From Leptospirales bacterium (GTDB taxonomy: Bacteria; Spirochaetota; Leptospiria; Leptospirales; Leptonemataceae), in NCBI GenBank assembly GCA_019694685.1, contig JAIBBM010000017.1:1-64000 (forward strand): 64,000 nt of DNA. Reading direction: 5' to 3'. Positions 1-64,000 of this stretch are shown here, in pieces (within the stretch, counting starts at the first letter, position 1; each line of letters begins with the position of its first letter). Below the pieces are notes generated by a model that was not told where the DNA came from, searched no databases, and was given only the letters and a program-made list of their open reading frames with translations. The translations under genes were made by a program, and so were the position numbers.

Positions 1-780
1 CAGCTCCGCGGCAGGGTAGGCAGAAGCGACAGGCAGGCGTATGCTTATTTCTTTTTCAGGGAGAAACGGGCGCTTTCTGAAACTGCGATGAAACGCCTCA
101 ATACGATTCTAGAATATCAGGAACTGGGAAGCGGATTCAAAGTCGCCATGAGAGACCTGGAGATTCGTGGAGCAGGGAACATTCTGGGAAAAGAGCAATC
201 GGGCGATATCATGGATGTTGGCTTCGAAATGTACATCAAGCTTCTCGAGGACGCGGTGGCGCGCATCCGCGGGGAAGAACACAGAATCGATGTGCACACT
301 GGAATCAATCTGAACCAGGATATGTATCTTCCGGAATCGTACATCCCGGATACCAGGCAGAGAATTGAATTCTACAAGAGATTCGAAGCTGCAGACAGCG
401 AAGAGGAAATAGACGAAGTGCTGGCTCTCATGCAAGACAGATTTGGCGAAGCGCCAGCAGAAGTGACTACATTTGTTGCTACCGAGCGCATTCGTGTCCT
501 CGGCAGTCTGGCAGGATTCGAGACCATCTACCAGGAAGATTCAGGCCGCGTCCAGCTGAAGGCAGGCTCCAGATTCCGGGTCCCACCCACGAAATTACTG
601 GAAGCGCTTCAAAAGAGAATTGGATTTCAAGTCCAGGCAGGCAATCCCAACGTGCTTTATTTCGAGGCGAAGGGTGACTTCTTTAAAGCGTTTGTAGAGG
701 CGTTACGCGGCATTGCTCCGCCACCGGTTGTTGTCCCCGAAGCTCCTGGCCCAAAGAATCTGCGCGGCGTGCGCAGCTAG
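1..780 (+). CDS. mfd: Transcription-repair coupling factor Mfd, C-terminal part (5' end outside window)
   Basis: Mfd is the ATP-dependent translocase that removes RNA polymerase stalled at DNA lesions and recruits UvrA. The open frame continues to base 1 with no start, so this is the last 259 residues of a protein normally near 1100. The first visible residues are QLRGRVGRS, helicase motif VI of the RecG/Mfd translocase module. They are followed by the conserved RGAGNILGKEQSG segment and the C-terminal TRCF (D7) domain (about residues 125-225), which autoinhibits UvrA binding. The ATG at 88 is an internal Met, not the start. The stop lies 93 bases before a lipoprotein gene on the same strand. 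The identification is secure from motif order. Confidence 0.96.
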   Translation, partial: QLRGRVGRSDRQAYAYFFFREKRALSETAMKRLNTILEYQELGSGFKVAMRDLEIRGAGNILGKEQSGDIMDVGFEMYIKLLEDAVARIRGEEHRIDVHTGINLNQDMYLPESYIPDTRQRIEFYKRFEAADSEEEIDEVLALMQDRFGEAPAEVTTFVATERIRVLGSLAGFETIYQEDSGRVQLKAGSRFRVPPTKLLEALQKRIGFQVQAGNPNVLYFEAKGDFFKAFVEALRGIAPPPVVVPEAPGPKNLRGVRS

Positions 781-873
781 ACTGACTGGCCCGGTTTTCA
801 TTTCAGACTTGCCGCGTGCGTTCGAAACTCGATTCTGCCCGCAGATCAGGGATTCGCCTGACAGGAGACATTC

Positions 874-1596
874 ATGTTGCAACGCATTCTTATGCTGTTG
901 ATCCTTACTCTGCCGCTGGCCTGTAAAGATGGAGAGACCATCGAAGATATCGGCAGCTACTCCATCACCACGAAGGATTTCGAGAACCATTATTCCGTTC
1001 TCGTGGAAAAAGTGGCTCAGCTTCGCAATGGAGACAAAAGCACTTTCGCGCGTCTGATGTGCCATCCAGAAAGAATGCCGGATGATCCATATCTGCGTGA
1101 AGTGGTTCGCAACCTCGAACCAAAGGAATTCTACGAACGCTACCGCGAAATGAGAATCATTGAGCAGGCGGCACGCAAAGAAAACTTCCAGGATGATCCA
1201 ATCGTCAAGCGTATGATGGAACAGGCACAGCTAGAAGTGCTGACCAGCCTCTTTGTAATGAAGAAACTGGAGAAGAGAATCAAGATTTCAGATGAAGAGT
1301 CCGCGGCCAAATGCGTGGAACTCCGTCAGAAACTTCCAGACCAGCTTGGTCCTCTCACACTCGACGAATGCAAAAAGATCGCACAAGGTTTTATCCGCGA
1401 AGAGAGAATGCGCACTGAAATGCCTCGCGTTCGCGAAGAGATTAAAGAAAGCGTAACTATTTCTAAAAACCAGAAATTTGATCGCGATGATTTCCTCGCA
1501 AACAAGCTGGAAACATACAAAGTGCTCAAGAAGACTGGAGGCTGCGACGCAGATAGCGCAGGTCCGGCCCTCGAAACTCCAGCAAAACCAAAGTAA
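874..1596 (+). CDS. Putative lipoprotein, SurA/PrsA N-domain-like
   Basis: 240 residues. A signal peptide of 16 hydrophobic residues ends in LPLAC, giving a predicted lipidated Cys17, so the protein is probably membrane-anchored. The mature part is alpha-helical and highly charged (ISDEESAAKCVELRQ and similar), resembling the chaperone N-domain of SurA/PrsA proteins. No parvulin PPIase domain can be seen, so it may be a chaperone-only relative. A good Shine-Dalgarno AGGAG precedes the ATG at 874. It follows mfd on the same strand and converges on the next gene with a 7-base gap. The C-terminus is an Ala/Pro-rich tail. The lipoprotein call is firm; the chaperone idea is inference. Confidence 0.7.
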   Translation: MLQRILMLLILTLPLACKDGETIEDIGSYSITTKDFENHYSVLVEKVAQLRNGDKSTFARLMCHPERMPDDPYLREVVRNLEPKEFYERYREMRIIEQAARKENFQDDPIVKRMMEQAQLEVLTSLFVMKKLEKRIKISDEESAAKCVELRQKLPDQLGPLTLDECKKIAQGFIREERMRTEMPRVREEIKESVTISKNQKFDRDDFLANKLETYKVLKKTGGCDADSAGPALETPAKPK

Positions 1597-1603
1597 AACT
1601 CTC

Positions 1604-2728
1604 TTAACTGGCGGCCTGAATCGAATAGAAGAAGGCTGCCAGGAATTCATCCACTTCCTGTTCCGTTGTAAAAAGCCCCGTACTGATGCGGACTGCTCGC
1701 ATGGAATCCTGTTTGCTATATCCCATTGCCTGTAAACTGCGCGAAGGTTGTCTGGTTCTGGATTTACAGGAGCTTCCAGTGGATACCACGACTTTCTTCT
1801 GATCCAGTCCAAGAAAGAGAAAGTCAATGTTCTCTAGCTCCGGAAATACAAAGTAACTTGTGTTTGTAGCGCGAGGCGATCCTGCGGCCGTGAGCTCTCC
1901 CGATGTTTTCTCCAGAATCGATTCTTCTATCTTCTTCTGGAATCGGCGAAGCCTTTCATTCTTTTCTGCAAGTAGAGCTGTTTGCATTTCAAGTGCGCTC
2001 GCTGTGCACAGGATAGAGAAAAGATTTTCAGTACCTGCGCGCCTTTCATCTTCCTGGAGTCCGCCACCAAAGAGAGCGACCGGTTCTTTTCTGGACGCGA
2101 GGACCGCGGTGCCAAACCCCGCTCCGAATTTGTGGCCATTGATGCAAAAGGCGTCAAACAGCGCGTAGTCGATCTCGAGCTTTCCTGCTGCCTGGATGCA
2201 GTCGCAAAGAAAAGGAATCCCTTTGCGTCGCGTGATTTCAGAGATGCTCGATACGGGCTGGATGGCACCTGTTTCGTTAGACACCGCAAGAACTGATACG
2301 AAGGAGTGCTCGGGTGTGATGAGTCGATTCACTTCATCCGGATCCACTACACCGGACTTATCCGCGCGAATCATATCAATGGAAAGATTGGCCTCTTTGC
2401 ACGCTGCAATCATTGCTTCGTGCTCGTAAGGAGATAGAAGTGCGCGAGTCTGCGGTCGCGCGTAGGTGCGAACCATTTGATGGAGCGCTTCTGTTCCGGT
2501 GGATACAAACGTCAGATTGGACGGCAGGATTTTTTGCGTGGATTTTGTGGAGAGAGAACCTGCGATTTGCTCGCGCGATGATTCTATTCTTCGCTGATTT
2601 TCCTGAGAAAGTGCTGAAATTCCGCTGGAATTGGCTGGATTTGAGACATAGATTTCCAGGCATTCTTTGAGAATTTCCTGAATGGGCGGGTGTGTTGCAT
2701 TGTAGTCAAAGTAAAGAGTGCCTTTCAT
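1604..2728 (-). CDS. Cysteine desulfurase-like class V aminotransferase (NifS/IscS family)
   Basis: A PLP enzyme of the NifS/IscS type, which takes sulfur from L-cysteine as an enzyme-bound persulfide for Fe-S clusters or thio-modifications. Counted from the ATG at 2728 (374 aa) it shows FDYNATHPP at the N-terminus, NETGAIQP near 151, the PLP lysine in NGHKFGAGFG (Lys200), RAGTEN near 231, and the active-site Cys321 in the loop STGSSCKSR. Length fits the family. The start at 2728 forms an ATGA overlap with the stop of the upstream gene, so the two are translationally coupled; an ATG at 2749 would overlap further and is less likely. No iscU or tRNA thiolase neighbour is visible, so the sulfur acceptor is unknown. 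Confidence 0.88.
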   Translation of the reverse strand: MKGTLYFDYNATHPPIQEILKECLEIYVSNPANSSGISALSQENQRRIESSREQIAGSLSTKSTQKILPSNLTFVSTGTEALHQMVRTYARPQTRALLSPYEHEAMIAACKEANLSIDMIRADKSGVVDPDEVNRLITPEHSFVSVLAVSNETGAIQPVSSISEITRRKGIPFLCDCIQAAGKLEIDYALFDAFCINGHKFGAGFGTAVLASRKEPVALFGGGLQEDERRAGTENLFSILCTASALEMQTALLAEKNERLRRFQKKIEESILEKTSGELTAAGSPRATNTSYFVFPELENIDFLFLGLDQKKVVVSTGSSCKSRTRQPSRSLQAMGYSKQDSMRAVRISTGLFTTEQEVDEFLAAFFYSIQAAS

Positions 2729-3927
2729 TGGAGTTTGAATCCGACACAATAGTCTCTTTCACCGCTGGGTAGATCCGAATAGTCTGAATAGCAATCTGCT
2801 TCGCGAAATTTTCCAGCCTTCATCAACACGGACCTGGCAAGTTCGCGAAACTCATTGTCTGTTCTACCGTGGTCTCGATACAGAAGCGATGCCTGTGCGA
2901 TTTGTTCGTACGCGCGATCTACTTTGTCGAGCGCCATATAAGCTCTTGCTAAACCTGCGCGCGCTTCTTTCTCTGTTGAGATTTCTCTAATCCCTCCATA
3001 GAAATAATCGAGTGCCCGGGCCTTGTGGTCTTCTCCTGCGCCGAGCATGTGAAGTTTTGCGAGATTGATGAAGAGGGCAGGCAATTCCGCGGAGTCTGCT
3101 ACATAAATTCTCTTTCGCATCACAATCGCTGCTTCCTCTGGCGCTACACAGGCGAGCCTGTATTCTCTTCCAGTACATGCTTTCTCTGTGATTGGTACGG
3201 GGCCGCCCATGTAGGATGCGAGCGCTCTTTTATATGGATCGCTGTTTTTTAACGATTCTAGAATGTAGAGTTCCTGGTCTTGCATGGAAGGATGGTTGAG
3301 TTCGAAGTCCTTGTCTGCTTTGACGATCTTCAGGCGAGCACGTGCTTCTAGATGTTCTGCGTAATCGCCATACATAAAAACGATGATTGGATCCATGCAG
3401 GCGGCGCGCGCATACTTTGCTGTTTCATCTGCTACGTTGATTCCCTCTTTTGATCCTTCTGCAGGAGGAATCTCAAATGCGAACACGGATGCGGCCAGAG
3501 TGTCTTTGAGCGCGCGAATGACGTGCGGCCTATTTTCTTTCCAGTAACTGTCCGGTTCTACCACATCATCCGTGCGAGGTGGAATTTCGCGATTCGTTTG
3601 CAGGTTCCACTTCTCATATCTTTCGAGCCAGTGCGGTTGAAATAGTTCCGACTCCCCGCGGTATCGCAAAGGGATCTGGACGCATGCTTTCTCCATCAAG
3701 TCCAGGCGAATGCCGTGGGTCTCTTCCCGGGCGTGCTCCACAAAGGGTCTAGCTTTTTCTGGAAACTGTTCCCCCGCAGCCGGCTCTTTGACTGCGAAAT
3801 GGGCGAGGGATGTCAAAATAGAGTGCTTATTGTGGAATATGTAGTAGCCGCCTGCGATCCACAGCAAGAGAACCGGAAGCAGTCCTTTCCAGTGTCGCGC
3901 GATTTGTCTGGCGAGTAGTTTGAGCAC
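2725..3927 (-). CDS. Membrane-anchored TPR-like hypothetical protein
   Basis: 400 residues, unrecognised beyond its architecture. The N-terminus has a basic stretch and one membrane segment (about residues 15-31), then a long soluble part probably on the outer face. The last third contains helical repeats of the TPR type (LFINLAKLHMLG, ARAGLARAYMALDKVDRAYEQIAQAS). Several Cys residues are scattered and could pair if the domain is periplasmic. It starts with GTG at 3927, preceded by AAGGA at good spacing. It forms an operon with the cysteine desulfurase-like gene, whose ATG overlaps this stop codon. Function unknown; scaffolding is a guess from the repeat class. Confidence 0.7.
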   Translation of the reverse strand: MLKLLARQIARHWKGLLPVLLLWIAGGYYIFHNKHSILTSLAHFAVKEPAAGEQFPEKARPFVEHAREETHGIRLDLMEKACVQIPLRYRGESELFQPHWLERYEKWNLQTNREIPPRTDDVVEPDSYWKENRPHVIRALKDTLAASVFAFEIPPAEGSKEGINVADETAKYARAACMDPIIVFMYGDYAEHLEARARLKIVKADKDFELNHPSMQDQELYILESLKNSDPYKRALASYMGGPVPITEKACTGREYRLACVAPEEAAIVMRKRIYVADSAELPALFINLAKLHMLGAGEDHKARALDYFYGGIREISTEKEARAGLARAYMALDKVDRAYEQIAQASLLYRDHGRTDNEFRELARSVLMKAGKFREADCYSDYSDLPSGERDYCVGFKLQ

Positions 3928-3986
3928 TGGAGTTCCTTAAAAAAAATGATTGGAAGCGAGGCCGATTCTAGAAATACTTTCCAGCA

Positions 3987-4094
3987 ATGGCACATTCCAA
4001 GACCAAAAATGTAAATAAAAAACATCGCAAAAACATCCGCCGCATGAAGGAAAAGAGAGCGGCTTCTCTCCTGAAGAAAAAGAAGAAGGGTTGA
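3987..4094 (+). CDS. Very small lysine/arginine-rich protein (35 aa)
   Basis: A 35-codon frame from ATG 3987 to TGA 4092-4094. It begins MAHSKTKNVNKKHRKNIRR and ends in a run of five lysines and a glycine. About half the residues are Lys, Arg or His, as in small ribosome-associated or nucleic-acid-binding proteins; I do not recognise the family. Its stop is overlapped by the likely TTG start of the TPR gene behind it (TTGA), an arrangement typical of translational coupling. Upstream is a possible promoter: TTGGAA, 17 bases, AATACT, then 8 bases to the ATG. The overlap, codon structure and promoter argue that it is real, but the short length leaves doubt. Confidence 0.55.
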   Translation: MAHSKTKNVNKKHRKNIRRMKEKRAASLLKKKKKG

Positions 4095-6010
4095 ATTTGA
4101 AACGCGCTCTGCTCGTCGGCCTGGTCTTCGCATCGGGTCTGGCGAGTCAGACTATGCCCGTGATCCCGCCGCAGCCGGATTTGCTGCTGCGCGCCGCCTA
4201 TGATGCAGAAATCAAGGAGGATCGGGAAGGTGCCCTGGCCCTGTACGAAAAGTATCTCTCGCAAGGGGAGGAGAGCGCTTTTGTTCGCGGTCAGGAATCC
4301 AGGCTCTACGCCGCTCTGGGCCGGAAGCAAGACGCAGTGCGTCTCGCAAAAAAAGCAATCGATCTTGCACCCGATCGCAAAGAGTACTACGTTCTCTACG
4401 CTGAACTTCTGCGTCAATACGGCAGAAGTGAAGAAGCATATAAGCTCCTGAGAGATGCCGTTCTTAAATTCCAGGATGATTCAGAAGTTGAATTCTTTCT
4501 TGCGGAAGCGTGCAATGAAACTGGTAGAATCAGTGAATCGATTCTGCACTATCATCAGACTCTCTATTATCCGGCCACAGGAAGTACTCGTTATCCCGTC
4601 TATAGAAGTGTGGCGTTGCTTCGTCTTGCAGTTTACAAACTGAGACGGCAAGAGCGCGAAGCCGCGAGGAAATACCTGACCCGTTATCTGGATTTGAATC
4701 CGGATCGGCTCTATCCAAGGTACCTGCTGGCAACGGACGTTCTTTTTGATATGGGCGATTTCGAAGGCGCGATGCGCGAAATGGAATTCGTCTGGCACTC
4801 TGACAGAAGTCTGTACAAAGACGCGGCCATCGAAGAACCAAGACTTCGCGGCGCTCTTGCACTCGTTCATTTTTACTTTGATACACCGGAAGCAGAAGGT
4901 TTTCTTGCGGCTTCAGCGCGGGACAACCCCGGCCTTTTTCCCGCGCTTCTTGCAACCCAGCAGAAAAAAGATCAGGAAGCAGCAGCTCTGCTTCTGCCCA
5001 TTCTAAAAGCAAATCCGGCACAGCTATTTGGAAGAATTGCTTTGTATCGCATTCTTTCGCGCAGGGGAGGAGAATTGACAGGAGAGAGAATGTCTCTGGC
5101 AGCCATCCTGATGCAGAATAACCGGGTGAGAGATGGGATTGCACTTCTGGAAGAATCTGCTGCGGAAGCAAAATCCGGAAAAACTCAAATTCCTTTGTGG
5201 AAGATTGAGAGAATGATCGCGCAATCGTATTTGAAATTGAAGCAACCTTATCGTGCACTTTTATCACAGCGCGATGCAATGGCTGGTGTTCCGCAAGATT
5301 CTCCTTCTATGGCGGAGATGCAACTGGAGCTTGCGAAGATATTGTCTGGCAATCCAATCAATCGAGATCAGGAAGCAGTCAGTATCCTGGATGGGTTGAT
5401 CGCGAATGGAAATGAAAACGCTCTTTACCACCGGGCTTTGATTCATCAATCTCTGGGTGCCTGTCAGGATGCAAATCGCGACTGGCTGGAAATTGAACGC
5501 ATGAAAGGACCACAAATGGAGGCCGCATTTTTACGCGGCGGCTGCGCAGAATCCATGGGAGATTTTGCTGAGGCAGAGAAGGCCTTTCGAGAGGTTTACT
5601 CCAAAAGATCAGATCTTCCGCTGATTCAGAATTCGCTCGCATACGTTCTCAGTCTACAGGGCAAAGAATTGCAGGAAGCCAGATCCCTGATCGAAAAAGC
5701 GGTGGCAGCAGATTCGGACGACGCGCATTTCCAGGATACATACGGCTGGATTTACTTTCAGACTGGAGATCATCTGCGCGCACGCTACCATCTGCAATTC
5801 GCCTCCCGGTTGCTGGATGAAGAGGGAGATCGCAACGCGGAAGTATTTGATCACCTTGGTCATGTGTATGAAGCTCTGGGCCAAAACGAAAGGTCCCTGT
5901 ACTATTTTGACAGCGCCTATCGCATTCTGGCGGAAAAAGCAAAACGAATGCCGTTCGAAGAGAATCTAATGAAGAACATTCAGTCTAAAATGGAGAAACA
6001 AAAAAAGTGA
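4091..6010 (+). CDS. Exported TPR-repeat protein
   Basis: 639 residues. The N-terminal hydrophobic stretch after LKRA, ending near LASQT, looks like a signal peptide, so the protein is probably periplasmic or on the outer membrane. The rest is TPR-type helical pairs: residues 30-200 contain clear units (ALALYEKYLSQGE, AVRLAKKAIDLAPD, AYKLLRDAVLKFQDD) and more fill the C-terminal 200 residues (AEKAFREVYSKRSDLPLIQNSLAYVLSLQG). No ATG is available. TTG 4091 overlaps the previous stop, while TTG 4097 has AAGGG at better spacing. The end overlaps the GTG of the LolB-like lipoprotein gene, so it may serve the same outer-membrane assembly job. Confidence 0.8.
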   Translation: MNLKRALLVGLVFASGLASQTMPVIPPQPDLLLRAAYDAEIKEDREGALALYEKYLSQGEESAFVRGQESRLYAALGRKQDAVRLAKKAIDLAPDRKEYYVLYAELLRQYGRSEEAYKLLRDAVLKFQDDSEVEFFLAEACNETGRISESILHYHQTLYYPATGSTRYPVYRSVALLRLAVYKLRRQEREAARKYLTRYLDLNPDRLYPRYLLATDVLFDMGDFEGAMREMEFVWHSDRSLYKDAAIEEPRLRGALALVHFYFDTPEAEGFLAASARDNPGLFPALLATQQKKDQEAAALLLPILKANPAQLFGRIALYRILSRRGGELTGERMSLAAILMQNNRVRDGIALLEESAAEAKSGKTQIPLWKIERMIAQSYLKLKQPYRALLSQRDAMAGVPQDSPSMAEMQLELAKILSGNPINRDQEAVSILDGLIANGNENALYHRALIHQSLGACQDANRDWLEIERMKGPQMEAAFLRGGCAESMGDFAEAEKAFREVYSKRSDLPLIQNSLAYVLSLQGKELQEARSLIEKAVAADSDDAHFQDTYGWIYFQTGDHLRARYHLQFASRLLDEEGDRNAEVFDHLGHVYEALGQNERSLYYFDSAYRILAEKAKRMPFEENLMKNIQSKMEKQKK

Positions 6011-6756
6011 ACAAAGCTCTCATCCTGGCATTCTGTAGTTTCATTCCTGGTCTGGGATGCAAGACTCCTCAAACACAGGAACTTCCTGTCCAGGAGCTCT
6101 CCGTTCGCGATCGGCTGGAGAAGATTCGCGCAGCATACGCACCCGCACCTTGCTTCTATGCCAGCTTCGGAGTGGAGTCCTTTCAGCCTGGCAAATCCGG
6201 GCAGAAGGCGGACGGTACAGTTCGCGTGGACAACGCCAACAGGCGCGTACGTTTTTATTTTACAGACAGCATATTCGGAATCACCCTTTCGCACATGACC
6301 ATTCGCGATGGCTTTGTATACATTGGTAGTCCAAGAGATCCAGTGCAGCAAATTCCAGTGGATCGATTTGTGGTGGGAGGGCTTGCGAATAATTCTATTC
6401 GTCTTCCATTCCGTTTGTTTGAAGATCTCATGTATGGTCGTGTGCCCGAGCAGGTGTTTGCGGACAAGACTCACTATCGCACGGAAGGCGCCAGATTGTT
6501 TGCAGAATACGAAGATCGCGAAAGCAAATCCGTTTACGAGTTTGAAAATGATCGCATGCGTTCAGTGACTTATCTGCACAAGCAGGATCGTGCGAATGCG
6601 AAAGCAGAGATGACAGGCACCTACCCCCGGTCCCCTTTTCCTCAGAAGATGGAATTGAATGGTTGGATAGATGGGCCACCTGAGAAGATGATCGTAAATT
6701 TTCAGGGCGTAGATATGACTGCGGTTTGCAAAGAAGTCCAGTTCCCTGTGAATTGA
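6007..6756 (+). CDS. LolB-like outer-membrane lipoprotein
   Basis: 249 residues. The signal peptide ends in GLGC (Cys18), a lipobox. The mature part is beta-strand rich, with the alternating pattern of LolB/LolA or DUF4292-like lipid-carrier folds: ASFGVESFQ, DGTVRVDNANRRVRFYF, then FEDLMYG and a final ELNGWIDGPPEKMIVNF. Such proteins receive or carry lipids or lipoproteins at the outer membrane. It starts with GTG in a GTGA overlap with the TPR gene. Its last 55 bases overlap the end of the convergent O-antigen ligase gene. The lipoprotein call is strong; the LolB-like fold is judged from pattern only. Confidence 0.65.
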   Translation: MNKALILAFCSFIPGLGCKTPQTQELPVQELSVRDRLEKIRAAYAPAPCFYASFGVESFQPGKSGQKADGTVRVDNANRRVRFYFTDSIFGITLSHMTIRDGFVYIGSPRDPVQQIPVDRFVVGGLANNSIRLPFRLFEDLMYGRVPEQVFADKTHYRTEGARLFAEYEDRESKSVYEFENDRMRSVTYLHKQDRANAKAEMTGTYPRSPFPQKMELNGWIDGPPEKMIVNFQGVDMTAVCKEVQFPVN

Positions 6757-7988
6757 TCGCTCCTCATTCTTTCTAGAAAGGCAAGCAAAACCCAGTAGAT
6801 CACAACTACTTCATCGTCCTGAAAGTAGCACTGAGCTACGCCTGCAGCAAAGAATGCAATGAGTGCAGAGCGTGAAAGGATTGCTTCTGATTTCTGGGAA
6901 GCCACGGTACGAACAGACAAAGCTACGATGGACAAAAAGAAAAGGCAGCCGGGGATTCCTCCGATCGCCGACAGGTGAAGTAGATCGCTGTGCGCATGTC
7001 CTGATGGAGTACTCTCTACATAGTACCAGCTCATAGGATGGGAGAGATTGAACGTCTTCTTCCACTCTAGAATGGCAGAAGCGAATCCTCCAGGCCCAGT
7101 GCCAATCCAGGGATGGTTTTCGAAAATGGCCCCGGCTCCGGTCCAGAGGATCGGTCTTTGAAAATCAGTCTGTCTTCCGGAAAAGTCACCATACAGATAG
7201 ACCAGAGAGATGAGCATGGTTGCAGCAATGGCGGCCGCAAAAAACAAACGGCGATTGGTGCGGAACAAAAATTCAGCTGCACTTACACAGAGTGCGAAGG
7301 CAATTCCAATCTGCGCGGATCGGGTGCCGTTGGCCACCAGAACTGCCAGAGAAAGAACAAGGAGAGCGATCCAGCCCATCTGGTTTTTTCTTCCTGTGGC
7401 TTCTCGTGCGAAATGAAACACAAAGGGAATGACCATGATCAGGATACCCGCGTAAGTTAGCCGCGTGTTCATGAATCCAATGGGTCTGTAAATAGCGATC
7501 CCTCGCACCACAGCGAACAGGTGTTGCGGGGTTGTGATGGAAGTGGCCAGGAAACCCTTTCCGTATATGGCTCGTGCCAGTCTTTGTTCGCTGAACACGG
7601 ATAGTGCACCAGAGATCACGATCACAATGGCGAATAACGTAAATCCCTTGAGTATGATAATGCGATGTCTGTCATCATCCAGTAGAAAGTATACGTGAAG
7701 GCCAAACAGGAACAGAAACACATCTCCCGTTTCCCCGCGAACCAGGTTGTGCAGATTTGCCTCTCCCATGTATAAGTGAATACACCAGTCTAAGAGAAGC
7801 CACGCGTACATCAAGATCGCCGCCAGGAATGGCGGTGGAATTTTCCCTTGAGGTTTTCTCCATTCTACGATTCTAAAAAAAAGACTGAGCCCCAGAAAAG
7901 AGGCAGTGTAACTCACAGAAAAAGACGCGCAAAAGATAGCGCATGCTGCTGTGCGCGCGGACAGGCTGTATTTGCGCGCGATCTGCAT
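6702..7988 (-). CDS. O-antigen ligase/polymerase family membrane protein (Wzy_C/WaaL type)
   Basis: 428 residues with about ten to eleven membrane segments and one larger external loop (about residues 265-345) between the last blocks, the topology of O-antigen ligases and Wzy polymerases. That loop holds ENHPWIGTGPGGF, matching the conserved HPxxGxGxG-like element, and a later GHAHSDLLHLSAIGG, resembling the H-x-D/N motif. Such enzymes join undecaprenyl-linked polysaccharide to lipid A core or polymerise it at the outer face of the inner membrane. It starts 4 bases after a lipoprotein gene on the same strand. The C-terminus overlaps the convergent LolB-like gene by 55 bases. Confidence 0.82.
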   Translation of the reverse strand: MQIARKYSLSARTAACAIFCASFSVSYTASFLGLSLFFRIVEWRKPQGKIPPPFLAAILMYAWLLLDWCIHLYMGEANLHNLVRGETGDVFLFLFGLHVYFLLDDDRHRIIILKGFTLFAIVIVISGALSVFSEQRLARAIYGKGFLATSITTPQHLFAVVRGIAIYRPIGFMNTRLTYAGILIMVIPFVFHFAREATGRKNQMGWIALLVLSLAVLVANGTRSAQIGIAFALCVSAAEFLFRTNRRLFFAAAIAATMLISLVYLYGDFSGRQTDFQRPILWTGAGAIFENHPWIGTGPGGFASAILEWKKTFNLSHPMSWYYVESTPSGHAHSDLLHLSAIGGIPGCLFFLSIVALSVRTVASQKSEAILSRSALIAFFAAGVAQCYFQDDEVVVIYWVLLAFLERMRSDQFTGNWTSLQTAVISTP

Positions 7989-7992
7989 ACAA

Positions 7993-8751
7993 TCAGGTGT
8001 CTACTCTGGCTGGAGCGGGTGGGGCAGGTGGGGTGGCCGGAGATTCCCTGGGTAAGATTGTGATGTCTGACTGCATTCTTTTTTCTAGCTTTGATCTGGC
8101 TTTTGCAATGAGATCGAGCGCAGTGGATCTCATGATTCCGCGGTAGCGCAATTTGAATTCGGCGTCCGGAACATCGCGCACGTATGGGAGCGCATCCGCT
8201 GACTCTTCCTCTGTTGCTGTATAAATCAAACCTGAGCCAGGACTGAATATTTGAATTTGAATGGAGGAAGTAACCGATGCTGGTTTCAGGAGTACTTTGG
8301 TGGTGCTGTGATCTACAACAATCACCACGAAATATTTTGCGCCCAGTGCATTGGATGTGCGCATCATGAGTTCTTGCTCTGCTTCGTTTCGCACAATCGG
8401 GTCGAGCTCGGGGTTGATGTAGTATGGTTCGTGAAGTGGAAATCTTCCTGCCCTGTAGAGGTCCTGTGCGCGAATTTTCTCTCCGGGCACCAGTTCAAAC
8501 TTGAGTACCCGTTCCAGATCTTCTTTTAACGTTGCTTTCACTTTCAGAGCGTCATCATCCGTGAGCTGGGAAAACCATGGCGCCCCTTCTGATCTGCTTA
8601 CGGACACTTCGCGCACCAGAATGGTGAATACGGCCGCGCGTGATGCGGCTGGAATGGAAGGCTTCCCATTTCCTTTCGCAACTCCAGGTGCGATCGGTGC
8701 GCTCTGGCACGAAACAATCCAGGAAAGCAAAATCAACATGAGTACGCGCAT
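7993..8751 (-). CDS. Hypothetical lipoprotein
   Basis: 252 residues. The signal peptide ends in WIVSC (Cys15), a loose spirochaetal lipobox. The mature protein has a Gly/Pro/Ala linker, then a mixed alpha/beta domain (AAVFTILVREVSVSRS, ALGAKYFVVIVVDHSTTKVLL) reminiscent of proteins of the curli-secretion CsgG or penicillin-binding-protein-activator LpoB type, which sense or assemble at the outer membrane; I am not certain of that likeness. A Pro/Ala-rich tail closes the sequence. The ligase gene follows after 4 bases. Just before the ATG lies the 11-base palindrome AGGTTGAACCT (8752-8762). Confidence 0.6.
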   Translation of the reverse strand: MRVLMLILLSWIVSCQSAPIAPGVAKGNGKPSIPAASRAAVFTILVREVSVSRSEGAPWFSQLTDDDALKVKATLKEDLERVLKFELVPGEKIRAQDLYRAGRFPLHEPYYINPELDPIVRNEAEQELMMRTSNALGAKYFVVIVVDHSTTKVLLKPASVTSSIQIQIFSPGSGLIYTATEEESADALPYVRDVPDAEFKLRYRGIMRSTALDLIAKARSKLEKRMQSDITILPRESPATPPAPPAPARVDT

Positions 8752-8831
8752 AGGTTGAACCTGAAAAAACCGGCGCGCCCGTCGACGACTTCTGTTGCTT
8801 GACAGCCTCTGTTTTTATTTTTTGTGGAGGT

Positions 8832-9023
8832 ATGATTGTAAATGGCAGCGAGATAAACACGGGTGCCACCAGTCTGGTGAAGCTTCTAGAGGATCTGGGC
8901 ATTCGGCCGGATACAGTTGCCATTGAACTGAACGGACAGATCGCGAAGAGAGACACCTGGAAAGATGTGCTTCTAAAAGAGGCAGATAAAATCGAAATCA
9001 TCAAGTTCGTTGGAGGAGGATGA
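8832..9023 (+). CDS. thiS: Sulfur carrier protein ThiS
   Basis: 63 residues of the ubiquitin-like ThiS fold. The C-terminal glycine tail (IKFVGGG) is adenylated and thiocarboxylated to donate sulfur for the thiazole ring of thiamine. The start MIVNG is standard for ThiS, and EIIKFVGGG is the conserved end. A longer frame from TTG 8799 adds 11 residues not expected in the family. GGAGG lies only one base before the ATG, too close for a normal Shine-Dalgarno, while TTGACA sits 33 bases upstream, compatible with near-leaderless transcription. thiE follows at once. No thiG or thiF is in view, and no TPP riboswitch fits in the 80-base upstream gap. Confidence 0.9.
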   Translation: MIVNGSEINTGATSLVKLLEDLGIRPDTVAIELNGQIAKRDTWKDVLLKEADKIEIIKFVGGG

Positions 9024-9024
9024 A

Positions 9025-9696
9025 GTGCTTCCTCCGGTCTATCCGATCCTCGATGTAAGCACAGTTCGCGCAGAGAAACTGAACGAACTCGAATTGCTCG
9101 AAAGCTGGATTCGCAGCGGCCTGAATTTCGTGCAGATCAGATGGAAGGAGTCGGGCCTCGCAGAGTATGTATCCTACGGACAAAAACTCAAATCACATTT
9201 TCCTGCTCTGCGCATTGTAGCCAACGATCACTACCGCGCAGTGATGGAAAGACCGGATGTTTTTGAGCTGGTTCATCTGGGTCAGGAAGACTACTCGCGA
9301 ATCCCAGAATTGCCTGACCGGGTCCGTTTTGGAATCTCCACACACAATGCAAGGCAGATGGAAGTGGCAATCGCCATGTTTAAGAGAGGCTTGCCTGGTT
9401 CCTACATTGCACTCGGGCCCGTTCGTCCAACAAAGTCCAAACCTACCGGAACCGATCCTGTCCTGAGTGAATCTGAACTGGCGGAATGCCTGCAGTTGTT
9501 TCGATCGTCCTCTCTTGATCTGGTTCTGATCGGTGGAATCGACTCGGAGAACATTTCTTCTATTGTTTACCCTGGTTTTGCAAGAGACTACGGTTTTGTT
9601 CCCACAGTAGCAGTCATCCGGGGTGCCCTGGGTTCTGGCCTGACTCCCATAGCAGAAAGGATCCGCCAGGAGAGATCGGGGCTGAAAGATCGTTGA
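9025..9696 (+). CDS. thiE: Thiamine-phosphate synthase ThiE
   Basis: A TIM-barrel enzyme that joins HMP pyrophosphate to the thiazole phosphate to give thiamine monophosphate. Seen here: FVQIRWKE near the N-terminus, LRIVANDHYR, FGISTHN, ALGPVRPTKSK (phosphate-binding loop) and LVLIGGID near the end. Length, 223 aa from GTG 9025, is normal. GTG 9025 is chosen because GGAGGAGG ends 5-6 bases before it; a TTG at 9010 would lie inside thiS upstream of that site. The single base between the thiS stop and this start indicates co-translation. Two C-terminal stretches are less conserved than usual, but the active-site loops are intact. Confidence 0.9.
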   Translation: MLPPVYPILDVSTVRAEKLNELELLESWIRSGLNFVQIRWKESGLAEYVSYGQKLKSHFPALRIVANDHYRAVMERPDVFELVHLGQEDYSRIPELPDRVRFGISTHNARQMEVAIAMFKRGLPGSYIALGPVRPTKSKPTGTDPVLSESELAECLQLFRSSSLDLVLIGGIDSENISSIVYPGFARDYGFVPTVAVIRGALGSGLTPIAERIRQERSGLKDR

Positions 9697-9727
9697 CTGG
9701 ATGGGTGCGCGACATAATCTGATTCCC
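9693..9727 (+). promoter_or_regulatory. Candidate near-leaderless promoter of the wecG-like gene
   Basis: TTGACT (9693-9698) starts 35 bases before ATG 9728; AT-rich CATAAT lies between but at short spacing. It supports a promoter inside the 3' flank of thiE and the downstream start choice. Weak on its own; see the finding on shared promoter geometry. Confidence 0.3.
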
Positions 9728-10561
9728 ATGAACGGCGTGATGGAGCCAGAAACATATTCGTCTGCCCGGGAAGACCGGGACTACCTTCTGGAATACAAAT
9801 CGGTCGATCTGCGCAGTCTCAGACGCGAAAGCGTTCTGGACGTTCCAGTAGATAACGTCACTCGCGACGAAGCAGTGGCACTTCTCCTGGACCTCATTGA
9901 AAAAAAGAAAGGTCCTCACGCAGTCATGTTCATGGATCCAGTGAAACTTTCTGCGATCCGTCCTGGAATGAAGAATCATTGGATCGCAGAGCAGGCCAGA
10001 GTGATCCTGCCGGACGGCGCTGGCATGCTCTGGGCTTCGAGAATGCTTCGTCATCCTCTCAAAGAAAGAATTCCAATGATCGCGTTTCTCATGGATATCG
10101 TTCGTCTTTCCATGAAGAAGGAATTCACGATCTATTTGCTTGGTTCCAAAGTAGATACAGTTGAAAAAGCATTTCACAATTTGAACAAGAGCTTTCCTGG
10201 AGTTCGAATCATCGGACGCCACGGTGGGCATTTTGACGCGGAGCGTGGAGAGCTGGTGCGCCAGGCTCTGCGTAAGTCGTCGCCTGACGTTATTTTTCTT
10301 GGGATGGGTTTTCCCACTCAAGAGAAATGGTATCGAGACAACATTGACTTCTTAAGCCGTTCTGTAGTTGTCTTCGTGGATGGAGCTTTTGATGTTCTTT
10401 CGGGTAACGAGCGTAAGGCGCCGGATTGGGCGCAGGTGCGCGGGCTTGCCTGGTTCTGGAGAACCATCACCAGGCCATACAGAGTCCTTCGCTTCCTGAG
10501 GATGATTCGTTTCTACGTTTCCGTGGTCTTCAGAAATCTGAAGATGCGAAACAGCGGCTGA
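9728..10561 (+). CDS. WecG/TagA/CpsF-family glycosyltransferase
   Basis: 277 residues (286 if started at ATG 9701). The GT26 family transfers ManNAc, ManNAcA or similar sugars onto undecaprenyl-linked acceptors for surface polymers. Signatures: VDNVTRDEAV, the segment VILPDGAGMLWASR containing the conserved DG, IYLLGS, IIGRHGGHF, VIFLGMGFPTQEKW, and VFVDGAFDVLSGNERKAP with WAQVRGLAWFWRT near the end. I prefer ATG 9728 because TTGACT lies 35 bases before it and no Shine-Dalgarno precedes 9701. It lies 31 bases after thiE and converges on the large TPR gene with a 2-base gap. Confidence 0.85.
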   Translation: MNGVMEPETYSSAREDRDYLLEYKSVDLRSLRRESVLDVPVDNVTRDEAVALLLDLIEKKKGPHAVMFMDPVKLSAIRPGMKNHWIAEQARVILPDGAGMLWASRMLRHPLKERIPMIAFLMDIVRLSMKKEFTIYLLGSKVDTVEKAFHNLNKSFPGVRIIGRHGGHFDAERGELVRQALRKSSPDVIFLGMGFPTQEKWYRDNIDFLSRSVVVFVDGAFDVLSGNERKAPDWAQVRGLAWFWRTITRPYRVLRFLRMIRFYVSVVFRNLKMRNSG

Positions 10562-10563
10562 TC

Positions 10564-13500
10564 TTATTTCTTTTTCTTCTCAGTAAGACCTGGGAGGGCA
10601 GGCGAAATCCAGTCGTCGAGAGCCGGGTCTGATTTCACAGCAGACCTGAAAGCCTTCTGCAAATTCGTGCGCGCAATTTCATTGTCTTCTTCTACTTTGC
10701 GCGCCGATTCAATCGACTTCCAGTAGTACTTCAGAGAATTCTTCTCCAGATCTTCCAGGCTTCTCTGAGATGCGCCGCGTTTTTTCGCTTCATTGAATTC
10801 CTTTTCATAAACAGCACCCAGATTGTTGTACAGAGCTGCGAGAGTCAGGAACACTTTCTGGTGCTCTGGATCTTCTGGCACCGCGTGATCAATGGATAGA
10901 GCGCGTCTTTCCAGATCGTTTTGCAGTTTCAGATAGTCTCCGAGAGCAGAACGATTTTGATCCGTGTAGTAGTAAGAATTTGCGCGAGCCATGAGCAATA
11001 CAGGGTCAGAGTAGTTGCCAGAATATATATCCTGGAGGCCTTCCCATTCAACGAGCGCGCTTTCAAAGTCAGAGGAAATGTAGTCAATCCAGCCCATCCA
11101 GTAAATGGACTGCACTTTTGCCTTTTCGTCGCGGATCTCTTCTTTGAGAGCCTGACCGAAGTAGTCGCGAGCCTGAGACAACAGCTCTCGCCTCTTCTGA
11201 GTTTCTGATGTTTCCGCGTTGCGCCCGCGATCAGGATAGATGCGCGAATCTGCGAATGCTTCCTTGTTTTCTCTGGGCGTTCCCGCATATTTCAGGAAGA
11301 GGAGGGAGCCCATGTCGTAGAACAGTAGCCCACGGTCTCCGGCGATGAGCGTTTCGTCTTCCGGTTTTGCGCCGTAGTCATCTTTGTATTGATTGTAGAG
11401 CTCCAGAGATTTCTTGAAATATTCCTCTGCTCTTGCGAAATCCAGGTTATCTCTATAGTATGCGCCCATTTCGCGCACGGCAAGATAGTGGCGTGGGTCG
11501 TGCTGATGCGCATTCTGGAACTGACGCAGAGCGCGAAGAGTTTCTTTCTGTTTCAGGAGGAAGCGGCCGCGTTGATAGAATCCTTCGCCGTAGCTGGCTC
11601 CGTTGATGATTTCTCCGTCTCTTTCGTCTTCTTTCTTGAAAACAAGTTCGAGTAGATGAGTTGCATTGTCTTCTAGACCCAGTCCCGTCACAGAGTTCAC
11701 TGGATCTACCTGATAACGAATGCGAACGTCATCTTCATTCAGATCAATGTAGAATCCCGCAAGCTTTGTGAGCAGGTAGATGGGTAGATCTTTTTCAAGT
11801 CCCAGCCTTTGAATGAGACGATGTTTTTCGAGTACGTATCGCGGATCCTGGTTTTCGTGCCAGATCTGGATGTAAGTGTTGAGCAGGCCCGCGTGTCCTT
11901 TGATTTCGTTTGGAAACTTCTCTATGATCTTGTTGTATTCACGCGCAGCAGATGCGTACTCTTTTCTATTGTAATAGACTTCACCAATGCCTGAGCGTGC
12001 ATCCACGTCATCCGGCATTTCCATGAGTGTGAGAATCAAACGATAGTAGTCGATTCCCAGGTCGTCGTTCTTGTACTTCTGTCCTTCTGGTCTTCGAGTA
12101 AAGCTCTGCGCATTGTGTGAATGAAACTTACCAAGAGAAAGTAATGTGCGCTTGTCGAGGTTGCCGTCTCTCAGACGAGTGACTGTGTAGGCACCGGGAA
12201 CTTCCAGTTTGCGTTTTACGTTCTGTCTATCGAGGAATTCGGCTCTGTCTCCCTTTGCCTGTTGCTCGGGGGAGGGAAACTTGCTTCCATCTTTGAGTCG
12301 GATGAGAGGCGCGCGTGCAGCTGGATCGGCCCAGTCGTAGGCTGGCTCCACGCGTCCAAATAGTTTTTCGAAAGCATCATCGTAGTATCCGGCACGCAGA
12401 TAGGCCAGGCCGTACTTGTTCATTACTTCCGGATCATAGGTTCCGCTCGAAGAAAGTGCTTTCTGGTAGAATGCTTCCGCGCGCTTTCTGTGCGCTTCTC
12501 TTTCATTCCCTGTAGTCAGCGCTGCCTGGGAGAGTTCTGCCAGGCCGTCTTTGTATCTGCCCGCGATGGAAAGCTTGTTGTAGAGCAGAACAGAACCAAA
12601 GGCAATCAACGTGGCAACAACTCCACCTAACACTGCGAAGATGGTAATCCTGACTTTCTTTCTGCGCCCGGCGATTTCTTCCGGACTCATGCCATCCGCG
12701 TAGATGATCTGTACGCCGTCCTTTCTGTACTGGGGCGGAGTCAGATCCGGACGATATCCGATTCTTGGTTCGAGGAAATCTGCGATTGCATCAGGCGTTG
12801 CCTGATCGATCAGCATATGCATGATGAGTTGCTGATCGCTTCTCGATACTTTTTCGTCTACAGTGGCGGTGATAATTGCTTTTTTGAGGCCAGGCGGAAT
12901 CTCATCCAGGCGTGCCCGAATTTTTGCGAGTTCTTCATCCGTGAATTCGTCTCCGATTCCCTGCGACAGGTTTGCCTGACGCGTCATGTCGGAGAGATCA
13001 CCTGTATCAAATGCGCCTGAATCCGAATCCGAATCAGAAGGAGCCAGATCAGATAGACCTGTCAGATCGGTGGTAAGATCTCCTAGATCCGACTCGTCTG
13101 CAGTGGCATCAAAAGACGCAACTCCTGCATCTGGAGCGGGTGTTGAGCCCGCAGATTCTCCTGCTGAAAAATCGGAACTGCCAAAATCAGAAGTTGCGGA
13201 AAAGTCAGCGCCGCCGGCGTCAAAGCCTGTATCAGAAGAAGAAAGAGAGTCGCCGCCGAATGAATCTGTGTCCGGAGCGATCGAATCGGTCAGGTCAAAC
13301 GAAGAAGTAGCTTCTCCGCCGCCAAACGCATCATCGCCACCGAGGGAAGGGGAGGATTCAAAATCAGAGAAAGAAGAAGTCTCCCCGCCAAAGTCCATGT
13401 CAGATGTGGCCGGTGTTTCGGAAGGAGAGCCAAAATCAAAAGATTCGGCCGCCTCTGCTGCTGGCTCATCCGTTTGTTCCGCGAACGCATCGCCAGTAGA

Positions 13501-14073
13501 TTCTGTGGATTCTGCCCCGAATGGATCCGTTTCAGTGGAAAGACCGCCGCCAAAATCTGTGTCTGCATGGGCTTCTTCTTCTGATCCAAAATCAAAGTCA
13601 GTCGCTGGAGTGGCTGGTTCTTCCGGAGTCGCCAGATCTGTTTCGCCAAAATCGAATGTCTCTGCAGGTGTTTCAGTGGCGGGTTCTGTGACTTCTGCGG
13701 ATGGTTCTTCTCCGCCTGGTTCAAATGAAAACGAGTCGGATCCCAGATCGCCTGAATCTGCAAATGAATCTGAAGAGGTCGTGGACTCTGGTTCAAATTC
13801 AAAGCTGGATTCTGCGCCTTCTTCTTCGGGGCTTGCTTCGCCTCCATCAGGAAATGCAGATGCGTCCGGCAGGCCGGATTCGCCTGCGTCTAGATCCAAT
13901 TCCCCTTCTTCTCCGGGTCCGCCGTCTGCCATGATGCGGTCGAGGTCCGTCATGTCAGACTTGAACTTCTCTTCCATGGGAAAGAGAGGTCTGCCCGCCT
14001 GCGTAAGCGGTTCGAGCAGTGTGCCAACCTGCTTTAACTCATCCGGGGTAAGTTCGATCTTTTCTTCGGCCAC
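10564..14073 (-). CDS. Large membrane TPR protein with acidic Ser/Thr-rich N-terminal domain
   Basis: 1169 residues in three parts. Residues 1-60 are an ordered start. About 60-390 form a low-complexity stretch rich in Asp, Glu, Ser, Gly and Phe (repeating DFGS, SFDF, ETPA-like words), probably disordered and cytoplasmic. A single membrane segment follows at about 475-498 (ITIFAVLGGVVATLIAFGSVLL). The C-terminal 650 residues are periplasmic TPR repeats (RALRQFQNAHQHDPRHYLAVREMGAYYRDN and others) ending in a short lysine run. Before the membrane segment is a predicted helical domain, 390-460. Spirochaetes carry such TPR anchors, but I cannot name a function. It is monocistronic, divergent from the CBM48 gene. 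Confidence 0.8.
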   Translation of the reverse strand: MAEEKIELTPDELKQVGTLLEPLTQAGRPLFPMEEKFKSDMTDLDRIMADGGPGEEGELDLDAGESGLPDASAFPDGGEASPEEEGAESSFEFEPESTTSSDSFADSGDLGSDSFSFEPGGEEPSAEVTEPATETPAETFDFGETDLATPEEPATPATDFDFGSEEEAHADTDFGGGLSTETDPFGAESTESTGDAFAEQTDEPAAEAAESFDFGSPSETPATSDMDFGGETSSFSDFESSPSLGGDDAFGGGEATSSFDLTDSIAPDTDSFGGDSLSSSDTGFDAGGADFSATSDFGSSDFSAGESAGSTPAPDAGVASFDATADESDLGDLTTDLTGLSDLAPSDSDSDSGAFDTGDLSDMTRQANLSQGIGDEFTDEELAKIRARLDEIPPGLKKAIITATVDEKVSRSDQQLIMHMLIDQATPDAIADFLEPRIGYRPDLTPPQYRKDGVQIIYADGMSPEEIAGRRKKVRITIFAVLGGVVATLIAFGSVLLYNKLSIAGRYKDGLAELSQAALTTGNEREAHRKRAEAFYQKALSSSGTYDPEVMNKYGLAYLRAGYYDDAFEKLFGRVEPAYDWADPAARAPLIRLKDGSKFPSPEQQAKGDRAEFLDRQNVKRKLEVPGAYTVTRLRDGNLDKRTLLSLGKFHSHNAQSFTRRPEGQKYKNDDLGIDYYRLILTLMEMPDDVDARSGIGEVYYNRKEYASAAREYNKIIEKFPNEIKGHAGLLNTYIQIWHENQDPRYVLEKHRLIQRLGLEKDLPIYLLTKLAGFYIDLNEDDVRIRYQVDPVNSVTGLGLEDNATHLLELVFKKEDERDGEIINGASYGEGFYQRGRFLLKQKETLRALRQFQNAHQHDPRHYLAVREMGAYYRDNLDFARAEEYFKKSLELYNQYKDDYGAKPEDETLIAGDRGLLFYDMGSLLFLKYAGTPRENKEAFADSRIYPDRGRNAETSETQKRRELLSQARDYFGQALKEEIRDEKAKVQSIYWMGWIDYISSDFESALVEWEGLQDIYSGNYSDPVLLMARANSYYYTDQNRSALGDYLKLQNDLERRALSIDHAVPEDPEHQKVFLTLAALYNNLGAVYEKEFNEAKKRGASQRSLEDLEKNSLKYYWKSIESARKVEEDNEIARTNLQKAFRSAVKSDPALDDWISPALPGLTEKKKK

Positions 14074-14135
14074 GGTGCTCTGCTTAAAGGAAACTACTCA
14101 GGGAAACCTATTTGATTATCGACACTTTTAGGGAG

Positions 14136-14975
14136 ATGATCCGCAAAGCATTTCTTACAGCTGCCCTGTCCTCCATTTTTTGCGCGCCTCTGGTGGCCGA
14201 GGACTGGGTCGGATCCTACGATTCGTCCGTCATTGCAGAGACGCCCGAAGACCCTGTAGTCTATTCTCTCGAAACCATTGAAAAACTGCGTAGATCCGTG
14301 AGTCCCAGATACGTTCGTGTGCTCGATTGGCGTTCGGGCCAGGGCAAACCGGGCCTCGTCAAGGGGATTCTTTTTACATGCGAAGCCCTTCGTTCGAAGG
14401 ATGTGGCCGTGGCAGGAGACTTCAGTGGCTGGAAGCCATTGCAGATGAAACGCAATCGGAATGGCATTTTCTTCTATATTCTGCCAATTCGCGAAGTAGA
14501 AGAGGGAAAGAGAATCCTATCGTATCGATACAAGTTCCAGTCTGCAGGAATCTGGTTTCATGATCCGCGAAATCCAGCGCGAATCGACGATGGCCTGGGC
14601 GGCTACGTCTCCCATTTCGAGCTGGAGAAAGAGGACGTAAATCGTCAGGCGGCCTTCCGAGTTCTGCGCGAAGCGCATCCCGGAAAGGAGAGGCTGGTTG
14701 AGTTTGCAGTTCATGAGAAAGCGCTGGGTCGGGCCGCGAAGAGAAAGTCTGTGACGAACGTGGCGATCGTTGGCGATTTTAACGGTTGGAACCCGGATCA
14801 TGACTGGCTGAAGAGAGACGAAGACGGAATCTACAGGCTGCGTCTGAGGCTCCCTCCTGGCGAATATCCGTACGTTCTGATTGTGGACGGCAAATGGGTG
14901 CTTGATCCTTACAACCCGCAGACACGCAAACATTCGCGTCTCGATGATCTGGTTTCATTTGCAATCATTCAATAG
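14136..14975 (+). CDS. Exported protein with two CBM48/AMPK-type glycogen-binding domains
   Basis: 279 residues. The signal peptide ends near VAEDW, so it should be exported. Two early-set/CBM48 modules follow, at about 72-155 (DVAVAGDFSGW, then SYRYKFQ) and 190-279 (NVAIVGDFNGWNP, then YPYVLIVDGKWVLDPYNP). Both keep the GDF.GW core and aromatic residues that bind alpha-glucans in AMPK-beta and branching enzymes. No catalytic domain is attached. The start ATG 14136 is directly preceded by AGGGAG; TTG 14112 is less likely. It overlaps the M23 peptidase gene by 32 bases. Its ligand outside the cytoplasm is unlikely to be glycogen; a glycan or a protein partner is my inference. Confidence 0.8.
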   Translation: MIRKAFLTAALSSIFCAPLVAEDWVGSYDSSVIAETPEDPVVYSLETIEKLRRSVSPRYVRVLDWRSGQGKPGLVKGILFTCEALRSKDVAVAGDFSGWKPLQMKRNRNGIFFYILPIREVEEGKRILSYRYKFQSAGIWFHDPRNPARIDDGLGGYVSHFELEKEDVNRQAAFRVLREAHPGKERLVEFAVHEKALGRAAKRKSVTNVAIVGDFNGWNPDHDWLKRDEDGIYRLRLRLPPGEYPYVLIVDGKWVLDPYNPQTRKHSRLDDLVSFAIIQ

Positions 14976-16632
14976 ATTCAGATTCGCACTGCTGGCTCTG
15001 TTTGCACTGGCATCCTTCTGGATGATTGGTGCCGATCCCCATACGCCCGTACTCGAGCCCCCTCTGGATATCAAGCTTCGGATTTCAGGAAGTTTTGGAG
15101 AGTACCGTCCTGCGAGTCGGTATCATCATGGTGTGGACATCAAGACATTTGAGCAGAATGGGATTCCAGTGCATGCACCGTTAGACGGCTTTGTTTCAAG
15201 AATTCACACATCTGAATACGGATATGGAAATGGATTGTTCTTTTCGAGTGGAAAATACGAATTTACGTTTGGCCATCTAAACGATTTTAGAGGCGTTCGC
15301 CCGGACCTTGAAGAATACAGGCTGGCCGTGCGAATTCTACAGCCAGATCACATAGCAGTGGTTACACCACCTCCCTGGTTCACATTCAAAAAAGGAGACC
15401 AAATGGCTCGCACTGGCGAAAGCGGGCTCGGCGCGCCTCACCTTCATTTTGAAGTGCGCGAAAACGGTACGTACAGAAATCCTCTCGCCTTCTCGGGTAT
15501 GGAGATTCGGGATGATACGGCTCCTGAGATTCTCGACGTGATTGCGGAGACTCCCACTGCTCGTTTTAAAATTCCAGCCATCAAGAACGGTGCACACTAT
15601 GATCTTGCGTCCGCTCTTCCGACCGGGCCAGTGCGTCTTTTGATTGGATGCGTTGATACGCAGTCTGCGCTCAACCGAAACGGAGTTGCCTATTTACGTT
15701 TTGAAGTGAACGGCAAAGAAGAATACTCTAGAACCGTGGACTCCATAGAGCCGCAGCAGCTACTCCTGGCAGATGGTCTCTATCACCCGACTCTTACGAT
15801 CATCGGAAAAGTTTACTATTACTATCTTTATGCAAGACCGGCGGAATATCCAGATCGTACGGGAAAAGCACTTGTGACTCTGGCGGATGTAACAGGAAAC
15901 ACTGCGGATCTTCGAATTGAATTCCAAAAGGGGGCAGATGTTACCCGTTATGCGTTGATGGAAGCTCCGCAGAGAGGAAATGCGGCGCATGCATCGGCAC
16001 CTGGCGGTTTGATCGATGTGACGACGTACGGCCAGAACGCCACGCTGGGTCTGGTGGCCGCACCATTGCCGTCTGGAGTCTTAAAGGAGGGTCTTGTGCA
16101 GGCTGGCCCATCTTTCTATTTGAGCGGCAGGGATCTAACCATGCGCGATGGCCTCAGGTTGCAGTATCACGGGCAGTTTGCGAATGCTTCTCTCTACGTG
16201 GTGCATCCTGTTTCCAGAGCAGTCAATCTGATTGGCGCGGGGAAGGCTGCGGGTGCTTCCACTGCATTTGATTTTCCCATGTACCGCGGAGAAGGTTGGA
16301 TTGTTCCGCTTTATGACAAAATTGCGCCTCGAGTGGAACGTGTGATGCTTTACGGTGGTCTAACGCCTGACACAAAAGAGGATCGTGATCCAGAAACCGG
16401 AGGATGGTTTCGCGAATACTATATATCTGACGCAGGCAGCGGAGTTCGTCCGGAAACTTTGCAAGTCTTGCTGAACGGAAATTCGTACCCGTATACGTGG
16501 AAGGCGGATCGCAGTGTGGTGGCGGTCAGCGTTCCCAGGTCCTTCGCGCGCGATGGCGCGCTTCTGAGCATTCGCATGGAAGATGTTGCAGGCAATCGGT
16601 CCGATTGGTTTTTGGACACGATTGTCCCATGA
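14944..16632 (+). CDS. M23-family (LytM-like) peptidase
   Basis: 562 residues with an N-terminal hydrophobic signal. A LytM/M23 zinc metallopeptidase domain fills about residues 45-180: HHGVDI (first His and Asp ligands, near 60), GHLNDF near 109 and HLHFEVR (near 166-170). These residues are complete, so it may cleave peptidoglycan cross-links. The remaining 380 residues are beta-sandwich-like and end with a segment on chain orientation (FREYYISDAGSGV, VEDVAGN-like). ATG 14944 lies inside the preceding gene; an earlier in-frame ATG (14881) lacks a signal peptide. It overlaps the PAP2_C gene by ATGA. Likely an envelope hydrolase of a three-gene operon. Confidence 0.85.
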   Translation: MIWFHLQSFNRFRFALLALFALASFWMIGADPHTPVLEPPLDIKLRISGSFGEYRPASRYHHGVDIKTFEQNGIPVHAPLDGFVSRIHTSEYGYGNGLFFSSGKYEFTFGHLNDFRGVRPDLEEYRLAVRILQPDHIAVVTPPPWFTFKKGDQMARTGESGLGAPHLHFEVRENGTYRNPLAFSGMEIRDDTAPEILDVIAETPTARFKIPAIKNGAHYDLASALPTGPVRLLIGCVDTQSALNRNGVAYLRFEVNGKEEYSRTVDSIEPQQLLLADGLYHPTLTIIGKVYYYYLYARPAEYPDRTGKALVTLADVTGNTADLRIEFQKGADVTRYALMEAPQRGNAAHASAPGGLIDVTTYGQNATLGLVAAPLPSGVLKEGLVQAGPSFYLSGRDLTMRDGLRLQYHGQFANASLYVVHPVSRAVNLIGAGKAAGASTAFDFPMYRGEGWIVPLYDKIAPRVERVMLYGGLTPDTKEDRDPETGGWFREYYISDAGSGVRPETLQVLLNGNSYPYTWKADRSVVAVSVPRSFARDGALLSIRMEDVAGNRSDWFLDTIVP

Positions 16633-17297
16633 GTTACCCACGACGAGAGATCGCACTCGGAATTTTCTATCAGTATTCTTCTTACGTGATCATGCAGACG
16701 TTTTGTCTTCTCGCGGAGACTACGCGCGGACCCACTTTGCCGGATCGACTTCACGAGTGGATACACGCCGATCGCACTCTTGCTGTATACAATTCAACCA
16801 TCTGGCTACCTGGAGTACTGGTCTTCATTGCGTTTCTGGCGATTCGCAGTCCCATGGCCTGCGTGAACTATATGCGCGTGGGCGCAGTAGTCACTGTATT
16901 TCGCGGACTCTTCATTTTCGCAACCAGTCTTGGTCCACCTCTCGCTGTGATGTCAGATGCGCCACCCGCCATGCTTTCTTTGACCCGGGAATCGATCACT
17001 CTTCCCCTCCTGATACGGCAGTGGATTCCTCTCGATGTTCTGTACGGAGGAAGTGGTTTGTCTGCCGCCTATTTGACCCAGGATCTTTTCTTCTCAGGGC
17101 ATACCGCAACCACATTCCTTTTTTGTCTCGTAACCCGGGGGTGGATCAGGACGGTATCTGTGTTCTTTCATATAGTCACAGTTGCTTTACTCATTTTAAC
17201 GCATGAGCACTACACGATTGATATCTTGGGTGCTTACTTTGTAGTCTATGCTGTTCATTCATTCTTCGAGCGAAGAGACTTGCTCTTATCCGCCTGA
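16629..17297 (+). CDS. PAP2_C-type membrane lipid phosphatase/phosphotransferase
   Basis: 222 residues with about six membrane segments. Two motifs match the PAP2_C (sphingomyelin-synthase-related) branch of the lipid phosphate phosphatase superfamily: FFSGHTA (His near 157) and HEHYTIDILGAYF (His and Asp near 192-196). Family members dephosphorylate lipid phosphates or move phosphocholine or phosphoethanolamine head groups. The canonical first motif KX6RP is not evident, as in the PAP2_C branch. ATG 16629 overlaps the M23 stop (ATGA). Preference between phosphatase and transferase cannot be settled by sequence alone. Confidence 0.72.
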   Translation: MSYPRREIALGIFYQYSSYVIMQTFCLLAETTRGPTLPDRLHEWIHADRTLAVYNSTIWLPGVLVFIAFLAIRSPMACVNYMRVGAVVTVFRGLFIFATSLGPPLAVMSDAPPAMLSLTRESITLPLLIRQWIPLDVLYGGSGLSAAYLTQDLFFSGHTATTFLFCLVTRGWIRTVSVFFHIVTVALLILTHEHYTIDILGAYFVVYAVHSFFERRDLLLSA

Positions 17298-17301
17298 AAA
17301 A

Positions 17302-17324
17302 CGGTGGATTCCTTGTGTCCGCCG
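17302..17324 (+). terminator. Possible hairpin between the PAP2_C gene and secA
   Basis: CGGTGGA (17302-17308) pairs with TCCGCCG (17318-17324), 7 pairs including one G-U, with a 9-base loop. There is no T-run, so it is at best a weak terminator or attenuator ahead of secA. Confidence 0.25.
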
Positions 17325-17340
17325 GGGAATTTGACAGATT

Positions 17341-20151
17341 ATGTTTCAGAAGGCTCTGACGCTCATCTTCGGCTCAAAGCATGAGCGCGATATACGCAAA
17401 CTCCTGCCCATCGTTGAAAAAATCAATTCACTTGAACCCTCACTGAAGGCTTTGAGCAATGAAGAGCTCGGTGCAAAGACGGCTGAATTCAAAGCACGAC
17501 TTGCCAGAGGCGAAACACTCGACGACATCCTCCCTGAAGCATTCGCATGTGTGCGCGAAGCATCCGTTCGAACTCTGGGCCTGCGTCACTTTGATGTGCA
17601 GTTGATTGGTGGCATGGTTCTTCATCAGGGCAAAATCGCTGAAATGAAAACGGGAGAAGGTAAGACTCTCACTGCAACCAGCGCTATTTATCTCAACTCA
17701 TTGTCAGGTAAGGGAGTTCACATTGTAACAGTCAATGACTACCTGGCCAGACGCGACGCCACCTGGATGAAGCCCATCTACGATCTGTTAGGTGTGAGCG
17801 TGGGAGTCATTCAGCACAACCTTTCTACGGAAGAAAGAAAGCAGGCCTATAACAGCGACATTACTTATGGAACGAACAACGAATACGGCTTTGACTACTT
17901 GAGAGACAACATGGTTTCTGAACCTGAGTATCGCGTTCAGAGACCACATAACTTTGGTATTGTGGACGAAGTAGACTCGATTTTGATCGATGAAGCTCGC
18001 ACGCCCCTCATCATCTCGGGTCCGACGGATGAAAATACGGACAAATACGCGAGCATCGACAAGGCCATCATTCGCCTGATTCAGGAAGAGGATAAGGCTC
18101 CAGAACCGCCGCCCCGCGAAGTAGAGCCTGGGAAAGAAGAGCCTCACGTTATTTTCGGTTTCTACTACGATGTGGACGAAAAATCGCGCAACGTGACTCT
18201 CACAGAAGCCGGTGTTCACAAAATGGAAGAGATTCTCCAGGTAGAGAATCTGTACGCTCCGGAAAACGTGGAGCTTGTGGCGCATACGACTCAGGCGCTG
18301 CGTGCTCATCTTGTATACAAGCATGAAGTGGACTACTGGGTTCGCGAAGGCGAGGTGATGATCGTCGATGAGCACACTGGGCGTCTCATGGAAGGCCGCC
18401 GGTACTCAGACGGTTTGCATCAGGCCATAGAGGCCAAAGAAGGCGTGGAGATTCGTCAGGAAACTCAGACGCTGGCTTCTATTACTTTTCAGAACTTCTT
18501 TCGCATCTATAACAAACTTGCAGGCATGACCGGTACTGCGGATACGGAATCAGAGGAATTCAAGAAGATCTATCGCCTGGAAGTCGTTGTAATTCCGACT
18601 AACGTTCGCGTGCAGAGAATTGATCATCCGGATCGGGTCTATAGAAGTGAACGTGAAAAATTCAATGCAATCGTTCAGGAACTGGCGGCCCTTCATGCCA
18701 AGCGTCAACCAGTTCTGGTTGGAACAATTTCGATTGAAAAATCCGAGATGCTTTCTGGACTTCTGAAGAAGGCTGGTATCCCGCACAGTGTCCTCAACGC
18801 AAAGCACCACGAGCGCGAAGCTGAGATTGTAGAAAACGCCGGTGTGCCGGGAGCGGTCACTGTGGCCACAAACATGGCGGGTCGCGGAACCGACATTGTT
18901 CTTGGTGGTGCTGCGCGCTATCTCAAAGATCTCGAAGAGCTAGAAGAAACAGATGAAGCATCTGCAAAGTTTAGAAACGCAGTTTTAAAGAAAGAATTCG
19001 CGGAAGCGCGAAATCTCATTTCCACACTGGACACAGCTGCTCGCAAAGATCTCGCCAAGGCCATTGCAGATCGCGCTGAAATCTGGCTGAAAAGTCACAA
19101 GGAAGTAAAAGAACTGGGTGGCCTTCATATTCTGGGAACGGAAAGACATGAAGCTCGCAGGATTGACAACCAGTTGCGCGGTCGTTCTGGCAGACAGGGG
19201 GATCCAGGATCCAGTCGTTTCTATCTCAGTCTAGAAGATCAGCTGATGCGCCTCTTTGGCGGACAGCGTCTGATGAATATCATGGAACGTCTGGGCATGA
19301 CCGAAGGGCAGGAGCTCGAAGCAGGCATGGTGGATCGCGCGATTGCCCGCGCACAGAAGCGTGTGGAAAATCACAACTTTGACATGCGTAAACATCTTCT
19401 GGAATACGATGATGTGATGAATCGCCAGCGCGAATTCATTTACGCGGAACGCAACAAGCTCATGAGCAACGAGAATGTTCGCGCGCATTTGCGGGAATGG
19501 ATGAACGAAGTCATTGAGAACAAAGTTCTTGAGTTCTGCGAAGGATCGGATCCCTTTAGATGGGATCTGGAGAGCCTGAAAGAATGGACGCGCACGGTGC
19601 TTGGCCTGGATCTGAATCTTGACGCGGATGACTACAAACGCGTTCGCAATCCTCTGGAAACCCTCTACGATCATATCGTGGAGAAATCTATCGAGCACTA
19701 CGATGCCCACGCAGCATCGATTGGCGGAGAAAACTTTAGCTACATTGAAAGAAGAATCGCCCTCGATGTAATTGATGCGCGCTGGAAAGATCACCTCTAT
19801 GCGATGGATCACCTTCGCGAAGGCATCTGGGCCATTTCGTATTCTGAAAGAAATCCTCTCGTAGAATACAAGATTCAGGGATTCCGTCTCTTTGATGCGC
19901 TCGTTCAATTGATCAAAGAACAAATCACTGAATTCCTGTTTCGCGTGGAAGTTCAGGGGCCCATCCAGCAGACCAGCAGGCGTCAGCCGGTGGGTCAGGA
20001 ACAGCATCAGTCTCTGGGTAGCTTTGAAAGCACTTCGGGCCCGGGTGTAGGCCCGGGAGGCCTTCCCGCTGCGTCGCAGAAAGCTCCAGAGATCACCGTT
20101 TCAGGCGGTGGCGCGTCCAGAAGGAAATCGTCAAGAAAACGGCGGCGTTAG
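17341..20151 (+). CDS. secA: Preprotein translocase ATPase SecA
   Basis: SecA drives proteins through SecYEG. The 936-residue protein has Walker [10 protein letters not shown] (about 101-109), Walker [14 protein letters not shown] (near 208), [21 protein letters not shown], and the helicase motif [11 protein letters not shown]. The preprotein-binding, scaffold and wing domains run to about 840. The C-terminus is a Gly/Gln-rich linker ending in a basic [10 protein letters not shown] tail; the CXCX8CH zinc motif that binds SecB in many bacteria is absent. A GGGGAA stretch 11 bases before ATG is a poor Shine-Dalgarno. Just 11 bases separate its stop from the histidine kinase gene. Confidence 0.97.
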
Positions 20152-20162
20152 GCGGCATTGAT

Positions 20163-21842
20163 ATGTCGAGTCCGGAAGAGTTTCTGCGCAAACTCGAAGC
20201 GCAAAAGCTGCGCTTTGTCATTGCGCTATCTTCCGTTGTTTTTCCGGTCACTGTAATCCAGAGTATTATACGCTGGAATGCCGGCTTGAAGTTGCCCGCT
20301 CTCATCAACTGCGTGCTCATGGTGGGTGCATTGATTTCACTTGTGCTTGCACTGAAACGGAAGCTGAATCCAGCAGCGCATGCACTGGCACTCCTTGCAT
20401 CGATCACAACCGGTCTCAATCAATTTGTTACTTCCTCCGGGACAATTGCTCCGCTGCTGAATGTCCTCGTTCTATTTGCGGCCTCTGTCTACATGCTACC
20501 GCTCAAATGGGGCATATTCTACGGAGTCCTAGCTTTTGTTCGAGCCATCACCATCAGGCTTTTGTCTGACGTATGGGGCATTCGAGGAGATAGCCCCATT
20601 GTCCCTGTGACTGAATGGTATACAGCCATGTTCGTTTCTTTCTTTGTTTTCTTCTACGTTATGGTAGCCCGCGAGACAAGCGCTCACAGACTCCTTGATA
20701 CATATCGCCAGGCAGCGCAGACACGCGCTCGCTTTCTATCCAGAATGAGTCACGAGATTCGCACGCCGCTCAATGGCGTTCTTGGGATCGGAGAAGTCCT
20801 CGGAGAAAAACTTCATGAGCCAGAGCAGAAAGAATATCTTCGCATCATGATGAATTCCGGTCGGCATTTGCTGCACATTGTAAATCAGGTGCTCGAGCTG
20901 GCGCGTACGGAAAATCGCATCACTCTCGTGCGAGAAAATTATGAGCCGGCCCTGGTACTGAATCAAGTAGCGGAGCTATTTCGAAGTGCGCTGACGAGCA
21001 AGGACCTCGGAGTCCATATTGAAGTGGATCCAGCTTTGCCTCGAGTCGTGTCAGGAGACGAGGGAAGCGTGCGGCAAATTCTGGTGAATCTAATGCACAA
21101 TGCAGTGAAGTTTACCGAAAAAGGTGGAATCTCTCTGCGAGTGCGAACGGATGCATCCGGAGGGTTGGAAAGAATTATCTATTCAGTAGAAGACAGCGGC
21201 CGTGGAATCAGTGCGGAAAAAGTGACTTCTGTGTTTGATGCGTTTGAACAGGGAGACGTCACAACAGCAACGGCGGACGGGACAGGTCTTGGCCTTGCGA
21301 TTTGTCGTGAACTCTGTGCGCAAATGGACGGCGTCATTGAGCTGCGCAGTAAGAAGTCGGAGGGTAGCGCATTCATAGTGAGTTTGCCTCTCTTCATGCC
21401 TGTTACTGGCGTAGTTCCAGTGGAGTCAAAGACCGGTATTAAGAGTTTTCCGGAAGGCTCTGTTGCTGTTTTGTATGTAGAAGACGACGGCGTGAACAGA
21501 ACCCTCATGGAAGCATTCTTAAAGCCTCCGCAGTTTTTACTCACAGTGGCGCCTGACGGAGCCACGGCCATTGAGTCTTTCTCAAAAAAGAAATTTGATA
21601 TCGTGCTGATGGATCTCCATCTTCCAGATATGAGTGGCTACGAAATTCTATCTGAAATGCGAAAGATCGAAAACCAAATTGGTCAGAAGCATACACCGGT
21701 GATCGCAGTATCCGCGAGCGTCATCGCAGAAGAGGTGACGCGGTCACTCGAAGCAGGTTTCGCACATCATCTGGGAAAACCAATTTCAAAGTCGGGGCTC
21801 ATGGCGGCCATGCACAGGGTTCTGGATCCGGAACTCTCGTGA
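20163..21842 (+). CDS. Hybrid sensor histidine kinase/response regulator
   Basis: 559 residues. Five or six membrane segments occupy about residues 18-165, with no large external sensor domain. HisKA follows with the phospho-acceptor His197 in SHEIRTPLNG, then HATPase_c (NLMHNAVKF, EDSGRGIS, GTGLGLAIC), then a receiver domain (VLYVEDD near 436, phospho-acceptor Asp484 in LMDLHLPDMSGYE, conserved Lys in GKPIS). The domain order implies an internal His-to-Asp relay that needs an Hpt partner elsewhere, or direct output by the receiver. It lies 11 bases after secA and abuts the convergent yqgE stop exactly. The signal is unknown. Confidence 0.92.
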   Translation: MSSPEEFLRKLEAQKLRFVIALSSVVFPVTVIQSIIRWNAGLKLPALINCVLMVGALISLVLALKRKLNPAAHALALLASITTGLNQFVTSSGTIAPLLNVLVLFAASVYMLPLKWGIFYGVLAFVRAITIRLLSDVWGIRGDSPIVPVTEWYTAMFVSFFVFFYVMVARETSAHRLLDTYRQAAQTRARFLSRMSHEIRTPLNGVLGIGEVLGEKLHEPEQKEYLRIMMNSGRHLLHIVNQVLELARTENRITLVRENYEPALVLNQVAELFRSALTSKDLGVHIEVDPALPRVVSGDEGSVRQILVNLMHNAVKFTEKGGISLRVRTDASGGLERIIYSVEDSGRGISAEKVTSVFDAFEQGDVTTATADGTGLGLAICRELCAQMDGVIELRSKKSEGSAFIVSLPLFMPVTGVVPVESKTGIKSFPEGSVAVLYVEDDGVNRTLMEAFLKPPQFLLTVAPDGATAIESFSKKKFDIVLMDLHLPDMSGYEILSEMRKIENQIGQKHTPVIAVSASVIAEEVTRSLEAGFAHHLGKPISKSGLMAAMHRVLDPELS

Positions 21843-22442
21843 TCAGTTGAGTCCAGGATCCGGGTTTGTGTCTGCGAATACGCGGTAGATGCCGCCTTTG
21901 TCACGTAGAGCGTTGGCCCAGCCTTCCTCCGGATTCTCGTGAAAGACGATCTTCGCAGATGCAGGGTGAATGATCCAGCTTCCGCGATCCATTTCCTGTT
22001 CCAGCTGGCCTGGCGCCCAGCCAGAATATCCAAGGTATAAATGAATTCTCGGGCGATCATCTGCTGGAATTGCATTCCAGTTTTCTTCGTTGAAGTAGTT
22101 TTCGATTCGTCTGAATGCGGGTTCGAAATTGACTCCTTTGACTGGAATGCTGCGATACTCTGAGCCTGCCTCCGCGTCCGGAAGATCCGAATGCAATACA
22201 AAAAGATATTCCTGTTGCACCGGGCCGCCGACGTAGATGGGAGTGCTGGCCCCGCGGTTATGCGCGAAACCAGGAAGGATGTCAGATAGAACGAGTCGTG
22301 ATCTTCTATTTACCACGAGGCCAAATGCGCCTTCCGCATTGTGTTCCACCATGAGAACGACTGTCTGAAAAAAATTGGGATCAGACATGTTCGCTTCCGA
22401 AATCAGGAAATGTCCTTTCAGTGAATCGGGGCGTTTAGTCAT
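21843..22442 (-). CDS. YqgE/AlgH family protein
   Basis: 199 residues of the YqgE/AlgH (DUF179) family: LKGHFLISEANMSDPNFFQTVV at the start, GAFGLVVNRR, PIYVGGPVQQEYLFVLH, and the conserved YLGYSGWAPGQLEQE near residues 135-149. The biochemical role is not settled; members are linked to alginate regulation in Pseudomonas and to RNA-related functions elsewhere. Its ATG follows the prfC stop directly (TGAATG), so it is translated from the same message. Converges on the histidine kinase gene with no gap. Confidence 0.92.
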   Translation of the reverse strand: MTKRPDSLKGHFLISEANMSDPNFFQTVVLMVEHNAEGAFGLVVNRRSRLVLSDILPGFAHNRGASTPIYVGGPVQQEYLFVLHSDLPDAEAGSEYRSIPVKGVNFEPAFRRIENYFNEENWNAIPADDRPRIHLYLGYSGWAPGQLEQEMDRGSWIIHPASAKIVFHENPEEGWANALRDKGGIYRVFADTNPDPGLN

Positions 22443-24044
22443 TCAATCCGCCTGAGGAGGGTGATCGTAAACCGGAATATCAGCATTTGTCTGTAGAAAA
22501 CTCTTTAGACGATATTCGCTCTTAAATAGCACAACTGTTCGCCCTTTTTCATCTTTTACAATCCTGTCATAAGAGCTGAATTTGTTCGCGTCAGAAGGAC
22601 GAATCCACCTGGAGCATTCAAACGGCATCACCTCGAGTCTGCAGGGCGCACCATATTCATCTTCCATGCGAAAACGAAACACTTCAAACTGAAGCTGGCC
22701 CGCAGCCCCGATGACCACACTGCCATCCTGTGTTGAAAATATTTGAACGACCCCTTCCTCTGCCAGTTCCTGAATTCCTTTCTTGAACTGTTTGAGTTTG
22801 GATGTGTCCGTTGGAATGAGGCTTGCGAACATATCCGGCGCGAATCTGGGAAGATCTGGAAATGCGGGCGGCTTACCGGTGGATAGAATGTCCCCAATGT
22901 GATAGGTGCCCGGATTGATCATCCCAATGATGTCGCCTGGATAGGCGTCGTCAATCGTAGAGCGTTCTTGCCCGAAGAATGCGACGGGGTTTGTAAGGTG
23001 AACCTGCTTGCCGAGTCGCGGAACAAACGCAGTCATCCCCCGTTCGAATTTCCCGCTTGTGATCCGAAGGAATGCGACACGGTCGCGATGAGCGCGATTC
23101 ATGTTTGCCTGAAGCTTGAAAATGAATCCGGTGAAAACCGGGCTCGATGGAAGTAGATCTGTTCCGTCTGTGAGATGCACAGGCGGTGGTTGTGGGGCAA
23201 GAGTCAGGAAGTTGTTCAGAAACAACTGCACCCCGAAGTTTGTAACAGCAGAACCAAAGAACACAGGAGTAATTGTACCTGCGATGAAATCTTCCTGACT
23301 GAAGGGCGGCAGTGCGTTCTGCACCAGATCTGCACCTTCGCGGAAGACGCGGGCGGTATATTCGTCCATAATCTCATCGAGAGTCGGGTCATCAATGCCG
23401 CCTACCGTTACCGGAACCTGGGAAGCGCCACCTGCTACTCTTTCGTAGCGATGTACCTTCTTTTCCACCAGATCGTAGACTCCGCGAAAGTCTTTTCCTG
23501 AACCCATGGGCCATAGAAGCGGAATCGCGGTGATTCCCAGGACCTTTTCCACTTCGTCCAGGAGAGAGAATGGATCTTTGGCGGGAAGGTCCATCTTGTT
23601 GATGAAGGTGATGATCGGAATTCCTCTTTCGCGGCATACCTTGAAGAGCTTGATCGTCTGTGGCTCTACACCGCGAGAAGCATCCAGAAGCATGATAGCG
23701 CAGTCCGCTGCCATCAGCGTGCGATACGTATCCTCGGAAAAATCTTCATGGCCCGGTGTATCCAGGAGATTCATTCTGTAACCGTTGTATTCAAATTGAA
23801 GCGCGGCCGTGCTGATGGAGATTCCACGCTCTTGTTCCATGGTCATCCAGTCCGATCTCGTTTTGCGTCTGTCCCTTCTTGCGCGTACATGACCCGCCAG
23901 CTGGATGGCTCCTCCGTACAGCAGCAATTTTTCCGTTAGCGTGGTCTTCCCTGCATCGGGGTGAGCGATGATAGCGAACGTGCGACGACGCGAAATCTCT
24001 CTTTCCAGAGGTGATGTTGGTTTTTCAGTGGACGAAGCGTCCAT
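22443..24044 (-). CDS. prfC: Peptide chain release factor 3 (RF3)
   Basis: A translational GTPase that recycles RF1/RF2 from the ribosome after termination. 533 residues from ATG 24044: P-loop AHPDAGKTT, switch I region SDWMTMEQERGISIS, DTPGHEDFSEDTYRT, NKMD, and the RF3-specific C-terminal domain (GAAGQLQFEVFRFRMEDEYG, MPFECSRWI). The longer frame to 24146 has no family support and would overlap the divergent gene. Upstream of 24044 there is no Shine-Dalgarno, while TTGTGC starts 35 bases before it. It shares a 35-base divergent gap with the next gene and is followed directly by yqgE. Confidence 0.95.
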   Translation of the reverse strand: MDASSTEKPTSPLEREISRRRTFAIIAHPDAGKTTLTEKLLLYGGAIQLAGHVRARRDRRKTRSDWMTMEQERGISISTAALQFEYNGYRMNLLDTPGHEDFSEDTYRTLMAADCAIMLLDASRGVEPQTIKLFKVCRERGIPIITFINKMDLPAKDPFSLLDEVEKVLGITAIPLLWPMGSGKDFRGVYDLVEKKVHRYERVAGGASQVPVTVGGIDDPTLDEIMDEYTARVFREGADLVQNALPPFSQEDFIAGTITPVFFGSAVTNFGVQLFLNNFLTLAPQPPPVHLTDGTDLLPSSPVFTGFIFKLQANMNRAHRDRVAFLRITSGKFERGMTAFVPRLGKQVHLTNPVAFFGQERSTIDDAYPGDIIGMINPGTYHIGDILSTGKPPAFPDLPRFAPDMFASLIPTDTSKLKQFKKGIQELAEEGVVQIFSTQDGSVVIGAAGQLQFEVFRFRMEDEYGAPCRLEVMPFECSRWIRPSDANKFSSYDRIVKDEKGRTVVLFKSEYRLKSFLQTNADIPVYDHPPQAD

Positions 24045-24079
24045 GCGGGACACGATTTCTGGAAAAGCGGAGCGCACAA

Positions 24080-24634
24080 ATGAAATCCTGGGAACCGGAT
24101 CAGGAGTTTGAACGGGCGGATTTTCCCCGTGCGGGCAAGAAGCCAAAAGACGCGCCTCAGAAACGCGAGGCGACGCCGGGCCGCGAAGTAAAAGCCTGGA
24201 AGCCTCGCACTGTTTCTGAGGCGGCCGCTACACCCCGCGCCTCGTCCAGCGCTCCGGCAGCGAAATCTCAGGCACCTCTTGCAAAGAATCTGGACGCGCA
24301 AGGCGGCAAATCAGAGCCGCGCGTGATTTCTAGTTCCTCCGGATATGCTGCGGCCACCCTGGGTGCTGCTATTCTGGAAAATCTGGAGGCTACGGGGGCG
24401 GAGCTCAGACATCTGTACTGGCAGAAAGAGCAGACGGGCATCAGTTCTAAGATGAAGATCAAGGTGATCATTCAGAAGGCGGGTGCTCAGGCGCTCGGCG
24501 CATTGAAATCTGTCATGACTACTCTGGAGCGCTCTCAGATGGCAGAGATAGTAAAAACAGAAGCAGATTGCGATGGAGCCACGCAGGAACAGATTTGCAG
24601 GGAATTCATCGCGCGGATCAGGCGGGCAAAATGA
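24080..24634 (+). CDS. Hypothetical protein with Ala/Pro-rich linker
   Basis: 184 residues, not recognised. Residues 1-90 are low complexity, rich in Lys, Pro, Ala and Ser, and likely disordered. The last 95 residues form a predicted helical domain (GYAAATLGAAILENLEATGAELRHLYWQ-type pattern, then MKIKVIIQKAGAQALG and TLERSQMAEIVKTEAD). The nucleotide spacing between ATG 24080 and a weak GGAG is acceptable; a frame to 24011 would run into the prfC promoter. Its stop overlaps the mntP start (ATGA). Possibly a regulator or membrane-associated partner of the transporter, but this rests on context only. Confidence 0.55.
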   Translation: MKSWEPDQEFERADFPRAGKKPKDAPQKREATPGREVKAWKPRTVSEAAATPRASSSAPAAKSQAPLAKNLDAQGGKSEPRVISSSSGYAAATLGAAILENLEATGAELRHLYWQKEQTGISSKMKIKVIIQKAGAQALGALKSVMTTLERSQMAEIVKTEADCDGATQEQICREFIARIRRAK

Positions 24635-25191
24635 TAGAATTCGCAGGTTACGTGGTTCTCGCTCTCGCTCTTACAATGGATACTCTGGCGGTCTCCGTGG
24701 TTTGTGGGAATTTTCTAAAAGAGTTTCGCGTACGCGAAGCGCTTCGTCTTGGTTTGAGCATGGCTCTGGTCCAGGGGGCCTTTTCTCTCATTGGCGTTCT
24801 GGCCGGATCTTTCGCTGCCCGCTATCTAGAAAAAGTGGATCACTGGATCGCCTTTGTGCTGTTAGTCGGAATTGGCATTAAGATGATTCGAGATGCCTAT
24901 AAATCTGATGATGACGAAGAGGCACCATCTCTGGCTTTGCGAGTCATTTTGCTCATGTCTGTGGCAACGAGCATTGATTCGATCATGGCTTGCGCAGGAC
25001 TTGCCCTCACGGATCCTCATCTAATCAACGCAGTTCCCGTCATCGCAGTTATGACACTGTTGATTTCACTGGTTGGCACGTATGCGGGAGCAAAACTGGG
25101 AGCGGCGATTGGTTCTCACGCCGGGGCACTCGGTGGCATTGTGCTCATTGGACTCGGTTCCAGAATTCTCTATTTGCATTTCGCAGCCTAG
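24631..25191 (+). CDS. mntP: Manganese efflux pump MntP
   Basis: 186 residues, near the usual 188. Six membrane segments form two inverted halves. The conserved acidic residues are present: ALTMDTLAVSV in TM1 (Asp near 17) and SVATSIDSIMACAG in TM4, the mirrored motif. Such pumps export Mn2+ and protect against manganese overload. ATG 24631 overlaps the stop of the unknown gene (ATGA); the frame from 24568 is a spurious extension. There is no room for a yybP-ykoY manganese riboswitch directly upstream, so control must act at the operon head. Confidence 0.92.
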   Translation: MIEFAGYVVLALALTMDTLAVSVVCGNFLKEFRVREALRLGLSMALVQGAFSLIGVLAGSFAARYLEKVDHWIAFVLLVGIGIKMIRDAYKSDDDEEAPSLALRVILLMSVATSIDSIMACAGLALTDPHLINAVPVIAVMTLLISLVGTYAGAKLGAAIGSHAGALGGIVLIGLGSRILYLHFAA

Positions 25192-25196
25192 CTGCG
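25182..25196 (+). terminator. Small hairpin spanning the mntP stop
   Basis: CGCAGC-CTA-GCTGCG, a perfect 6-pair stem with a 3-base loop that contains the TAG stop region, followed by GCGCTTATTTCTTTC. It could serve both converging genes as a weak terminator. Confidence 0.35.
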
Positions 25197-25200
25197 GCGC

Positions 25201-26196
25201 TTATTTCTTTCTGAATTTCTTTTCCCAGTTCCAGGCAGTTTCCATAATTCGCTCAATGTGAGGGAATTCTGGTTTCCATCCCAGTAGATTTCGCGCCTTT
25301 TCTGCCGCACCCACCAGAACAGGAGGATCTCCGGCTCTTCTTGGGCCGAGTTTGTAGGGAACTTTCATTCCTGTGATTCTCTCGCCTGTCTGAATCATTT
25401 CCAGTACAGAGAACCCTTTACCATTTCCCAGGTTGAAGGCTTCTGTTTTGTTGATTCTTCTTAAATAATCGATTCCGAGTATGTGAGCCTGTACGAGATC
25501 GTTTATGTGAATGTAATCGCGAACTGCGGTTCCGTCTCCATTGCCGCCCGGAATGACGTAATCAGAGCCAAATACGGTGAGTTCGGGCACTACACCCAGA
25601 GTTGCCTGGAAAATCAGAGGGATCAGGTGCGTCTCCGGTTCGTGCCATTCACCAATGGCGCCTGACGGGTCCGCGCCTGCAGCATTGAAATACCGAAAAA
25701 ACAAGGATTTCAGTCCGTATGCTTTTTCGTAGTCCAGGAGAATCTGTTCAAAGAAGTATTTAGATCTGCCGTAAGGATTCACCGGATTCTGCGCGCAATC
25801 CTCTCGCACTGGAATGCTTTCCGGAGTGAGTTCTCCATACGTTGCGCACGTGGAAGAGAAAATGAAATATTCTACTTTGTGCTTTCGCATCGCATCAAGC
25901 AAGACGAGCGGCTTTTGCACATTATTCTGGTAGTAAATATCCGGTTTTGTGACTGATTCTCCCACGTAAGCCAGTGCTGCAAAATGCATCACGACTTCAA
26001 TTTTGTGTCGCGAAAAAATCTGATCGAGTAGATCCGAATTCCCGAGATCTCCCTCGTACAGAGTGCCCCATTGCGCGAATTCTCGATGACCCCGGCTTAG
26101 ATTGTCGAGGTTGATTACGTTGTAGCCTTTTTCCGAAAGAATCTTGCATGCATGCGAGCCTATGTAGCCGCATCCGCCTACAACCAGAACGTCCAC
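25201..26196 (-). CDS. galE: UDP-glucose 4-epimerase
   Basis: An extended-SDR enzyme interconverting UDP-glucose and UDP-galactose. 331 residues: NAD motif GGCGYIGSH (7-15), AALAYVGES (74-81 region), SSTCATYG (114-121), catalytic Tyr142 and Lys146 in PYGRSKYFFE, then RYFNAAGADPSG and the GDGTAVRDYIH substrate loop. It starts with GTG whose G is the last base of the upstream TAG (TAGTG). It sits in a run of surface-polysaccharide genes read on the same strand, so its sugar nucleotide probably feeds LPS or glycan synthesis. Confidence 0.95.
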   Translation of the reverse strand: MDVLVVGGCGYIGSHACKILSEKGYNVINLDNLSRGHREFAQWGTLYEGDLGNSDLLDQIFSRHKIEVVMHFAALAYVGESVTKPDIYYQNNVQKPLVLLDAMRKHKVEYFIFSSTCATYGELTPESIPVREDCAQNPVNPYGRSKYFFEQILLDYEKAYGLKSLFFRYFNAAGADPSGAIGEWHEPETHLIPLIFQATLGVVPELTVFGSDYVIPGGNGDGTAVRDYIHINDLVQAHILGIDYLRRINKTEAFNLGNGKGFSVLEMIQTGERITGMKVPYKLGPRRAGDPPVLVGAAEKARNLLGWKPEFPHIERIMETAWNWEKKFRKK

Positions 26197-27611
26197 TATC
26201 CTTTTACCAGCCCTGTTTTGGTGATTTTGGAGGATTCCTGGTATTCGTAGTCAGTGTTGATATCCCACAGATTGTTGTTTTTGCCGTGAAGAATGTTTTC
26301 AGAGGCCAGGATTCCCATAAGAATAGAATGATCCTGGTTGTTGTACTTGAACGCGCCATATCTTCCGATGACGCTGAGGTTCCCAACACTCGAGAGATAG
26401 TCTTCCACTGGCTTAAGTCTTTCTTTGTAACCACGGTCATAGACAGGATAGCAGCGATGAATGCGATGAACATGCCCGCGAGGCATTTCCGCGTTGCCGA
26501 TGAGCCCGGTGGATTTGAGTTCTTTTTTAGCGAGCTCGATTAAGTCTTCATCTGTGCGAGTCCAGAATGCGTCTTCGTCATAGCACCAGTATTCGAGAAC
26601 CATGATCGTGGATTCTTCTTTGCCGTAGAGTTCTGGTACCCAGTTGCGAAAGTTCGTCAGTCGTCCCATGAGTAGATTGTCTGAATGCACATAGAGCCAG
26701 TTGTCCGGAAATAGATCTTTTGCTTTCACTTCCACGTAAACGAGCACTGTGTTTCTGAATTTTAGTTTTTTCGAAAATTCTTTGATGGGCTCTGGAACTT
26801 CTGGAAGTCTGCTCACGAGCAGAGTGATGGGCATAGAGGAAACTACATGATCATATTTCTCTGTGCGTCCGCCTTCTGTTTCAATGGCAGTTGCTTTTCC
26901 GTTTTCTGTGATGACTCTCTGCACAGGAGTCTTGAGCATTACGTTACTGCCTTTGCTTCGAATGAAATCTGCCATGCGTTCGTAGATCATTCCAGTGCCG
27001 CCTGACGGGTATGCAAACTGGTCCACGAGAGTTTTATGTTTGTTTCCGCGACCTCCGAAGAGAGCGTTCTTCACTGCTTCCCACAGAGAGAGTTTCTTAA
27101 TTCTTTGCGCGGCGAACTCTGCATCCAGGTCTTTGCAGCTGATGCCCCAGAGCTTTTCGCTGTAGGTCTTGAAGAAAATAGAAAACAACTTTTTGCCGAA
27201 TCTTCCGGTCACCCAGGTTTCAAAAGATCCGTCATCCGGCGTTGGTTTTACTTTTTCTTTCAGATAGCTGAGAAAGCACAGTACAGATTCAATGGGCCCG
27301 AGATTGAACAGCGCGTTGAATGGTTTAAGAGGATAGAAGAAGAACTTATTTTTGTAAAAGATGCGCGTGAGGCGATCCACCATTTCAAAGTCCTGGCGAG
27401 CCAGTTCCAGCCACAGTTCATTGACGCGTGTGTCGCTGGAAAAGAAGCGGTGAGGGCCAAGATCCACTCTCTGATTCCACAGGTTGATGGAACGGGCCAA
27501 TCCACCTACGTCCCCGCTGGCTTCGTAGAGATCTACCTGCGCCCCGCCTTTTACGAGCAAATATGCCGCCGTGACTCCCGCGGGACCGGCCCCGATGACT
27601 GCAACCTTCAT
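26196..27611 (-). CDS. FAD-dependent oxidoreductase related to UDP-galactopyranose mutase/amine oxidases
   Basis: 471 residues with an N-terminal Rossmann FAD motif (VIGAGPAG, 5-12; then YEASGDVGGLARS) and FAD-binding end GRYGAFKYNNQDHSILMG. The central part has KLWGISCKDLDAEFAAQRI and FAYPSGGTGMIYERMADFI, which is the pattern of the UGM/protoporphyrinogen oxidase-like group. Whether it acts on a sugar nucleotide cannot be read from the sequence, but its place between galE and GtrA suggests glycan synthesis. It starts with ATG and shares one base with galE. Confidence 0.8.
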   Translation of the reverse strand: MKVAVIGAGPAGVTAAYLLVKGGAQVDLYEASGDVGGLARSINLWNQRVDLGPHRFFSSDTRVNELWLELARQDFEMVDRLTRIFYKNKFFFYPLKPFNALFNLGPIESVLCFLSYLKEKVKPTPDDGSFETWVTGRFGKKLFSIFFKTYSEKLWGISCKDLDAEFAAQRIKKLSLWEAVKNALFGGRGNKHKTLVDQFAYPSGGTGMIYERMADFIRSKGSNVMLKTPVQRVITENGKATAIETEGGRTEKYDHVVSSMPITLLVSRLPEVPEPIKEFSKKLKFRNTVLVYVEVKAKDLFPDNWLYVHSDNLLMGRLTNFRNWVPELYGKEESTIMVLEYWCYDEDAFWTRTDEDLIELAKKELKSTGLIGNAEMPRGHVHRIHRCYPVYDRGYKERLKPVEDYLSSVGNLSVIGRYGAFKYNNQDHSILMGILASENILHGKNNNLWDINTDYEYQESSKITKTGLVKG

Positions 27612-27645
27612 GCGGTCAAAATGGATGTTAGAGTCTGTGTCTCAA

Positions 27646-28089
27646 TTACTTTTCCCGTTTGCGGAATGCATCCCACAGGCCTGTTTCGCGAAAAGAAATG
27701 AGCTTGTGCCCGATGAAGTTCGCAACGAAACCGGCCCCCATCCCGGCGACGTGAGCCAGGGTGTGGTATAGCTCCACTGAGATTCCAAACGACCATCGTT
27801 CGAAAAACCAGACCGCGCCCATGGAAACGCCGTACGTAACTACGAGCCCCAGGGAAGCCACTGCGATGAACTTTGTGAATTCGCGCCAGGTTCTACCCGA
27901 AGTGCGTGCGTCGAAGACAAAGAGCTTGCTGAGCGAAAAGTTGACGAACATGCCGGTGCAATAGGCAAGCACTACACTCGTCCCGAATGTGAAGAATGAA
28001 TCATATACAAAACGCGATCCAAAGTTCACCGCGGCGGCCGTGCCCGAGGCAATGAAGTAAAGGCCCAGGCCTCGGGTGTGCTGTTTCAT
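27646..28089 (-). CDS. GtrA-like membrane protein
   Basis: 147 residues with four membrane segments, the GtrA/DPMS fold. The first segment carries YFIASGTAAAVNFGSRF, the typical G-x-x-x-A-x-x-x-x-x pattern, and the last has VANFIGHKLISF, close to the family's NF.....W..F end. GtrA proteins are thought to flip or stabilise polyprenyl-linked sugars. The gene lies 34 bases ahead of the flavoprotein gene, in the same operon direction. TTGATC starts 35 bases before the ATG. Confidence 0.82.
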   Translation of the reverse strand: MKQHTRGLGLYFIASGTAAAVNFGSRFVYDSFFTFGTSVVLAYCTGMFVNFSLSKLFVFDARTSGRTWREFTKFIAVASLGLVVTYGVSMGAVWFFERWSFGISVELYHTLAHVAGMGAGFVANFIGHKLISFRETGLWDAFRKREK

Positions 28090-28143
28090 CCAGGCAAAAC
28101 TGTCAGAATCGACTCAGGGATCAATCCAAAAGCCGATCCCGGC

Positions 28144-29556
28144 TCAGTAGATGTCCACTGATTTGAACGATACGATTTCACCGAGCTTTCTTCTCGATAG
28201 CTTCTGATTCACTGCGAGGCCTTCCAGGATGAACTCCACTCCGCATGCAAGAGTCTGCGAATCCGAGTCCCACCCTCGATCCCGCATAAAGTCAAACAGG
28301 GCCGGAACTTTTTTCAGAATGTCGCGATACGATTCCACATTCATTGTGTCTGATATTTCGAGGCCTTTTGCTTCGAAGATTTGTTTGGCGACTTGATCCA
28401 TGGTTGGCTCATACTTCTTTAGAGGAAAGTACTCCAGGAAGACTTCGCGGATTGCCTCATCTATGATTTTCTGAATCACCTGAAACTCAGTCACAGCTTC
28501 ATCGCGGTATGGATCGAGTTCGATCTTCCCAGAGCTAGAAGCAAAGAGGTTGCCCAGGTCCGTGAGTCTTACATGGCCTGGATTTTCTCCGAGGAGAAGG
28601 GCACGTCTTCTGGCCGAAGCGGTTGCAGTTTCATAGTTTGCAATGCTCAGTCTCGCAGAAACGCCTGACTTCTGGTTCACCACTGGAGACATGCGTGCCT
28701 GGATTGTGATCTCTTCAATAATGTTTTCCATGAACTCCGGCACGATGATGCGTGGATCTACGATCAGGTTTTGGATTTCCTGGCGAGTGATGGCCAGACC
28801 AACGGAACGCGCTTTCGGATAGTGAGTTCTAATTTCAGCTCCGATTCTATCTTTCAGCTGTGTGATGATTTTTCCTGATCTGGAATAGTCTGCAGGGTTC
28901 GCGGTGAAGCATACAAATACATCGAGTGGAATTCGAATGGGTAGGCCGCGAATCTGGATGTCGGCTTCTTCTAGAACGTTGAAGAGAGCGACCTGCACCA
29001 GATAATCGAGATCCGGCAGTTCATTGATGGCGAAGATTCCGTGATTCATCCTTGGCAGAAGTCCGTAGTGAAGAGCGCTTTCGCTTCCCAGGGATTCTCC
29101 GGCAATGATGCGCGAAGGATCCAGGTCTCCAATGATGTCTGCGATTCTGCTTCCAGGAGCAAGTCTCTCTCCGTAGCGTTCATCGCGCGAAAGCCAGCGA
29201 ATCGGAGCGGAGTCGCCGGCAGCGACGTGCTGTCTTCCGAGTGCGGTGATAGGATGAAAAGGGCTCTCAGGAATTTCCGTCCCGGTGAGAACCGGGAATT
29301 CGTCATCGAGCAAAGTGGTTAGAGAGCGCATGATGCGAGATTTCGCCTGGCCTTTTTCTCCGAGGATGGCAATGTTATGACCCGACAGAATCGCGTGCGT
29401 CAACTGTGGAATGACTGTATCTTCATAACCGTGGATTTCAGGAAAGATCTGTTGTTTGGAACGGATTTTCGCGGCCAGGTTTTCAGCCATTTCCGTGCGA
29501 ACGGACCTGTATCTGTATCCCTGTGACTTGAGTTCTCCGAAGGTGGTTGCTTTCAT
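28144..29556 (-). CDS. MoxR/magnesium-chelatase-type AAA+ ATPase
   Basis: 470 residues from ATG 29556. An AAA+ domain related to MoxR and Mg-chelatase subunit I: Walker A GEKGQAKSR (66-74), Walker B GIFAINELPDL, sensor TANPADYSR, then a C-terminal helical region. These proteins usually chaperone VWA-domain partners to mature or remodel complexes. No VWA gene lies nearby here. ATG 29556 is preferred over the longer frame to 29700, which crosses the divergent gene start. It is transcribed away from the NTP-GT2 gene and toward GtrA. Confidence 0.85.
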   Translation of the reverse strand: MKATTFGELKSQGYRYRSVRTEMAENLAAKIRSKQQIFPEIHGYEDTVIPQLTHAILSGHNIAILGEKGQAKSRIMRSLTTLLDDEFPVLTGTEIPESPFHPITALGRQHVAAGDSAPIRWLSRDERYGERLAPGSRIADIIGDLDPSRIIAGESLGSESALHYGLLPRMNHGIFAINELPDLDYLVQVALFNVLEEADIQIRGLPIRIPLDVFVCFTANPADYSRSGKIITQLKDRIGAEIRTHYPKARSVGLAITRQEIQNLIVDPRIIVPEFMENIIEEITIQARMSPVVNQKSGVSARLSIANYETATASARRRALLLGENPGHVRLTDLGNLFASSSGKIELDPYRDEAVTEFQVIQKIIDEAIREVFLEYFPLKKYEPTMDQVAKQIFEAKGLEISDTMNVESYRDILKKVPALFDFMRDRGWDSDSQTLACGVEFILEGLAVNQKLSRRKLGEIVSFKSVDIY

Positions 29557-29612
29557 ATGACTCCCGGCATCCTGGCCGCTGGCTCCCGAGGGAAAACCGA
29601 ATTTTGTTGTGT

Positions 29613-29647
29613 TTGACGCCGAGACCGTTCTCCCGCCCTCTCTACCA
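29613..29647 (+). promoter_or_regulatory. Candidate near-leaderless promoter of the NTP-GT2 gene
   Basis: TTGACG (29613-29618) starts exactly 35 bases before ATG 29648. The bases at the expected -10 position (CCCTCT) are poor, so the call rests on the -35 and the recurring spacing. No Shine-Dalgarno precedes the ATG. Confidence 0.35.
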
Positions 29648-31129
29648 ATGTCTGGCCGACCACTGAAGTATGGTGTGATTGCAGCCGCGGGCAAAGGCAC
29701 CCGGGCGTATCCAAGAACGAGTTACGTCCCAAAGCCTCTCTTCACATTTGAGAATCAAACGCTTCTTGAGAAGAACGTCTACATACAACTGAAAGTATTG
29801 AAAGTCCCTGAACTCTACATCATCGTTGGACATTTGAAGGAACAGGTTCTTTCCGAAGTGGAGCGAATCCGCCGCCATTATCCGCATGCGAAGATCCACA
29901 CTGCAGAATGGACTGGAAAAGGCCTTGCGTCGGACATTGCTGCTCTTGGAGACAGGATTGACGGCGATTTTTCGGTCATTCTCGGCGACGAATTCTACAT
30001 GGATATGAACCACCAGGCTCTGGCAAAGCTGTGGAGCCAGAAGAAGAAAGCAGAGGCGATGATTGCTGTTTTGAAATCGGATCTTTTGTCTGAGATTCGC
30101 AAGAACTACTCTGTAGAACTCGAGGGCACCCGAGTCATGAAGCTGGTGGAAAAACCGGACAGCCCACCGAACGATCTTCTGGGGCTAGGTACTTACATTT
30201 TTAGTCCAGAGTACTTCAAAGCATTCAGAGAGACACCTCCATCTAACAAATCAGGCGTCGTGGAACTCACAGATGTGATCGATTTGATGTCTCACAAATA
30301 CGAAGTTCATGCGGGGCTCGTAAAAGGCAGATACTATAATATCAATTCTCTTGCGGATTACTATTCCGCGACCTGCAGAATTCGCTCAGAAAAATTTCAC
30401 AAATTCCGCACCACTCTGGTCGTTCCTGCATTCAACAATGAGCGCACTCTTCCGGATGTTCTTCAGGACTTCAGAGGTCGTGTAAATGAAATCATTGTAG
30501 CGGATATGGGAAGTTCGGATCGCACCGTGGAGATTGCTCGCAAGGCAGGTGCGAAAGTCATTCAGGCAACAGAATCTGCCGGCAATCCTCACGGAGCGCA
30601 AATCATCTACCGTGCTTTCAGAGAGGCATCCGGAGACATACTGGTGCTGGCTACTGCAGATGGAAATTTCCGTGCGAACGATCTTCCCAAACTTCTCGAA
30701 TACATGAAAGACAGTGATATGGTTGTGGGTACGCGCACTACCAGACAGCTCATGGAACAGGGAACGAATCTTGGACCGCTGTATCGCTGGCTCAATGTGG
30801 CCCTTGGCAAACTTCTTGAGATTCTGTGGTGGGATCTGGAACCACGCTTCACAGACATTGGCTGTATTTATAGAGCCATCTGGAAAGATTCATTCTTGAA
30901 AATCGCAGAGGAGCTTCGCGCCACGGACCGCACGTATCTTGCGGAAATGATGATAGGCATTCTTCGTTTCCATATGAGATGCATTGAAATCCCTGTGTCT
31001 CTATACAGAAGGTATGGTTCTGTGCGAACCGAAACCACATCGGAGCAATGGCAGTATTTCTTTTCAGTCTTGCGCTTGATTTTTGGACGCAGGTTCACCT
31101 TGCTCGGAAAACTCTTTCGCGTTTCTTGA
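29648..31129 (+). CDS. Fusion: sugar nucleotidyltransferase plus GT2 glycosyltransferase
   Basis: 493 residues. Residues 1-240 are a nucleotidyltransferase of the RmlA/GlmU type: GVIAAAGKGTRAYPRT (signature GxGTR), PKPLFTF, ILGDEFYMD, VEKPDSPPNDLLGLGTY. Residues 250-480 are a GT2 family (dolichyl-phosphate-mannose-synthase-like): TTLVVPAFNNERTL, EIIVADMGSSDRT, ILVLATADGNF, then FTDIGCIYRA and ELRATDRTYLAEM. Having the enzyme that makes an NDP-sugar fused to the one that transfers it suggests channelled substrate use for a polyprenyl-linked glycan. ATG 29648 is chosen; GTG 29609 is alternative. Sugar specificity is unknown. Confidence 0.85.
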   Translation: MSGRPLKYGVIAAAGKGTRAYPRTSYVPKPLFTFENQTLLEKNVYIQLKVLKVPELYIIVGHLKEQVLSEVERIRRHYPHAKIHTAEWTGKGLASDIAALGDRIDGDFSVILGDEFYMDMNHQALAKLWSQKKKAEAMIAVLKSDLLSEIRKNYSVELEGTRVMKLVEKPDSPPNDLLGLGTYIFSPEYFKAFRETPPSNKSGVVELTDVIDLMSHKYEVHAGLVKGRYYNINSLADYYSATCRIRSEKFHKFRTTLVVPAFNNERTLPDVLQDFRGRVNEIIVADMGSSDRTVEIARKAGAKVIQATESAGNPHGAQIIYRAFREASGDILVLATADGNFRANDLPKLLEYMKDSDMVVGTRTTRQLMEQGTNLGPLYRWLNVALGKLLEILWWDLEPRFTDIGCIYRAIWKDSFLKIAEELRATDRTYLAEMMIGILRFHMRCIEIPVSLYRRYGSVRTETTSEQWQYFFSVLRLIFGRRFTLLGKLFRVS

Positions 31130-31187
31130 ATTCTAAATTTTTGCTTCCATAAACGTGCTTTGTGTCGCAGAATTGGCGCGAGGCCGT

Positions 31188-32594
31188 ATGAAAAAGATTC
31201 TGTACTTCGTTGTAATTCCGCTCTTTGTCATCCTTGCGCTCGTTTCAGCCAGTGCCTGGTATGCCCTCAAAGTAGTTTTGAATGAAAACTTCCTCGTGCA
31301 GCAAATAGAATCGAACTTAAACGTTCGAGCGGAAGTTCGTAAGCTAAACGTGAGCCTGTTTTCCGCCATGTCATCTGTGGAACTCGAAGGAGTCAGTCTC
31401 GGGGCCCGGGACTCTTTTGCAAATCAGGGCACACCTCTTTCGGAGAGGCCTCCTATGAAAGGTTCCGTCGTCACGATTGGCAAGATTGATCTGAAATTTA
31501 GCCTTCTACCTTTGCTTCGCAGAAAGTTTGAACTCAATCGATTCATGCTGAGCAGTCCGGTTGTTTCTATGACGTTATTCGCCAATGGTGGTAACAGTCT
31601 GAAGCCATTGTTTCAAAAACCGTTGATTGTGGGCAGAAAGCCAAATCCGGCGCTGGCTGAAAAGCCAGCGGAAACAGCAGCGAAAGAAGAGGAGAAACCC
31701 TTCAGCGCAAAAGACCTTCCTATATCCGCGGATTTGCGCGAGATCGGACTCAAAGATGCTACTGTCAATTTATTGATGCAGAAAACGGGGCAGCTCATCC
31801 GAATCAGCGGCCTGGCTCTAGTAATTGATTCGATCGATATTGATCCGGCAGATCTGGTCAAACACAACAATGCACATCTTGATTTCGATGCCAACGTAAA
31901 TGTTATCAGCGCCAAACAGACGGACGCTGCGAGTTTTCTCATTCGCTCGAGTGGCAATGTGACTCCGTTTGATTCCAAAACCGGGGAAGTCAGTACAGGA
32001 GTAGAGTACGCCCTCGTGGTTAAGAAAGATTCTTTCATCACTGGTATGGCGATTTTTGATCAGCTCGCCGGTGAACTTCCCGTTCTCAGTCAGGTAGGAT
32101 TCTCCTGGAAAAAGCTTTCTGAAAAAGCAGTTCTTCTTCGCGACGTAAATGTTAGAGTGAGATACTCTCACGCACTCGTTACGTTTCTGGATGACACAGT
32201 GTTTCCAACCGCGAACTACGATCTACTGCTCAAGAAGGGAAGCACAATCAATTGCGCGACGAACGAACACAATTTCAACGCGTCTGTGCGCGCCACGGAA
32301 GCAGAATCAAAAGAGATCCTCGCGCGATTTGACAGGGGCATTGAAAAGAAACTCAAAGGGCAGAGCGTAGAGGACGTGCGAAACAGGGTTCTTGGCAAGT
32401 TGATCCAGAACGGACAGGTGGATCTGCCATTTGCATCCCTGGGAAATTTCGCGAACCCGAGTGTGAAGCTTCTGGCAGAACTTCCGAGTTTGACGGAAGT
32501 ACTTACAGGGAGCGTCAAAGATATTTTGAAAAACAAACTGGATCAGAAGATTCCGGGCGTTGGCAAAGAGCTACTCAACAAGCTTCCCTTCTAA
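31188..32594 (+). CDS. AsmA-like family protein
   Basis: 468 residues. One N-terminal membrane segment (about 4-26, LYFVVIPLFVILALVSASAW) anchors the protein; the AsmA start pattern follows (LKVVLNENFLVQQIESNLNVRAEVRKLNVSLFS). The rest is repeating beta-strands of the AsmA/TamB superfamily, whose members bridge inner and outer membranes and move phospholipids. The end contains a second helical part and finishes NKLPF. ATG 31188 is used; the earlier frame to 31155 is only an extension. The gene is monocistronic and ends in a hairpin. Confidence 0.7.
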   Translation: MKKILYFVVIPLFVILALVSASAWYALKVVLNENFLVQQIESNLNVRAEVRKLNVSLFSAMSSVELEGVSLGARDSFANQGTPLSERPPMKGSVVTIGKIDLKFSLLPLLRRKFELNRFMLSSPVVSMTLFANGGNSLKPLFQKPLIVGRKPNPALAEKPAETAAKEEEKPFSAKDLPISADLREIGLKDATVNLLMQKTGQLIRISGLALVIDSIDIDPADLVKHNNAHLDFDANVNVISAKQTDAASFLIRSSGNVTPFDSKTGEVSTGVEYALVVKKDSFITGMAIFDQLAGELPVLSQVGFSWKKLSEKAVLLRDVNVRVRYSHALVTFLDDTVFPTANYDLLLKKGSTINCATNEHNFNASVRATEAESKEILARFDRGIEKKLKGQSVEDVRNRVLGKLIQNGQVDLPFASLGNFANPSVKLLAELPSLTEVLTGSVKDILKNKLDQKIPGVGKELLNKLPF

Positions 32595-32607
32595 TAAGGG
32601 AAGCTTG
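32579..32607 (+). terminator. Perfect 12-pair hairpin at the end of the AsmA-like gene
   Basis: CAAGCTTCCCTT... left arm 32579-32590 pairs perfectly with 32596-32607 around a 5-base loop (CTAAT) that contains the stop. No T-run follows on either strand, so it may be a bidirectional terminator needing Rho or a 3' stabiliser between converging genes. Confidence 0.45.
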
Positions 32608-32644
32608 CAAGCGAAGCGCTCATAGGGTCCGAGGTTGAAAGGGT

Positions 32645-34585
32645 TCAACCTTCGGCTGTAGGTTTTTGATCGGAGAAGAACCTATCGCCAAGGCGCGGGA
32701 ACAATCTTTTGACAATGTCGCCCACGCGGATGTGAATTCTCTCTTTATTGTATTCCACCTGTAAGTCTGCGAATTGTGAGACTGCGTACTTCAGACGCTC
32801 CATGGAATTTCCAAAGTAGTAGCGACTGATCGGATCAATTCCTCGCACGAGGGCAGGAATCAGATGCACCCGCTGTGGCTTCATGCGTTTTACGTATCGC
32901 GTGATGGCTGTGATTGTATCTGTGCTTTCGGGTACGTCTATGTTCTTGTACCAGGCCGGAACCTGTGCTGGCACATCTTCGTCAAAATCCGTGCGAAAGT
33001 GAACTACAAGGGGGATGTGGCCGCTTTTCACATAGTTTTTCAAGAAGTGAATCACGCCGGGATGGAACTTGGAAACTAGAACAATGTTTTTATAGTCTAC
33101 CTTGCGATCGTTGAATATGGGATACCACAGACCAAGTTCGAGCGGCACTACGTTGAGTTTTTCCAGCCAGATGGCGTAGATCGCTTCTGATACAACGAAG
33201 ATTCCGAGGTATGCGAACAACAGTACTACCACGAACCACGCGCCGTCAAAAAACTTGTTGTACACAATGTTGAAGAGCATGACTGTCATCACGAGCATGC
33301 CGATGACAGTCATGCCGTTGATTTTGTGAGCGCGAATTTGTCTGAGCAGGTAGGCGAAGATCCCAATGTTCATGGTTAGAATCACAGCCAGACCATACAT
33401 GCTTTCGATCGCATGACTGGATGGGAAGAAGTAGACGATTACGAATGTGAGCACGCCCAAAATCACAGTGGCGCGCGGGTTATAGACTCCTTCGTGTCCG
33501 CCCAGTACACCAATCTTTACTGTGCGTTTCCAGGCCATGTCTCCGATTCCGCGAGGAAAGAAGTTGCTGCGCGAAGCGCGAAGCATTTCGAGCGGAAAAT
33601 CTGTCTGAGCCGTTTGCGCCGCGAGAAGAAGCATCACTGCCGTGAGTGCTCCAAATGCGATAGCGCCGTACTGGCCTGTTAAATGGTCCGCAATCAAGAT
33701 GGGCACTGGAGGACTGTTTGCATCGAAGGTAACTCCGAGACCCAGGAAGTTTACAATCTGCAGAGTATAAGTGACCAGAACGATAGCGTAAAGCACCCAC
33801 ATAGAAACGCGAATCGCTCTGTCTTTGTGATGCGGAATGTTTACAGAGGAATAACCTACTTCCACTCCAGTGATCAGAGTGGCTCCATTTGCAACTGCGT
33901 GGAATATGACATAGAGAAAGTGATCTGCAGACAGAGATTCCATCCCCGAGATCGTAGGCGCTTTCCATCCATGAGACAGAATTGTGGCCACTCCGTAGCC
34001 GTTGATGATGAGATTGACCGCATAGAATGCGATGACTGGCCAGATCATATATTTGGAGAGATTGCCCAGGCCAAATCTCTGGATAAACGAGAGCGCGAAA
34101 ATGAAAATGATTACGCTTTTGAATTGAAAGTCAGCAGGTATGATGTAGTGAAGCGCTTCTACGCCGGAAATCAGTGAAATGGCCTGGGTCGCTGGGAAAT
34201 CAGAAAGCAAACTGCCAGTTCCAATCTTGCCAAGAAAATGAACGAATCGCTTGAGACGCGGATGATGTTTGATGGACTGCGAGGTGATGAAGGCAGAAAC
34301 AAATGCGCCGCCGCCCAGCACACGGTGCGTGTGATGTTTGGACATGTTGTTGTAGACCAGGATAGCGATGAAATACACTCCGAGCACGATGCCGGCCGCA
34401 ATGAACGTCGCCTGGACTCCCAGAGTGTAGCTCGAAACAATCAATCCGATCGTAACATGAATGAGGGCATCTGCGCCGTAAGCCAGTGAGCTTCCCGGGT
34501 CTGTCAGAATCGTGGCAAAGATGATGCGAATGTCTTCAAGGAGAGTGGGATCGCGGCCGGTCCCATCTGTGGTTGCATGTTCCAT
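32645..34585 (-). CDS. APC-superfamily permease, KimA-like (putative potassium importer)
   Basis: 646 residues from ATG 34585 (longer start at 34612 possible). About twelve membrane segments with DPGSSLAYGADALIHV at the first helix, the APC-family discontinuous-helix signature, and NKFFDGAWFVVVLLF, as in the KimA/YdaO K+ transporters. The last 180 residues are cytoplasmic (VPLELGLWYPIFNDRKVDYKNIVLVSKFHPGVIHFLKNYVKSG) and resemble the KimA tail that binds c-di-AMP. K+ substrate is inferred from the family and not proven. TTGCCA-N17-TGCAGT lies upstream of ATG in the divergent region shared with gatC. Confidence 0.7.
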   Translation of the reverse strand: MEHATTDGTGRDPTLLEDIRIIFATILTDPGSSLAYGADALIHVTIGLIVSSYTLGVQATFIAAGIVLGVYFIAILVYNNMSKHHTHRVLGGGAFVSAFITSQSIKHHPRLKRFVHFLGKIGTGSLLSDFPATQAISLISGVEALHYIIPADFQFKSVIIFIFALSFIQRFGLGNLSKYMIWPVIAFYAVNLIINGYGVATILSHGWKAPTISGMESLSADHFLYVIFHAVANGATLITGVEVGYSSVNIPHHKDRAIRVSMWVLYAIVLVTYTLQIVNFLGLGVTFDANSPPVPILIADHLTGQYGAIAFGALTAVMLLLAAQTAQTDFPLEMLRASRSNFFPRGIGDMAWKRTVKIGVLGGHEGVYNPRATVILGVLTFVIVYFFPSSHAIESMYGLAVILTMNIGIFAYLLRQIRAHKINGMTVIGMLVMTVMLFNIVYNKFFDGAWFVVVLLFAYLGIFVVSEAIYAIWLEKLNVVPLELGLWYPIFNDRKVDYKNIVLVSKFHPGVIHFLKNYVKSGHIPLVVHFRTDFDEDVPAQVPAWYKNIDVPESTDTITAITRYVKRMKPQRVHLIPALVRGIDPISRYYFGNSMERLKYAVSQFADLQVEYNKERIHIRVGDIVKRLFPRLGDRFFSDQKPTAEG

Positions 34586-34587
34586 AG

Positions 34588-34654
34588 AACACTGCAAGGC
34601 TACGCGAGGCATGTGGCAACGCAAGTGAAATCGTTGATTTCTCGCGGCAGTGTT
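34588..34654. promoter_or_regulatory. Nested inverted repeats between the KimA-like gene and gatC
   Basis: AACACTGC (34588-34595) pairs with GCAGTGTT (34647-34654), and CGCGAG (34603-34608) with CTCGCG (34641-34646). The two pairs are stacked, with 7 bases unpaired on the left only. The outer arm lies just before the KimA-like ATG. This could be an operator or a folded RNA; it fits both divergent promoters. Confidence 0.35.
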
Positions 34655-34658
34655 TTCC

Positions 34659-34691
34659 TTGACACATCGCTCACCTGATGCGTAGAGGAAT
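34659..34691 (+). promoter_or_regulatory. Candidate gatC promoter
   Basis: TTGACA (34659-34664) lies 33 bases before ATG 34692; a weak TAGAGG follows after 18 bases. GAGGA close to the ATG could also be a Shine-Dalgarno, so both signals overlap. Confidence 0.4.
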
Positions 34692-34976
34692 ATGCTCTCG
34701 GAAGAACAATTCAGCAGCCTTGCGTTCCTTGCCAGACTCGATCCTGAAGATGCGGGTCTCAAAGGCCTTCGCATGGATTTCAACAAGATTCTTGATGCAG
34801 TCAAGACGATTGAGGAGCTTGATCTGCACGGCGCAGAAGGGACATCTGTTCCCGGTCCCGCTGTTACGAGGCCGGATGAACCGGTCGGCGAGCTTTCGCC
34901 GCGCGAAATTTCAAAATTTGCCCCTGAGTGGGAAGCGGGTCATTTCGTTGTACCCGGCGTGATTCAGTCGGAGTAA
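34692..34976 (+). CDS. gatC: Aspartyl/glutamyl-tRNA amidotransferase subunit C
   Basis: 94 residues of GatC, which wraps around GatA and stabilises the GatCAB amidotransferase. GatCAB converts Glu-tRNA(Gln) and Asp-tRNA(Asn) to Gln-tRNA and Asn-tRNA. Typical features are LARLDP near the start, FNKILDAVKTIEELD, and the C-terminal half with RPDEP and APEW followed by FVVPGVI (FxVPxV). Length is normal. gatA follows after 5 bases; gatB is not in the window. Confidence 0.92.
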   Translation: MLSEEQFSSLAFLARLDPEDAGLKGLRMDFNKILDAVKTIEELDLHGAEGTSVPGPAVTRPDEPVGELSPREISKFAPEWEAGHFVVPGVIQSE

Positions 34977-34981
34977 TCATA

Positions 34982-36670
34982 ATGGATATTAGAAAAACGG
35001 CGTTCGCTCACGCAGAATCTCTGCAGCGCGGTGAATACACGGCGCTTGAGCTCGCACAAAGTTGTCTGGCAGAAGCAAAAAGAAGATCCAGCTTGAATAT
35101 TTTTCTCGCTCTCGATGAAGAGAGGGTGCTTTCGCAGGCCCGCGAGTCAGATGCGCGACGCAAGAATGGAAAATCACTGGGTATTCTCGACGGCATTCCG
35201 GTTGCGATCAAAGATAATATTTGCGCGAAAGGGGAAAAGACAACTTGCGCCTCCAAAATTCTTGAGAATTTTGAAGCGCCTTACGATGCGCATGTGATTG
35301 AACGTCTTCGTGCGAATGGAGCAGTTCTTTTTGGTAGAACCAATCTTGACGAATTCGCCATGGGTTCCTCGACAGAAAACTCTGCCTTCATGATTACAAA
35401 AAATCCGTGGGATGAATCTCGCGTTCCTGGCGGATCCTCTGGCGGATCTGCCGCAGCAGTAGGTGCGGGCATTGTGCCTCTTGCGCTCGGCTCAGACACA
35501 GGCGGATCGATTCGACAGCCTGCTTCTTTCTGTGGCATTCACGGCCTCAAACCCACATACGGGGCCGTTTCGCGATACGGCCTGGTTGCGTTTGCATCCA
35601 GTCTTGACCAGATCGGACCTTTCGCTCGCAGCGCGCAGGATGCATCCTTGTTGCTTGCGGCCATCGCCGGGCGTGATCTGCGAGATTCTACATCAAGCGC
35701 GGATTCTTCTAAAGTAGTTGCACCGTTTGGTGGCGCGCATTCAGACGCTGAAATTCGTAAACTCAGAATTGGATATTACCTGCCGGAGAAGAAGGACGGC
35801 TATGCCGCGGAAGTTCTCGCCGCGGTTCAGAAATCCGTAGACTATTTTGCTTCGAAGGGCGCGAAGATGGTCCCCGTCAAATCAGAGTACTGGGAATATT
35901 CAATTCCTATCTACTATATCCTCGCAACTGCAGAAGCTTCCAGCAATCTGAGTCGCTTCGATGGAATCAGATACGGACACCGCGCGAAAGGGGAAGAGCT
36001 CAAAGAGATCTATATTCGATCAAGAACGGAAGGGTTCGGTCCTGAAGTCAAAAGACGCATTCTGCTTGGAACGTTTGTTTTATCCGCCGGGTACTTTGAC
36101 GCATACTACGGCAAAGCGCAAAAAGCAAAAGCTCTCGTGCGCGCAGAATATATAGATTTCTTTAAGAACCTCGATTTCATTCTTCAGCCAACGTCTCCTA
36201 CGACTGCCTTCGCAATCGGCGAAAAAGCAAAGAACCCGATCGCTATGTATCAATCGGATATCCTCACCATTGCAGCGAATCTGGGCGGTGTGCCGGCGAT
36301 GAGTGTGCCGGCGGGAAGGGATGGCAAAGGATTGCCCATTGGCATTCAGATCACAGGAGCCCATTTCAGCGATCCTGACGTACTGCGTTTTGCGGAGACT
36401 TTGTCCTCCATTCCGGGCTTCGCCATCGAGGCAGGTGCAAGTCCAGAGAAAGCGCCTGCTGCAAGACCACAGCCATTGGCGAAATCAAAGCCAGCTACGA
36501 AGTCAAAGCCAGCCGCGAAATCAAAGCCAGCCGCGAAATCAAAGCCAGCCGCGAAGTCAAAGCCAGCCGCGAAATCAAAGCAAGCTACGAAGTCAAAGAC
36601 AGCTACGAAGTCAAAGACAGCTACGAAGTCAAAGACAGCTACGAAGTCAAAGACAAGCCGGAAGAAATAG
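34982..36670 (+). CDS. gatA: Aspartyl/glutamyl-tRNA amidotransferase subunit A with lysine-rich repeat tail
   Basis: The amidase subunit that releases ammonia from glutamine for tRNA-bound Glu or Asp. 562 residues; usual GatA is about 480-490. The amidase signature is intact: catalytic Lys in VAIKDNI (near 76), GGSSGGSAAAVGAG (Ser near 152), LGSDTGGSIRQPAS (Ser near 176). The amidase fold ends near residue 490. Then residues 501-560 are ten tandem hexapeptides of the KSKPAA/KSKTAT type, ending in KK, unlike any GatA tail I know. The repeat is imperfect at DNA level (18-base unit). Start ATG 34982, 5 bases after gatC. Confidence 0.93.
   Translation: MDIRKTAFAHAESLQRGEYTALELAQSCLAEAKRRSSLNIFLALDEERVLSQARESDARRKNGKSLGILDGIPVAIKDNICAKGEKTTCASKILENFEAPYDAHVIERLRANGAVLFGRTNLDEFAMGSSTENSAFMITKNPWDESRVPGGSSGGSAAAVGAGIVPLALGSDTGGSIRQPASFCGIHGLKPTYGAVSRYGLVAFASSLDQIGPFARSAQDASLLLAAIAGRDLRDSTSSADSSKVVAPFGGAHSDAEIRKLRIGYYLPEKKDGYAAEVLAAVQKSVDYFASKGAKMVPVKSEYWEYSIPIYYILATAEASSNLSRFDGIRYGHRAKGEELKEIYIRSRTEGFGPEVKRRILLGTFVLSAGYFDAYYGKAQKAKALVRAEYIDFFKNLDFILQPTSPTTAFAIGEKAKNPIAMYQSDILTIAANLGGVPAMSVPAGRDGKGLPIGIQITGAHFSDPDVLRFAETLSSIPGFAIEAGASPEKAPAARPQPLAKSKPATKSKPAAKSKPAAKSKPAAKSKPAAKSKQATKSKTATKSKTATKSKTATKSKTSRKK
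36482..36661 (+). repeat. Tandem repeat of ten 18-base units in gatA
   Basis: Ten in-frame 18-base units run without gap from codon 501 to 560 of gatA, each coding KSKxxx. Units 3 and 4 are identical, as are 7, 8 and 9; others differ at one to four bases. The pattern suits copy-number variation by slippage, always in frame since the unit is six codons. Confidence 0.9.
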
Positions 36671-36680
36671 AATTTCCCGC

Positions 36681-36703
36681 TGATTTTTGTAAGACAAAAA
36701 TCA
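36681..36703 (+). repeat. AT-rich perfect inverted repeat after gatA
   Basis: TGATTTTTGT (36681-36690) and ACAAAAATCA (36694-36703) form a 10-pair stem with a 3-base loop, 11 bases after the gatA stop and upstream of the cyclase gene. The A/T content and position suit a terminator for gatCA or a protein-binding site for the cyclase promoter. Confidence 0.55.
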
Positions 36704-36761
36704 TGCATCGCCCGGGTGGAAAATGGCTGACGCGGGTGGTCGTTTCTTGCGTTCATCGAAC

Positions 36762-38795
36762 ATGCGCACGCTGATCGCATGCATCCTTCTGGCTCTTGCC
36801 TCTTGCTCCGTCCGCACGGGTGAAGCGGAGCAGGGTGTTCTCGATCTCAGATCCTGGGATTCTCAGAGCGACGTCATCAGTCTGGACGGCGAATGGTTAT
36901 TCGCCCCGGGGCTATCTCCGCGCCCGGCTGACTTCCAGGTCGTCCGACTGCCCGCGGACAGCGATTTCCATTCTCAAAAAATCGAAACCGGCTGCGTCAC
37001 TCTGAAACTCAAACTGCGACTGCCTGAGAGCGTGAATAAGGTGGGTTTGATTTCAGGGAAGCAATTGAGCTCTCATCGCATCCTCTGGAACGAACGCGTC
37101 GTGGCCGGTGCGGGAACGCCCGCCTGTTCTGCACCTGAGTATGAGCCTTCTCTCGAACCATCCGTATCTTTCTGGAATGTGAAAGGTGGAGATTCTGAAA
37201 TTGTCTTACAGATTGCGAATTTTGATAACTACGAAATCTCAGCGGGGAGAATTCTCCTTGGTTCCGAAAAGACAGCTCAAACTTTTCTTTTGAGAAGAGT
37301 GGCGGGGGAAATTGTAACCCTCGGCGCTTTGATCATCGTTGCGTTCTACCATCTGGGGCTTTTCGCACTCAGGAGACGCGAGCTTTCGCATTTGATGGTA
37401 GGAGTTCTTTGTATTACAGGGCTTGCTCATTTTGCATCTTCCGGAATTCATCTCGTGCCACTCTATCTGAACCTGCCATACTCCATGTACGTTCGCACGG
37501 ACTATATATCGTGGTTTTTTGCGGGATCTGTTTTTGTGCACTACACGGTGCTCGCTTTGCGCCTGACTCCTCCTGTGTGGATTGTCCCGGCAAACTATGC
37601 CACATCCGTTGCTCTGACTCTCTTTACTCTTTTTACAAAACCAATCCTGTTCACCCAGATCACTCCATTCTTTGAAGTCGCCTTCGCGGTGCAATGCGCC
37701 TACTCGCTTTATCTGCTTTTGGACGGGATGCGGCGCGACAGGGAAGGCGCGCGCCTTCTGTTTGCGGGTGCGGTGATTCTGTTTGCTGCCATCGTAAACG
37801 ACGGACTGAATGAAAAAGACATCATTCATACGCAGGCTTTTGCTCCTGCCGGGCTCCTTATGTTTCTCGCGTTCGAAGGCCTTGTCACGGCGCGCGGCTT
37901 TGCCAGTGCGTTTGGAGCAGTGGAAGATTTGTCCGTTCGTCTCATAGATACAAACCAGGCATACACCAGGTTCATGCCTGCGGAGTTTCTGGGTTACATG
38001 GAGAAAGAGAGCATCACGGATGTTCGTCTGGGAGATCATATTCAGAAGGAGATGACCGTTGTCTTTGCGGATATTCGAGATTTCACTGCGATGTCGGAGA
38101 AAATGACACCAGCAGAAACGTTTGAATTCTTGAACGGATACCTTTCGCGTGTGGGACACATCATTCGTGACCATGAGGGCTGGATTGATAAGTACATCGG
38201 CGACGGCATCATGGCTCTATTTCCAAGGAGCGCAGACGACGCGGTCAAAAGCGCCATTGAAATGCAACATGAAATTCTTCGCTACAACAAGGAACGAGCG
38301 ACCAAGGGCAGGTCCCCCATTCATGTGGGAATTGGCATCCACACAGGCACCTTGATCATGGGAATCATTGGGGAAAACGAAAGAATGGAAGGCACTGTGA
38401 TCTCTGATGTGGTCAACGTTGCATCTCGCATAGAGCATTTAACCAAGGTGTATGCATCTTCGATTCTAATCAGCGGAGAAACCCTCGTAAATTTGGAAGA
38501 TTCTCTTGCGTATCACTTTCGCCTCCTCGGTCGAGTTCCAGTGAAGGGAAAAAGCAGACCGGTATCCGTGGTGGAAATCCTCGACGGCCGACCGGAGCTT
38601 GAGGTGATGCTTGCAACCAAAGTCGAATTTGAAAAAGGCTTCAACGCACTCATGATTGGACATGATCAGGATGCGATTCGCTGCTTTGAATACGTTCTTT
38701 CCCAGAATCCCGCAGACGGTGCGGCCGCGCTCTATCTGTCTCGCCTTCGCGGTACTGAGGATCCTTCCAAAGCAATCTTCATCCCAAGTCTATAG
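36762..38795 (+). CDS. Membrane adenylate/guanylate cyclase (class III) with 7TM sensor
   Basis: 677 residues. The N-terminus is a lipoprotein-like signal (LALASCS). An extracytoplasmic beta-domain (about 25-190; DGEWLFAPG) and seven membrane segments (about 200-385) resemble the 7TMR-DISM sensor class. A class III cyclase domain follows at about 420-610: VVFADIRDF (metal-binding Asp), YIGDGIMALF (second Asp, near 478), GIGIHTG and VVNVASRIE. The product should be a cyclic nucleotide. ATG 36762 is supported by CTGACG 35 bases upstream. It overlaps mnmC by 6 bases at its end. Confidence 0.85.
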   Translation: MRTLIACILLALASCSVRTGEAEQGVLDLRSWDSQSDVISLDGEWLFAPGLSPRPADFQVVRLPADSDFHSQKIETGCVTLKLKLRLPESVNKVGLISGKQLSSHRILWNERVVAGAGTPACSAPEYEPSLEPSVSFWNVKGGDSEIVLQIANFDNYEISAGRILLGSEKTAQTFLLRRVAGEIVTLGALIIVAFYHLGLFALRRRELSHLMVGVLCITGLAHFASSGIHLVPLYLNLPYSMYVRTDYISWFFAGSVFVHYTVLALRLTPPVWIVPANYATSVALTLFTLFTKPILFTQITPFFEVAFAVQCAYSLYLLLDGMRRDREGARLLFAGAVILFAAIVNDGLNEKDIIHTQAFAPAGLLMFLAFEGLVTARGFASAFGAVEDLSVRLIDTNQAYTRFMPAEFLGYMEKESITDVRLGDHIQKEMTVVFADIRDFTAMSEKMTPAETFEFLNGYLSRVGHIIRDHEGWIDKYIGDGIMALFPRSADDAVKSAIEMQHEILRYNKERATKGRSPIHVGIGIHTGTLIMGIIGENERMEGTVISDVVNVASRIEHLTKVYASSILISGETLVNLEDSLAYHFRLLGRVPVKGKSRPVSVVEILDGRPELEVMLATKVEFEKGFNALMIGHDQDAIRCFEYVLSQNPADGAAALYLSRLRGTEDPSKAIFIPSL

Positions 38796-40565
38796 CTTGT
38801 GTTTGATCGCATAACGGTTCTGAAAGTGATTCATCAGATCCGACTCTACAGGAACCGGCATTCCGCAGGCAAGAGATGCAATCACCTCGGCCGCAAGTGG
38901 TGCACTTACAATTCCCCTGGAGCCGTGAGCGGTGGATAGAAACGCATGATCGCCTAACTGCCCGAAGATGGCAAATCTGTCTTTCGCAGATATGCGATAT
39001 CCAACTCTTCCATCCAGTAGAGTTTCAAAATGAGGCACATCCGGGATGGCGTTTCGCAATTTCTCGAGGATTTCATTCTGGCCTTCTATGTGAGGCGATG
39101 ATGTGGTGTCTGTCCTGCTGTAGGTAGACCCGGCAGTCCAGAAATCGTTACCAGGAATCAAGTATCCGTCCGCGCAAATCACTGTTCGTAGAGTTTCGTT
39201 CCAGGGCGGAATGTAGTGTATTTGTCCGCGGGTGGCGCTTACCGGTGCGTCTACGAATTGCGGGGTGCCCGTTCCGGCGCAGTAGAAGAGGCAGTCTGCG
39301 TCGACTGTGGTTTGTGCGGTTGTGATGCGAAAACCGGAATCCATTTTTTCTACGCGAGCTACCGATTGGCCGTATAACGTCTGTGCATTGGATTGTAGGA
39401 TCAATCTCTGAGTTAAGTCGGAAGGGGAAAGGAATCCGGCTCCGGGAAACAGAACTCCAGGAAATGGAATGTCAACCCCTGTAACTCTGGATGCTTCCGG
39501 CCTCGAAAGGATTCGTCCCAGTTCCGCAGGCCAGACAGAGATAGCTCTTTGCATTCGCTGCAATTCCTTTTCATCTTCCGCCGCCTGGAAGACTCCGCAA
39601 AAATTTGTGGGAAAATTCAATGAGCGCAGAAGAGAGCATAGATACTCAAATCCAGCCAGAGTCCATCTGCTCCATGGCGTAGGCGAAGCGGCCAGAACCG
39701 GCTGGAAGACTCCTCTTCTGTTTCCAGAACCTTCCCGCGCAGGCTTGTCCTGTCTGTCTATGATCGTGCAGGGCACTCCTCTTTTGGCCAGGGAAAAAGC
39801 AGTGCTCGCGCCCGCAATCCCCGCTCCAATTACAACTGCATGCGAAGGGGTCTGCCGGCGTGGCGTTCCAGGCATGGACCCTCTGATCATCTCTCTCTTT
39901 GTTCCAAAGCCTGGAGTCTTCTCTACTGCGAACCCGGCTTCTATGAGCGCGCGGCGAACATGTCCCGCAGACGTAAAGGAGGCGAGTGTGGTTCCAGGAC
40001 CAGAAATCCGCGCAAGCTCCAGAGCAATTTCGCGTGACCACATATCTTCATTCTGTCTGGGCGCAAAGCCATCCAGGAAGAGCGCATCGAATCTTCCGCG
40101 GACCAGCGGCAGGATTTCCGACACATCTCCAATCATCAGAGTCAGAATCACGCGAGGGGAAAGAACGATGTGATGAAATCCATGAGTCCATGGCGCATAA
40201 CGTTCGATGAGCGTTTCGCATGGAAGCCCGGGATAGGTGCGAAGTGCTCGGATTAGATCCTCTTTTTTGAGAGGATGTTTTTCCACGGAAAAAAAGTGAA
40301 GAAGGCCGGAGGGAGAAGTTCTCTCAAATAGATCAGAAGCGATCAGAAAATTGAGGCCAGTGCCGAATCCGGTCTCCAGGATGGAAAAGTTGCCTGGCTG
40401 TTTGAAGCGAGTTTCTAGATCATTTCCGCGGATGAATACTGCAGTGCTTTCTTCGATTCCTGCTTTTTTAGAGAAATAAACGTCCTGATAGACAGTAGAC
40501 CAGGGTTCATCGTCGCGCCATTCTATGATCGCTGGAACGACCGGGGCGCTGAAGAGCGGTTTCAC
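38790..40565 (-). CDS. mnmC: Bifunctional tRNA 5-methylaminomethyl-2-thiouridine synthesis protein MnmC
   Basis: 591 residues. The N-terminal half is the SAM methyltransferase (MnmC2): [12 protein letters not shown] (SAM loop), [17 protein letters not shown]. The C-terminal half is the FAD oxidase (MnmC1): [17 protein letters not shown] and closing [17 protein letters not shown]. It converts cmnm5s2U34 to nm5s2U and then mnm5s2U in tRNAs for Lys, Glu and Gln. It starts with GTG overlapping the tyrS stop (GTGA), so the two tRNA-related genes are coupled. Fusion of both halves is the normal state. Confidence 0.93.
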
Positions 40566-41782
40566 CCCTGAACAACCAGGTATTTTTTCTTTCCGATTTT
40601 GAAAGAGTAAGTACCTGGCAGTTTCAGCACATAGTCTCTGGACGTAATGGTTTCGAGATCGTCTCCCATTTTTACAGCGCCCTGCTCAATGAGTTTTCGC
40701 GCTGCCGTAAGACTGGCCTCCACTCCGCCGTCCACCATTGCCTGAACCAGGCTGATTTCTGATTTTCCTTTCAAGTCGAGCACTTTTGCGTCTGGCGGCA
40801 AAACCAGTCCCTTTCGTTCGCTCTTTTCTTTTTCCCAGAGCAATCGCGCTTCTTTGCCGCTGCCAGCAGGATGGTAGTCATCTACGATGGTAGCCGCCAG
40901 GATTTTTTTTGCCTCGAACGGATCTGCAATCCAGCCTTCAATTTGTGCAACCGTATAATCCGTAAGTAGTACGAAATAGTTTCTCAAAATAGAATCTGGA
41001 ATCGACATGATTTTCGCAAACATGCTGTAAGGTGCTTCCGTAATCCCAACGTAGTTCCCGTAGGACTTGGACATTTTCTTTTCGCCGTCGAGGCCTACGA
41101 GTAGAGGGACAGTGAGGATGGACTGACCCTCTTTTCCAAATCGTTCCTGCAAGTCGCGTCCAACGAGTAGATTGAACTTTTGATCCGTTCCTCCGAGCTC
41201 CACATCTGATTCGAGCGCAACCGAGTCATAGCCCTGAACAAGTGGATACATGAACTCGATGAGGCTGATGGAATCGCCTGCCTTGAGCCTTTTTGTGAAG
41301 TCGTCGCGCTCAATCATTCGAGCCACTGTCATTTGTGCGGTCAGACCCAGAACATCTGCGAAAGTCATTTTATCGCACCATTCTGAATTAAAGCGAATGG
41401 TTGTTTTGGATTTGTCCAGAATGCGAAATACCTGATCTGAGTAAGTCTTTGCGTTTTGTTCAATTTCCGCGCGAGTCATCTGCTTTCGCGTCGCAGATCT
41501 TCCCGTTGGATCACCGATCATTCCTGTGAAGTCGCCTATGAGAAACAGTACCTCATGACCCAGTTCCTGGAAATGTTTCATCTTTCGCAGAAGCACAGTG
41601 TGACCCAGGTGCAGATCCGGTGCGGTTGGATCAAAGCCCGCCTTGATCCGAAGCGGTTTGCCAGTCTTGCTGCTCTTGATCAGCTTGTCTATGAGAGCCC
41701 CTTCAGGCAGGATTTCGTCTGCGCCCCGGCGGATTTTTTCGAAGGCAGCCTGAATGGCGGGAGGAATCTTTTTCTCTGTCAT
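40562..41782 (-). CDS. tyrS: Tyrosyl-tRNA synthetase
   Basis: A class I synthetase, 406 residues from ATG 41782. HIGH-type motif in [13 protein letters not shown], and KMSKS in [10 protein letters not shown]. The C-terminal S4-like RNA-binding part spans about 335-406 ([13 protein letters not shown]). It has the compact fold of the TyrZ/eubacterial subgroup. AAAGGA precedes the ATG; TTGACA is 38 bases upstream. An ORF start at 41872 would overlap xerC and lacks support. mnmC follows by a GTGA overlap. Confidence 0.95.
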
Positions 41783-41813
41783 GGGTCCTTTCACCGGGCC
41801 GATCTGAGGGCAG

Positions 41814-41848
41814 TTGTCAAACCAAATCCGCTGTGACCTGCCGATAAT
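41814..41848. promoter_or_regulatory. Divergent promoter region, tyrS and xerC
   Basis: On the minus strand TTGACA (41820-41815) lies 38 bases before the tyrS ATG; on the plus strand the overlapping TTGTCA is 23 bases from GATAAT (41843-41848), which ends 5 bases before the xerC ATG. xerC has no Shine-Dalgarno, so a leaderless start is plausible. Confidence 0.4.
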
Positions 41849-41853
41849 CGAAT

Positions 41854-42792
41854 ATGACCGCCGAGGAAGCATTGCAACTGTTCAAAGACTACCTCATCGT
41901 GGAGCGCGATCGGTCACAGCATACAGTTCGAGCGTATACTTCGGATGTGCGAGAATTCATGGAGTTTGTTTCCCGGTCAGGAATCGATCTGTTTGAGGTA
42001 GAGCACACGGACCTCCGCGCCTTTTTTGCTGAAATCACGGGTGCCGGAATGCACAACGGCCATGCCAGAAAACGGAAACTGGACGCAAGATCGCAAAGAC
42101 GCAAACTTGCAAGCGTGCGTACATTTTATTCGTTTCTGGTTCTGCGCGACATCATAAGCAACAATCCGGCAAAAGAAATACGATCTCCTCGCATGAAAAA
42201 GAATCTACCAGGCTTCATTCCTTACGAAGAAATGCGCACTCTATTGGAAGATGGTCCGGATCGTCAGGGCAATCTGGCGGCGGAAAGAAAAATTCGAGAC
42301 ACAGCACTTATGGAGATTCTTTATTCGAGTGGAATGCGAATTTCCGAAGCACTCTCTCTGAACGTGATGAATGAATCGGAAGATCTCACTCAGCTTAAGA
42401 TTCTGGGAAAGGGTAGAAGAGAGAGAATTATTTTTCTGGGCGACTCTGCCAGGGCTGCTCTCGTGCATTACCTCAAAGTGCGCGATCAGTTTCGTCCGGC
42501 AACGCAGAAGTTGTTTGTGAATCGCGACGGCGGCCCACTGAGCGATCGCGGCGTGCGAAAGATCATGGTAGAATTGCAGAGAGCTTCAGGACTGCAGAGG
42601 CGAGTTCATCCTCATCGGTTTCGTCATAGCATGGCTACTGATTTGCTCAACGAAGGCGCGGACATTCGCGCAGTGCAGGAGTTGCTTGGACACCGCAGCC
42701 TGGCAAGCACTCAGGTATATACAGGAGTTTCAAAGGATCGTCTCAAAGAAGTGTATCGACGGTCTCATCCACACGGCCGGTCTCTGGACTGA
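41854..42792 (+). CDS. xerC: Tyrosine recombinase XerC/XerD
   Basis: 312 residues. A SAM-like core-binding domain (1-115) precedes the catalytic domain with all residues: Arg162 ([10 protein letters not shown]), Lys186 (LGKGRRER), His254 and Arg257 (HPHRFRH), His280 (LLGHRS) and Tyr289 (STQVYTG). It resolves chromosome dimers at dif. XerC or XerD cannot be told apart here; the hslVU context matches the codV-clpQY arrangement. There is no mobile-element flank, and GC does not differ from neighbours. The ATG is 71 bases from tyrS, divergent. Confidence 0.9.
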
Positions 42793-42837
42793 ACCTAAAA
42801 CGGTTTGCCCGCCGGAGAGACTCTGTGAAAAAGGACT

Positions 42838-43371
42838 ATGTCCGATTTTCATTCGACTACAATTCTATGTGTGCGCCGCGACAATCGCACTGTGATTGGC
42901 GGAGATGGTCAGGTCAGTCTTGGCCCCACGATCATGAAAAGTGGAGCGCGCAAAATTAGAAAACTCGCCGGCAGAGAGATACTTTCTGGATTCGCCGGTG
43001 CGTCTGCGGATGCTTTTACTCTCTTTGAATTGTTTGAGAAAAAAGTAGAACAGTATCAGAACAATGTGGGTCGCGCTGCTGTGGAACTGGCGCGGGAATG
43101 GCGCACGGACAGAATGCTGCGAAGACTCGAGGCAATGCTCGTCGTCGCGGACAACAAAGAAATGTATCTGATCAGCGGAACAGGGGACGTCATTGCTCCA
43201 GATGACGGAGTGCTCGCAGTGGGCTCCGGTGGGAACTATGCTCTTGCTTCCGCGCGTGCTCTAGTTGCGAATACTCAAATGTCTGCCAGAGAAATCGTGG
43301 AGAAATCGTTACAGATTGCGGCGGATATCTGCATTTATACAAATCACAACATTGCAATTGAGGAACTATGA
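42838..43371 (+). CDS. hslV: ATP-dependent protease subunit HslV (ClpQ)
   Basis: 177 residues, the proteasome-related peptidase of the HslUV complex. The catalytic N-terminal Thr is Thr7 in [10 protein letters not shown], exposed after removing a six-residue propeptide. Further match: [23 protein letters not shown], and the end [22 protein letters not shown] precedes ATG 42838. It lies 45 bases after xerC and overlaps hslU by ATGA, which secures stoichiometric co-translation. Confidence 0.95.
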
Positions 43372-44813
43372 ACGATCTCGATCATTTGACTCCCGCGCAG
43401 ATCGTAAGCGAACTCGATAAGTACATCGTCGGGCAAAACGCAGCGAAGAAGGCCGTGGCCATTGCGATTCGCAATAGAATCAGAAGACGCAAACTGCCTC
43501 CGGAGATTCAGGAAGAGATCTATCCCAAAAACATTCTGATGATCGGTCCTACCGGATGCGGAAAAACTGAAATTGCGCGAAGAATGTCACGCCTGCTCAA
43601 TGCTCCCTTTTTAAAAGTGGAAGCAACCAAGTACACGGAAGTGGGCTACGTGGGTCGGGACGTTGAGTCCATGGTGCGCGATTTGCTCAACACTGCTATC
43701 TCTCTGGTAAAGAAGGAATACCGCGAGAAGGTGGAGGTGGACGCAAAGAACGCAGCAGAGGAAAGACTGCTCGATCTTCTACTTCCATCTTCCTCTCACC
43801 ATAAGGAACCCGCCGCAGGATCTAATTTTTCGGACCTGGTGGCCAATATCTCTAACATTGGTGCGCGCATTCAAACTGGAATGAACGTGGAAGAAAAACA
43901 GAAAGATCCAGAAGAAGAATCCAGGCACGCCCGTGCTCGCGAACTGATGAAGCAGAAACTGGCAGATGGTTCTATGGAAGACAGAGAAGTGGAATTTGAT
44001 GTGCAGGCTCAGGCATCTCCCATGGTCCAGGTTCTGTCCGGCCACAACATGGAAGAGATAGACATGCAGGTGCAAAACATGCTGGGAGATTTTCTTCCAA
44101 AGAAAAATCGCAAGCGAAAGCTACCCATTTCAGAAGCGCGCAAGATTCTACTCAACGAAGAAATTGAAAGACTTGTGGATCAGGACCGCGTGATCGTGGA
44201 AGCCATTCGCAGGACAGAACAGACTGGAATCATTTTCATCGATGAAATGGACAAGATCTGCGGAAAATCAGCGGGAAGTGGTCCTGACGTTTCGCGCGAA
44301 GGTGTGCAGAGAGATTTGCTTCCGATTGTAGAGGGAGCCACCATCACTACCAGACACGGCCCCGTAAAGACGGATCACGTTTTGTTCATTGCTGCGGGTG
44401 CATTCCATCAATCCAGGCCCTCTGACTTAATTCCTGAAATTCAGGGTAGATTTCCAATTCGAGTGGAGCTGGAAAAACTCACTGAAAAGGATTTCAGGCA
44501 AATCCTGGTTGGTCCGCGCAATTCGCTCACAGAGCAGGCCCGCCAGCTTCTGGCAACAGAACAGGTGGAAGTAGTATTTATGGAAGATGGCCTCGATGAG
44601 CTGGCTCAGTTTGCGCATCGAGTCAACGAAGAAACAGAAAACATTGGCGCGCGTCGCCTGCACACGATTCTGGATCGTCTTCTTGAGGATTTATCCTTTC
44701 GCGCCCCGGATCTGGCGGCGGATCAGAGGAGAGTTGTGATTGATCGTGCTTTTGTTCTTGAGAGGCTAAAGCCTGTGATGGAAGATCGTGATCTTTCTCG
44801 CTACATCCTTTAA
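43368..44813 (+). CDS. hslU: ATP-dependent protease ATPase subunit HslU (ClpY)
   Basis: 481 residues, the AAA+ unfoldase that feeds HslV. N-domain [17 protein letters not shown]; Walker [10 protein letters not shown]; pore/loop and [12 protein letters not shown]-domain (about 110-245, charged and less conserved, [14 protein letters not shown]); Walker B FIDEMDKI; sensor and [12 protein letters not shown] near the end. The C-terminal RYIL-type tail docks into HslV. Starts inside the hslV stop (ATGA). Confidence 0.97.
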
Positions 44814-44819
44814 ACAGGG

Positions 44820-45521
44820 CTAAATGCCATCTCCATGATGGCGTCTGCTCTGGTCCAGGTGCCCGCGGATTCTTCCGAGTATGGATTGTGGAATTCCGAT
44901 CCCGAGCTGAGAGAGTCTATCCTGATATTTCATAAGCGAATAGTTGTGTTTCGAGCTTTTGACCAGCTCGTCGAATAACGTCCACAAATATGGCTTCATC
45001 TTCTCTACCAGCTCCTGGTTTTCGAGAAGGGCTTTGTGGTATGGTCTGAGCAATCTGGCGTTCACTCCGCGGCATACACTGCGATAGAATGCGAATCTCA
45101 AAAGGCAGCTGGATTCAGGATCTCCTTTCTCCAGATCTCTCTTCAGTAAATTCAGATTAATACAGTCCACTACCTGCACCGGGTAAGGCGAATCGCTGAT
45201 TCCGCGAATCCACGTGTGGATCAGTAAATTTTCCACATATTGCTGAGTGCGGCAGTGAGGAGAGGGGCATTCGCCTTCGTATCCATCTTCGCAGACTACG
45301 TAGAGAACCAGATCCACGTCTGAGTTCTCTGTTGCCAGACCAAAGTTCACGCTTCCCATGACGTCAAAACCTACGGGAAGACCTGCCTCTGCAATCACGC
45401 GTGCGAAGGAGCGAAACTGTTTGATTCTGCGACGAGAAGCTTCTGTTTCGTGCTGCCTGAAATACTTCTTGAGTTCGTTGAACTCTTCTACCAGAGGGTG
45501 ATCCTGAAACGGAGGAATCAT
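44820..45521 (-). CDS. Nucleotidyltransferase of the pol beta superfamily with Cys-rich insert
   Basis: 233 residues. The nucleotidyltransferase signature is at 56-73, GSVNFGLATENSDVDLVLY: Gly56, Ser57 and the metal-binding Asp68 and Asp70. A third catalytic Asp may lie in VVDCINLN. Just after the signature is a Cys/His cluster (CEDGYEGEC-PSPHC), likely a metal site or knuckle. The C-terminal half is helical. The specific substrate (RNA, antibiotic, protein) cannot be told. ATG overlaps the stop of the metallophosphoesterase (ATGA), linking the pair. It is not the small MNT toxin partner type. Confidence 0.75.
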   Translation of the reverse strand: MIPPFQDHPLVEEFNELKKYFRQHETEASRRRIKQFRSFARVIAEAGLPVGFDVMGSVNFGLATENSDVDLVLYVVCEDGYEGECPSPHCRTQQYVENLLIHTWIRGISDSPYPVQVVDCINLNLLKRDLEKGDPESSCLLRFAFYRSVCRGVNARLLRPYHKALLENQELVEKMKPYLWTLFDELVKSSKHNYSLMKYQDRLSQLGIGIPQSILGRIRGHLDQSRRHHGDGI

Positions 45522-46564
45522 TGTGCGATTGGCCTCCCGCTTGCGTCACGAACGAATGCAGTGAGGTCCAGGTGAGAAAGCTCTTTGGAATGCGGCATCA
45601 TCACTGCGTGGAGTCCATTTTCATCCACATTGATGTCCATCAGCGGAATGCTTTCTTCTCCCTTTAGAATCATCAAACGCACCCGATGCACGTTCTTGTT
45701 TTCAATGTATATCTCCGCGTACGTTCCACCTGGCTGGTATCCTTCAATGGAATCCACTCCGCCAAAGTTAGACGGATTCAGGAGTATCGTTCCGTTCTTT
45801 TTCGCTATGCCGTAATCTTCGTGCACATGCCCGGAAACGGCAAGAAGCGGGGAATGATCGTCCAGGTAATTGCGCAGTCCCTGAGATCCTACGTGCCCCA
45901 TGGATGGGATGCGGTCAAAAAAACCGTAGGCCGGGTTGTGAATCACACAGATATCCGGGACAATGTCATCAAAGAAATTCTCCGGTTCAGAATAGAGTAC
46001 TCCGTCTATGATTCGTTCGTGAAATACAACAGAGAGTTTTTCCGGTATTCCAGATGTGGCCACGGGAGCTCCGCCATACCCTGCAATCGTAAGGCGATCA
46101 AATTCACGCGTGGCATGATGGATGCTTCTGGCACTCAGTGCAGTGTAGCGCAGGTCAATGTCGTAGTTGCCTGGTAAAACGAGAGTCTCCGCATTGCTGT
46201 ATTTTTCAATGAGGCCTTCTATGAGCTCGTACTTCTCTTTCATGGTTTTGGCCGCGATCTGAAACAATCGTCTGTAGTCGGCCGCCTTTCTCACGAGGTC
46301 TGCTTCATGATTTGCAGAATACTTTTCCGGGAAGCGAAGTATCTCAGTGGCGAGATCATACGGATACATCTTCTCCGGCATTTCTTTGAGGATTCCGTAG
46401 AACTCGTCCTGGATACAGACAAAGTCGTATATATTGTTTTCGTCGTAGAAGGCTTTGTAGAGGATATCGCCAGAAAGCAAATACAGATCCGCTTCTGTAT
46501 TCGAAAGCAGGATGCGAAGCTCTTTGAGGGCGTCGTGTATGTCTGTGGCGTAAATGATTTTCAT
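45518..46564 (-). CDS. Calcineurin-like metallophosphoesterase
   Basis: 348 residues. The five metal motifs are in order: DIHD (Asp8, His10), SGDIL (Asp32-33 region), GNYD (near 134), a middle His (VIHNPAYG), and GHVHEDYG (near 245). These identify a binuclear metal phosphoesterase. Insertions between motifs and a C-terminal 75 residues are family-specific and not recognised. Its ATG overlaps the stop of the glycosyltransferase gene; the order of translation is GT4, phosphoesterase, NTase. The substrate is unknown. Confidence 0.82.
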   Translation of the reverse strand: MKIIYATDIHDALKELRILLSNTEADLYLLSGDILYKAFYDENNIYDFVCIQDEFYGILKEMPEKMYPYDLATEILRFPEKYSANHEADLVRKAADYRRLFQIAAKTMKEKYELIEGLIEKYSNAETLVLPGNYDIDLRYTALSARSIHHATREFDRLTIAGYGGAPVATSGIPEKLSVVFHERIIDGVLYSEPENFFDDIVPDICVIHNPAYGFFDRIPSMGHVGSQGLRNYLDDHSPLLAVSGHVHEDYGIAKKNGTILLNPSNFGGVDSIEGYQPGGTYAEIYIENKNVHRVRLMILKGEESIPLMDINVDENGLHAVMMPHSKELSHLDLTAFVRDASGRPIAQ

Positions 46565-47676
46565 GCGCGAAGGAGTTTTTTGATCTCTGCACTCATTTTC
46601 GATAGGAAGATGTCATTTGTAAACCTGCCGACGTTTTTTCGGAAGTTCTCCGGTAAAAAACGCCGCTTTTCGCATTCCAGAACGGCCGCTTTCAGTGATT
46701 CAGGGGATTGCTCGTGGAAGAACACACCTGTTTTTTCAGTGACAGTCTCAAGAGCACCTCCGCGTCCGTAGGCGATGACGGGGCAGCCCTTTGCCTGCGC
46801 TTCTACCGGCACAATGCCAAAGTCCTCGATGCCTGGAAATACAAGTGCTCGCGCCTGCGAATAGAGGCGATCAATTTCTTCTCTCGAGACTTTGCCGTGA
46901 AACTCGATTTCCGGACCTGCCATGGATTTGAGTCTTTTTAGATCCGGGCCGTCTCCTACAATGATCAGCTTCCTGTTTAGATTTCGAAATGCATCAATGG
47001 CCAGATCTACTCTTTTGTAAGGAACGAGTGCACTTACGATCAGATAGAAGTCGGACCTTTCTTTTGGCAGTGATCGCGGGATTTCTTCAATGCATGGCGG
47101 GTGAACGACTCCAGCAGATCTTCCGTAGTACTTACGAATTCTTTCTGCGACAAAGCTGCTGTTTGCGATGTATCTGTCCACGCGATGCGCACTTGCTGAA
47201 TCCCACATTCTCAGGTAGTTCGCAAAGAACGGAAACACAAATCGATTGAACAGACTTCCAGGAGAGCCATCTTCGAACTCGTAGGGGAAGTAGTCCTGGG
47301 TCATGTCCCAGACGTAGCGCATGGGACTGTGTACGAAGCAGATGTGAGGAGTCCCAGGTGGAACAATCACTCCTTTCGCAACGCAGTGAGAGCTGGATAT
47401 GACCAGGTCGTAGCCGCGAAAGCTAAACGTCTCAATGGCTGTTGGAAAAAAAGGCAGATAATTGCGATACTTTCTGGATTTGAATGGGAGGCGGTCTATG
47501 AAACTGGTGCGAATCTTTCTTTCTTCTACGAATTTACTGACAGAACCTTGGTTGTGAAGCAGAGTAAAAAGATCTGCGTGCGGATAAAGTGCAAGCAGCG
47601 ATTCGAGCACTGCTTCCCCCCCGCGCATTCCTGTCAGCCAGTCATGTACTACTGCGACGCGAAGTTTGCTTGTCAT
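46561..47676 (-). CDS. GT4-family glycosyltransferase
   Basis: 371 residues with two Rossmann domains, GT-B fold. The N-domain has VVHDWLTGMRGGE and HSPMRYVWDM; the C-domain has SALVPYKRVDLAIDAF, IVGDGPDLKRL, FPGIEDFGIVPVEAQAKGCPVIAYGRGGALETV, the EX7E motif of GT4 (Glu 276 region). It likely adds a sugar or mannose unit to a glycolipid or polysaccharide. First gene of the three-gene operon with the metallophosphoesterase and NTase, divergent from the lipase gene. Confidence 0.88.
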   Translation of the reverse strand: MTSKLRVAVVHDWLTGMRGGEAVLESLLALYPHADLFTLLHNQGSVSKFVEERKIRTSFIDRLPFKSRKYRNYLPFFPTAIETFSFRGYDLVISSSHCVAKGVIVPPGTPHICFVHSPMRYVWDMTQDYFPYEFEDGSPGSLFNRFVFPFFANYLRMWDSASAHRVDRYIANSSFVAERIRKYYGRSAGVVHPPCIEEIPRSLPKERSDFYLIVSALVPYKRVDLAIDAFRNLNRKLIIVGDGPDLKRLKSMAGPEIEFHGKVSREEIDRLYSQARALVFPGIEDFGIVPVEAQAKGCPVIAYGRGGALETVTEKTGVFFHEQSPESLKAAVLECEKRRFLPENFRKNVGRFTNDIFLSKMSAEIKKLLRA

Positions 47677-47702
47677 TCAGGAAGATGATTTCATTCGGAC
47701 GT

Positions 47703-48542
47703 ATGGCGGAAACCACATTTCATATCCGTGCGCAGGATGGCACCCGGCTGGCTGGCAGCGCGTGGGTCCCACGCAGACCCAAACAGGTGATCGCCTGGAT
47801 CCATGGCTTTGCGGAGCATCGCAAGCGATATGCTCACTTGGCCAACTGGATGAACGAAGAGCGAGTTGCCCTGGTGGCGATCGACGTGCGCGGGCATGGG
47901 GAATCAGACGGAAAGCGCGGTTATGTGCATCTGTTTTCAGATTACTTCTGGGACGTATCTGCTCTACTGCACTACGTTCGAGAAAACTTTCAAAAAGTTC
48001 CTGTATCCATTGGATGTCATTCGCACGGAGGTTTGATTGTATCCAGGTATTTGGAGGAAAACCCACCTCCTGTGGATTTGAAGTGTGCAGTGTTCAGCGC
48101 TCCGTTCCTTGGACTTCCTCCCGATTTCCCGCCCTGGAAAAGAAAGCTAGGAGATGCAGTGGCCGGTCTTGTTCCAGGGCTATCCGTTCCAACCGGAATT
48201 GATGCTAAATACATTTCGCATGATACAAAGATCCAGGCTCTCTATGCAGGAGATCCAACGATTTTCAAAACAGCCACCGTTCGATGGTTCAGTGAAGTGT
48301 TGAATGCACAGGCAGCCGCTCTTTCTAGATCACCGCGCATTCGCCTGCCGGCCATTGTGCTTCAGGGCATGGCTGACAGGATTGTATCTGTGGACGCATC
48401 CAGACGCTTCTATGAAGATCTTCCTTCTGATAAAAAGAAATGGGTTCCCTATCGCGGGCTCTATCACGAAATTCTGAACGAAACTAATCGTCTTGAAGTA
48501 TATAAGGAAATTTATAAATATATTAAAAAATTTGGAAGATGA
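47703..48542 (+). CDS. Alpha/beta hydrolase, monoacylglycerol-lipase-like
   Basis: 279 residues from ATG 47703. Oxyanion strand IAWIHGFAEH, nucleophile elbow GCHSHGG (Ser107), acid in MADRIVS, and catalytic His in LYHEILNE. This matches the serine hydrolase MGL/lysophospholipase group. The residue before the elbow is Cys rather than Gly (CHSHG), still compatible with the fold. ATG 47703 is preferred; TTGTCA starts 33 bases upstream, whereas ATG 47685 is tightly behind AGGAAG. The final 15 residues are Lys/Tyr rich. Confidence 0.82.
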   Translation: MAETTFHIRAQDGTRLAGSAWVPRRPKQVIAWIHGFAEHRKRYAHLANWMNEERVALVAIDVRGHGESDGKRGYVHLFSDYFWDVSALLHYVRENFQKVPVSIGCHSHGGLIVSRYLEENPPPVDLKCAVFSAPFLGLPPDFPPWKRKLGDAVAGLVPGLSVPTGIDAKYISHDTKIQALYAGDPTIFKTATVRWFSEVLNAQAAALSRSPRIRLPAIVLQGMADRIVSVDASRRFYEDLPSDKKKWVPYRGLYHEILNETNRLEVYKEIYKYIKKFGR

Positions 48543-48612
48543 AATCAGGGCACAATCCGAATGCCAATGTGATTTGCCACCGGTCTTTCTGTGCCTGGCC
48601 AGTGGTGCTGGA

Positions 48613-50307
48613 TCATTTTGATTTTAATTGGACGATGGACGGAAGATACATCTCCGGTTTCTGAAATCCAAGCAGCGTGAGTACTGTGGCCGCCAGATTC
48701 GCGAGACCCGGTTTTCCAGCAGCAATTTCATAATTCTCTGACGCAGTCCCGGTCAGAATAAAGGGAACCGGATTGAGAGTGTGGCTTGTCTTGGGAACGT
48801 AAGCGCCTTTTTCATCTTTCACAGCGTTTCCTTTCTTATCCAGCATGATCATCTCATCGCAGTTGCCGTGATCCGCCGTAATGAGCACGGTTGCTCCTGC
48901 TGCTTTTGCACCTTCGAGCAGTCGTGCGATGGCCTCATCCACATACTCCACTGCGCGAATGCTGGCAGGAAGATTTCCAGTGTGGCCTACCATATCTCCA
49001 TTTGCGTAGTTCACTCTCAAGAATCCAAATTCTTTCGTGGAGAGAGCCTTGAGCGCCGCGTCCGTGATTTCTTTGGCTTTCATTTCTGGCTTAAAATCAA
49101 ACGAAATTCGATCCGATGGGATTTCTTCCCAGACTTCGAGTGTCTCGGAAAATTTCTGAGAATTGTTTCCGTTCCAGAAGTAGGTTACATGGCCAAATTT
49201 CTGAGTTTCAGAGCAGGCATACTGCTTCACTCCCGCATCCACCAGGTACTGTGAAATGGTGTGATCGATGGCCGGCGGGGAAACCAGATAATCTTCTGGT
49301 AGATTTAGATCCCCATCGTACTGCATCAGGCCGGCGTAGTGTACAGAAACTTCAGGATCGCGCTTGAAAGGCTTGAAATCTTTTTCTGTGAAGGCGCGCG
49401 AAATTTCAATGGCACGGTCTCCGCGAAAGTTGAAGTAGATGACCACATCTCCGGACTTGATTGGACCAACCGGCTTTCCGTTTTCAAAAATTACAAACGG
49501 TGGTAGATCCTGGTCAATGGCATCCGGCAATTCCTTTCGCATGGTTGCAATTGCTTCCTGGGCGGAGCTGAATGGTCTGCCTTCTCCTTTGACATGAGTC
49601 TTCCATCCAAGTTCCACCATGCTCCAGTTCGCTTCGTATCGATCCATGGTGATCACCTGACGTCCGCCCCCCGATGCGATCCTCCATTTTCCGTTTTCAG
49701 GAGCCAGAGAAGAGAGTGCTTCAGTGAGTTTGTCTATGTAGATTCCGGCACTCGCTTTGGCAACATCGCGTCCGTCTAGAAGAGGATGAACATAAACTTC
49801 CTTAACTTTCTGCGCGGAGCATTCTTGTAGTAAGCTGATCAACTGATCTATATGACTGTGTACGTTTCCGTCTGACAAAAGGCCAATGAAATGGACCGCG
49901 CTTCCTTTGAGCGCAGCTCCGGGTTCGCTTGCATTTCCGATCAATTTCTTCCAGACTTTTCCGGCAAACAGGCTCTTGTTTGCGATTGCCTGATTTACAA
50001 GGCTTGCTCCCTGGCTAAAGATTCTACCGGCACCCATGGCGTTGTGACCCACTTCGCTGTTTCCCATGTCTTCATCCGAAGGCATTCCTACTGCAGTTCC
50101 GTGAGCCTGAAGAGTGGTTTGCACGGGCGCGCTGGCGAGTAGTCCCTTGATGCACGGTGCGTTGCTCAAATCGAGTGCGTTTCCGGGGTAACCTTGCGCC
50201 TGGCCTTTTGCCAGAGCCACTCCGTCCATGATTACAAATACCAGCGGGCCCGGGATGGATTTTTCGAGGCGTTTGAGTGGTTCAAGTTTGCTTTCGCCGG
50301 ATTTCAT
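48613..50307 (-). CDS. gpmI: 2,3-bisphosphoglycerate-independent phosphoglycerate mutase
   Basis: The Mn2+-dependent enzyme interconverting 3- and 2-phosphoglycerate in glycolysis. 564 residues, slightly longer than the usual ~515. The N-terminal metal site has VIMDGVA; the catalytic Ser is in DEDMGNSEVGHNAMGAG; the C-terminal metal site has LITADHGNCDEM and TSHTLNPVPF. A 12-20 residue N-terminal extension before VFVIMDG and internal insertions account for the length. It lies 62 bases from the macro-domain gene, divergent, and converges on the lipase gene with a 70-base gap. Confidence 0.95.
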   Translation of the reverse strand: MKSGESKLEPLKRLEKSIPGPLVFVIMDGVALAKGQAQGYPGNALDLSNAPCIKGLLASAPVQTTLQAHGTAVGMPSDEDMGNSEVGHNAMGAGRIFSQGASLVNQAIANKSLFAGKVWKKLIGNASEPGAALKGSAVHFIGLLSDGNVHSHIDQLISLLQECSAQKVKEVYVHPLLDGRDVAKASAGIYIDKLTEALSSLAPENGKWRIASGGGRQVITMDRYEANWSMVELGWKTHVKGEGRPFSSAQEAIATMRKELPDAIDQDLPPFVIFENGKPVGPIKSGDVVIYFNFRGDRAIEISRAFTEKDFKPFKRDPEVSVHYAGLMQYDGDLNLPEDYLVSPPAIDHTISQYLVDAGVKQYACSETQKFGHVTYFWNGNNSQKFSETLEVWEEIPSDRISFDFKPEMKAKEITDAALKALSTKEFGFLRVNYANGDMVGHTGNLPASIRAVEYVDEAIARLLEGAKAAGATVLITADHGNCDEMIMLDKKGNAVKDEKGAYVPKTSHTLNPVPFILTGTASENYEIAAGKPGLANLAATVLTLLGFQKPEMYLPSIVQLKSK

Positions 50308-50341
50308 TCTTGATTTCTGGAGACAGTGAAGTACGCGTCAA
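50308..50341 (-). promoter_or_regulatory. gpmI near-leaderless promoter candidate
   Basis: On the minus strand TTGACG (50341-50336), 17 bases, AGAAAT (50318-50313), then 5 bases to the ATG. The -35 is 5/6, spacing ideal, -10 weak. No Shine-Dalgarno is visible in the short leader. Confidence 0.45.
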
Positions 50342-50369
50342 GGAAAAACGACCCGGCGGGAGAGTGCAG

Positions 50370-50900
50370 ATGGACCAGTATAAAGAAGAGAAAAAAAGAA
50401 TCCGTTTGGTCCGAGCGGACATCACAAAGCTTTCTGTGGATGCAATTGTAAATGCAGCCAACGAATCTTTGCTGGGTGGAGGTGGTGTGGACGGTGCGAT
50501 CCACAGTGCTGCCGGGCCAGATCTGCTGCGGGCCTGTGCTGCACTCAAAGGATGCAAGACCGGCCAGGCAAAGATCACTCCCGGCTTCCAGCTTCCGGCA
50601 AAATATGTGATCCACACAGTAGGACCAGTGTACAGGGGAGGGATGAACAAAGAAAGCGAGCTGCTTGCATCCTGTTACCAATCTTCTCTTGCGGTTGCAT
50701 CGCATAACAACGTGAATACGATTGCATTTCCCTCTATCAGCACCGGAGTTTATGGATATCCAATCGAGGAGGCATGCAGAATCGCCATTGTGGAGACTTT
50801 GCGCTACTTGTCCGGCCACTCTGAGATTACGGAAGTTACCTTTGTTTGTTTCTCCGACAGGGATTTGAAGATCTACGAACGAGCGATGACAGAGTTTTAG
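50370..50900 (+). CDS. Macro-domain protein (ADP-ribose deacylase type)
   Basis: 176 residues, the macro-domain fold. RADITKLSVDAIVNAANESLLGGGGVDGAIH carries the conserved NAAN and GGGGVDGAIH loop that binds ADP-ribose and acts in O-acetyl-ADP-ribose deacetylase YmdB; GVYGYPIEEA is the second loop. It may remove ADP-ribose from proteins or process O-acetyl-ADP-ribose. ATG 50370 follows GGGAG at good spacing, while the frame to 50277 is an artefact. It converges on fabH with a 4-base overlap. Confidence 0.92.
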   Translation: MDQYKEEKKRIRLVRADITKLSVDAIVNAANESLLGGGGVDGAIHSAAGPDLLRACAALKGCKTGQAKITPGFQLPAKYVIHTVGPVYRGGMNKESELLASCYQSSLAVASHNNVNTIAFPSISTGVYGYPIEEACRIAIVETLRYLSGHSEITEVTFVCFSDRDLKIYERAMTEF

Positions 50901-51937
50901 TCCACACCCCATTCAAATATCATGGCACCATAGGTGAAGCCTGCACCGTAGGCAGAGGACAGAACCAGATCGCCTTTTTTTAATTTTCCGGCGCGATAGT
51001 GTTCGTAGAGTCCGGTTGGAATTCCGGCTGTAGAGATCCCACCGTATTTGTCCAGAGTGTAAGGAATCTTTTCTATTGGAAATCCAGCAAATTCGCACAA
51101 AGACTGCACCACAAGTGCATTCGTCTGGTGTGGCGCGTAGAGTGCGATGTCTTCTTTTTCAATGCCCATAGCGCGCGCCTGAGATAGGACAGATGCTATA
51201 GATTCTTTAGTTTTCGTGAGCGCGTATTTCATGGCAGTTCGACCTTCCATAGAAGGAATGGGTCGATTGGCCAGAGACATGTCTTCGCGCGCAAGATACT
51301 TCTCCATCGCGTTTTCTTTTTCAGTGTAGATGGTTTCAAGAGCCATCGCGCGCGAAGGCAGGGTGCCTGTATCAAAGATAGGAACGGGCAGTCTTCTTGC
51401 AGTATACGATGGGTCCAGGTCCAGAATGCAAGAGCCGCTTCCATCTCCAAAAAGCATGTTGTCGCGATCGTAATAGTTCAGAAACCGGGTGAGCGCGTCT
51501 GACCCGACTACGAGCACTCTTTTGGCCTGGCCGGAACCAAGCAGACTCGTTCCTAGTCGAACTCCAAAGAGCCAGCCAGAGCATCCTGCCTGAAGGTCCA
51601 GGGATGTGGTTTTGATCCCGAGTCTTTCCTGAATCTTGGCCGCGGTGGATGGCCACAGATCGTCCTGAGAATTCGTAGCGCATAGAATGAAGTCAATGCT
51701 CGCAGGATCTACACCCGCCGTCTCAATGGCGAGCTTTGCAGAATGCACTCCCATGTCCGTTGTAGTCTCTTCCGGCCCGATTCTAGATCTTTCGCGGATT
51801 CCTATGTTCTTTTGGATCCATTCGTCTGACGTGGAAACGAGGCTTTCCCAGTGCTGGTTGGTGATTCTGCGAGAAGGGATGTAAGAGCCGATTCCTCTGA
51901 ATCTAATGCTTGCATTTGGCTTGCTTTCAGGCGACAT
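50897..51937 (-). CDS. Ketoacyl-ACP synthase III (FabH) homologue lacking the catalytic Asn
   Basis: 346 residues from ATG 51937. KAS III fold with active Cys119 (QAGCSGW) and His270 (YAPHQTNALV). The third residue of the Cys-His-Asn triad, expected in a GNTS-type motif, is Gly300 in YGGISTAGIP. The rest (RERSRIG, CATNSQDD, GDGSGSC, LSSAYGAGFTYGAMIF) fits the family. Loss of Asn would impair malonyl decarboxylation as known for FabH, so it could be an acyl-transfer variant. Classical FabH is otherwise unaccounted for in the window. ATG 51958 is an alternative start. Divergent from thyX by 19 bases. Confidence 0.85.
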   Translation of the reverse strand: MSPESKPNASIRFRGIGSYIPSRRITNQHWESLVSTSDEWIQKNIGIRERSRIGPEETTTDMGVHSAKLAIETAGVDPASIDFILCATNSQDDLWPSTAAKIQERLGIKTTSLDLQAGCSGWLFGVRLGTSLLGSGQAKRVLVVGSDALTRFLNYYDRDNMLFGDGSGSCILDLDPSYTARRLPVPIFDTGTLPSRAMALETIYTEKENAMEKYLAREDMSLANRPIPSMEGRTAMKYALTKTKESIASVLSQARAMGIEKEDIALYAPHQTNALVVQSLCEFAGFPIEKIPYTLDKYGGISTAGIPTGLYEHYRAGKLKKGDLVLSSAYGAGFTYGAMIFEWGVD

Positions 51938-51956
51938 AACTTTAGATTGGCCGGCC

Positions 51957-53552
51957 ATGCCGGAACTTCAGGCTATGATTCCCGAGCGTCCAATGGATGT
52001 CAAACTCGTCGATGTAACCGACGTACCTTTTGATTTGTCGATCGCGACCGCACGGACCTGCTATTCTTCCAAAGGAATCATCACCCCGGAAGACGTTTCG
52101 AGAACTCCTGAATCTCGCGCACTCAGAGATCGCATCGCGAGGTCCACTCTGCAGGCGGGGCACCTGACAACGCGCCAGCATGTGCACTTTGTCTTTGCCA
52201 TAGACAACGCCAGTCGGCACCTTGTGTGGAGCTTCCTGCATTCGCATCCGTTTTACAATTCAGAACAGGTCAGCCAGCGTTACGTGGAAGTGAAGCCGGA
52301 TCGTTTTTACGTGCCACTTTCCCTGAGACAGCCCGGTAGAGAAAGGCATGCGTCCTTTTATATGGATGCGGTTCAGTACGCAGTGGGGATTTACCAGGAA
52401 CTACTTCGAGAACTCGATGTTCCGGCTGCGGCTGAGTTTTACAAGATCTTTCCGGCGCGCAAATCCAGAGCAGAAGTCTGGCAGAAGACTGTTCACAAAA
52501 AGTCCATGGAAGCGGCGCGCTATATTCTGCCCACTGCGATGCACACGTACTTCTATCATACCATCAACGGATTGACTCTGCATCGCTACAGCAGGTTGTG
52601 CGAAGCTTGCGATGTTCCAGAAGAAGCGCGCAATCTCGTGGAGTCCATGGTCCGCGCTGCGCGCGAAATTGACCCGTTATTCGCCGCTGAGATCCCCGAC
52701 TCCGTTCCGCTGGAAAGCACTCCGGAATATCAGTTTTTTAAATCATACTACGGGGAAGAATCTGCGCCTGTTTCTTCTCAGTTCATTCGTGAGTTTGATG
52801 AATCACTTGGAAAGAGAACTTCTAAGCTGGTGTCCTATGATCCAGGTGCCGTTTCTGTTCTAGCTTCTTCCGTTCGCGCCGTGCTCGGCGCAACCAGGGA
52901 AATGCTGTCTGATGAATCTGCAGTGGATCTTGTATTGAGTCCTGCGAAGAATTCGCATCTCGCCAGTGCACTCAATGAAACTACTCTTTCTCGCATCACT
53001 CGAGCCTTGCAGAATGTGCACTACACTTTTGCAAAGAAGATCTCCCACACCGCAGATTCGCAGGACCAGCGTCATCGTATGGTGCCCGGTTCTCGTCCAG
53101 TTCTCATGAAGCATTTCACAGGGAAGCCAGACTTTGTTTCGCCTGCTCTGATTTCCTCTCATTCTGCGTCTCGCGAGAAATACGAGGAAGCAATGAGTGT
53201 CTACTTCGAAAAGATCGAGCGATTCGTAGATGCTGGCGGCACAGAAGAAGAAACTGTGTATCTTCTCCCCAATGCGTTTCCAGTACGCTTTTACGAGTCA
53301 GGCGATTTGTTGAATCTGCATCACAAATGGAAGATTCGCACGTGCTACAATGCCCAGGAAGAGATCTTCCAGGCTTCCGTAGACGAATTGCAGCAGGCGC
53401 GCGAAGTGCATCCAGAAATCGGCAAGCACATCCACGCGCCGTGCAGAATTCGAAAAGAAGCTGGAGTAAAACCATTCTGCCCGGAAGGAGACCGCTACTG
53501 CGGTGTTCGAGTCTGGGAGCAGGATCTTTCCGAATACAAAAGAGTCATCTAG
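51957..53552 (+). CDS. thyX: Long FAD-dependent thymidylate synthase-like protein (two ThyX-type domains)
   Basis: 531 residues, about twice a single ThyX. The N-terminal half has the extended signature SRHLVWSFLHSHPFYNSEQ followed by VSQRY (about 85-108), matching the ThyX motif RHRxxSxNExSxRY with an insertion. The C-terminal half repeats the fold with RHRMVPGSRP near 372-381. ThyX makes dTMP from dUMP with FAD and folate instead of ThyA. Long ThyX-like proteins of this build occur in spirochaetes. It converges on the peroxidase gene with a 4-base overlap. Start 51957 is chosen over 51906, which reaches into fabH. Confidence 0.82.
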   Translation: MPELQAMIPERPMDVKLVDVTDVPFDLSIATARTCYSSKGIITPEDVSRTPESRALRDRIARSTLQAGHLTTRQHVHFVFAIDNASRHLVWSFLHSHPFYNSEQVSQRYVEVKPDRFYVPLSLRQPGRERHASFYMDAVQYAVGIYQELLRELDVPAAAEFYKIFPARKSRAEVWQKTVHKKSMEAARYILPTAMHTYFYHTINGLTLHRYSRLCEACDVPEEARNLVESMVRAAREIDPLFAAEIPDSVPLESTPEYQFFKSYYGEESAPVSSQFIREFDESLGKRTSKLVSYDPGAVSVLASSVRAVLGATREMLSDESAVDLVLSPAKNSHLASALNETTLSRITRALQNVHYTFAKKISHTADSQDQRHRMVPGSRPVLMKHFTGKPDFVSPALISSHSASREKYEEAMSVYFEKIERFVDAGGTEEETVYLLPNAFPVRFYESGDLLNLHHKWKIRTCYNAQEEIFQASVDELQQAREVHPEIGKHIHAPCRIRKEAGVKPFCPEGDRYCGVRVWEQDLSEYKRVI

Positions 53553-54928
53553 TTTCCATCCGGGGAAAGGTTTCGCGCAGAAGGGTCTGTCAGACTTTTT
53601 AAGAATGCCTCTATCTGCGCCTGCTCGGTTGCGTTGAGTCCAAGCGGACGTACCACTCTTGGATCTCGCGCATTCAGACGAGCCTGTATGTGGGATGCAT
53701 TCGTATCCACTGTGGCCGCATAATCTGCTCTCAGTCCCGCTCCATTGTAGTTTCGCAGACCAGTCGCAGTGTCGCTGTAGTGCGCAATCACCGCGGCAAG
53801 GGTCGTGTATGCTCCAGCATGAGTGTAAGGAGCCGTGAGCTCTACGTTTCGAAGAGCCGGTGTGCGAAAGTGGTAGTTGTCATTTGCAGATCCCGAAATC
53901 AAGAATCTACCCTGATCATCTCCACCGGAAGCACCCGGGCCAAGCTGAGGTGCTGCGATTCCGTGAAAGTTCGCGTCAGACAGAAGCGGTCCGCGATGGC
54001 ATCCACCGCATCCTGCTCGGCCAAAGAATAGAAGCCCTCCTGCTTTCGCATCCGCACTGAGAGCATTTGGATTTCCTCTCAGGAATTCATCCAGGGGCGA
54101 GTGGACGGCGGCGTAGCTTGCCGTTTCGAATGCAGCGATGGCTCTCGCCGCATGGCCAAAGTTTAGATCATCATACGCAACACCGGGGTAGGCTGCACTG
54201 AACAAGGAACGATAGGCGGCCATTCCGCCTGTTGTCCCGTTGTTTGTTCCCACAAGGCGTGCCATGAGGGCCGCCCAGACCGCTTGATTGTCAGCGGCAG
54301 CTCTGATTTCATTTCCAACAGCTCCTCGCATTTCTACGTCCGATGCTACAGGAAACATTGCCTGAGCAGCCAGAGCAGATGTGAGCTGAGAGGCGACGTC
54401 TGCTCTAGCTGGAGTGATGCCGTTTAACGTTGATTCGGGAGTGGTCAGAGCTCCTGTTGCGTTGTCACGGCTCACTCTGCCGTCCCAGAACATTCGCGTA
54501 TTGCCAGCCCCCAGATTGAAGAGAGGCGGGGCATTTCGCGCAACCATGGATCCAGATGAAACGACGCGAAGTTGGTTTTCGCCTGTTCCGCCTGCACCAA
54601 TGGAAGTAGAGAGTGCGTCTCCAGTAAAACCAGCCGGGCTGTGACATGTGGAGCACGATATGTTTCTATCTCCGGACAGTTCTTTGTCAAAGAAGAGACT
54701 GCGCCCGAGCGCAACGAGAGCAGGATCCTGGGCGGGCGGAGCACTGAGTGCGGTGACTCCGGCGTTATTCAACGCTCCGAGAAGCTGTGCATCGCTTGCG
54801 CCTCCGAGAAGCAGCGGAGCAAGCGCTCCTGCATCTGTTGAGCTATCCTGCTGCTTGCAGCTTTCTGCAACGCAGAACAATAGTAAGAGTGCCAGTGCTC
54901 TCGTGCTTTTTCCAATGTGATTCCGCAT
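53549..54928 (-). CDS. MauG/cytochrome c peroxidase-type diheme lipoprotein
   Basis: 459 residues. A signal peptide ends in VAESC (Cys24), so a lipoprotein, with a Gly/Ala linker. Two heme c motifs are seen: CSTCH (near 110) and CGGCH (near 310), spaced as in bacterial CcP/MauG. Between them is WDGRVSRDNATG. It reduces H2O2 in the periplasm using c-type electron donors, or oxidises a protein partner if MauG-like. GTGGAGG stands 6 bases before ATG 54928, deciding the start; the frame to 55081 has no signal-like start. Confidence 0.9.
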   Translation of the reverse strand: MRNHIGKSTRALALLLLFCVAESCKQQDSSTDAGALAPLLLGGASDAQLLGALNNAGVTALSAPPAQDPALVALGRSLFFDKELSGDRNISCSTCHSPAGFTGDALSTSIGAGGTGENQLRVVSSGSMVARNAPPLFNLGAGNTRMFWDGRVSRDNATGALTTPESTLNGITPARADVASQLTSALAAQAMFPVASDVEMRGAVGNEIRAAADNQAVWAALMARLVGTNNGTTGGMAAYRSLFSAAYPGVAYDDLNFGHAARAIAAFETASYAAVHSPLDEFLRGNPNALSADAKAGGLLFFGRAGCGGCHRGPLLSDANFHGIAAPQLGPGASGGDDQGRFLISGSANDNYHFRTPALRNVELTAPYTHAGAYTTLAAVIAHYSDTATGLRNYNGAGLRADYAATVDTNASHIQARLNARDPRVVRPLGLNATEQAQIEAFLKSLTDPSARNLSPDGN

Positions 54929-55102
54929 GGCGGACCTCCACGGTGCGACCCGGTAATTTGGGCCTACCACGAGATAACCATGTGGATGGATTGATTTGCG
55001 ATTAATCCCTCTTTTTTCCCAAAAACTCACGCCAAAAAATCGCCATTTCTTGTCGAAAAATGACTCTAAAATAAAAATCACAGAGTTTTCTTCGTCATGC
55101 GC

Positions 55103-55131
55103 TTGACGTTGCAGATTGATGGTTCTAGAAT
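55103..55131 (+). promoter_or_regulatory. Consensus sigma70-type promoter of the TRL cassette
   Basis: TTGACG (55103-55108), 17 bases, TAGAAT (55126-55131). The ATG starts 8 bases after the -10 end (55139), so transcription would begin at or next to the start codon. No Shine-Dalgarno. It is the best promoter match in the window. Confidence 0.75.
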
Positions 55132-55138
55132 CGACGTT

Positions 55139-55465
55139 ATGCGCTATTCTAGAATTCTACCACTTGCATTCGCCCTTGGTCTTGTACTCACCCATGGTAG
55201 CGGATGCGTGACACCAGGTGGCGCCGGTGGACTGATCTTGAACTACTATGACGGTCCGTTTCTAGTAACTGGAAACAATGTAGGAACGAAGAGGGGAGAG
55301 GGAACCATTCAATGTTTTCTTGGTCTTGCCTGTTTCGGAGATGGTGGTATCTCGAACATTGCTCGTCGGGCACAGATTCAGAAAATCTCCACCGTAGATT
55401 ACGAATACATTAGCGTTATTTCCTTTCTCTATACATCCACTACGATCATAGTCACGGGTGAATGA
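55139..55465 (+). CDS. TRL-like family lipoprotein
   Basis: 108 residues. The signal peptide ends in HGSGC (Cys23). The mature part fits the TRL family (named from a tRNA-locus gene): GGLILNYYDGPFLVTGNNVGTKRGEG, CFLGLACFGDGGISNIARRAQIQKISTVDYEY and the end TTIIVTGE. The family's function is unknown. ATG 55139 overlaps no other gene, and a strong promoter lies directly before it, so the message is probably leaderless. Its stop overlaps the ATG of the next lipoprotein. Confidence 0.8.
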   Translation: MRYSRILPLAFALGLVLTHGSGCVTPGGAGGLILNYYDGPFLVTGNNVGTKRGEGTIQCFLGLACFGDGGISNIARRAQIQKISTVDYEYISVISFLYTSTTIIVTGE

Positions 55466-56169
55466 TGCCTCGTTTTTTCAGTTTGATCCTGCGCTGTCTC
55501 TTCCCGGCGTATGGATTTCTTGTCCTTTCGTTTGTTTCTTTCCCGAGTTGCAGCACGGTGCTTCTTCCGCCGTTCAATGATGCCCCCTTTGTCGGAGGTC
55601 GACAATCGGGCGCCACACCTTACAGCACCCGGGCTCGATCCATGGCTTCGGGCGGAATGGAGTCTGCCTATCTCGCTCTCTCTTCTCTGTTCAGCACCAG
55701 TTATACACCCGCCCGTGGATGTCTGTTCAATAGTTTTACAATTCCATTGATCGTTACAGAAGTCCCTCTCGGTGACATGCAGTTTGATTACGTTACCTAC
55801 TGCATGTTCGGGGTCTGTGCTGGAAGTGCAAAGGCCGCCTGGCGTGAGATTTCAGCGCGGCGCGTAGTCGCGATTCATTCGATCGACGTGGAGAGTATGG
55901 ATGCAGGCGGTTTCTCTTTGATGAAAGTGCGAGTGTCCGGGTGGAGCGAGAGTGCTTATCGGGCTGCCTTTCCCCAGAAAGCTGAGAGCGAAATGGGGGC
56001 GGCAGCTGAGGGGTACAACGAAACAGTCGAATTGTTGGACAATACTGTCTTTCGCAACGTCAAGACTGTCATAGGTGATGAAGCAGTCGAGATCCAAACA
56101 CGTCGCGGAGAAAAGATGTATTTCGGAAAGACTGAAATTCTGCGCATTCTCAACGAGAATAAACAATGA
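55462..56169 (+). CDS. Hypothetical lipoprotein, second gene of the TRL cassette
   Basis: 235 residues. The signal peptide is long and ends FPSC (Cys30), a possible lipobox. The middle is unrecognised (YLALSSLFSTSY, ARGCLFNSFTIPLIVTEVPLGDMQFDYVTYC). The last 45 residues contain a beta-hairpin word, VIGDEAVEIQTRRGEKMYFGKTEILRI, that resembles the N-terminal motif of the next gene. ATG 55462 overlaps the TRL stop (ATGA), and its own stop overlaps the next ATG. The three proteins are likely co-expressed in the envelope. Confidence 0.65.
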   Translation: MMPRFFSLILRCLFPAYGFLVLSFVSFPSCSTVLLPPFNDAPFVGGRQSGATPYSTRARSMASGGMESAYLALSSLFSTSYTPARGCLFNSFTIPLIVTEVPLGDMQFDYVTYCMFGVCAGSAKAAWREISARRVVAIHSIDVESMDAGGFSLMKVRVSGWSESAYRAAFPQKAESEMGAAAEGYNETVELLDNTVFRNVKTVIGDEAVEIQTRRGEKMYFGKTEILRILNENKQ

Positions 56170-57056
56170 AGTATCTTGTTTTCGCCGTGTGGGTCATTTC
56201 TTGCGTGCGAGATGTTAGCGCAGAAGATACGATTCGCCTCAAAACCGGCGAGCAACTCACCGGAACGATCAAATCGGACAATGGCACGACGATTATACTT
56301 TCCACAATTGATGGAGATCGAACGATCGAGAGAACTGACATTTACAGAATTGAGTTCCTGGATGCGAGACGCCTCCGGTCGAGCGGAATGATATTTGTAG
56401 AAACCCTGTCTGGACCGGGCGTGGTTGTTTCTCCGGCTTTCGAAAACCTGGGAAATCCAGCCATTGGCAATTTATCGTTCCTGAACTACTTTTCGCCAAA
56501 CCCTGCGCGCGCGCAGATCGCCATGCTTGAGATCCTGGACACGAACAAACCGCGGGCTTACTCGCGCAATGTTGTGTTCAGGACTGGCTACGGACTGGGA
56601 GAGACAATAACGGTCGGGCTCATGGTTACGAGCACCTGGGTTAGAATCAACGGATACAGGGGAGCCATTGACGATCCCCTGCTGAGATCATACATCAATT
56701 TCCCTCTCAATCCTTTTGTAAGAGTAGACGCACCCAATCTGCTTGATTACGCCTTTTTAGTTCGTAACAAACAAACGTTTCGCGCCAGCGGCACTGGCGG
56801 AGTCGATTTGAAGGTCCATACTGCGAAAGGTCCGTTTACACCCTATCTTGATATCGGCCTGTTTAACAGAGGCGGCAGCGCATCGCTGGGTGCGCGCTAC
56901 GTTTTTGGAGCGGGCGTGTATTTCACCGCCGAAGGCTTCACGGAAGAAATTGCCACGTTTGTTCCCGCCCGGGACTTGCGCGGCAAAAGCTCGCGATACA
57001 TTGACAACAATGGGTGCCGGTTCGGTGTTGGGCTCGTGGTTGATTCCGGCCGTTAG
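56166..57056 (+). CDS. Exported beta-rich protein, third gene of the TRL cassette
   Basis: 296 residues. Signal peptidase I-like signal ends at SA|ED (cleavage after residue 19). Residues 20-66 carry DTIRLKTGEQLTGTI and IILSTIDGDRTIERTDIYRI, a beta-meander motif often seen at the N-terminus of leptospiral outer-membrane proteins. The later part (about 110-296) has alternating aromatic/polar strands (GLMVTSTWVRINGYRG, FLVRNKQTFRAS, GARYVFGAGVYFTAEGF) consistent with an outer-membrane barrel. Start ATG 56166. It converges on the kinase gene with an 18-base gap. Confidence 0.65.
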   Translation: MKYLVFAVWVISCVRDVSAEDTIRLKTGEQLTGTIKSDNGTTIILSTIDGDRTIERTDIYRIEFLDARRLRSSGMIFVETLSGPGVVVSPAFENLGNPAIGNLSFLNYFSPNPARAQIAMLEILDTNKPRAYSRNVVFRTGYGLGETITVGLMVTSTWVRINGYRGAIDDPLLRSYINFPLNPFVRVDAPNLLDYAFLVRNKQTFRASGTGGVDLKVHTAKGPFTPYLDIGLFNRGGSASLGARYVFGAGVYFTAEGFTEEIATFVPARDLRGKSSRYIDNNGCRFGVGLVVDSGR

Positions 57057-57074
57057 GCGCCACTGAGAGCTCCC

Positions 57075-58040
57075 TCAGGGCAGCATGCGTTCTGCCATCA
57101 TGTAGATCTTCCAGAAGTTTGGTTGAATCGAAAGATCCGGATTCCAACCGCGTTCCAGTTCTCCGTCCACGTTCATCCACATTGGATGGGCATGTCTGAT
57201 CCCAATGTTCTTTACAAATCCTGTTCGCATTTGATCTGAATTTACATGGGTTCCTTTGAATAGCTCTGGAAATTTTTTCAGCAGAGTGAGTTTGCCCACG
57301 TATCTCGGAACAAGGTAGAAAAGTTGTCCATCATTGACTCGAACAGACGGCGCGATGTGCATGGCCCCGCCTGTGTACTGAGAATTGTGCACGCTGATCA
57401 TATTGCATGCCATGTCTTCTCTCTTGCCATCGATCGTGATTTCAAAGTTATACAGATTGTGCGAAAAGATCTTCCAGAGACTGGCTACTGTGTAGTTGGC
57501 CGCTCCCATCCACCTCATCTTGACAGCCATTTCCGTAATATCCGCAATGATACCCACACCGAAGATATTGAACGTTATGCGGCGAACAGAGGATCCGGGT
57601 TGATCGGGTCTCTCCGGTTTATATGCCTGGTATTTGATGATAGCAAGGTCCGCGTTCTGAACAGACTTTGAGCGAAGAGCTCCAATCAGATTGTCTCGCG
57701 CTTCCTCGTAGTTCGTAACACCGAAATCGCGCAGGAAGCTGTTTCCAGTCCCACCGGGCAAAAGGCCAACCGGTCGATCAATTGGCTGGAAGTTCTGGTG
57801 CTCCGCGATTCCCTGCACACTCTCGGACAGAGTCCCGTCTCCGCCCATGAATATGGGAACCATTTCAGGATCCTGGATGGTTTCAAGGGCGGCCACGCGG
57901 ATGTCGGCCAGGGATCGAGTAGGGCGCAAAATCAAATCATTGCCAAATTCGTTCTTCCAGACGGAGGCGAAGTTCGTGGCACGTTCTTTTGCTTTTCCCT
58001 TGCCGCTGTTCGGATTGAAGACCAGTGTGCCCTTTTTCAT
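57075..58040 (-). CDS. Diacylglycerol kinase/lipid kinase family protein
   Basis: 321 residues of the DAGK catalytic family (YegS/LCB5-like). FNPNSGKGKA near the N-terminus is the nucleotide-binding element; FMGGDGTLSE (66-70) and LLPGGTGNSFLRD (94-100) are the signature loops. It phosphorylates diacylglycerol or a related lipid or sphingoid base. Substrate not readable from sequence; both envelope lipid recycling and ether-lipid synthesis are possible. TTGACA (58076-58071, minus strand) starts 36 bases before the ATG. Shares a 50-base divergent gap with rsmH. Confidence 0.88.
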   Translation of the reverse strand: MKKGTLVFNPNSGKGKAKERATNFASVWKNEFGNDLILRPTRSLADIRVAALETIQDPEMVPIFMGGDGTLSESVQGIAEHQNFQPIDRPVGLLPGGTGNSFLRDFGVTNYEEARDNLIGALRSKSVQNADLAIIKYQAYKPERPDQPGSSVRRITFNIFGVGIIADITEMAVKMRWMGAANYTVASLWKIFSHNLYNFEITIDGKREDMACNMISVHNSQYTGGAMHIAPSVRVNDGQLFYLVPRYVGKLTLLKKFPELFKGTHVNSDQMRTGFVKNIGIRHAHPMWMNVDGELERGWNPDLSIQPNFWKIYMMAERMLP

Positions 58041-58076
58041 GGTGAATCAGGGGGCTTAGTTAAACCTCCGTGTCAA
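58041..58076 (-). promoter_or_regulatory. dagK-type gene promoter candidate
   Basis: TTGACA (58076-58071) on the minus strand, starting 36 bases before ATG 58040. The -10 at 17-base spacing is weak; TGATTC near the ATG is another option. GGAGG lies within the spacer, too far upstream to be a ribosome site. Confidence 0.4.
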
Positions 58077-58090
58077 TCTAATATCTTCGC
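58056..58090 (+). promoter_or_regulatory. rsmH/dcw promoter candidate
   Basis: TTAGTT (58056-58061), 17 bases, TAATAT (58079-58084), then 6 bases to ATG 58091. The -10 is moderate and the -35 weak. No Shine-Dalgarno, so the dcw message may start near-leaderless. Confidence 0.4.
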
Positions 58091-58954
58091 ATGGAATTTG
58101 TACACGTATCAGTCATGCCAGAGGAAGTCATTTCCTGGGCCCCGCAGGATGCCCGTCTCATCGTAGACGGAACCGCTGGAGAGGCCGGTCATACGCTCCT
58201 TCTTGCCAGGCGCTGTCCGAACGCCCGCATCCTTGCATTCGATCGTGATCCAGAGATGCTCGAGCGAGCCCGTAAGAAGCTTGGGTTAGCCGGGATGGAG
58301 AACCGCGTAGAGCTCATCCGTGGTTCGTTTGGTGAGATCCCGGAACATACGCGAGAAGCGGATTTCATTTTGCTCGATCTGGGTGTATCCATGCATCATT
58401 TTAGAGGGGCAGGCAGAGGCTTTTCCTACACCGACGATTCGCTGGACATGCGCCTTGACCCTGATCTGGAGAAGACTGCCGCGGACATCATCAATCACTC
58501 CAGTGAAAAGGACCTGAAGCTGATTTTTCAAAACTATGGAGAAGAAAGATTTGCAGGTCGAATTGCAAGGGCGATCGTTCAGAAAAGGCCCGTTCGCACG
58601 GCCCGCGATCTTTCTTCTATAATACTGGGCAGCGTTCCCAGGTCCAGGTCGCATCCGGCCACAAGAGTCTTCCAGGCCCTTCGAATTGCGGTGAACGATG
58701 AACTGGGAGAGATCGAAAGAGCCCTTCCTCTTCTCGCCCGTAGCCTTGCCCCTGGCGGAAGGCTGGCTGTGATATCCTTTCATTCTCTTGAGGACAGAAT
58801 CGTCAAGCATGGCCTGCGTGCCCTTGACCTCAAAATCCTGACAAAGAAGCCTCTTGAGCCCACGGAAGAGGAGGTGCGTGCAAACCCTGCTTCCAGGTCT
58901 GCGCGGCTCAGAGTGGCAGAGAAACCTGCCGATAATGCAGGCGAGGGTCCATGA
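58091..58954 (+). CDS. rsmH: 16S rRNA (cytosine1402-N4)-methyltransferase RsmH
   Basis: 287 residues. SAM loop VDGTAGEAGHT, FDRDPEML, DLGVSMHHF (variant of the DLGVSSxQ motif), GFSYTDDSLDMRLD, and C-terminal ALRIAVNDELGEIE and ISFHSLEDRIVK. It methylates C1402 of 16S rRNA in the P site. Usually the first gene of the dcw cell-division and wall cluster, as here. Stop overlaps the ftsL-like gene (ATGA). Confidence 0.95.
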   Translation: MEFVHVSVMPEEVISWAPQDARLIVDGTAGEAGHTLLLARRCPNARILAFDRDPEMLERARKKLGLAGMENRVELIRGSFGEIPEHTREADFILLDLGVSMHHFRGAGRGFSYTDDSLDMRLDPDLEKTAADIINHSSEKDLKLIFQNYGEERFAGRIARAIVQKRPVRTARDLSSIILGSVPRSRSHPATRVFQALRIAVNDELGEIERALPLLARSLAPGGRLAVISFHSLEDRIVKHGLRALDLKILTKKPLEPTEEEVRANPASRSARLRVAEKPADNAGEGP

Positions 58955-59277
58955 AACGCGGCGGTATTTTTCAGCTTTTGCTTGTTCTGGCTGTGTTTCT
59001 GGTTCCGTTCGGGGTCGTTCATTTCTATACCCGCAACATCGTATCTGCCTCCCTGCTTCGCCGTGACATTCATCTGGCCGGACTGAAGAAAGAGCAGCTT
59101 GTTAAAAAAAACATGGCGCTGAAGGAAGCCCTGGGGAGACTCACCGGCAGGGACCTGGTTTTGCCCTCAGAAGGCCTTCCGTTCTCTGAGAACAATAGAA
59201 TTGTGCGGCTTCGCATGTCTCGCGATTCTGAGGCCGCAGAAACACGCTCAGTGCCAGACCAGCCCGCATTGAACTGA
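58951..59277 (+). CDS. ftsL: FtsL-like cell-division protein
   Basis: 108 residues. A single membrane segment (about 8-26) then a short coiled helix with charged residues (LLRRDIHLAGLKKEQLVKKNMALKEALGRL), as in FtsL/DivIC, which bind FtsB and FtsQ at the divisome. Sequence identity in this family is always low, so position between rsmH and mur genes is the main support. Overlaps rsmH by ATGA; murE starts one base after the stop. The gene for PBP3/FtsI that usually follows is missing. Confidence 0.7.
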   Translation: MKRGGIFQLLLVLAVFLVPFGVVHFYTRNIVSASLLRRDIHLAGLKKEQLVKKNMALKEALGRLTGRDLVLPSEGLPFSENNRIVRLRMSRDSEAAETRSVPDQPALN

Positions 59278-59278
59278 A

Positions 59279-60688
59279 GTGAAACTGATCGATATCTGCT
59301 CCGGAGAGTGCGTCTGTCCTCCCGGATATGCTCAAATAGAAATCATACGTATTACGGATGATTCGCGCGATGCCCGTCCTGGTGTCCTTTTTTTTGGAAC
59401 ACCTAAATCCACATACCTTGCAGCTGCAAAATCGGCGGGCGCGATCACGGTTGGTGAGCCTGGAAGTGGCGCGGATATAGAAGTGGAGAATGTGTCTGCC
59501 TGCATGGGCAGACTTTCTTCCAGGTTTTTCGGAGATCCATCGCTTACAGTTCACGTCGCAGGCATCACTGGAACGAACGGAAAGACATCCACTGCCTGGA
59601 TGGTGTATCATCTCTGGAGAGCATCTGGAATCAAGGCGGGCCTGATTGGAACTCTGGGAGTCAGATACGATAGCCCGGAGGGAGAGGTTTCGTTAAACAC
59701 CGGTTATACGACTCCAAGATCCTATCAAATTCAAGAATTGCTTCGCAAGATGAAAACCGCCGGGGTGACTCACTGTGTGATGGAAGTTTCATCGGAAGCT
59801 CTCGCTCTGGGTCGACTGACCGGGACCAGGTTTGCCGTAGCTTCTTTCACTAACCTTTCGCGTGATCATCTGGACTTCCACGGCACCATGGAAGAATATT
59901 TTTCTGCGAAGAAACTTCTCCTGGCACAGGCTGCTCAAGCTGGAGGTCGCCTGGTGGTGTATGAATCGCAGGATCGCTCCGAGGAAGGAAAATTTTCCAG
60001 ACGCATGTCGGACTACGCAAGCTCCCTTGGAGCGCGCGTGAAGGTTTTAACAGAACCCGTGGCTTTTGGCTTTGCCGCCAGCTTTCAAAATATAAATGCT
60101 ACGATTGCCATTCACACCGCTTTTGATTCCGGGCCTGAATGTGAAGATGCACTAAGAAATGTTTCTAAAATTCCGCCAGTACCTGGTCGATTTGAGCCTG
60201 TGGACATTGGCGCCGCGGCTCCCGGTTCGATCGCCATTGTGGACTATGCTCATTCCCCCGATGCACTAGCTACTTTGCTTACTGAAGCACATGCAACCGG
60301 TCGCTATGTGATTGTTGTTTTTGGATGCGGCGGGAACAGAGATCCAGGGAAGCGCCCTATCATGGGAGAAATTGCAGGAAGACTTGCGGATTTTGCGATC
60401 ATCACAGAAGACAATCCGCGAAAAGAAGAGCCCGCATTGATCCGTTCCCAGATTCGCGCCGGAGTCAGAGTGCTCGACCGATCCTACGTGATCGAAGTGC
60501 CTGGCAGGCGAGAAGCAATTGAGCATGCGATTGTTCTGGCAAAGGAAAAAGGAAATAGCATGGTCGTAGTCGCTGGGAAAGGGCACGAACAGGTTCAAAT
60601 TCTAGAAGATAGAACAGAAGAGTTTTCCGACCGCGAAGAAATACTGCGCGCTGTTTCGCGCATTACACAGGGAAAACATCATGCGTGA
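59279..60688 (+). CDS. murE: UDP-MurNAc-L-Ala-D-Glu:meso-diaminopimelate ligase MurE
   Basis: 469 residues, adds the third amino acid to the peptidoglycan stem. P-loop GTNGKTS, ligase His/Lys region FTNLSRDHLDFHG and carbamylated Lys in SAKKLLL, and EDNPRKEEPA. The DNPR motif is typical of meso-DAP-specific MurE; Lys- or Orn-adding enzymes differ here. This agrees with DAP-type murein in Leptospirales. Start is GTG 59279, one base after the ftsL-like stop. Overlaps murF by 8 bases. Confidence 0.93.
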   Translation: MKLIDICSGECVCPPGYAQIEIIRITDDSRDARPGVLFFGTPKSTYLAAAKSAGAITVGEPGSGADIEVENVSACMGRLSSRFFGDPSLTVHVAGITGTNGKTSTAWMVYHLWRASGIKAGLIGTLGVRYDSPEGEVSLNTGYTTPRSYQIQELLRKMKTAGVTHCVMEVSSEALALGRLTGTRFAVASFTNLSRDHLDFHGTMEEYFSAKKLLLAQAAQAGGRLVVYESQDRSEEGKFSRRMSDYASSLGARVKVLTEPVAFGFAASFQNINATIAIHTAFDSGPECEDALRNVSKIPPVPGRFEPVDIGAAAPGSIAIVDYAHSPDALATLLTEAHATGRYVIVVFGCGGNRDPGKRPIMGEIAGRLADFAIITEDNPRKEEPALIRSQIRAGVRVLDRSYVIEVPGRREAIEHAIVLAKEKGNSMVVVAGKGHEQVQILEDRTEEFSDREEILRAVSRITQGKHHA

Positions 60689-62075
60689 CTTTACGCAGGC
60701 GGAACTGGAATCTTTGTTTGGTCCTGCATCGCATGCATACCGCGCAGCGATTGGCGTTTCCACGGATTCAAGGACTGCTTTGCCGGGGAATCTCTTTGTT
60801 TGTCTTCAGGGAGATGCATTTGACGGGCACAATTTTGTGGCTCAGGCTCTTGAAAAAGGAGTCAGTGCCATCATCGCAAGTGAACAGAAGAGGATCGCCT
60901 TGCAGCCAGTATGCGATCAGTCCAGCGTTCCGTTTTATTTTGTTTCTGACACTCTTCGCGCACTCCAGCACCTTGCTGAAATGGCGAGATCCTCTTTGAA
61001 ATGCAAAGTGCTCGCAGTGGCAGGATCCAACGGAAAGACTTCTACGAAAGATATGCTATTTACAGGTGCTTCCGCTGTGAGGCAGAATGTGCACGCAACT
61101 GCCGGCAATTTGAACAATCACATTGGACTGCCATTGACCCTGACCAATATCCCGTCTTCTGCGGGACTGGTGATTCTAGAACTAGGAATGAATCACAAAG
61201 GGGAGCTTGCAGAGCTTTCGAAAATCGCGCGGCCGGACCACGCGATCGTCACTTCCATTGCGGAGGAGCACGCAGAATTCTTTGAGAACATCGAAGAGAT
61301 CGCGGAGGCAGAGCTAGAAGTAGCTGCGGGAATGAATGGTGGCATTCTACTCTATCACGCACAGAGTGCAGGGCAGGAAGTGGCCAGAAGAATTGCTGAG
61401 TCGCATGGGCTGTCTCTCAAGATCTTTTCCGCTGAAAGTCCGTCTGTAGATGCATCTGGAATTCATTTTACGTTCAGGGGAAATCGCCTTACCAATTCGA
61501 ACTATTTGAATCTTGTGATGGCAGAGAATTTGACGGGTGCTCTAGAGTTGCTTGCGGCAGCCGGGTTTACCGGGGAAGAACTGACTGCGGCAGCTGTGGC
61601 CGCTCATCCAGGAGCAGCGCGCCGGTTTGAAGTGTTTCGCAGAGTCTCAGGCGGGCGCGAGATCCTGCTCATAGACGATTCCTACAATGCAAACCAGGCA
61701 AGCTTCGAGGCGGGAATTTCTTCTCTGCGCGCAGTTTTGCCTCACGGAAGACTCGCACTGTTTGCCGGGGAAATGGCAGAGCTCGGCCACAAGAGTGACG
61801 AGGCTCACGCACAAGTCGGGATTGCCGCGGCCCGGGCAGGATACACAATGCTTTTTGCCTGCGGGAGACGCGAAGCAGGGTTGATGGCGTCTGCTTACAT
61901 GAAGCACAAGCCGGACGGAAAAGTAGTGAGGGGAGAAAAACCAGCTGAATTGCTCCTTGCCTTTTCTGCCGACGATTATGATGGAATTCTCGTCAAAGGG
62001 TCGCGTCGCGCAAGAATGGACATCGTAAGCGACGAGATCAAACGCACAGGGTTTATGGGCAGGTCTTATGTTTGA
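60681..62075 (+). CDS. murF: UDP-MurNAc-tripeptide:D-Ala-D-Ala ligase MurF
   Basis: 464 residues. Last cytoplasmic ligase of the stem peptide, adding D-Ala-D-Ala. P-loop AVAGSNGKTSTKD, HATAGNLNNHIGLP, ELGMNHKGE, SIAEEHAEFF and IDDSYNANQASF are the family landmarks. Eight-base overlaps on both sides (with murE and mraY) couple the genes. ATG 60681 lies in murE. Confidence 0.95.
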   Translation: MRDFTQAELESLFGPASHAYRAAIGVSTDSRTALPGNLFVCLQGDAFDGHNFVAQALEKGVSAIIASEQKRIALQPVCDQSSVPFYFVSDTLRALQHLAEMARSSLKCKVLAVAGSNGKTSTKDMLFTGASAVRQNVHATAGNLNNHIGLPLTLTNIPSSAGLVILELGMNHKGELAELSKIARPDHAIVTSIAEEHAEFFENIEEIAEAELEVAAGMNGGILLYHAQSAGQEVARRIAESHGLSLKIFSAESPSVDASGIHFTFRGNRLTNSNYLNLVMAENLTGALELLAAAGFTGEELTAAAVAAHPGAARRFEVFRRVSGGREILLIDDSYNANQASFEAGISSLRAVLPHGRLALFAGEMAELGHKSDEAHAQVGIAAARAGYTMLFACGRREAGLMASAYMKHKPDGKVVRGEKPAELLLAFSADDYDGILVKGSRRARMDIVSDEIKRTGFMGRSYV

Positions 62076-63174
62076 ATTTCTATACTCCGGCGGCCATATG
62101 CCGGGCTTCTTTCGTCTTTTTGGTTATGTTAGCTTCCGGGCTCTTCTCGCCGGGCTTTTTGCCATGGCCTTTTGCTTTCTGTTTGGCGCTCCTATCATCG
62201 CCTGGCTTCGCAGACTGAAGTTCGGAGAACAGATTCGAGGCGATGGGCCGCAGAGTCATCTGAGCAAAGCAGGCACTCCCACTATGGGAGGCATCATGGT
62301 TTTGGCCAGTATGACTGCTGCCTGTCTCTTGTTTGGAAACTTGAAGAACACTTCTTTCGTCGTGACTTTGCTTTGCACTCTATCTCTCGGTGCGATTGGC
62401 TTTACGGACGATTACAGCAAGGTAGTACTCAAGAAAAAAGGTGGGATGAATGCTCGCATGAAGATGTTGCTCACTCTGGCCGTGGCATTGTTCTTCTGTC
62501 TGGCATACAACTTCATGGTTCCCGCTCCCAGTGTAAGTGCGAAGATTGAATACTCAAAGACAGGATTGTTTTTGCCTTTCATCAAAGGACAGGTGATTGA
62601 TCTAACACCGTGGTTTGCTCTTCCTTTCTGGATGGTAGTGATGGTTGGCTCGGCCCATGCTGTGAATCTCACAGACGGACTGGACGGTCTTGCCATTGGA
62701 AACGTTTGCATTGTTGCGGCAACGTTAGGCGTCCTTGCTTACATCACCGGAACACCCAGAGTGGCCAACTACCTCAACGTTCCTGCCGCGGACGGAGCTC
62801 ATGAGATCGCCGTGTTTCTGGCCGCACTCGTAGGTGCGGGTGTAGGATTTTTGTGGTTCAACGCGGCGCCGGCACAGGTCTTCATGGGAGATACAGGTTC
62901 GTTGTCTCTGGGCGGTGCGATAGGAATGTCTGCGATTTTGCTCAAGAAGGAAGTTCTACTTGCTATCATGGGTGGCGTGTTTGTAGCAGAGGCGTTGTCC
63001 GTAATGCTTCAGGTGGCGAGCTTCAAAAGCAGAGGAAAAAGAATCTTCAAGATGGCACCTCTTCATCATCATTTTGAATTGTCTGGCTGGCCTGAGACCA
63101 GGGTGGTCATTCGATTCTGGCTCATTGGCGTGATTCTGGCTTTGATTTCACTTTCTACTTTGCGCATCCAGTAA
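62068..63174 (+). CDS. mraY: Phospho-MurNAc-pentapeptide transferase MraY
   Basis: 368 residues, ten membrane segments. It transfers phospho-MurNAc-pentapeptide to undecaprenyl phosphate to make lipid I. Catalytic landmarks: KAGTPTMGGIM, GFTDDYSKV (Asp pair), NLTDGLDGLA, and GDTGSLSLGG, then HHHFELSGW. The stop overlaps the murD ATG (TAATG). ATG 62068 lies 8 bases inside murF. Confidence 0.96.
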   Translation: MFEFLYSGGHMPGFFRLFGYVSFRALLAGLFAMAFCFLFGAPIIAWLRRLKFGEQIRGDGPQSHLSKAGTPTMGGIMVLASMTAACLLFGNLKNTSFVVTLLCTLSLGAIGFTDDYSKVVLKKKGGMNARMKMLLTLAVALFFCLAYNFMVPAPSVSAKIEYSKTGLFLPFIKGQVIDLTPWFALPFWMVVMVGSAHAVNLTDGLDGLAIGNVCIVAATLGVLAYITGTPRVANYLNVPAADGAHEIAVFLAALVGAGVGFLWFNAAPAQVFMGDTGSLSLGGAIGMSAILLKKEVLLAIMGGVFVAEALSVMLQVASFKSRGKRIFKMAPLHHHFELSGWPETRVVIRFWLIGVILALISLSTLRIQ

Positions 63175-64000
63175 TGGATCTAAAAGGAAAAAGAATTCTG
63201 GTGATGGGCGCGTCCGGTAAATCCGGAAGATCAGCTGCGCTCTGTTATGCGAAGATGGAAGCAACGGTTCTCCTGGCGGATGCGGACGCAAAGGAGTTGC
63301 CGGACCTGGCGGGCGTGGTTGGAATCCAGGACATGCGTCCCCGCGACGATGCAGGACTGCTTGATTCCTCAGTGGATCTCATCGTCACGGCACCTGGTGT
63401 TCCCCTCAGCCTTGATATCTTTTCTAGCGCACGCGAAAGAGGAATCCCCGTATTCGGAGAGAATGATCTGGGAGCGCACCTGATCTCCACTTCCTGGAAT
63501 CCGCCTCCGTTTGTATGTGCTGTGACAGGTACGGATGGCAAATCCACTACCACTGCATTGATCGATCACATGGCCCGGTCTGTTGGAATTTCCAGCGTCG
63601 CCTGCGGGAACTTCGGCACCCCCCTTTCTTCTCTTGTGTTTGATCCGCCAGTGCGGATGCTTTCTCTGGAATGTTCTTCGTTTCAACTGGAACCGGCTCG
63701 TTTTCTTCGCGCTCATGTTGCCATGATTTTGAATCTGAGTCAGGATCACATGGACCGTTATGCGACACTGGAGGACTATCTGCATGCGAAGTTGAACGTG
63801 ACTATGAATCAGACCGCGGAAGATCTATTCATTGCTCCGAAATGGATCCTGGACAGATCCACGACGCCAGCGCGCAAGATAGCCCTTGAGTCTCTTCAGT
63901 ACGTGCGCGATGAGATCTGGTTTTCTGGAAAAGCGGTGGCAAGACTCGCGGACTATTCTTTGCCGGGCGCGCACAATCGGATCAACTTGAATTTTGCTCT
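63174..64000 (+). CDS. murD: UDP-MurNAc-L-alanine:D-glutamate ligase MurD, N-terminal part (3' end outside window)
   Basis: 275 codons are visible before the window ends. N-terminal Rossmann-like start MDLKGKRILVMGASGKSG, then VTAPGVP, the P-loop VTGTDGKSTTTALI (near 113), GNFGTPL, LECSSFQLE and the conserved NLSQDHMDRY. The frame shows no stop up to base 64000. It adds D-Glu as the second stem residue. Starts in the mraY stop (TAATG). Confidence 0.95.
   Translation, partial: MDLKGKRILVMGASGKSGRSAALCYAKMEATVLLADADAKELPDLAGVVGIQDMRPRDDAGLLDSSVDLIVTAPGVPLSLDIFSSARERGIPVFGENDLGAHLISTSWNPPPFVCAVTGTDGKSTTTALIDHMARSVGISSVACGNFGTPLSSLVFDPPVRMLSLECSSFQLEPARFLRAHVAMILNLSQDHMDRYATLEDYLHAKLNVTMNQTAEDLFIAPKWILDRSTTPARKIALESLQYVRDEIWFSGKAVARLADYSLPGAHNRINLNFA

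Follow-up and report, generated by a model that had tools for sequence, protein, structure and literature searches.

A three-gene Leptospirales locus encoding a TRL lipoprotein, a diverged TRL relative and predicted Hfq/Sm-like domains beside a probable beta-barrel

Three described proteins offer counterparts to the locus reported here. According to the respective papers, the Leptospira adhesin Lsa14 binds laminin and plasminogen (PMC7662565), RcsF is a lipoprotein with a short hydrophilic stretch threaded through barrels (PMC4942254), and the nose domain of Kustd1711 has an Hfq fold with opposite surface charge (PMC11791136). The locus lies in a 64,000-nucleotide stretch of a Leptospirales bacterium contig, the whole of which we refer to as the window, and consists of three genes, P1, P2 and P3. 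We are highly confident of its anatomy on the domain level: a TRL protein, a TRL protein with an Sm-like tail, and an Sm-like domain followed by a probable barrel.

Layout and sequence signals of the trio

The sequence and its list of open reading frames place all three genes on the plus strand in an operon-like run. P1 (55139..55465, 108 aa) is a TRL lipoprotein, P2 (55462..56169, 235 aa) is a probable lipoprotein with a diverged TRL domain and an Sm-like tail, and P3 (56166..57056, 296 aa) is an exported protein. As an earlier note on this DNA had stated, the genes overlap by ATGA at both junctions: at 55462..55465 the P1 stop TGA (55463-55465) overlaps the P2 ATG at 55462, and at 56166..56169 the P2 stop (56167-56169) overlaps the P3 ATG at 56166. 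The latter 4-nt overlap is also kept in genome G001. The export signals ascribed to all three products are likewise present, with P1 and P2 having a hydrophobic N-terminus followed by a lipobox cysteine (C23 and C30 respectively) that is invariant among the homologues aligned, and P3 having a signal-peptide-like N-terminus. By the rules for lipobox motifs those of P1 and P2 in the window (GSGC and FPSC) are weak; the G001 orthologues carry LGAC and ATAC.

The trio had also been credited with the best sigma70-like promoter in the window, which is not supported. The putative promoter TTGACG-17-TAGAAT (55103..55131, plus strand) is a consensus match only, at 10 of 12, and ties with a second 10-of-12 site; sites of this quality are no commoner than chance predicts (7 observed versus 8.2 expected in shuffles). 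Its use would set the transcript start at approximately the P1 ATG, giving a leaderless message. The G001 orthologue has TTGACA at the same 36-nt distance from its ATG, and a -10 element is absent there. A strong promoter for the trio is therefore not supported. An alternative in-frame ATG of P1, at 55097, lies upstream of the putative promoter. Divergent from the trio is a gene of the di-haem cytochrome c peroxidase/MauG type (53549-54928, minus strand; PF03150, 2e-32).

Domains of the P1, P2 and P3 proteins

P1 passes the gathering score of PF13146 (TRL) with 66.1 bits against a cut-off of 25 (E 3.4e-18), the domain occupying residues 31-108 (55229..55462, plus strand). Its best named NCBIfam match is Lsa14 (NF047877; 2e-10), at 40.9 bits and so under the curated equivalog cut-off of 120 bits. 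The earlier statement that TRL has no known function is thus nearly right, except that the nearest NCBIfam label, below cut-off, is that of an adhesin. A structural model of P1 from 37 alignment rows has a pLDDT of 75 overall and about 90 in the core (residues 50-108), with residues 22-40 of low confidence. The best Foldseek E value for this model is 0.29. YbjQ/DUF74 (1vr4, Z 4.3, rmsd 4.2, 67 aligned; 3qkb, Z 4.0, rmsd 4.1, 71 aligned) and RcsF (2l8y, Z 3.9, rmsd 4.5, 73 aligned; 6t1w, Z 3.8, rmsd 4.2, 68 aligned) lead the VIA rows, all with Z under 5, and families absent from these rows are not thereby excluded as fold relatives. The modelled TRL fold accordingly resembles YbjQ/RcsF only weakly. 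A relationship at the sequence level is not supported, as hhalign comparison of the TRL profile with K-12 RcsF (3%) and YbjQ (0.3%) gives no significant relation, and a sequence search for solved relatives yielded none that is convincing.

A Pfam comparison of P2 yields nothing at E 1 or better, and the PF13146 gathering score is not reached. A profile of 11 TRLs nonetheless aligns with a profile of six P2-type proteins over P2 residues 85-161 (55714..55944, plus strand) at an hhalign probability of 97.5. Among eight TRL groups the P1 family is nearest to the P2 family (97.9, E 6e-13), followed by groups d (94.1), a (91.8) and f (89.5), with b, c, e and the set of singles all under 25. An ORF set drawn from 80 TRL regions plus 13 named loci has 2,725 entries, of which 2,278 are distinct; searched against it, a P2 HMM recovers P1-type TRLs first (1e-10 to 1e-12) and then genes for TRLs with a tail (1e-7 to 1e-10). 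Since these hhalign and HMM matches are not accompanied by a Pfam match, we call P2 a second TRL in the sense of a diverged relative. Both proteins have a C-x4/5-C pair and both lack the cysteine that precedes the final TIV in most TRLs; together with the proximity of the two families, these features fit an origin of P1 and P2 as tandem-duplicated TRL lipoproteins.

The earlier note had seen a similar hairpin motif in the P2 C-terminus and the P3 N-terminus, and the resemblance proves stronger than claimed: P2-type tails and P3-type N-termini align with an hhalign probability of 96.5 (E 9e-10), and at the profile level the two domains are related. The shared fold that the note suggested is supported as Hfq/Sm-like, by a model for P3 and by the profile match for the P2 tail (residues 186-235; 56017..56166, plus strand). 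In an AlphaFold2 model of P3 from six alignment rows, residues 20-66 (56223..56363, plus strand) form five strands at a pLDDT of about 95, the arrangement of the Sm/Hfq five-stranded small barrel. A fold search with this segment finds Hfq, the best 50 Foldseek rows being Hfq chains with a probability of 1.00, E values of 0.009 to 0.02 and rmsd mostly 1.0-1.7 over about 45 residues. In VIA the top Z of 7.9 belongs to the Kustd1711 nose domain, and many Hfq chains score 7.0-7.7. The predicted structure of P3 20-66 is therefore Hfq/Sm-like, and P3 has no match to Pfam Hfq. Weak matches below the curated cut-offs link the first 64 residues of P3 to the Leptospira families LB_137 (1.4e-5) and Lepto_7_Nterm (6.6e-5), and the P2 tail to Lepto_7_Nterm (0.019). 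The same domain occurs in other exported proteins, those of the Lepto_7_Nterm, LB_137 and LIC_13076 families. RNA binding by the P3 domain is unlikely because of this exported context. Lipoproteins near TRL genes that we labelled by eye as PEGA-like (L058 8885-9412 and L063 8308-8769) have the same Sm-like tail. The spirochaete protein FlgV, formerly annotated as Hfq, was considered and dropped, its own paper denying Hfq homology (PMC11607428).

The remainder of P3, residues 67-296 (56364..57053, plus strand), is probably an outer-membrane beta-barrel, a reading drawn from remote homology. Outside residues 20-66 the model has a pLDDT under 50, and no Pfam family reaches E 1 with P3, OMP_b-brl (PF13505) included; two relatives match PF13505 below cut-off (L145, 0.0016; L163, 0.00037). 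A first scan of genome contigs with P3 found no relative. The P3 profile searches used the ORF set described above, which comprises TRL surroundings only and so ranks neighbours without being a genome-wide test. Excluding P3 itself and its orthologue, the best matches of the barrel HMM are fourth genes of TRL triplets (see below), in G005 (3e-5; this gene is present as L145 too) and in contig C47 of the same genome as the trio (1e-4). Once these are added, it reaches the fourth genes of L126 (1e-17) and L101 (0.001) and, ranked between them, an ORF lying upstream of the TRL doublet L132 (2e-4). The Sm HMM of P3 matches fourth genes or their contig-edge counterparts in L140, L120, L133/L155 and L130/L154 (5e-7 to 0.001). 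Interspersed with these is a single ORF of another kind, on the minus strand close to the trio of G001 (L074 9094-10017, 5e-4). Searched genome-wide, the barrel profile gives 22 matches, spread over 16 of 30 genomes. Five lie beside TRL genes, four of these matches having gone into the model, and the other 17 lie elsewhere; a TRL profile run on the 17 regions around the latter has no hit passing E 0.01 (best 0.033). We therefore assign the barrel to a wider family and discard it as a TRL-specific partner. Counts of amphipathic strands were also set aside as barrel evidence, as they do not discriminate (z 1.5 for P3 versus 2.6 for a cytochrome peroxidase control); one row, from a minus-strand gene of L134 that is not its fourth gene, is left out of this comparison.

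Distribution of the trio and of TRL triplets

Searches of 61 genomes (that of the trio and 60 relatives) give near-full-length P3 matches only in G000 and G001, and P2 matches in G000, G001 and G006, with a further match over 50 residues in G029. The complete trio is present in two of the 30 genomes covered for the order, and conservation across Leptospirales, proposed earlier as a check, does not extend to the three genes together. The P1-P2 pair does stay together, at six loci in three genomes (one in G000, two in G001 and three in G006), corresponding to six of the seven P1-clade loci; P3 is present at two of the seven. The second gene after the seventh P1-clade member (L118, G020) was considered as a P2 gene and is not confirmed by the P2 HMM search.

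TRL domains themselves are widespread in the order. At E 0.001 or better PF13146 has 145 hits, 144 of them over cut-off, in 26 of its 30 genomes, and none in 14 control genomes or, in a 15-genome search, in the five genomes of the class outside the order. L157 was left out of these counts, being judged by eye to be a chance match in another protein family. Linking hits within 1 kb on one strand gives 80 clusters, with 43 singles, nine doublets (two with gaps of about 800 nt) and 28 triplets, and none larger. For 81 of the 84 triplet TRLs the best match in another genome is at the same position in its triplet (28, 28 and 25 of 28), and all 56 inner junctions allow a start codon between -14 and +24 nt relative to the stop of the gene before, counting the nearest possible start. 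A tree of 149 TRL domains resolves two triplet types, which we label a-b-c (19) and d-e-f (9); the third gene has a P2-like Sm tail in seven of the nine d-e-f triplets. Types a, b and c of L147 match Lsa14 at 4.7e-25, 5.4e-16 and 1.9e-7, all below cut-off.

Where a triplet has a close downstream gene, that gene is exported-like in 12 of 14 cases versus 108 of 298 background genes (p 3e-4), using a crude hydrophobicity rule and longest-ORF gene calls, with the L083 barrel gene left out for clashing calls. These fourth genes are of several unrelated kinds with no single fixed partner, and some share the barrel-like or Sm domain of P3. In sequence the trio resembles the order-wide triplet operons and looks like an offshoot of that cassette class. 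Our literature search, whose coverage lay mostly outside subscription journals, found no description of TRL cassettes or of this Sm domain in spirochaetes.

There are several other TRL contexts. An ORF on contig C47 (L066 4233-5180) probably represents a TRL in a signalling protein, with the domain at the C-terminus of a SpoIIE-type phosphatase with TPR (PF07228 3.5e-14, PF14559, PF13146 2.3e-18). In 10 genomes an Lnb_N-type protein, called by blastp to the L147 gene (itself matching PF13387 at 1.5e-12), is another recurrent partner, encoded within 1.3 kb after single or paired TRL genes (L067, L072, L076, L082, L097, L098, L100, L123, L128, L131 and L141). A FliH gene (PF02108) lies near TRL clusters in several genomes (L071, L075, L068, L082, L088 and L093). 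A contig filed under a Woesearchaeota MAG (L152) has a spirochaete-type TRL triplet beside an integrase-like ORF and is probably misbinned, and a single TRL (L156 3860-4339) is on a contig titled Lentisphaerae.

A possible lipoprotein/barrel complex and its relation to known systems

Sm folds often pair edge to edge, and an interaction of P2 and P3 through their Sm-like domains is plausible for that reason. We propose that the trio is a TRL envelope cassette of two tandem-duplicated TRL lipoproteins, in which P2 would have gained an exported Hfq-fold tail and P3 would have the same domain before a probable outer-membrane barrel. Translational coupling would yield the three proteins in step, P1 and P2 would be lipid-anchored at the outer membrane, and pairing of the P2 and P3 Sm domains in the periplasm would connect the TRL lipoproteins with the barrel of P3. 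The resulting complex could act in sensing, envelope structure or surface binding. This is our best guess, and we put its chances slightly short of even. Counting against it are the scarcity of the trio, the location of most barrel-family members away from TRL, the low pLDDT of the P3 barrel part, the lack of Pfam matches for P3 and of a Pfam TRL match for P2, and the unrelated kinds of fourth gene.

It is also possible, if somewhat unlikely, that the three envelope proteins are co-transcribed but form no joint complex: P1 and P2 would form one unit, P3 would be a separate outer-membrane protein inserted downstream in one genus, and the Sm domain would be a common spirochaete module spreading alone. 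The presence of P3 at only two of seven P1-clade loci, the Sm domain in the three exported families and the PEGA-like lipoproteins, and the barrels remote from TRL genes all accord with this, whereas two triplet classes and the trio each join TRL with a neighbouring Sm domain or barrel, and G001 has kept the P2/P3 overlap. A surface adhesin cassette, in which Lsa14-like TRL lipoproteins would bind host or matrix proteins while P3 serves as anchor or export aid, seems very improbable: the data analysed hold no sign of surface exposure or of a host, and one TRL of the same genome belongs to a SpoIIE/TPR protein, even though, among named families, P1 and the L147 types match Lsa14 best (all below cut-off) and Lsa14 is reported to bind laminin and plasminogen (PMC7662565).

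Equally improbable is an RcsF-like sensor, with the P1 linker threading or docking on the P3 barrel and the Sm domains relaying to the periplasm. YbjQ/DUF74 and RcsF do lead the VIA rows for P1, RcsF is threaded through barrels by its hydrophilic stretch (PMC4942254), and residues 22-40 of P1 are of low confidence, but Z remains under 5, Foldseek E is 0.29 at best, and hhalign finds no significant relation. We retain it as a bold reading because RcsF is described in that paper as a lipoprotein working inside a barrel. In a bolder version of the proposed complex, which we think improbable, exported Hfq-fold domains would be envelope protein couplers locking TRL lipoproteins with an RcsF-like fold onto a barrel in the outer membrane as a sensor or scaffold, the order-wide triplets being the general form and the trio a two-lipoprotein variant.

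TRL is a Pfam family without assigned function, and its strictly ordered triplets throughout a spirochaete order, repeatedly adjoining exported Hfq-fold domains, give it testable partners. Such a domain beside TRL would mean that the Sm fold is also employed beyond the cytoplasm, and the proposed complex, if real, would give relatives of Leptospira an outer-membrane system not described in the literature searched.

With PF13146 and Lsa14 the locus shares small lipoproteins with a TRL domain, P1 being a full PF13146 match. It differs in that P1 has C-x5-C in place of the cysteine that is otherwise conserved ahead of the last TIV, in that P2 has diverged beyond Pfam, and in its tandem arrangement, TRL cassettes of this kind not being found in the literature searched. 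RcsF with its outer-membrane barrels offers the idea of a lipoprotein plus a barrel and a weak fold resemblance to TRL, but no significant sequence relation, and no signalling partner genes are seen in the trio. The likeness to the Hfq/Sm small barrel is the five-stranded Sm fold modelled in P3 20-66, whereas the P3 domain is exported, part of a larger envelope protein and without a Pfam Hfq match. The N-terminal domain of LA_0442/LA_0875 and the LB_137 family (NCBIfam) appear to represent the same exported Sm-like N-terminal domain, although the scores of P3 and P2 are under the curated cut-offs. Finally, the Kustd1711 nose domain (PDB 7zs0; Z 7.9, rmsd 3.2, 59 aligned in VIA) is likewise an Hfq-fold domain that is exported and belongs to a protein not concerned with RNA; its host is a dihaem cytochrome c, unlike P3, and it shows by precedent that an Sm domain can be exported and serve outside RNA biology.
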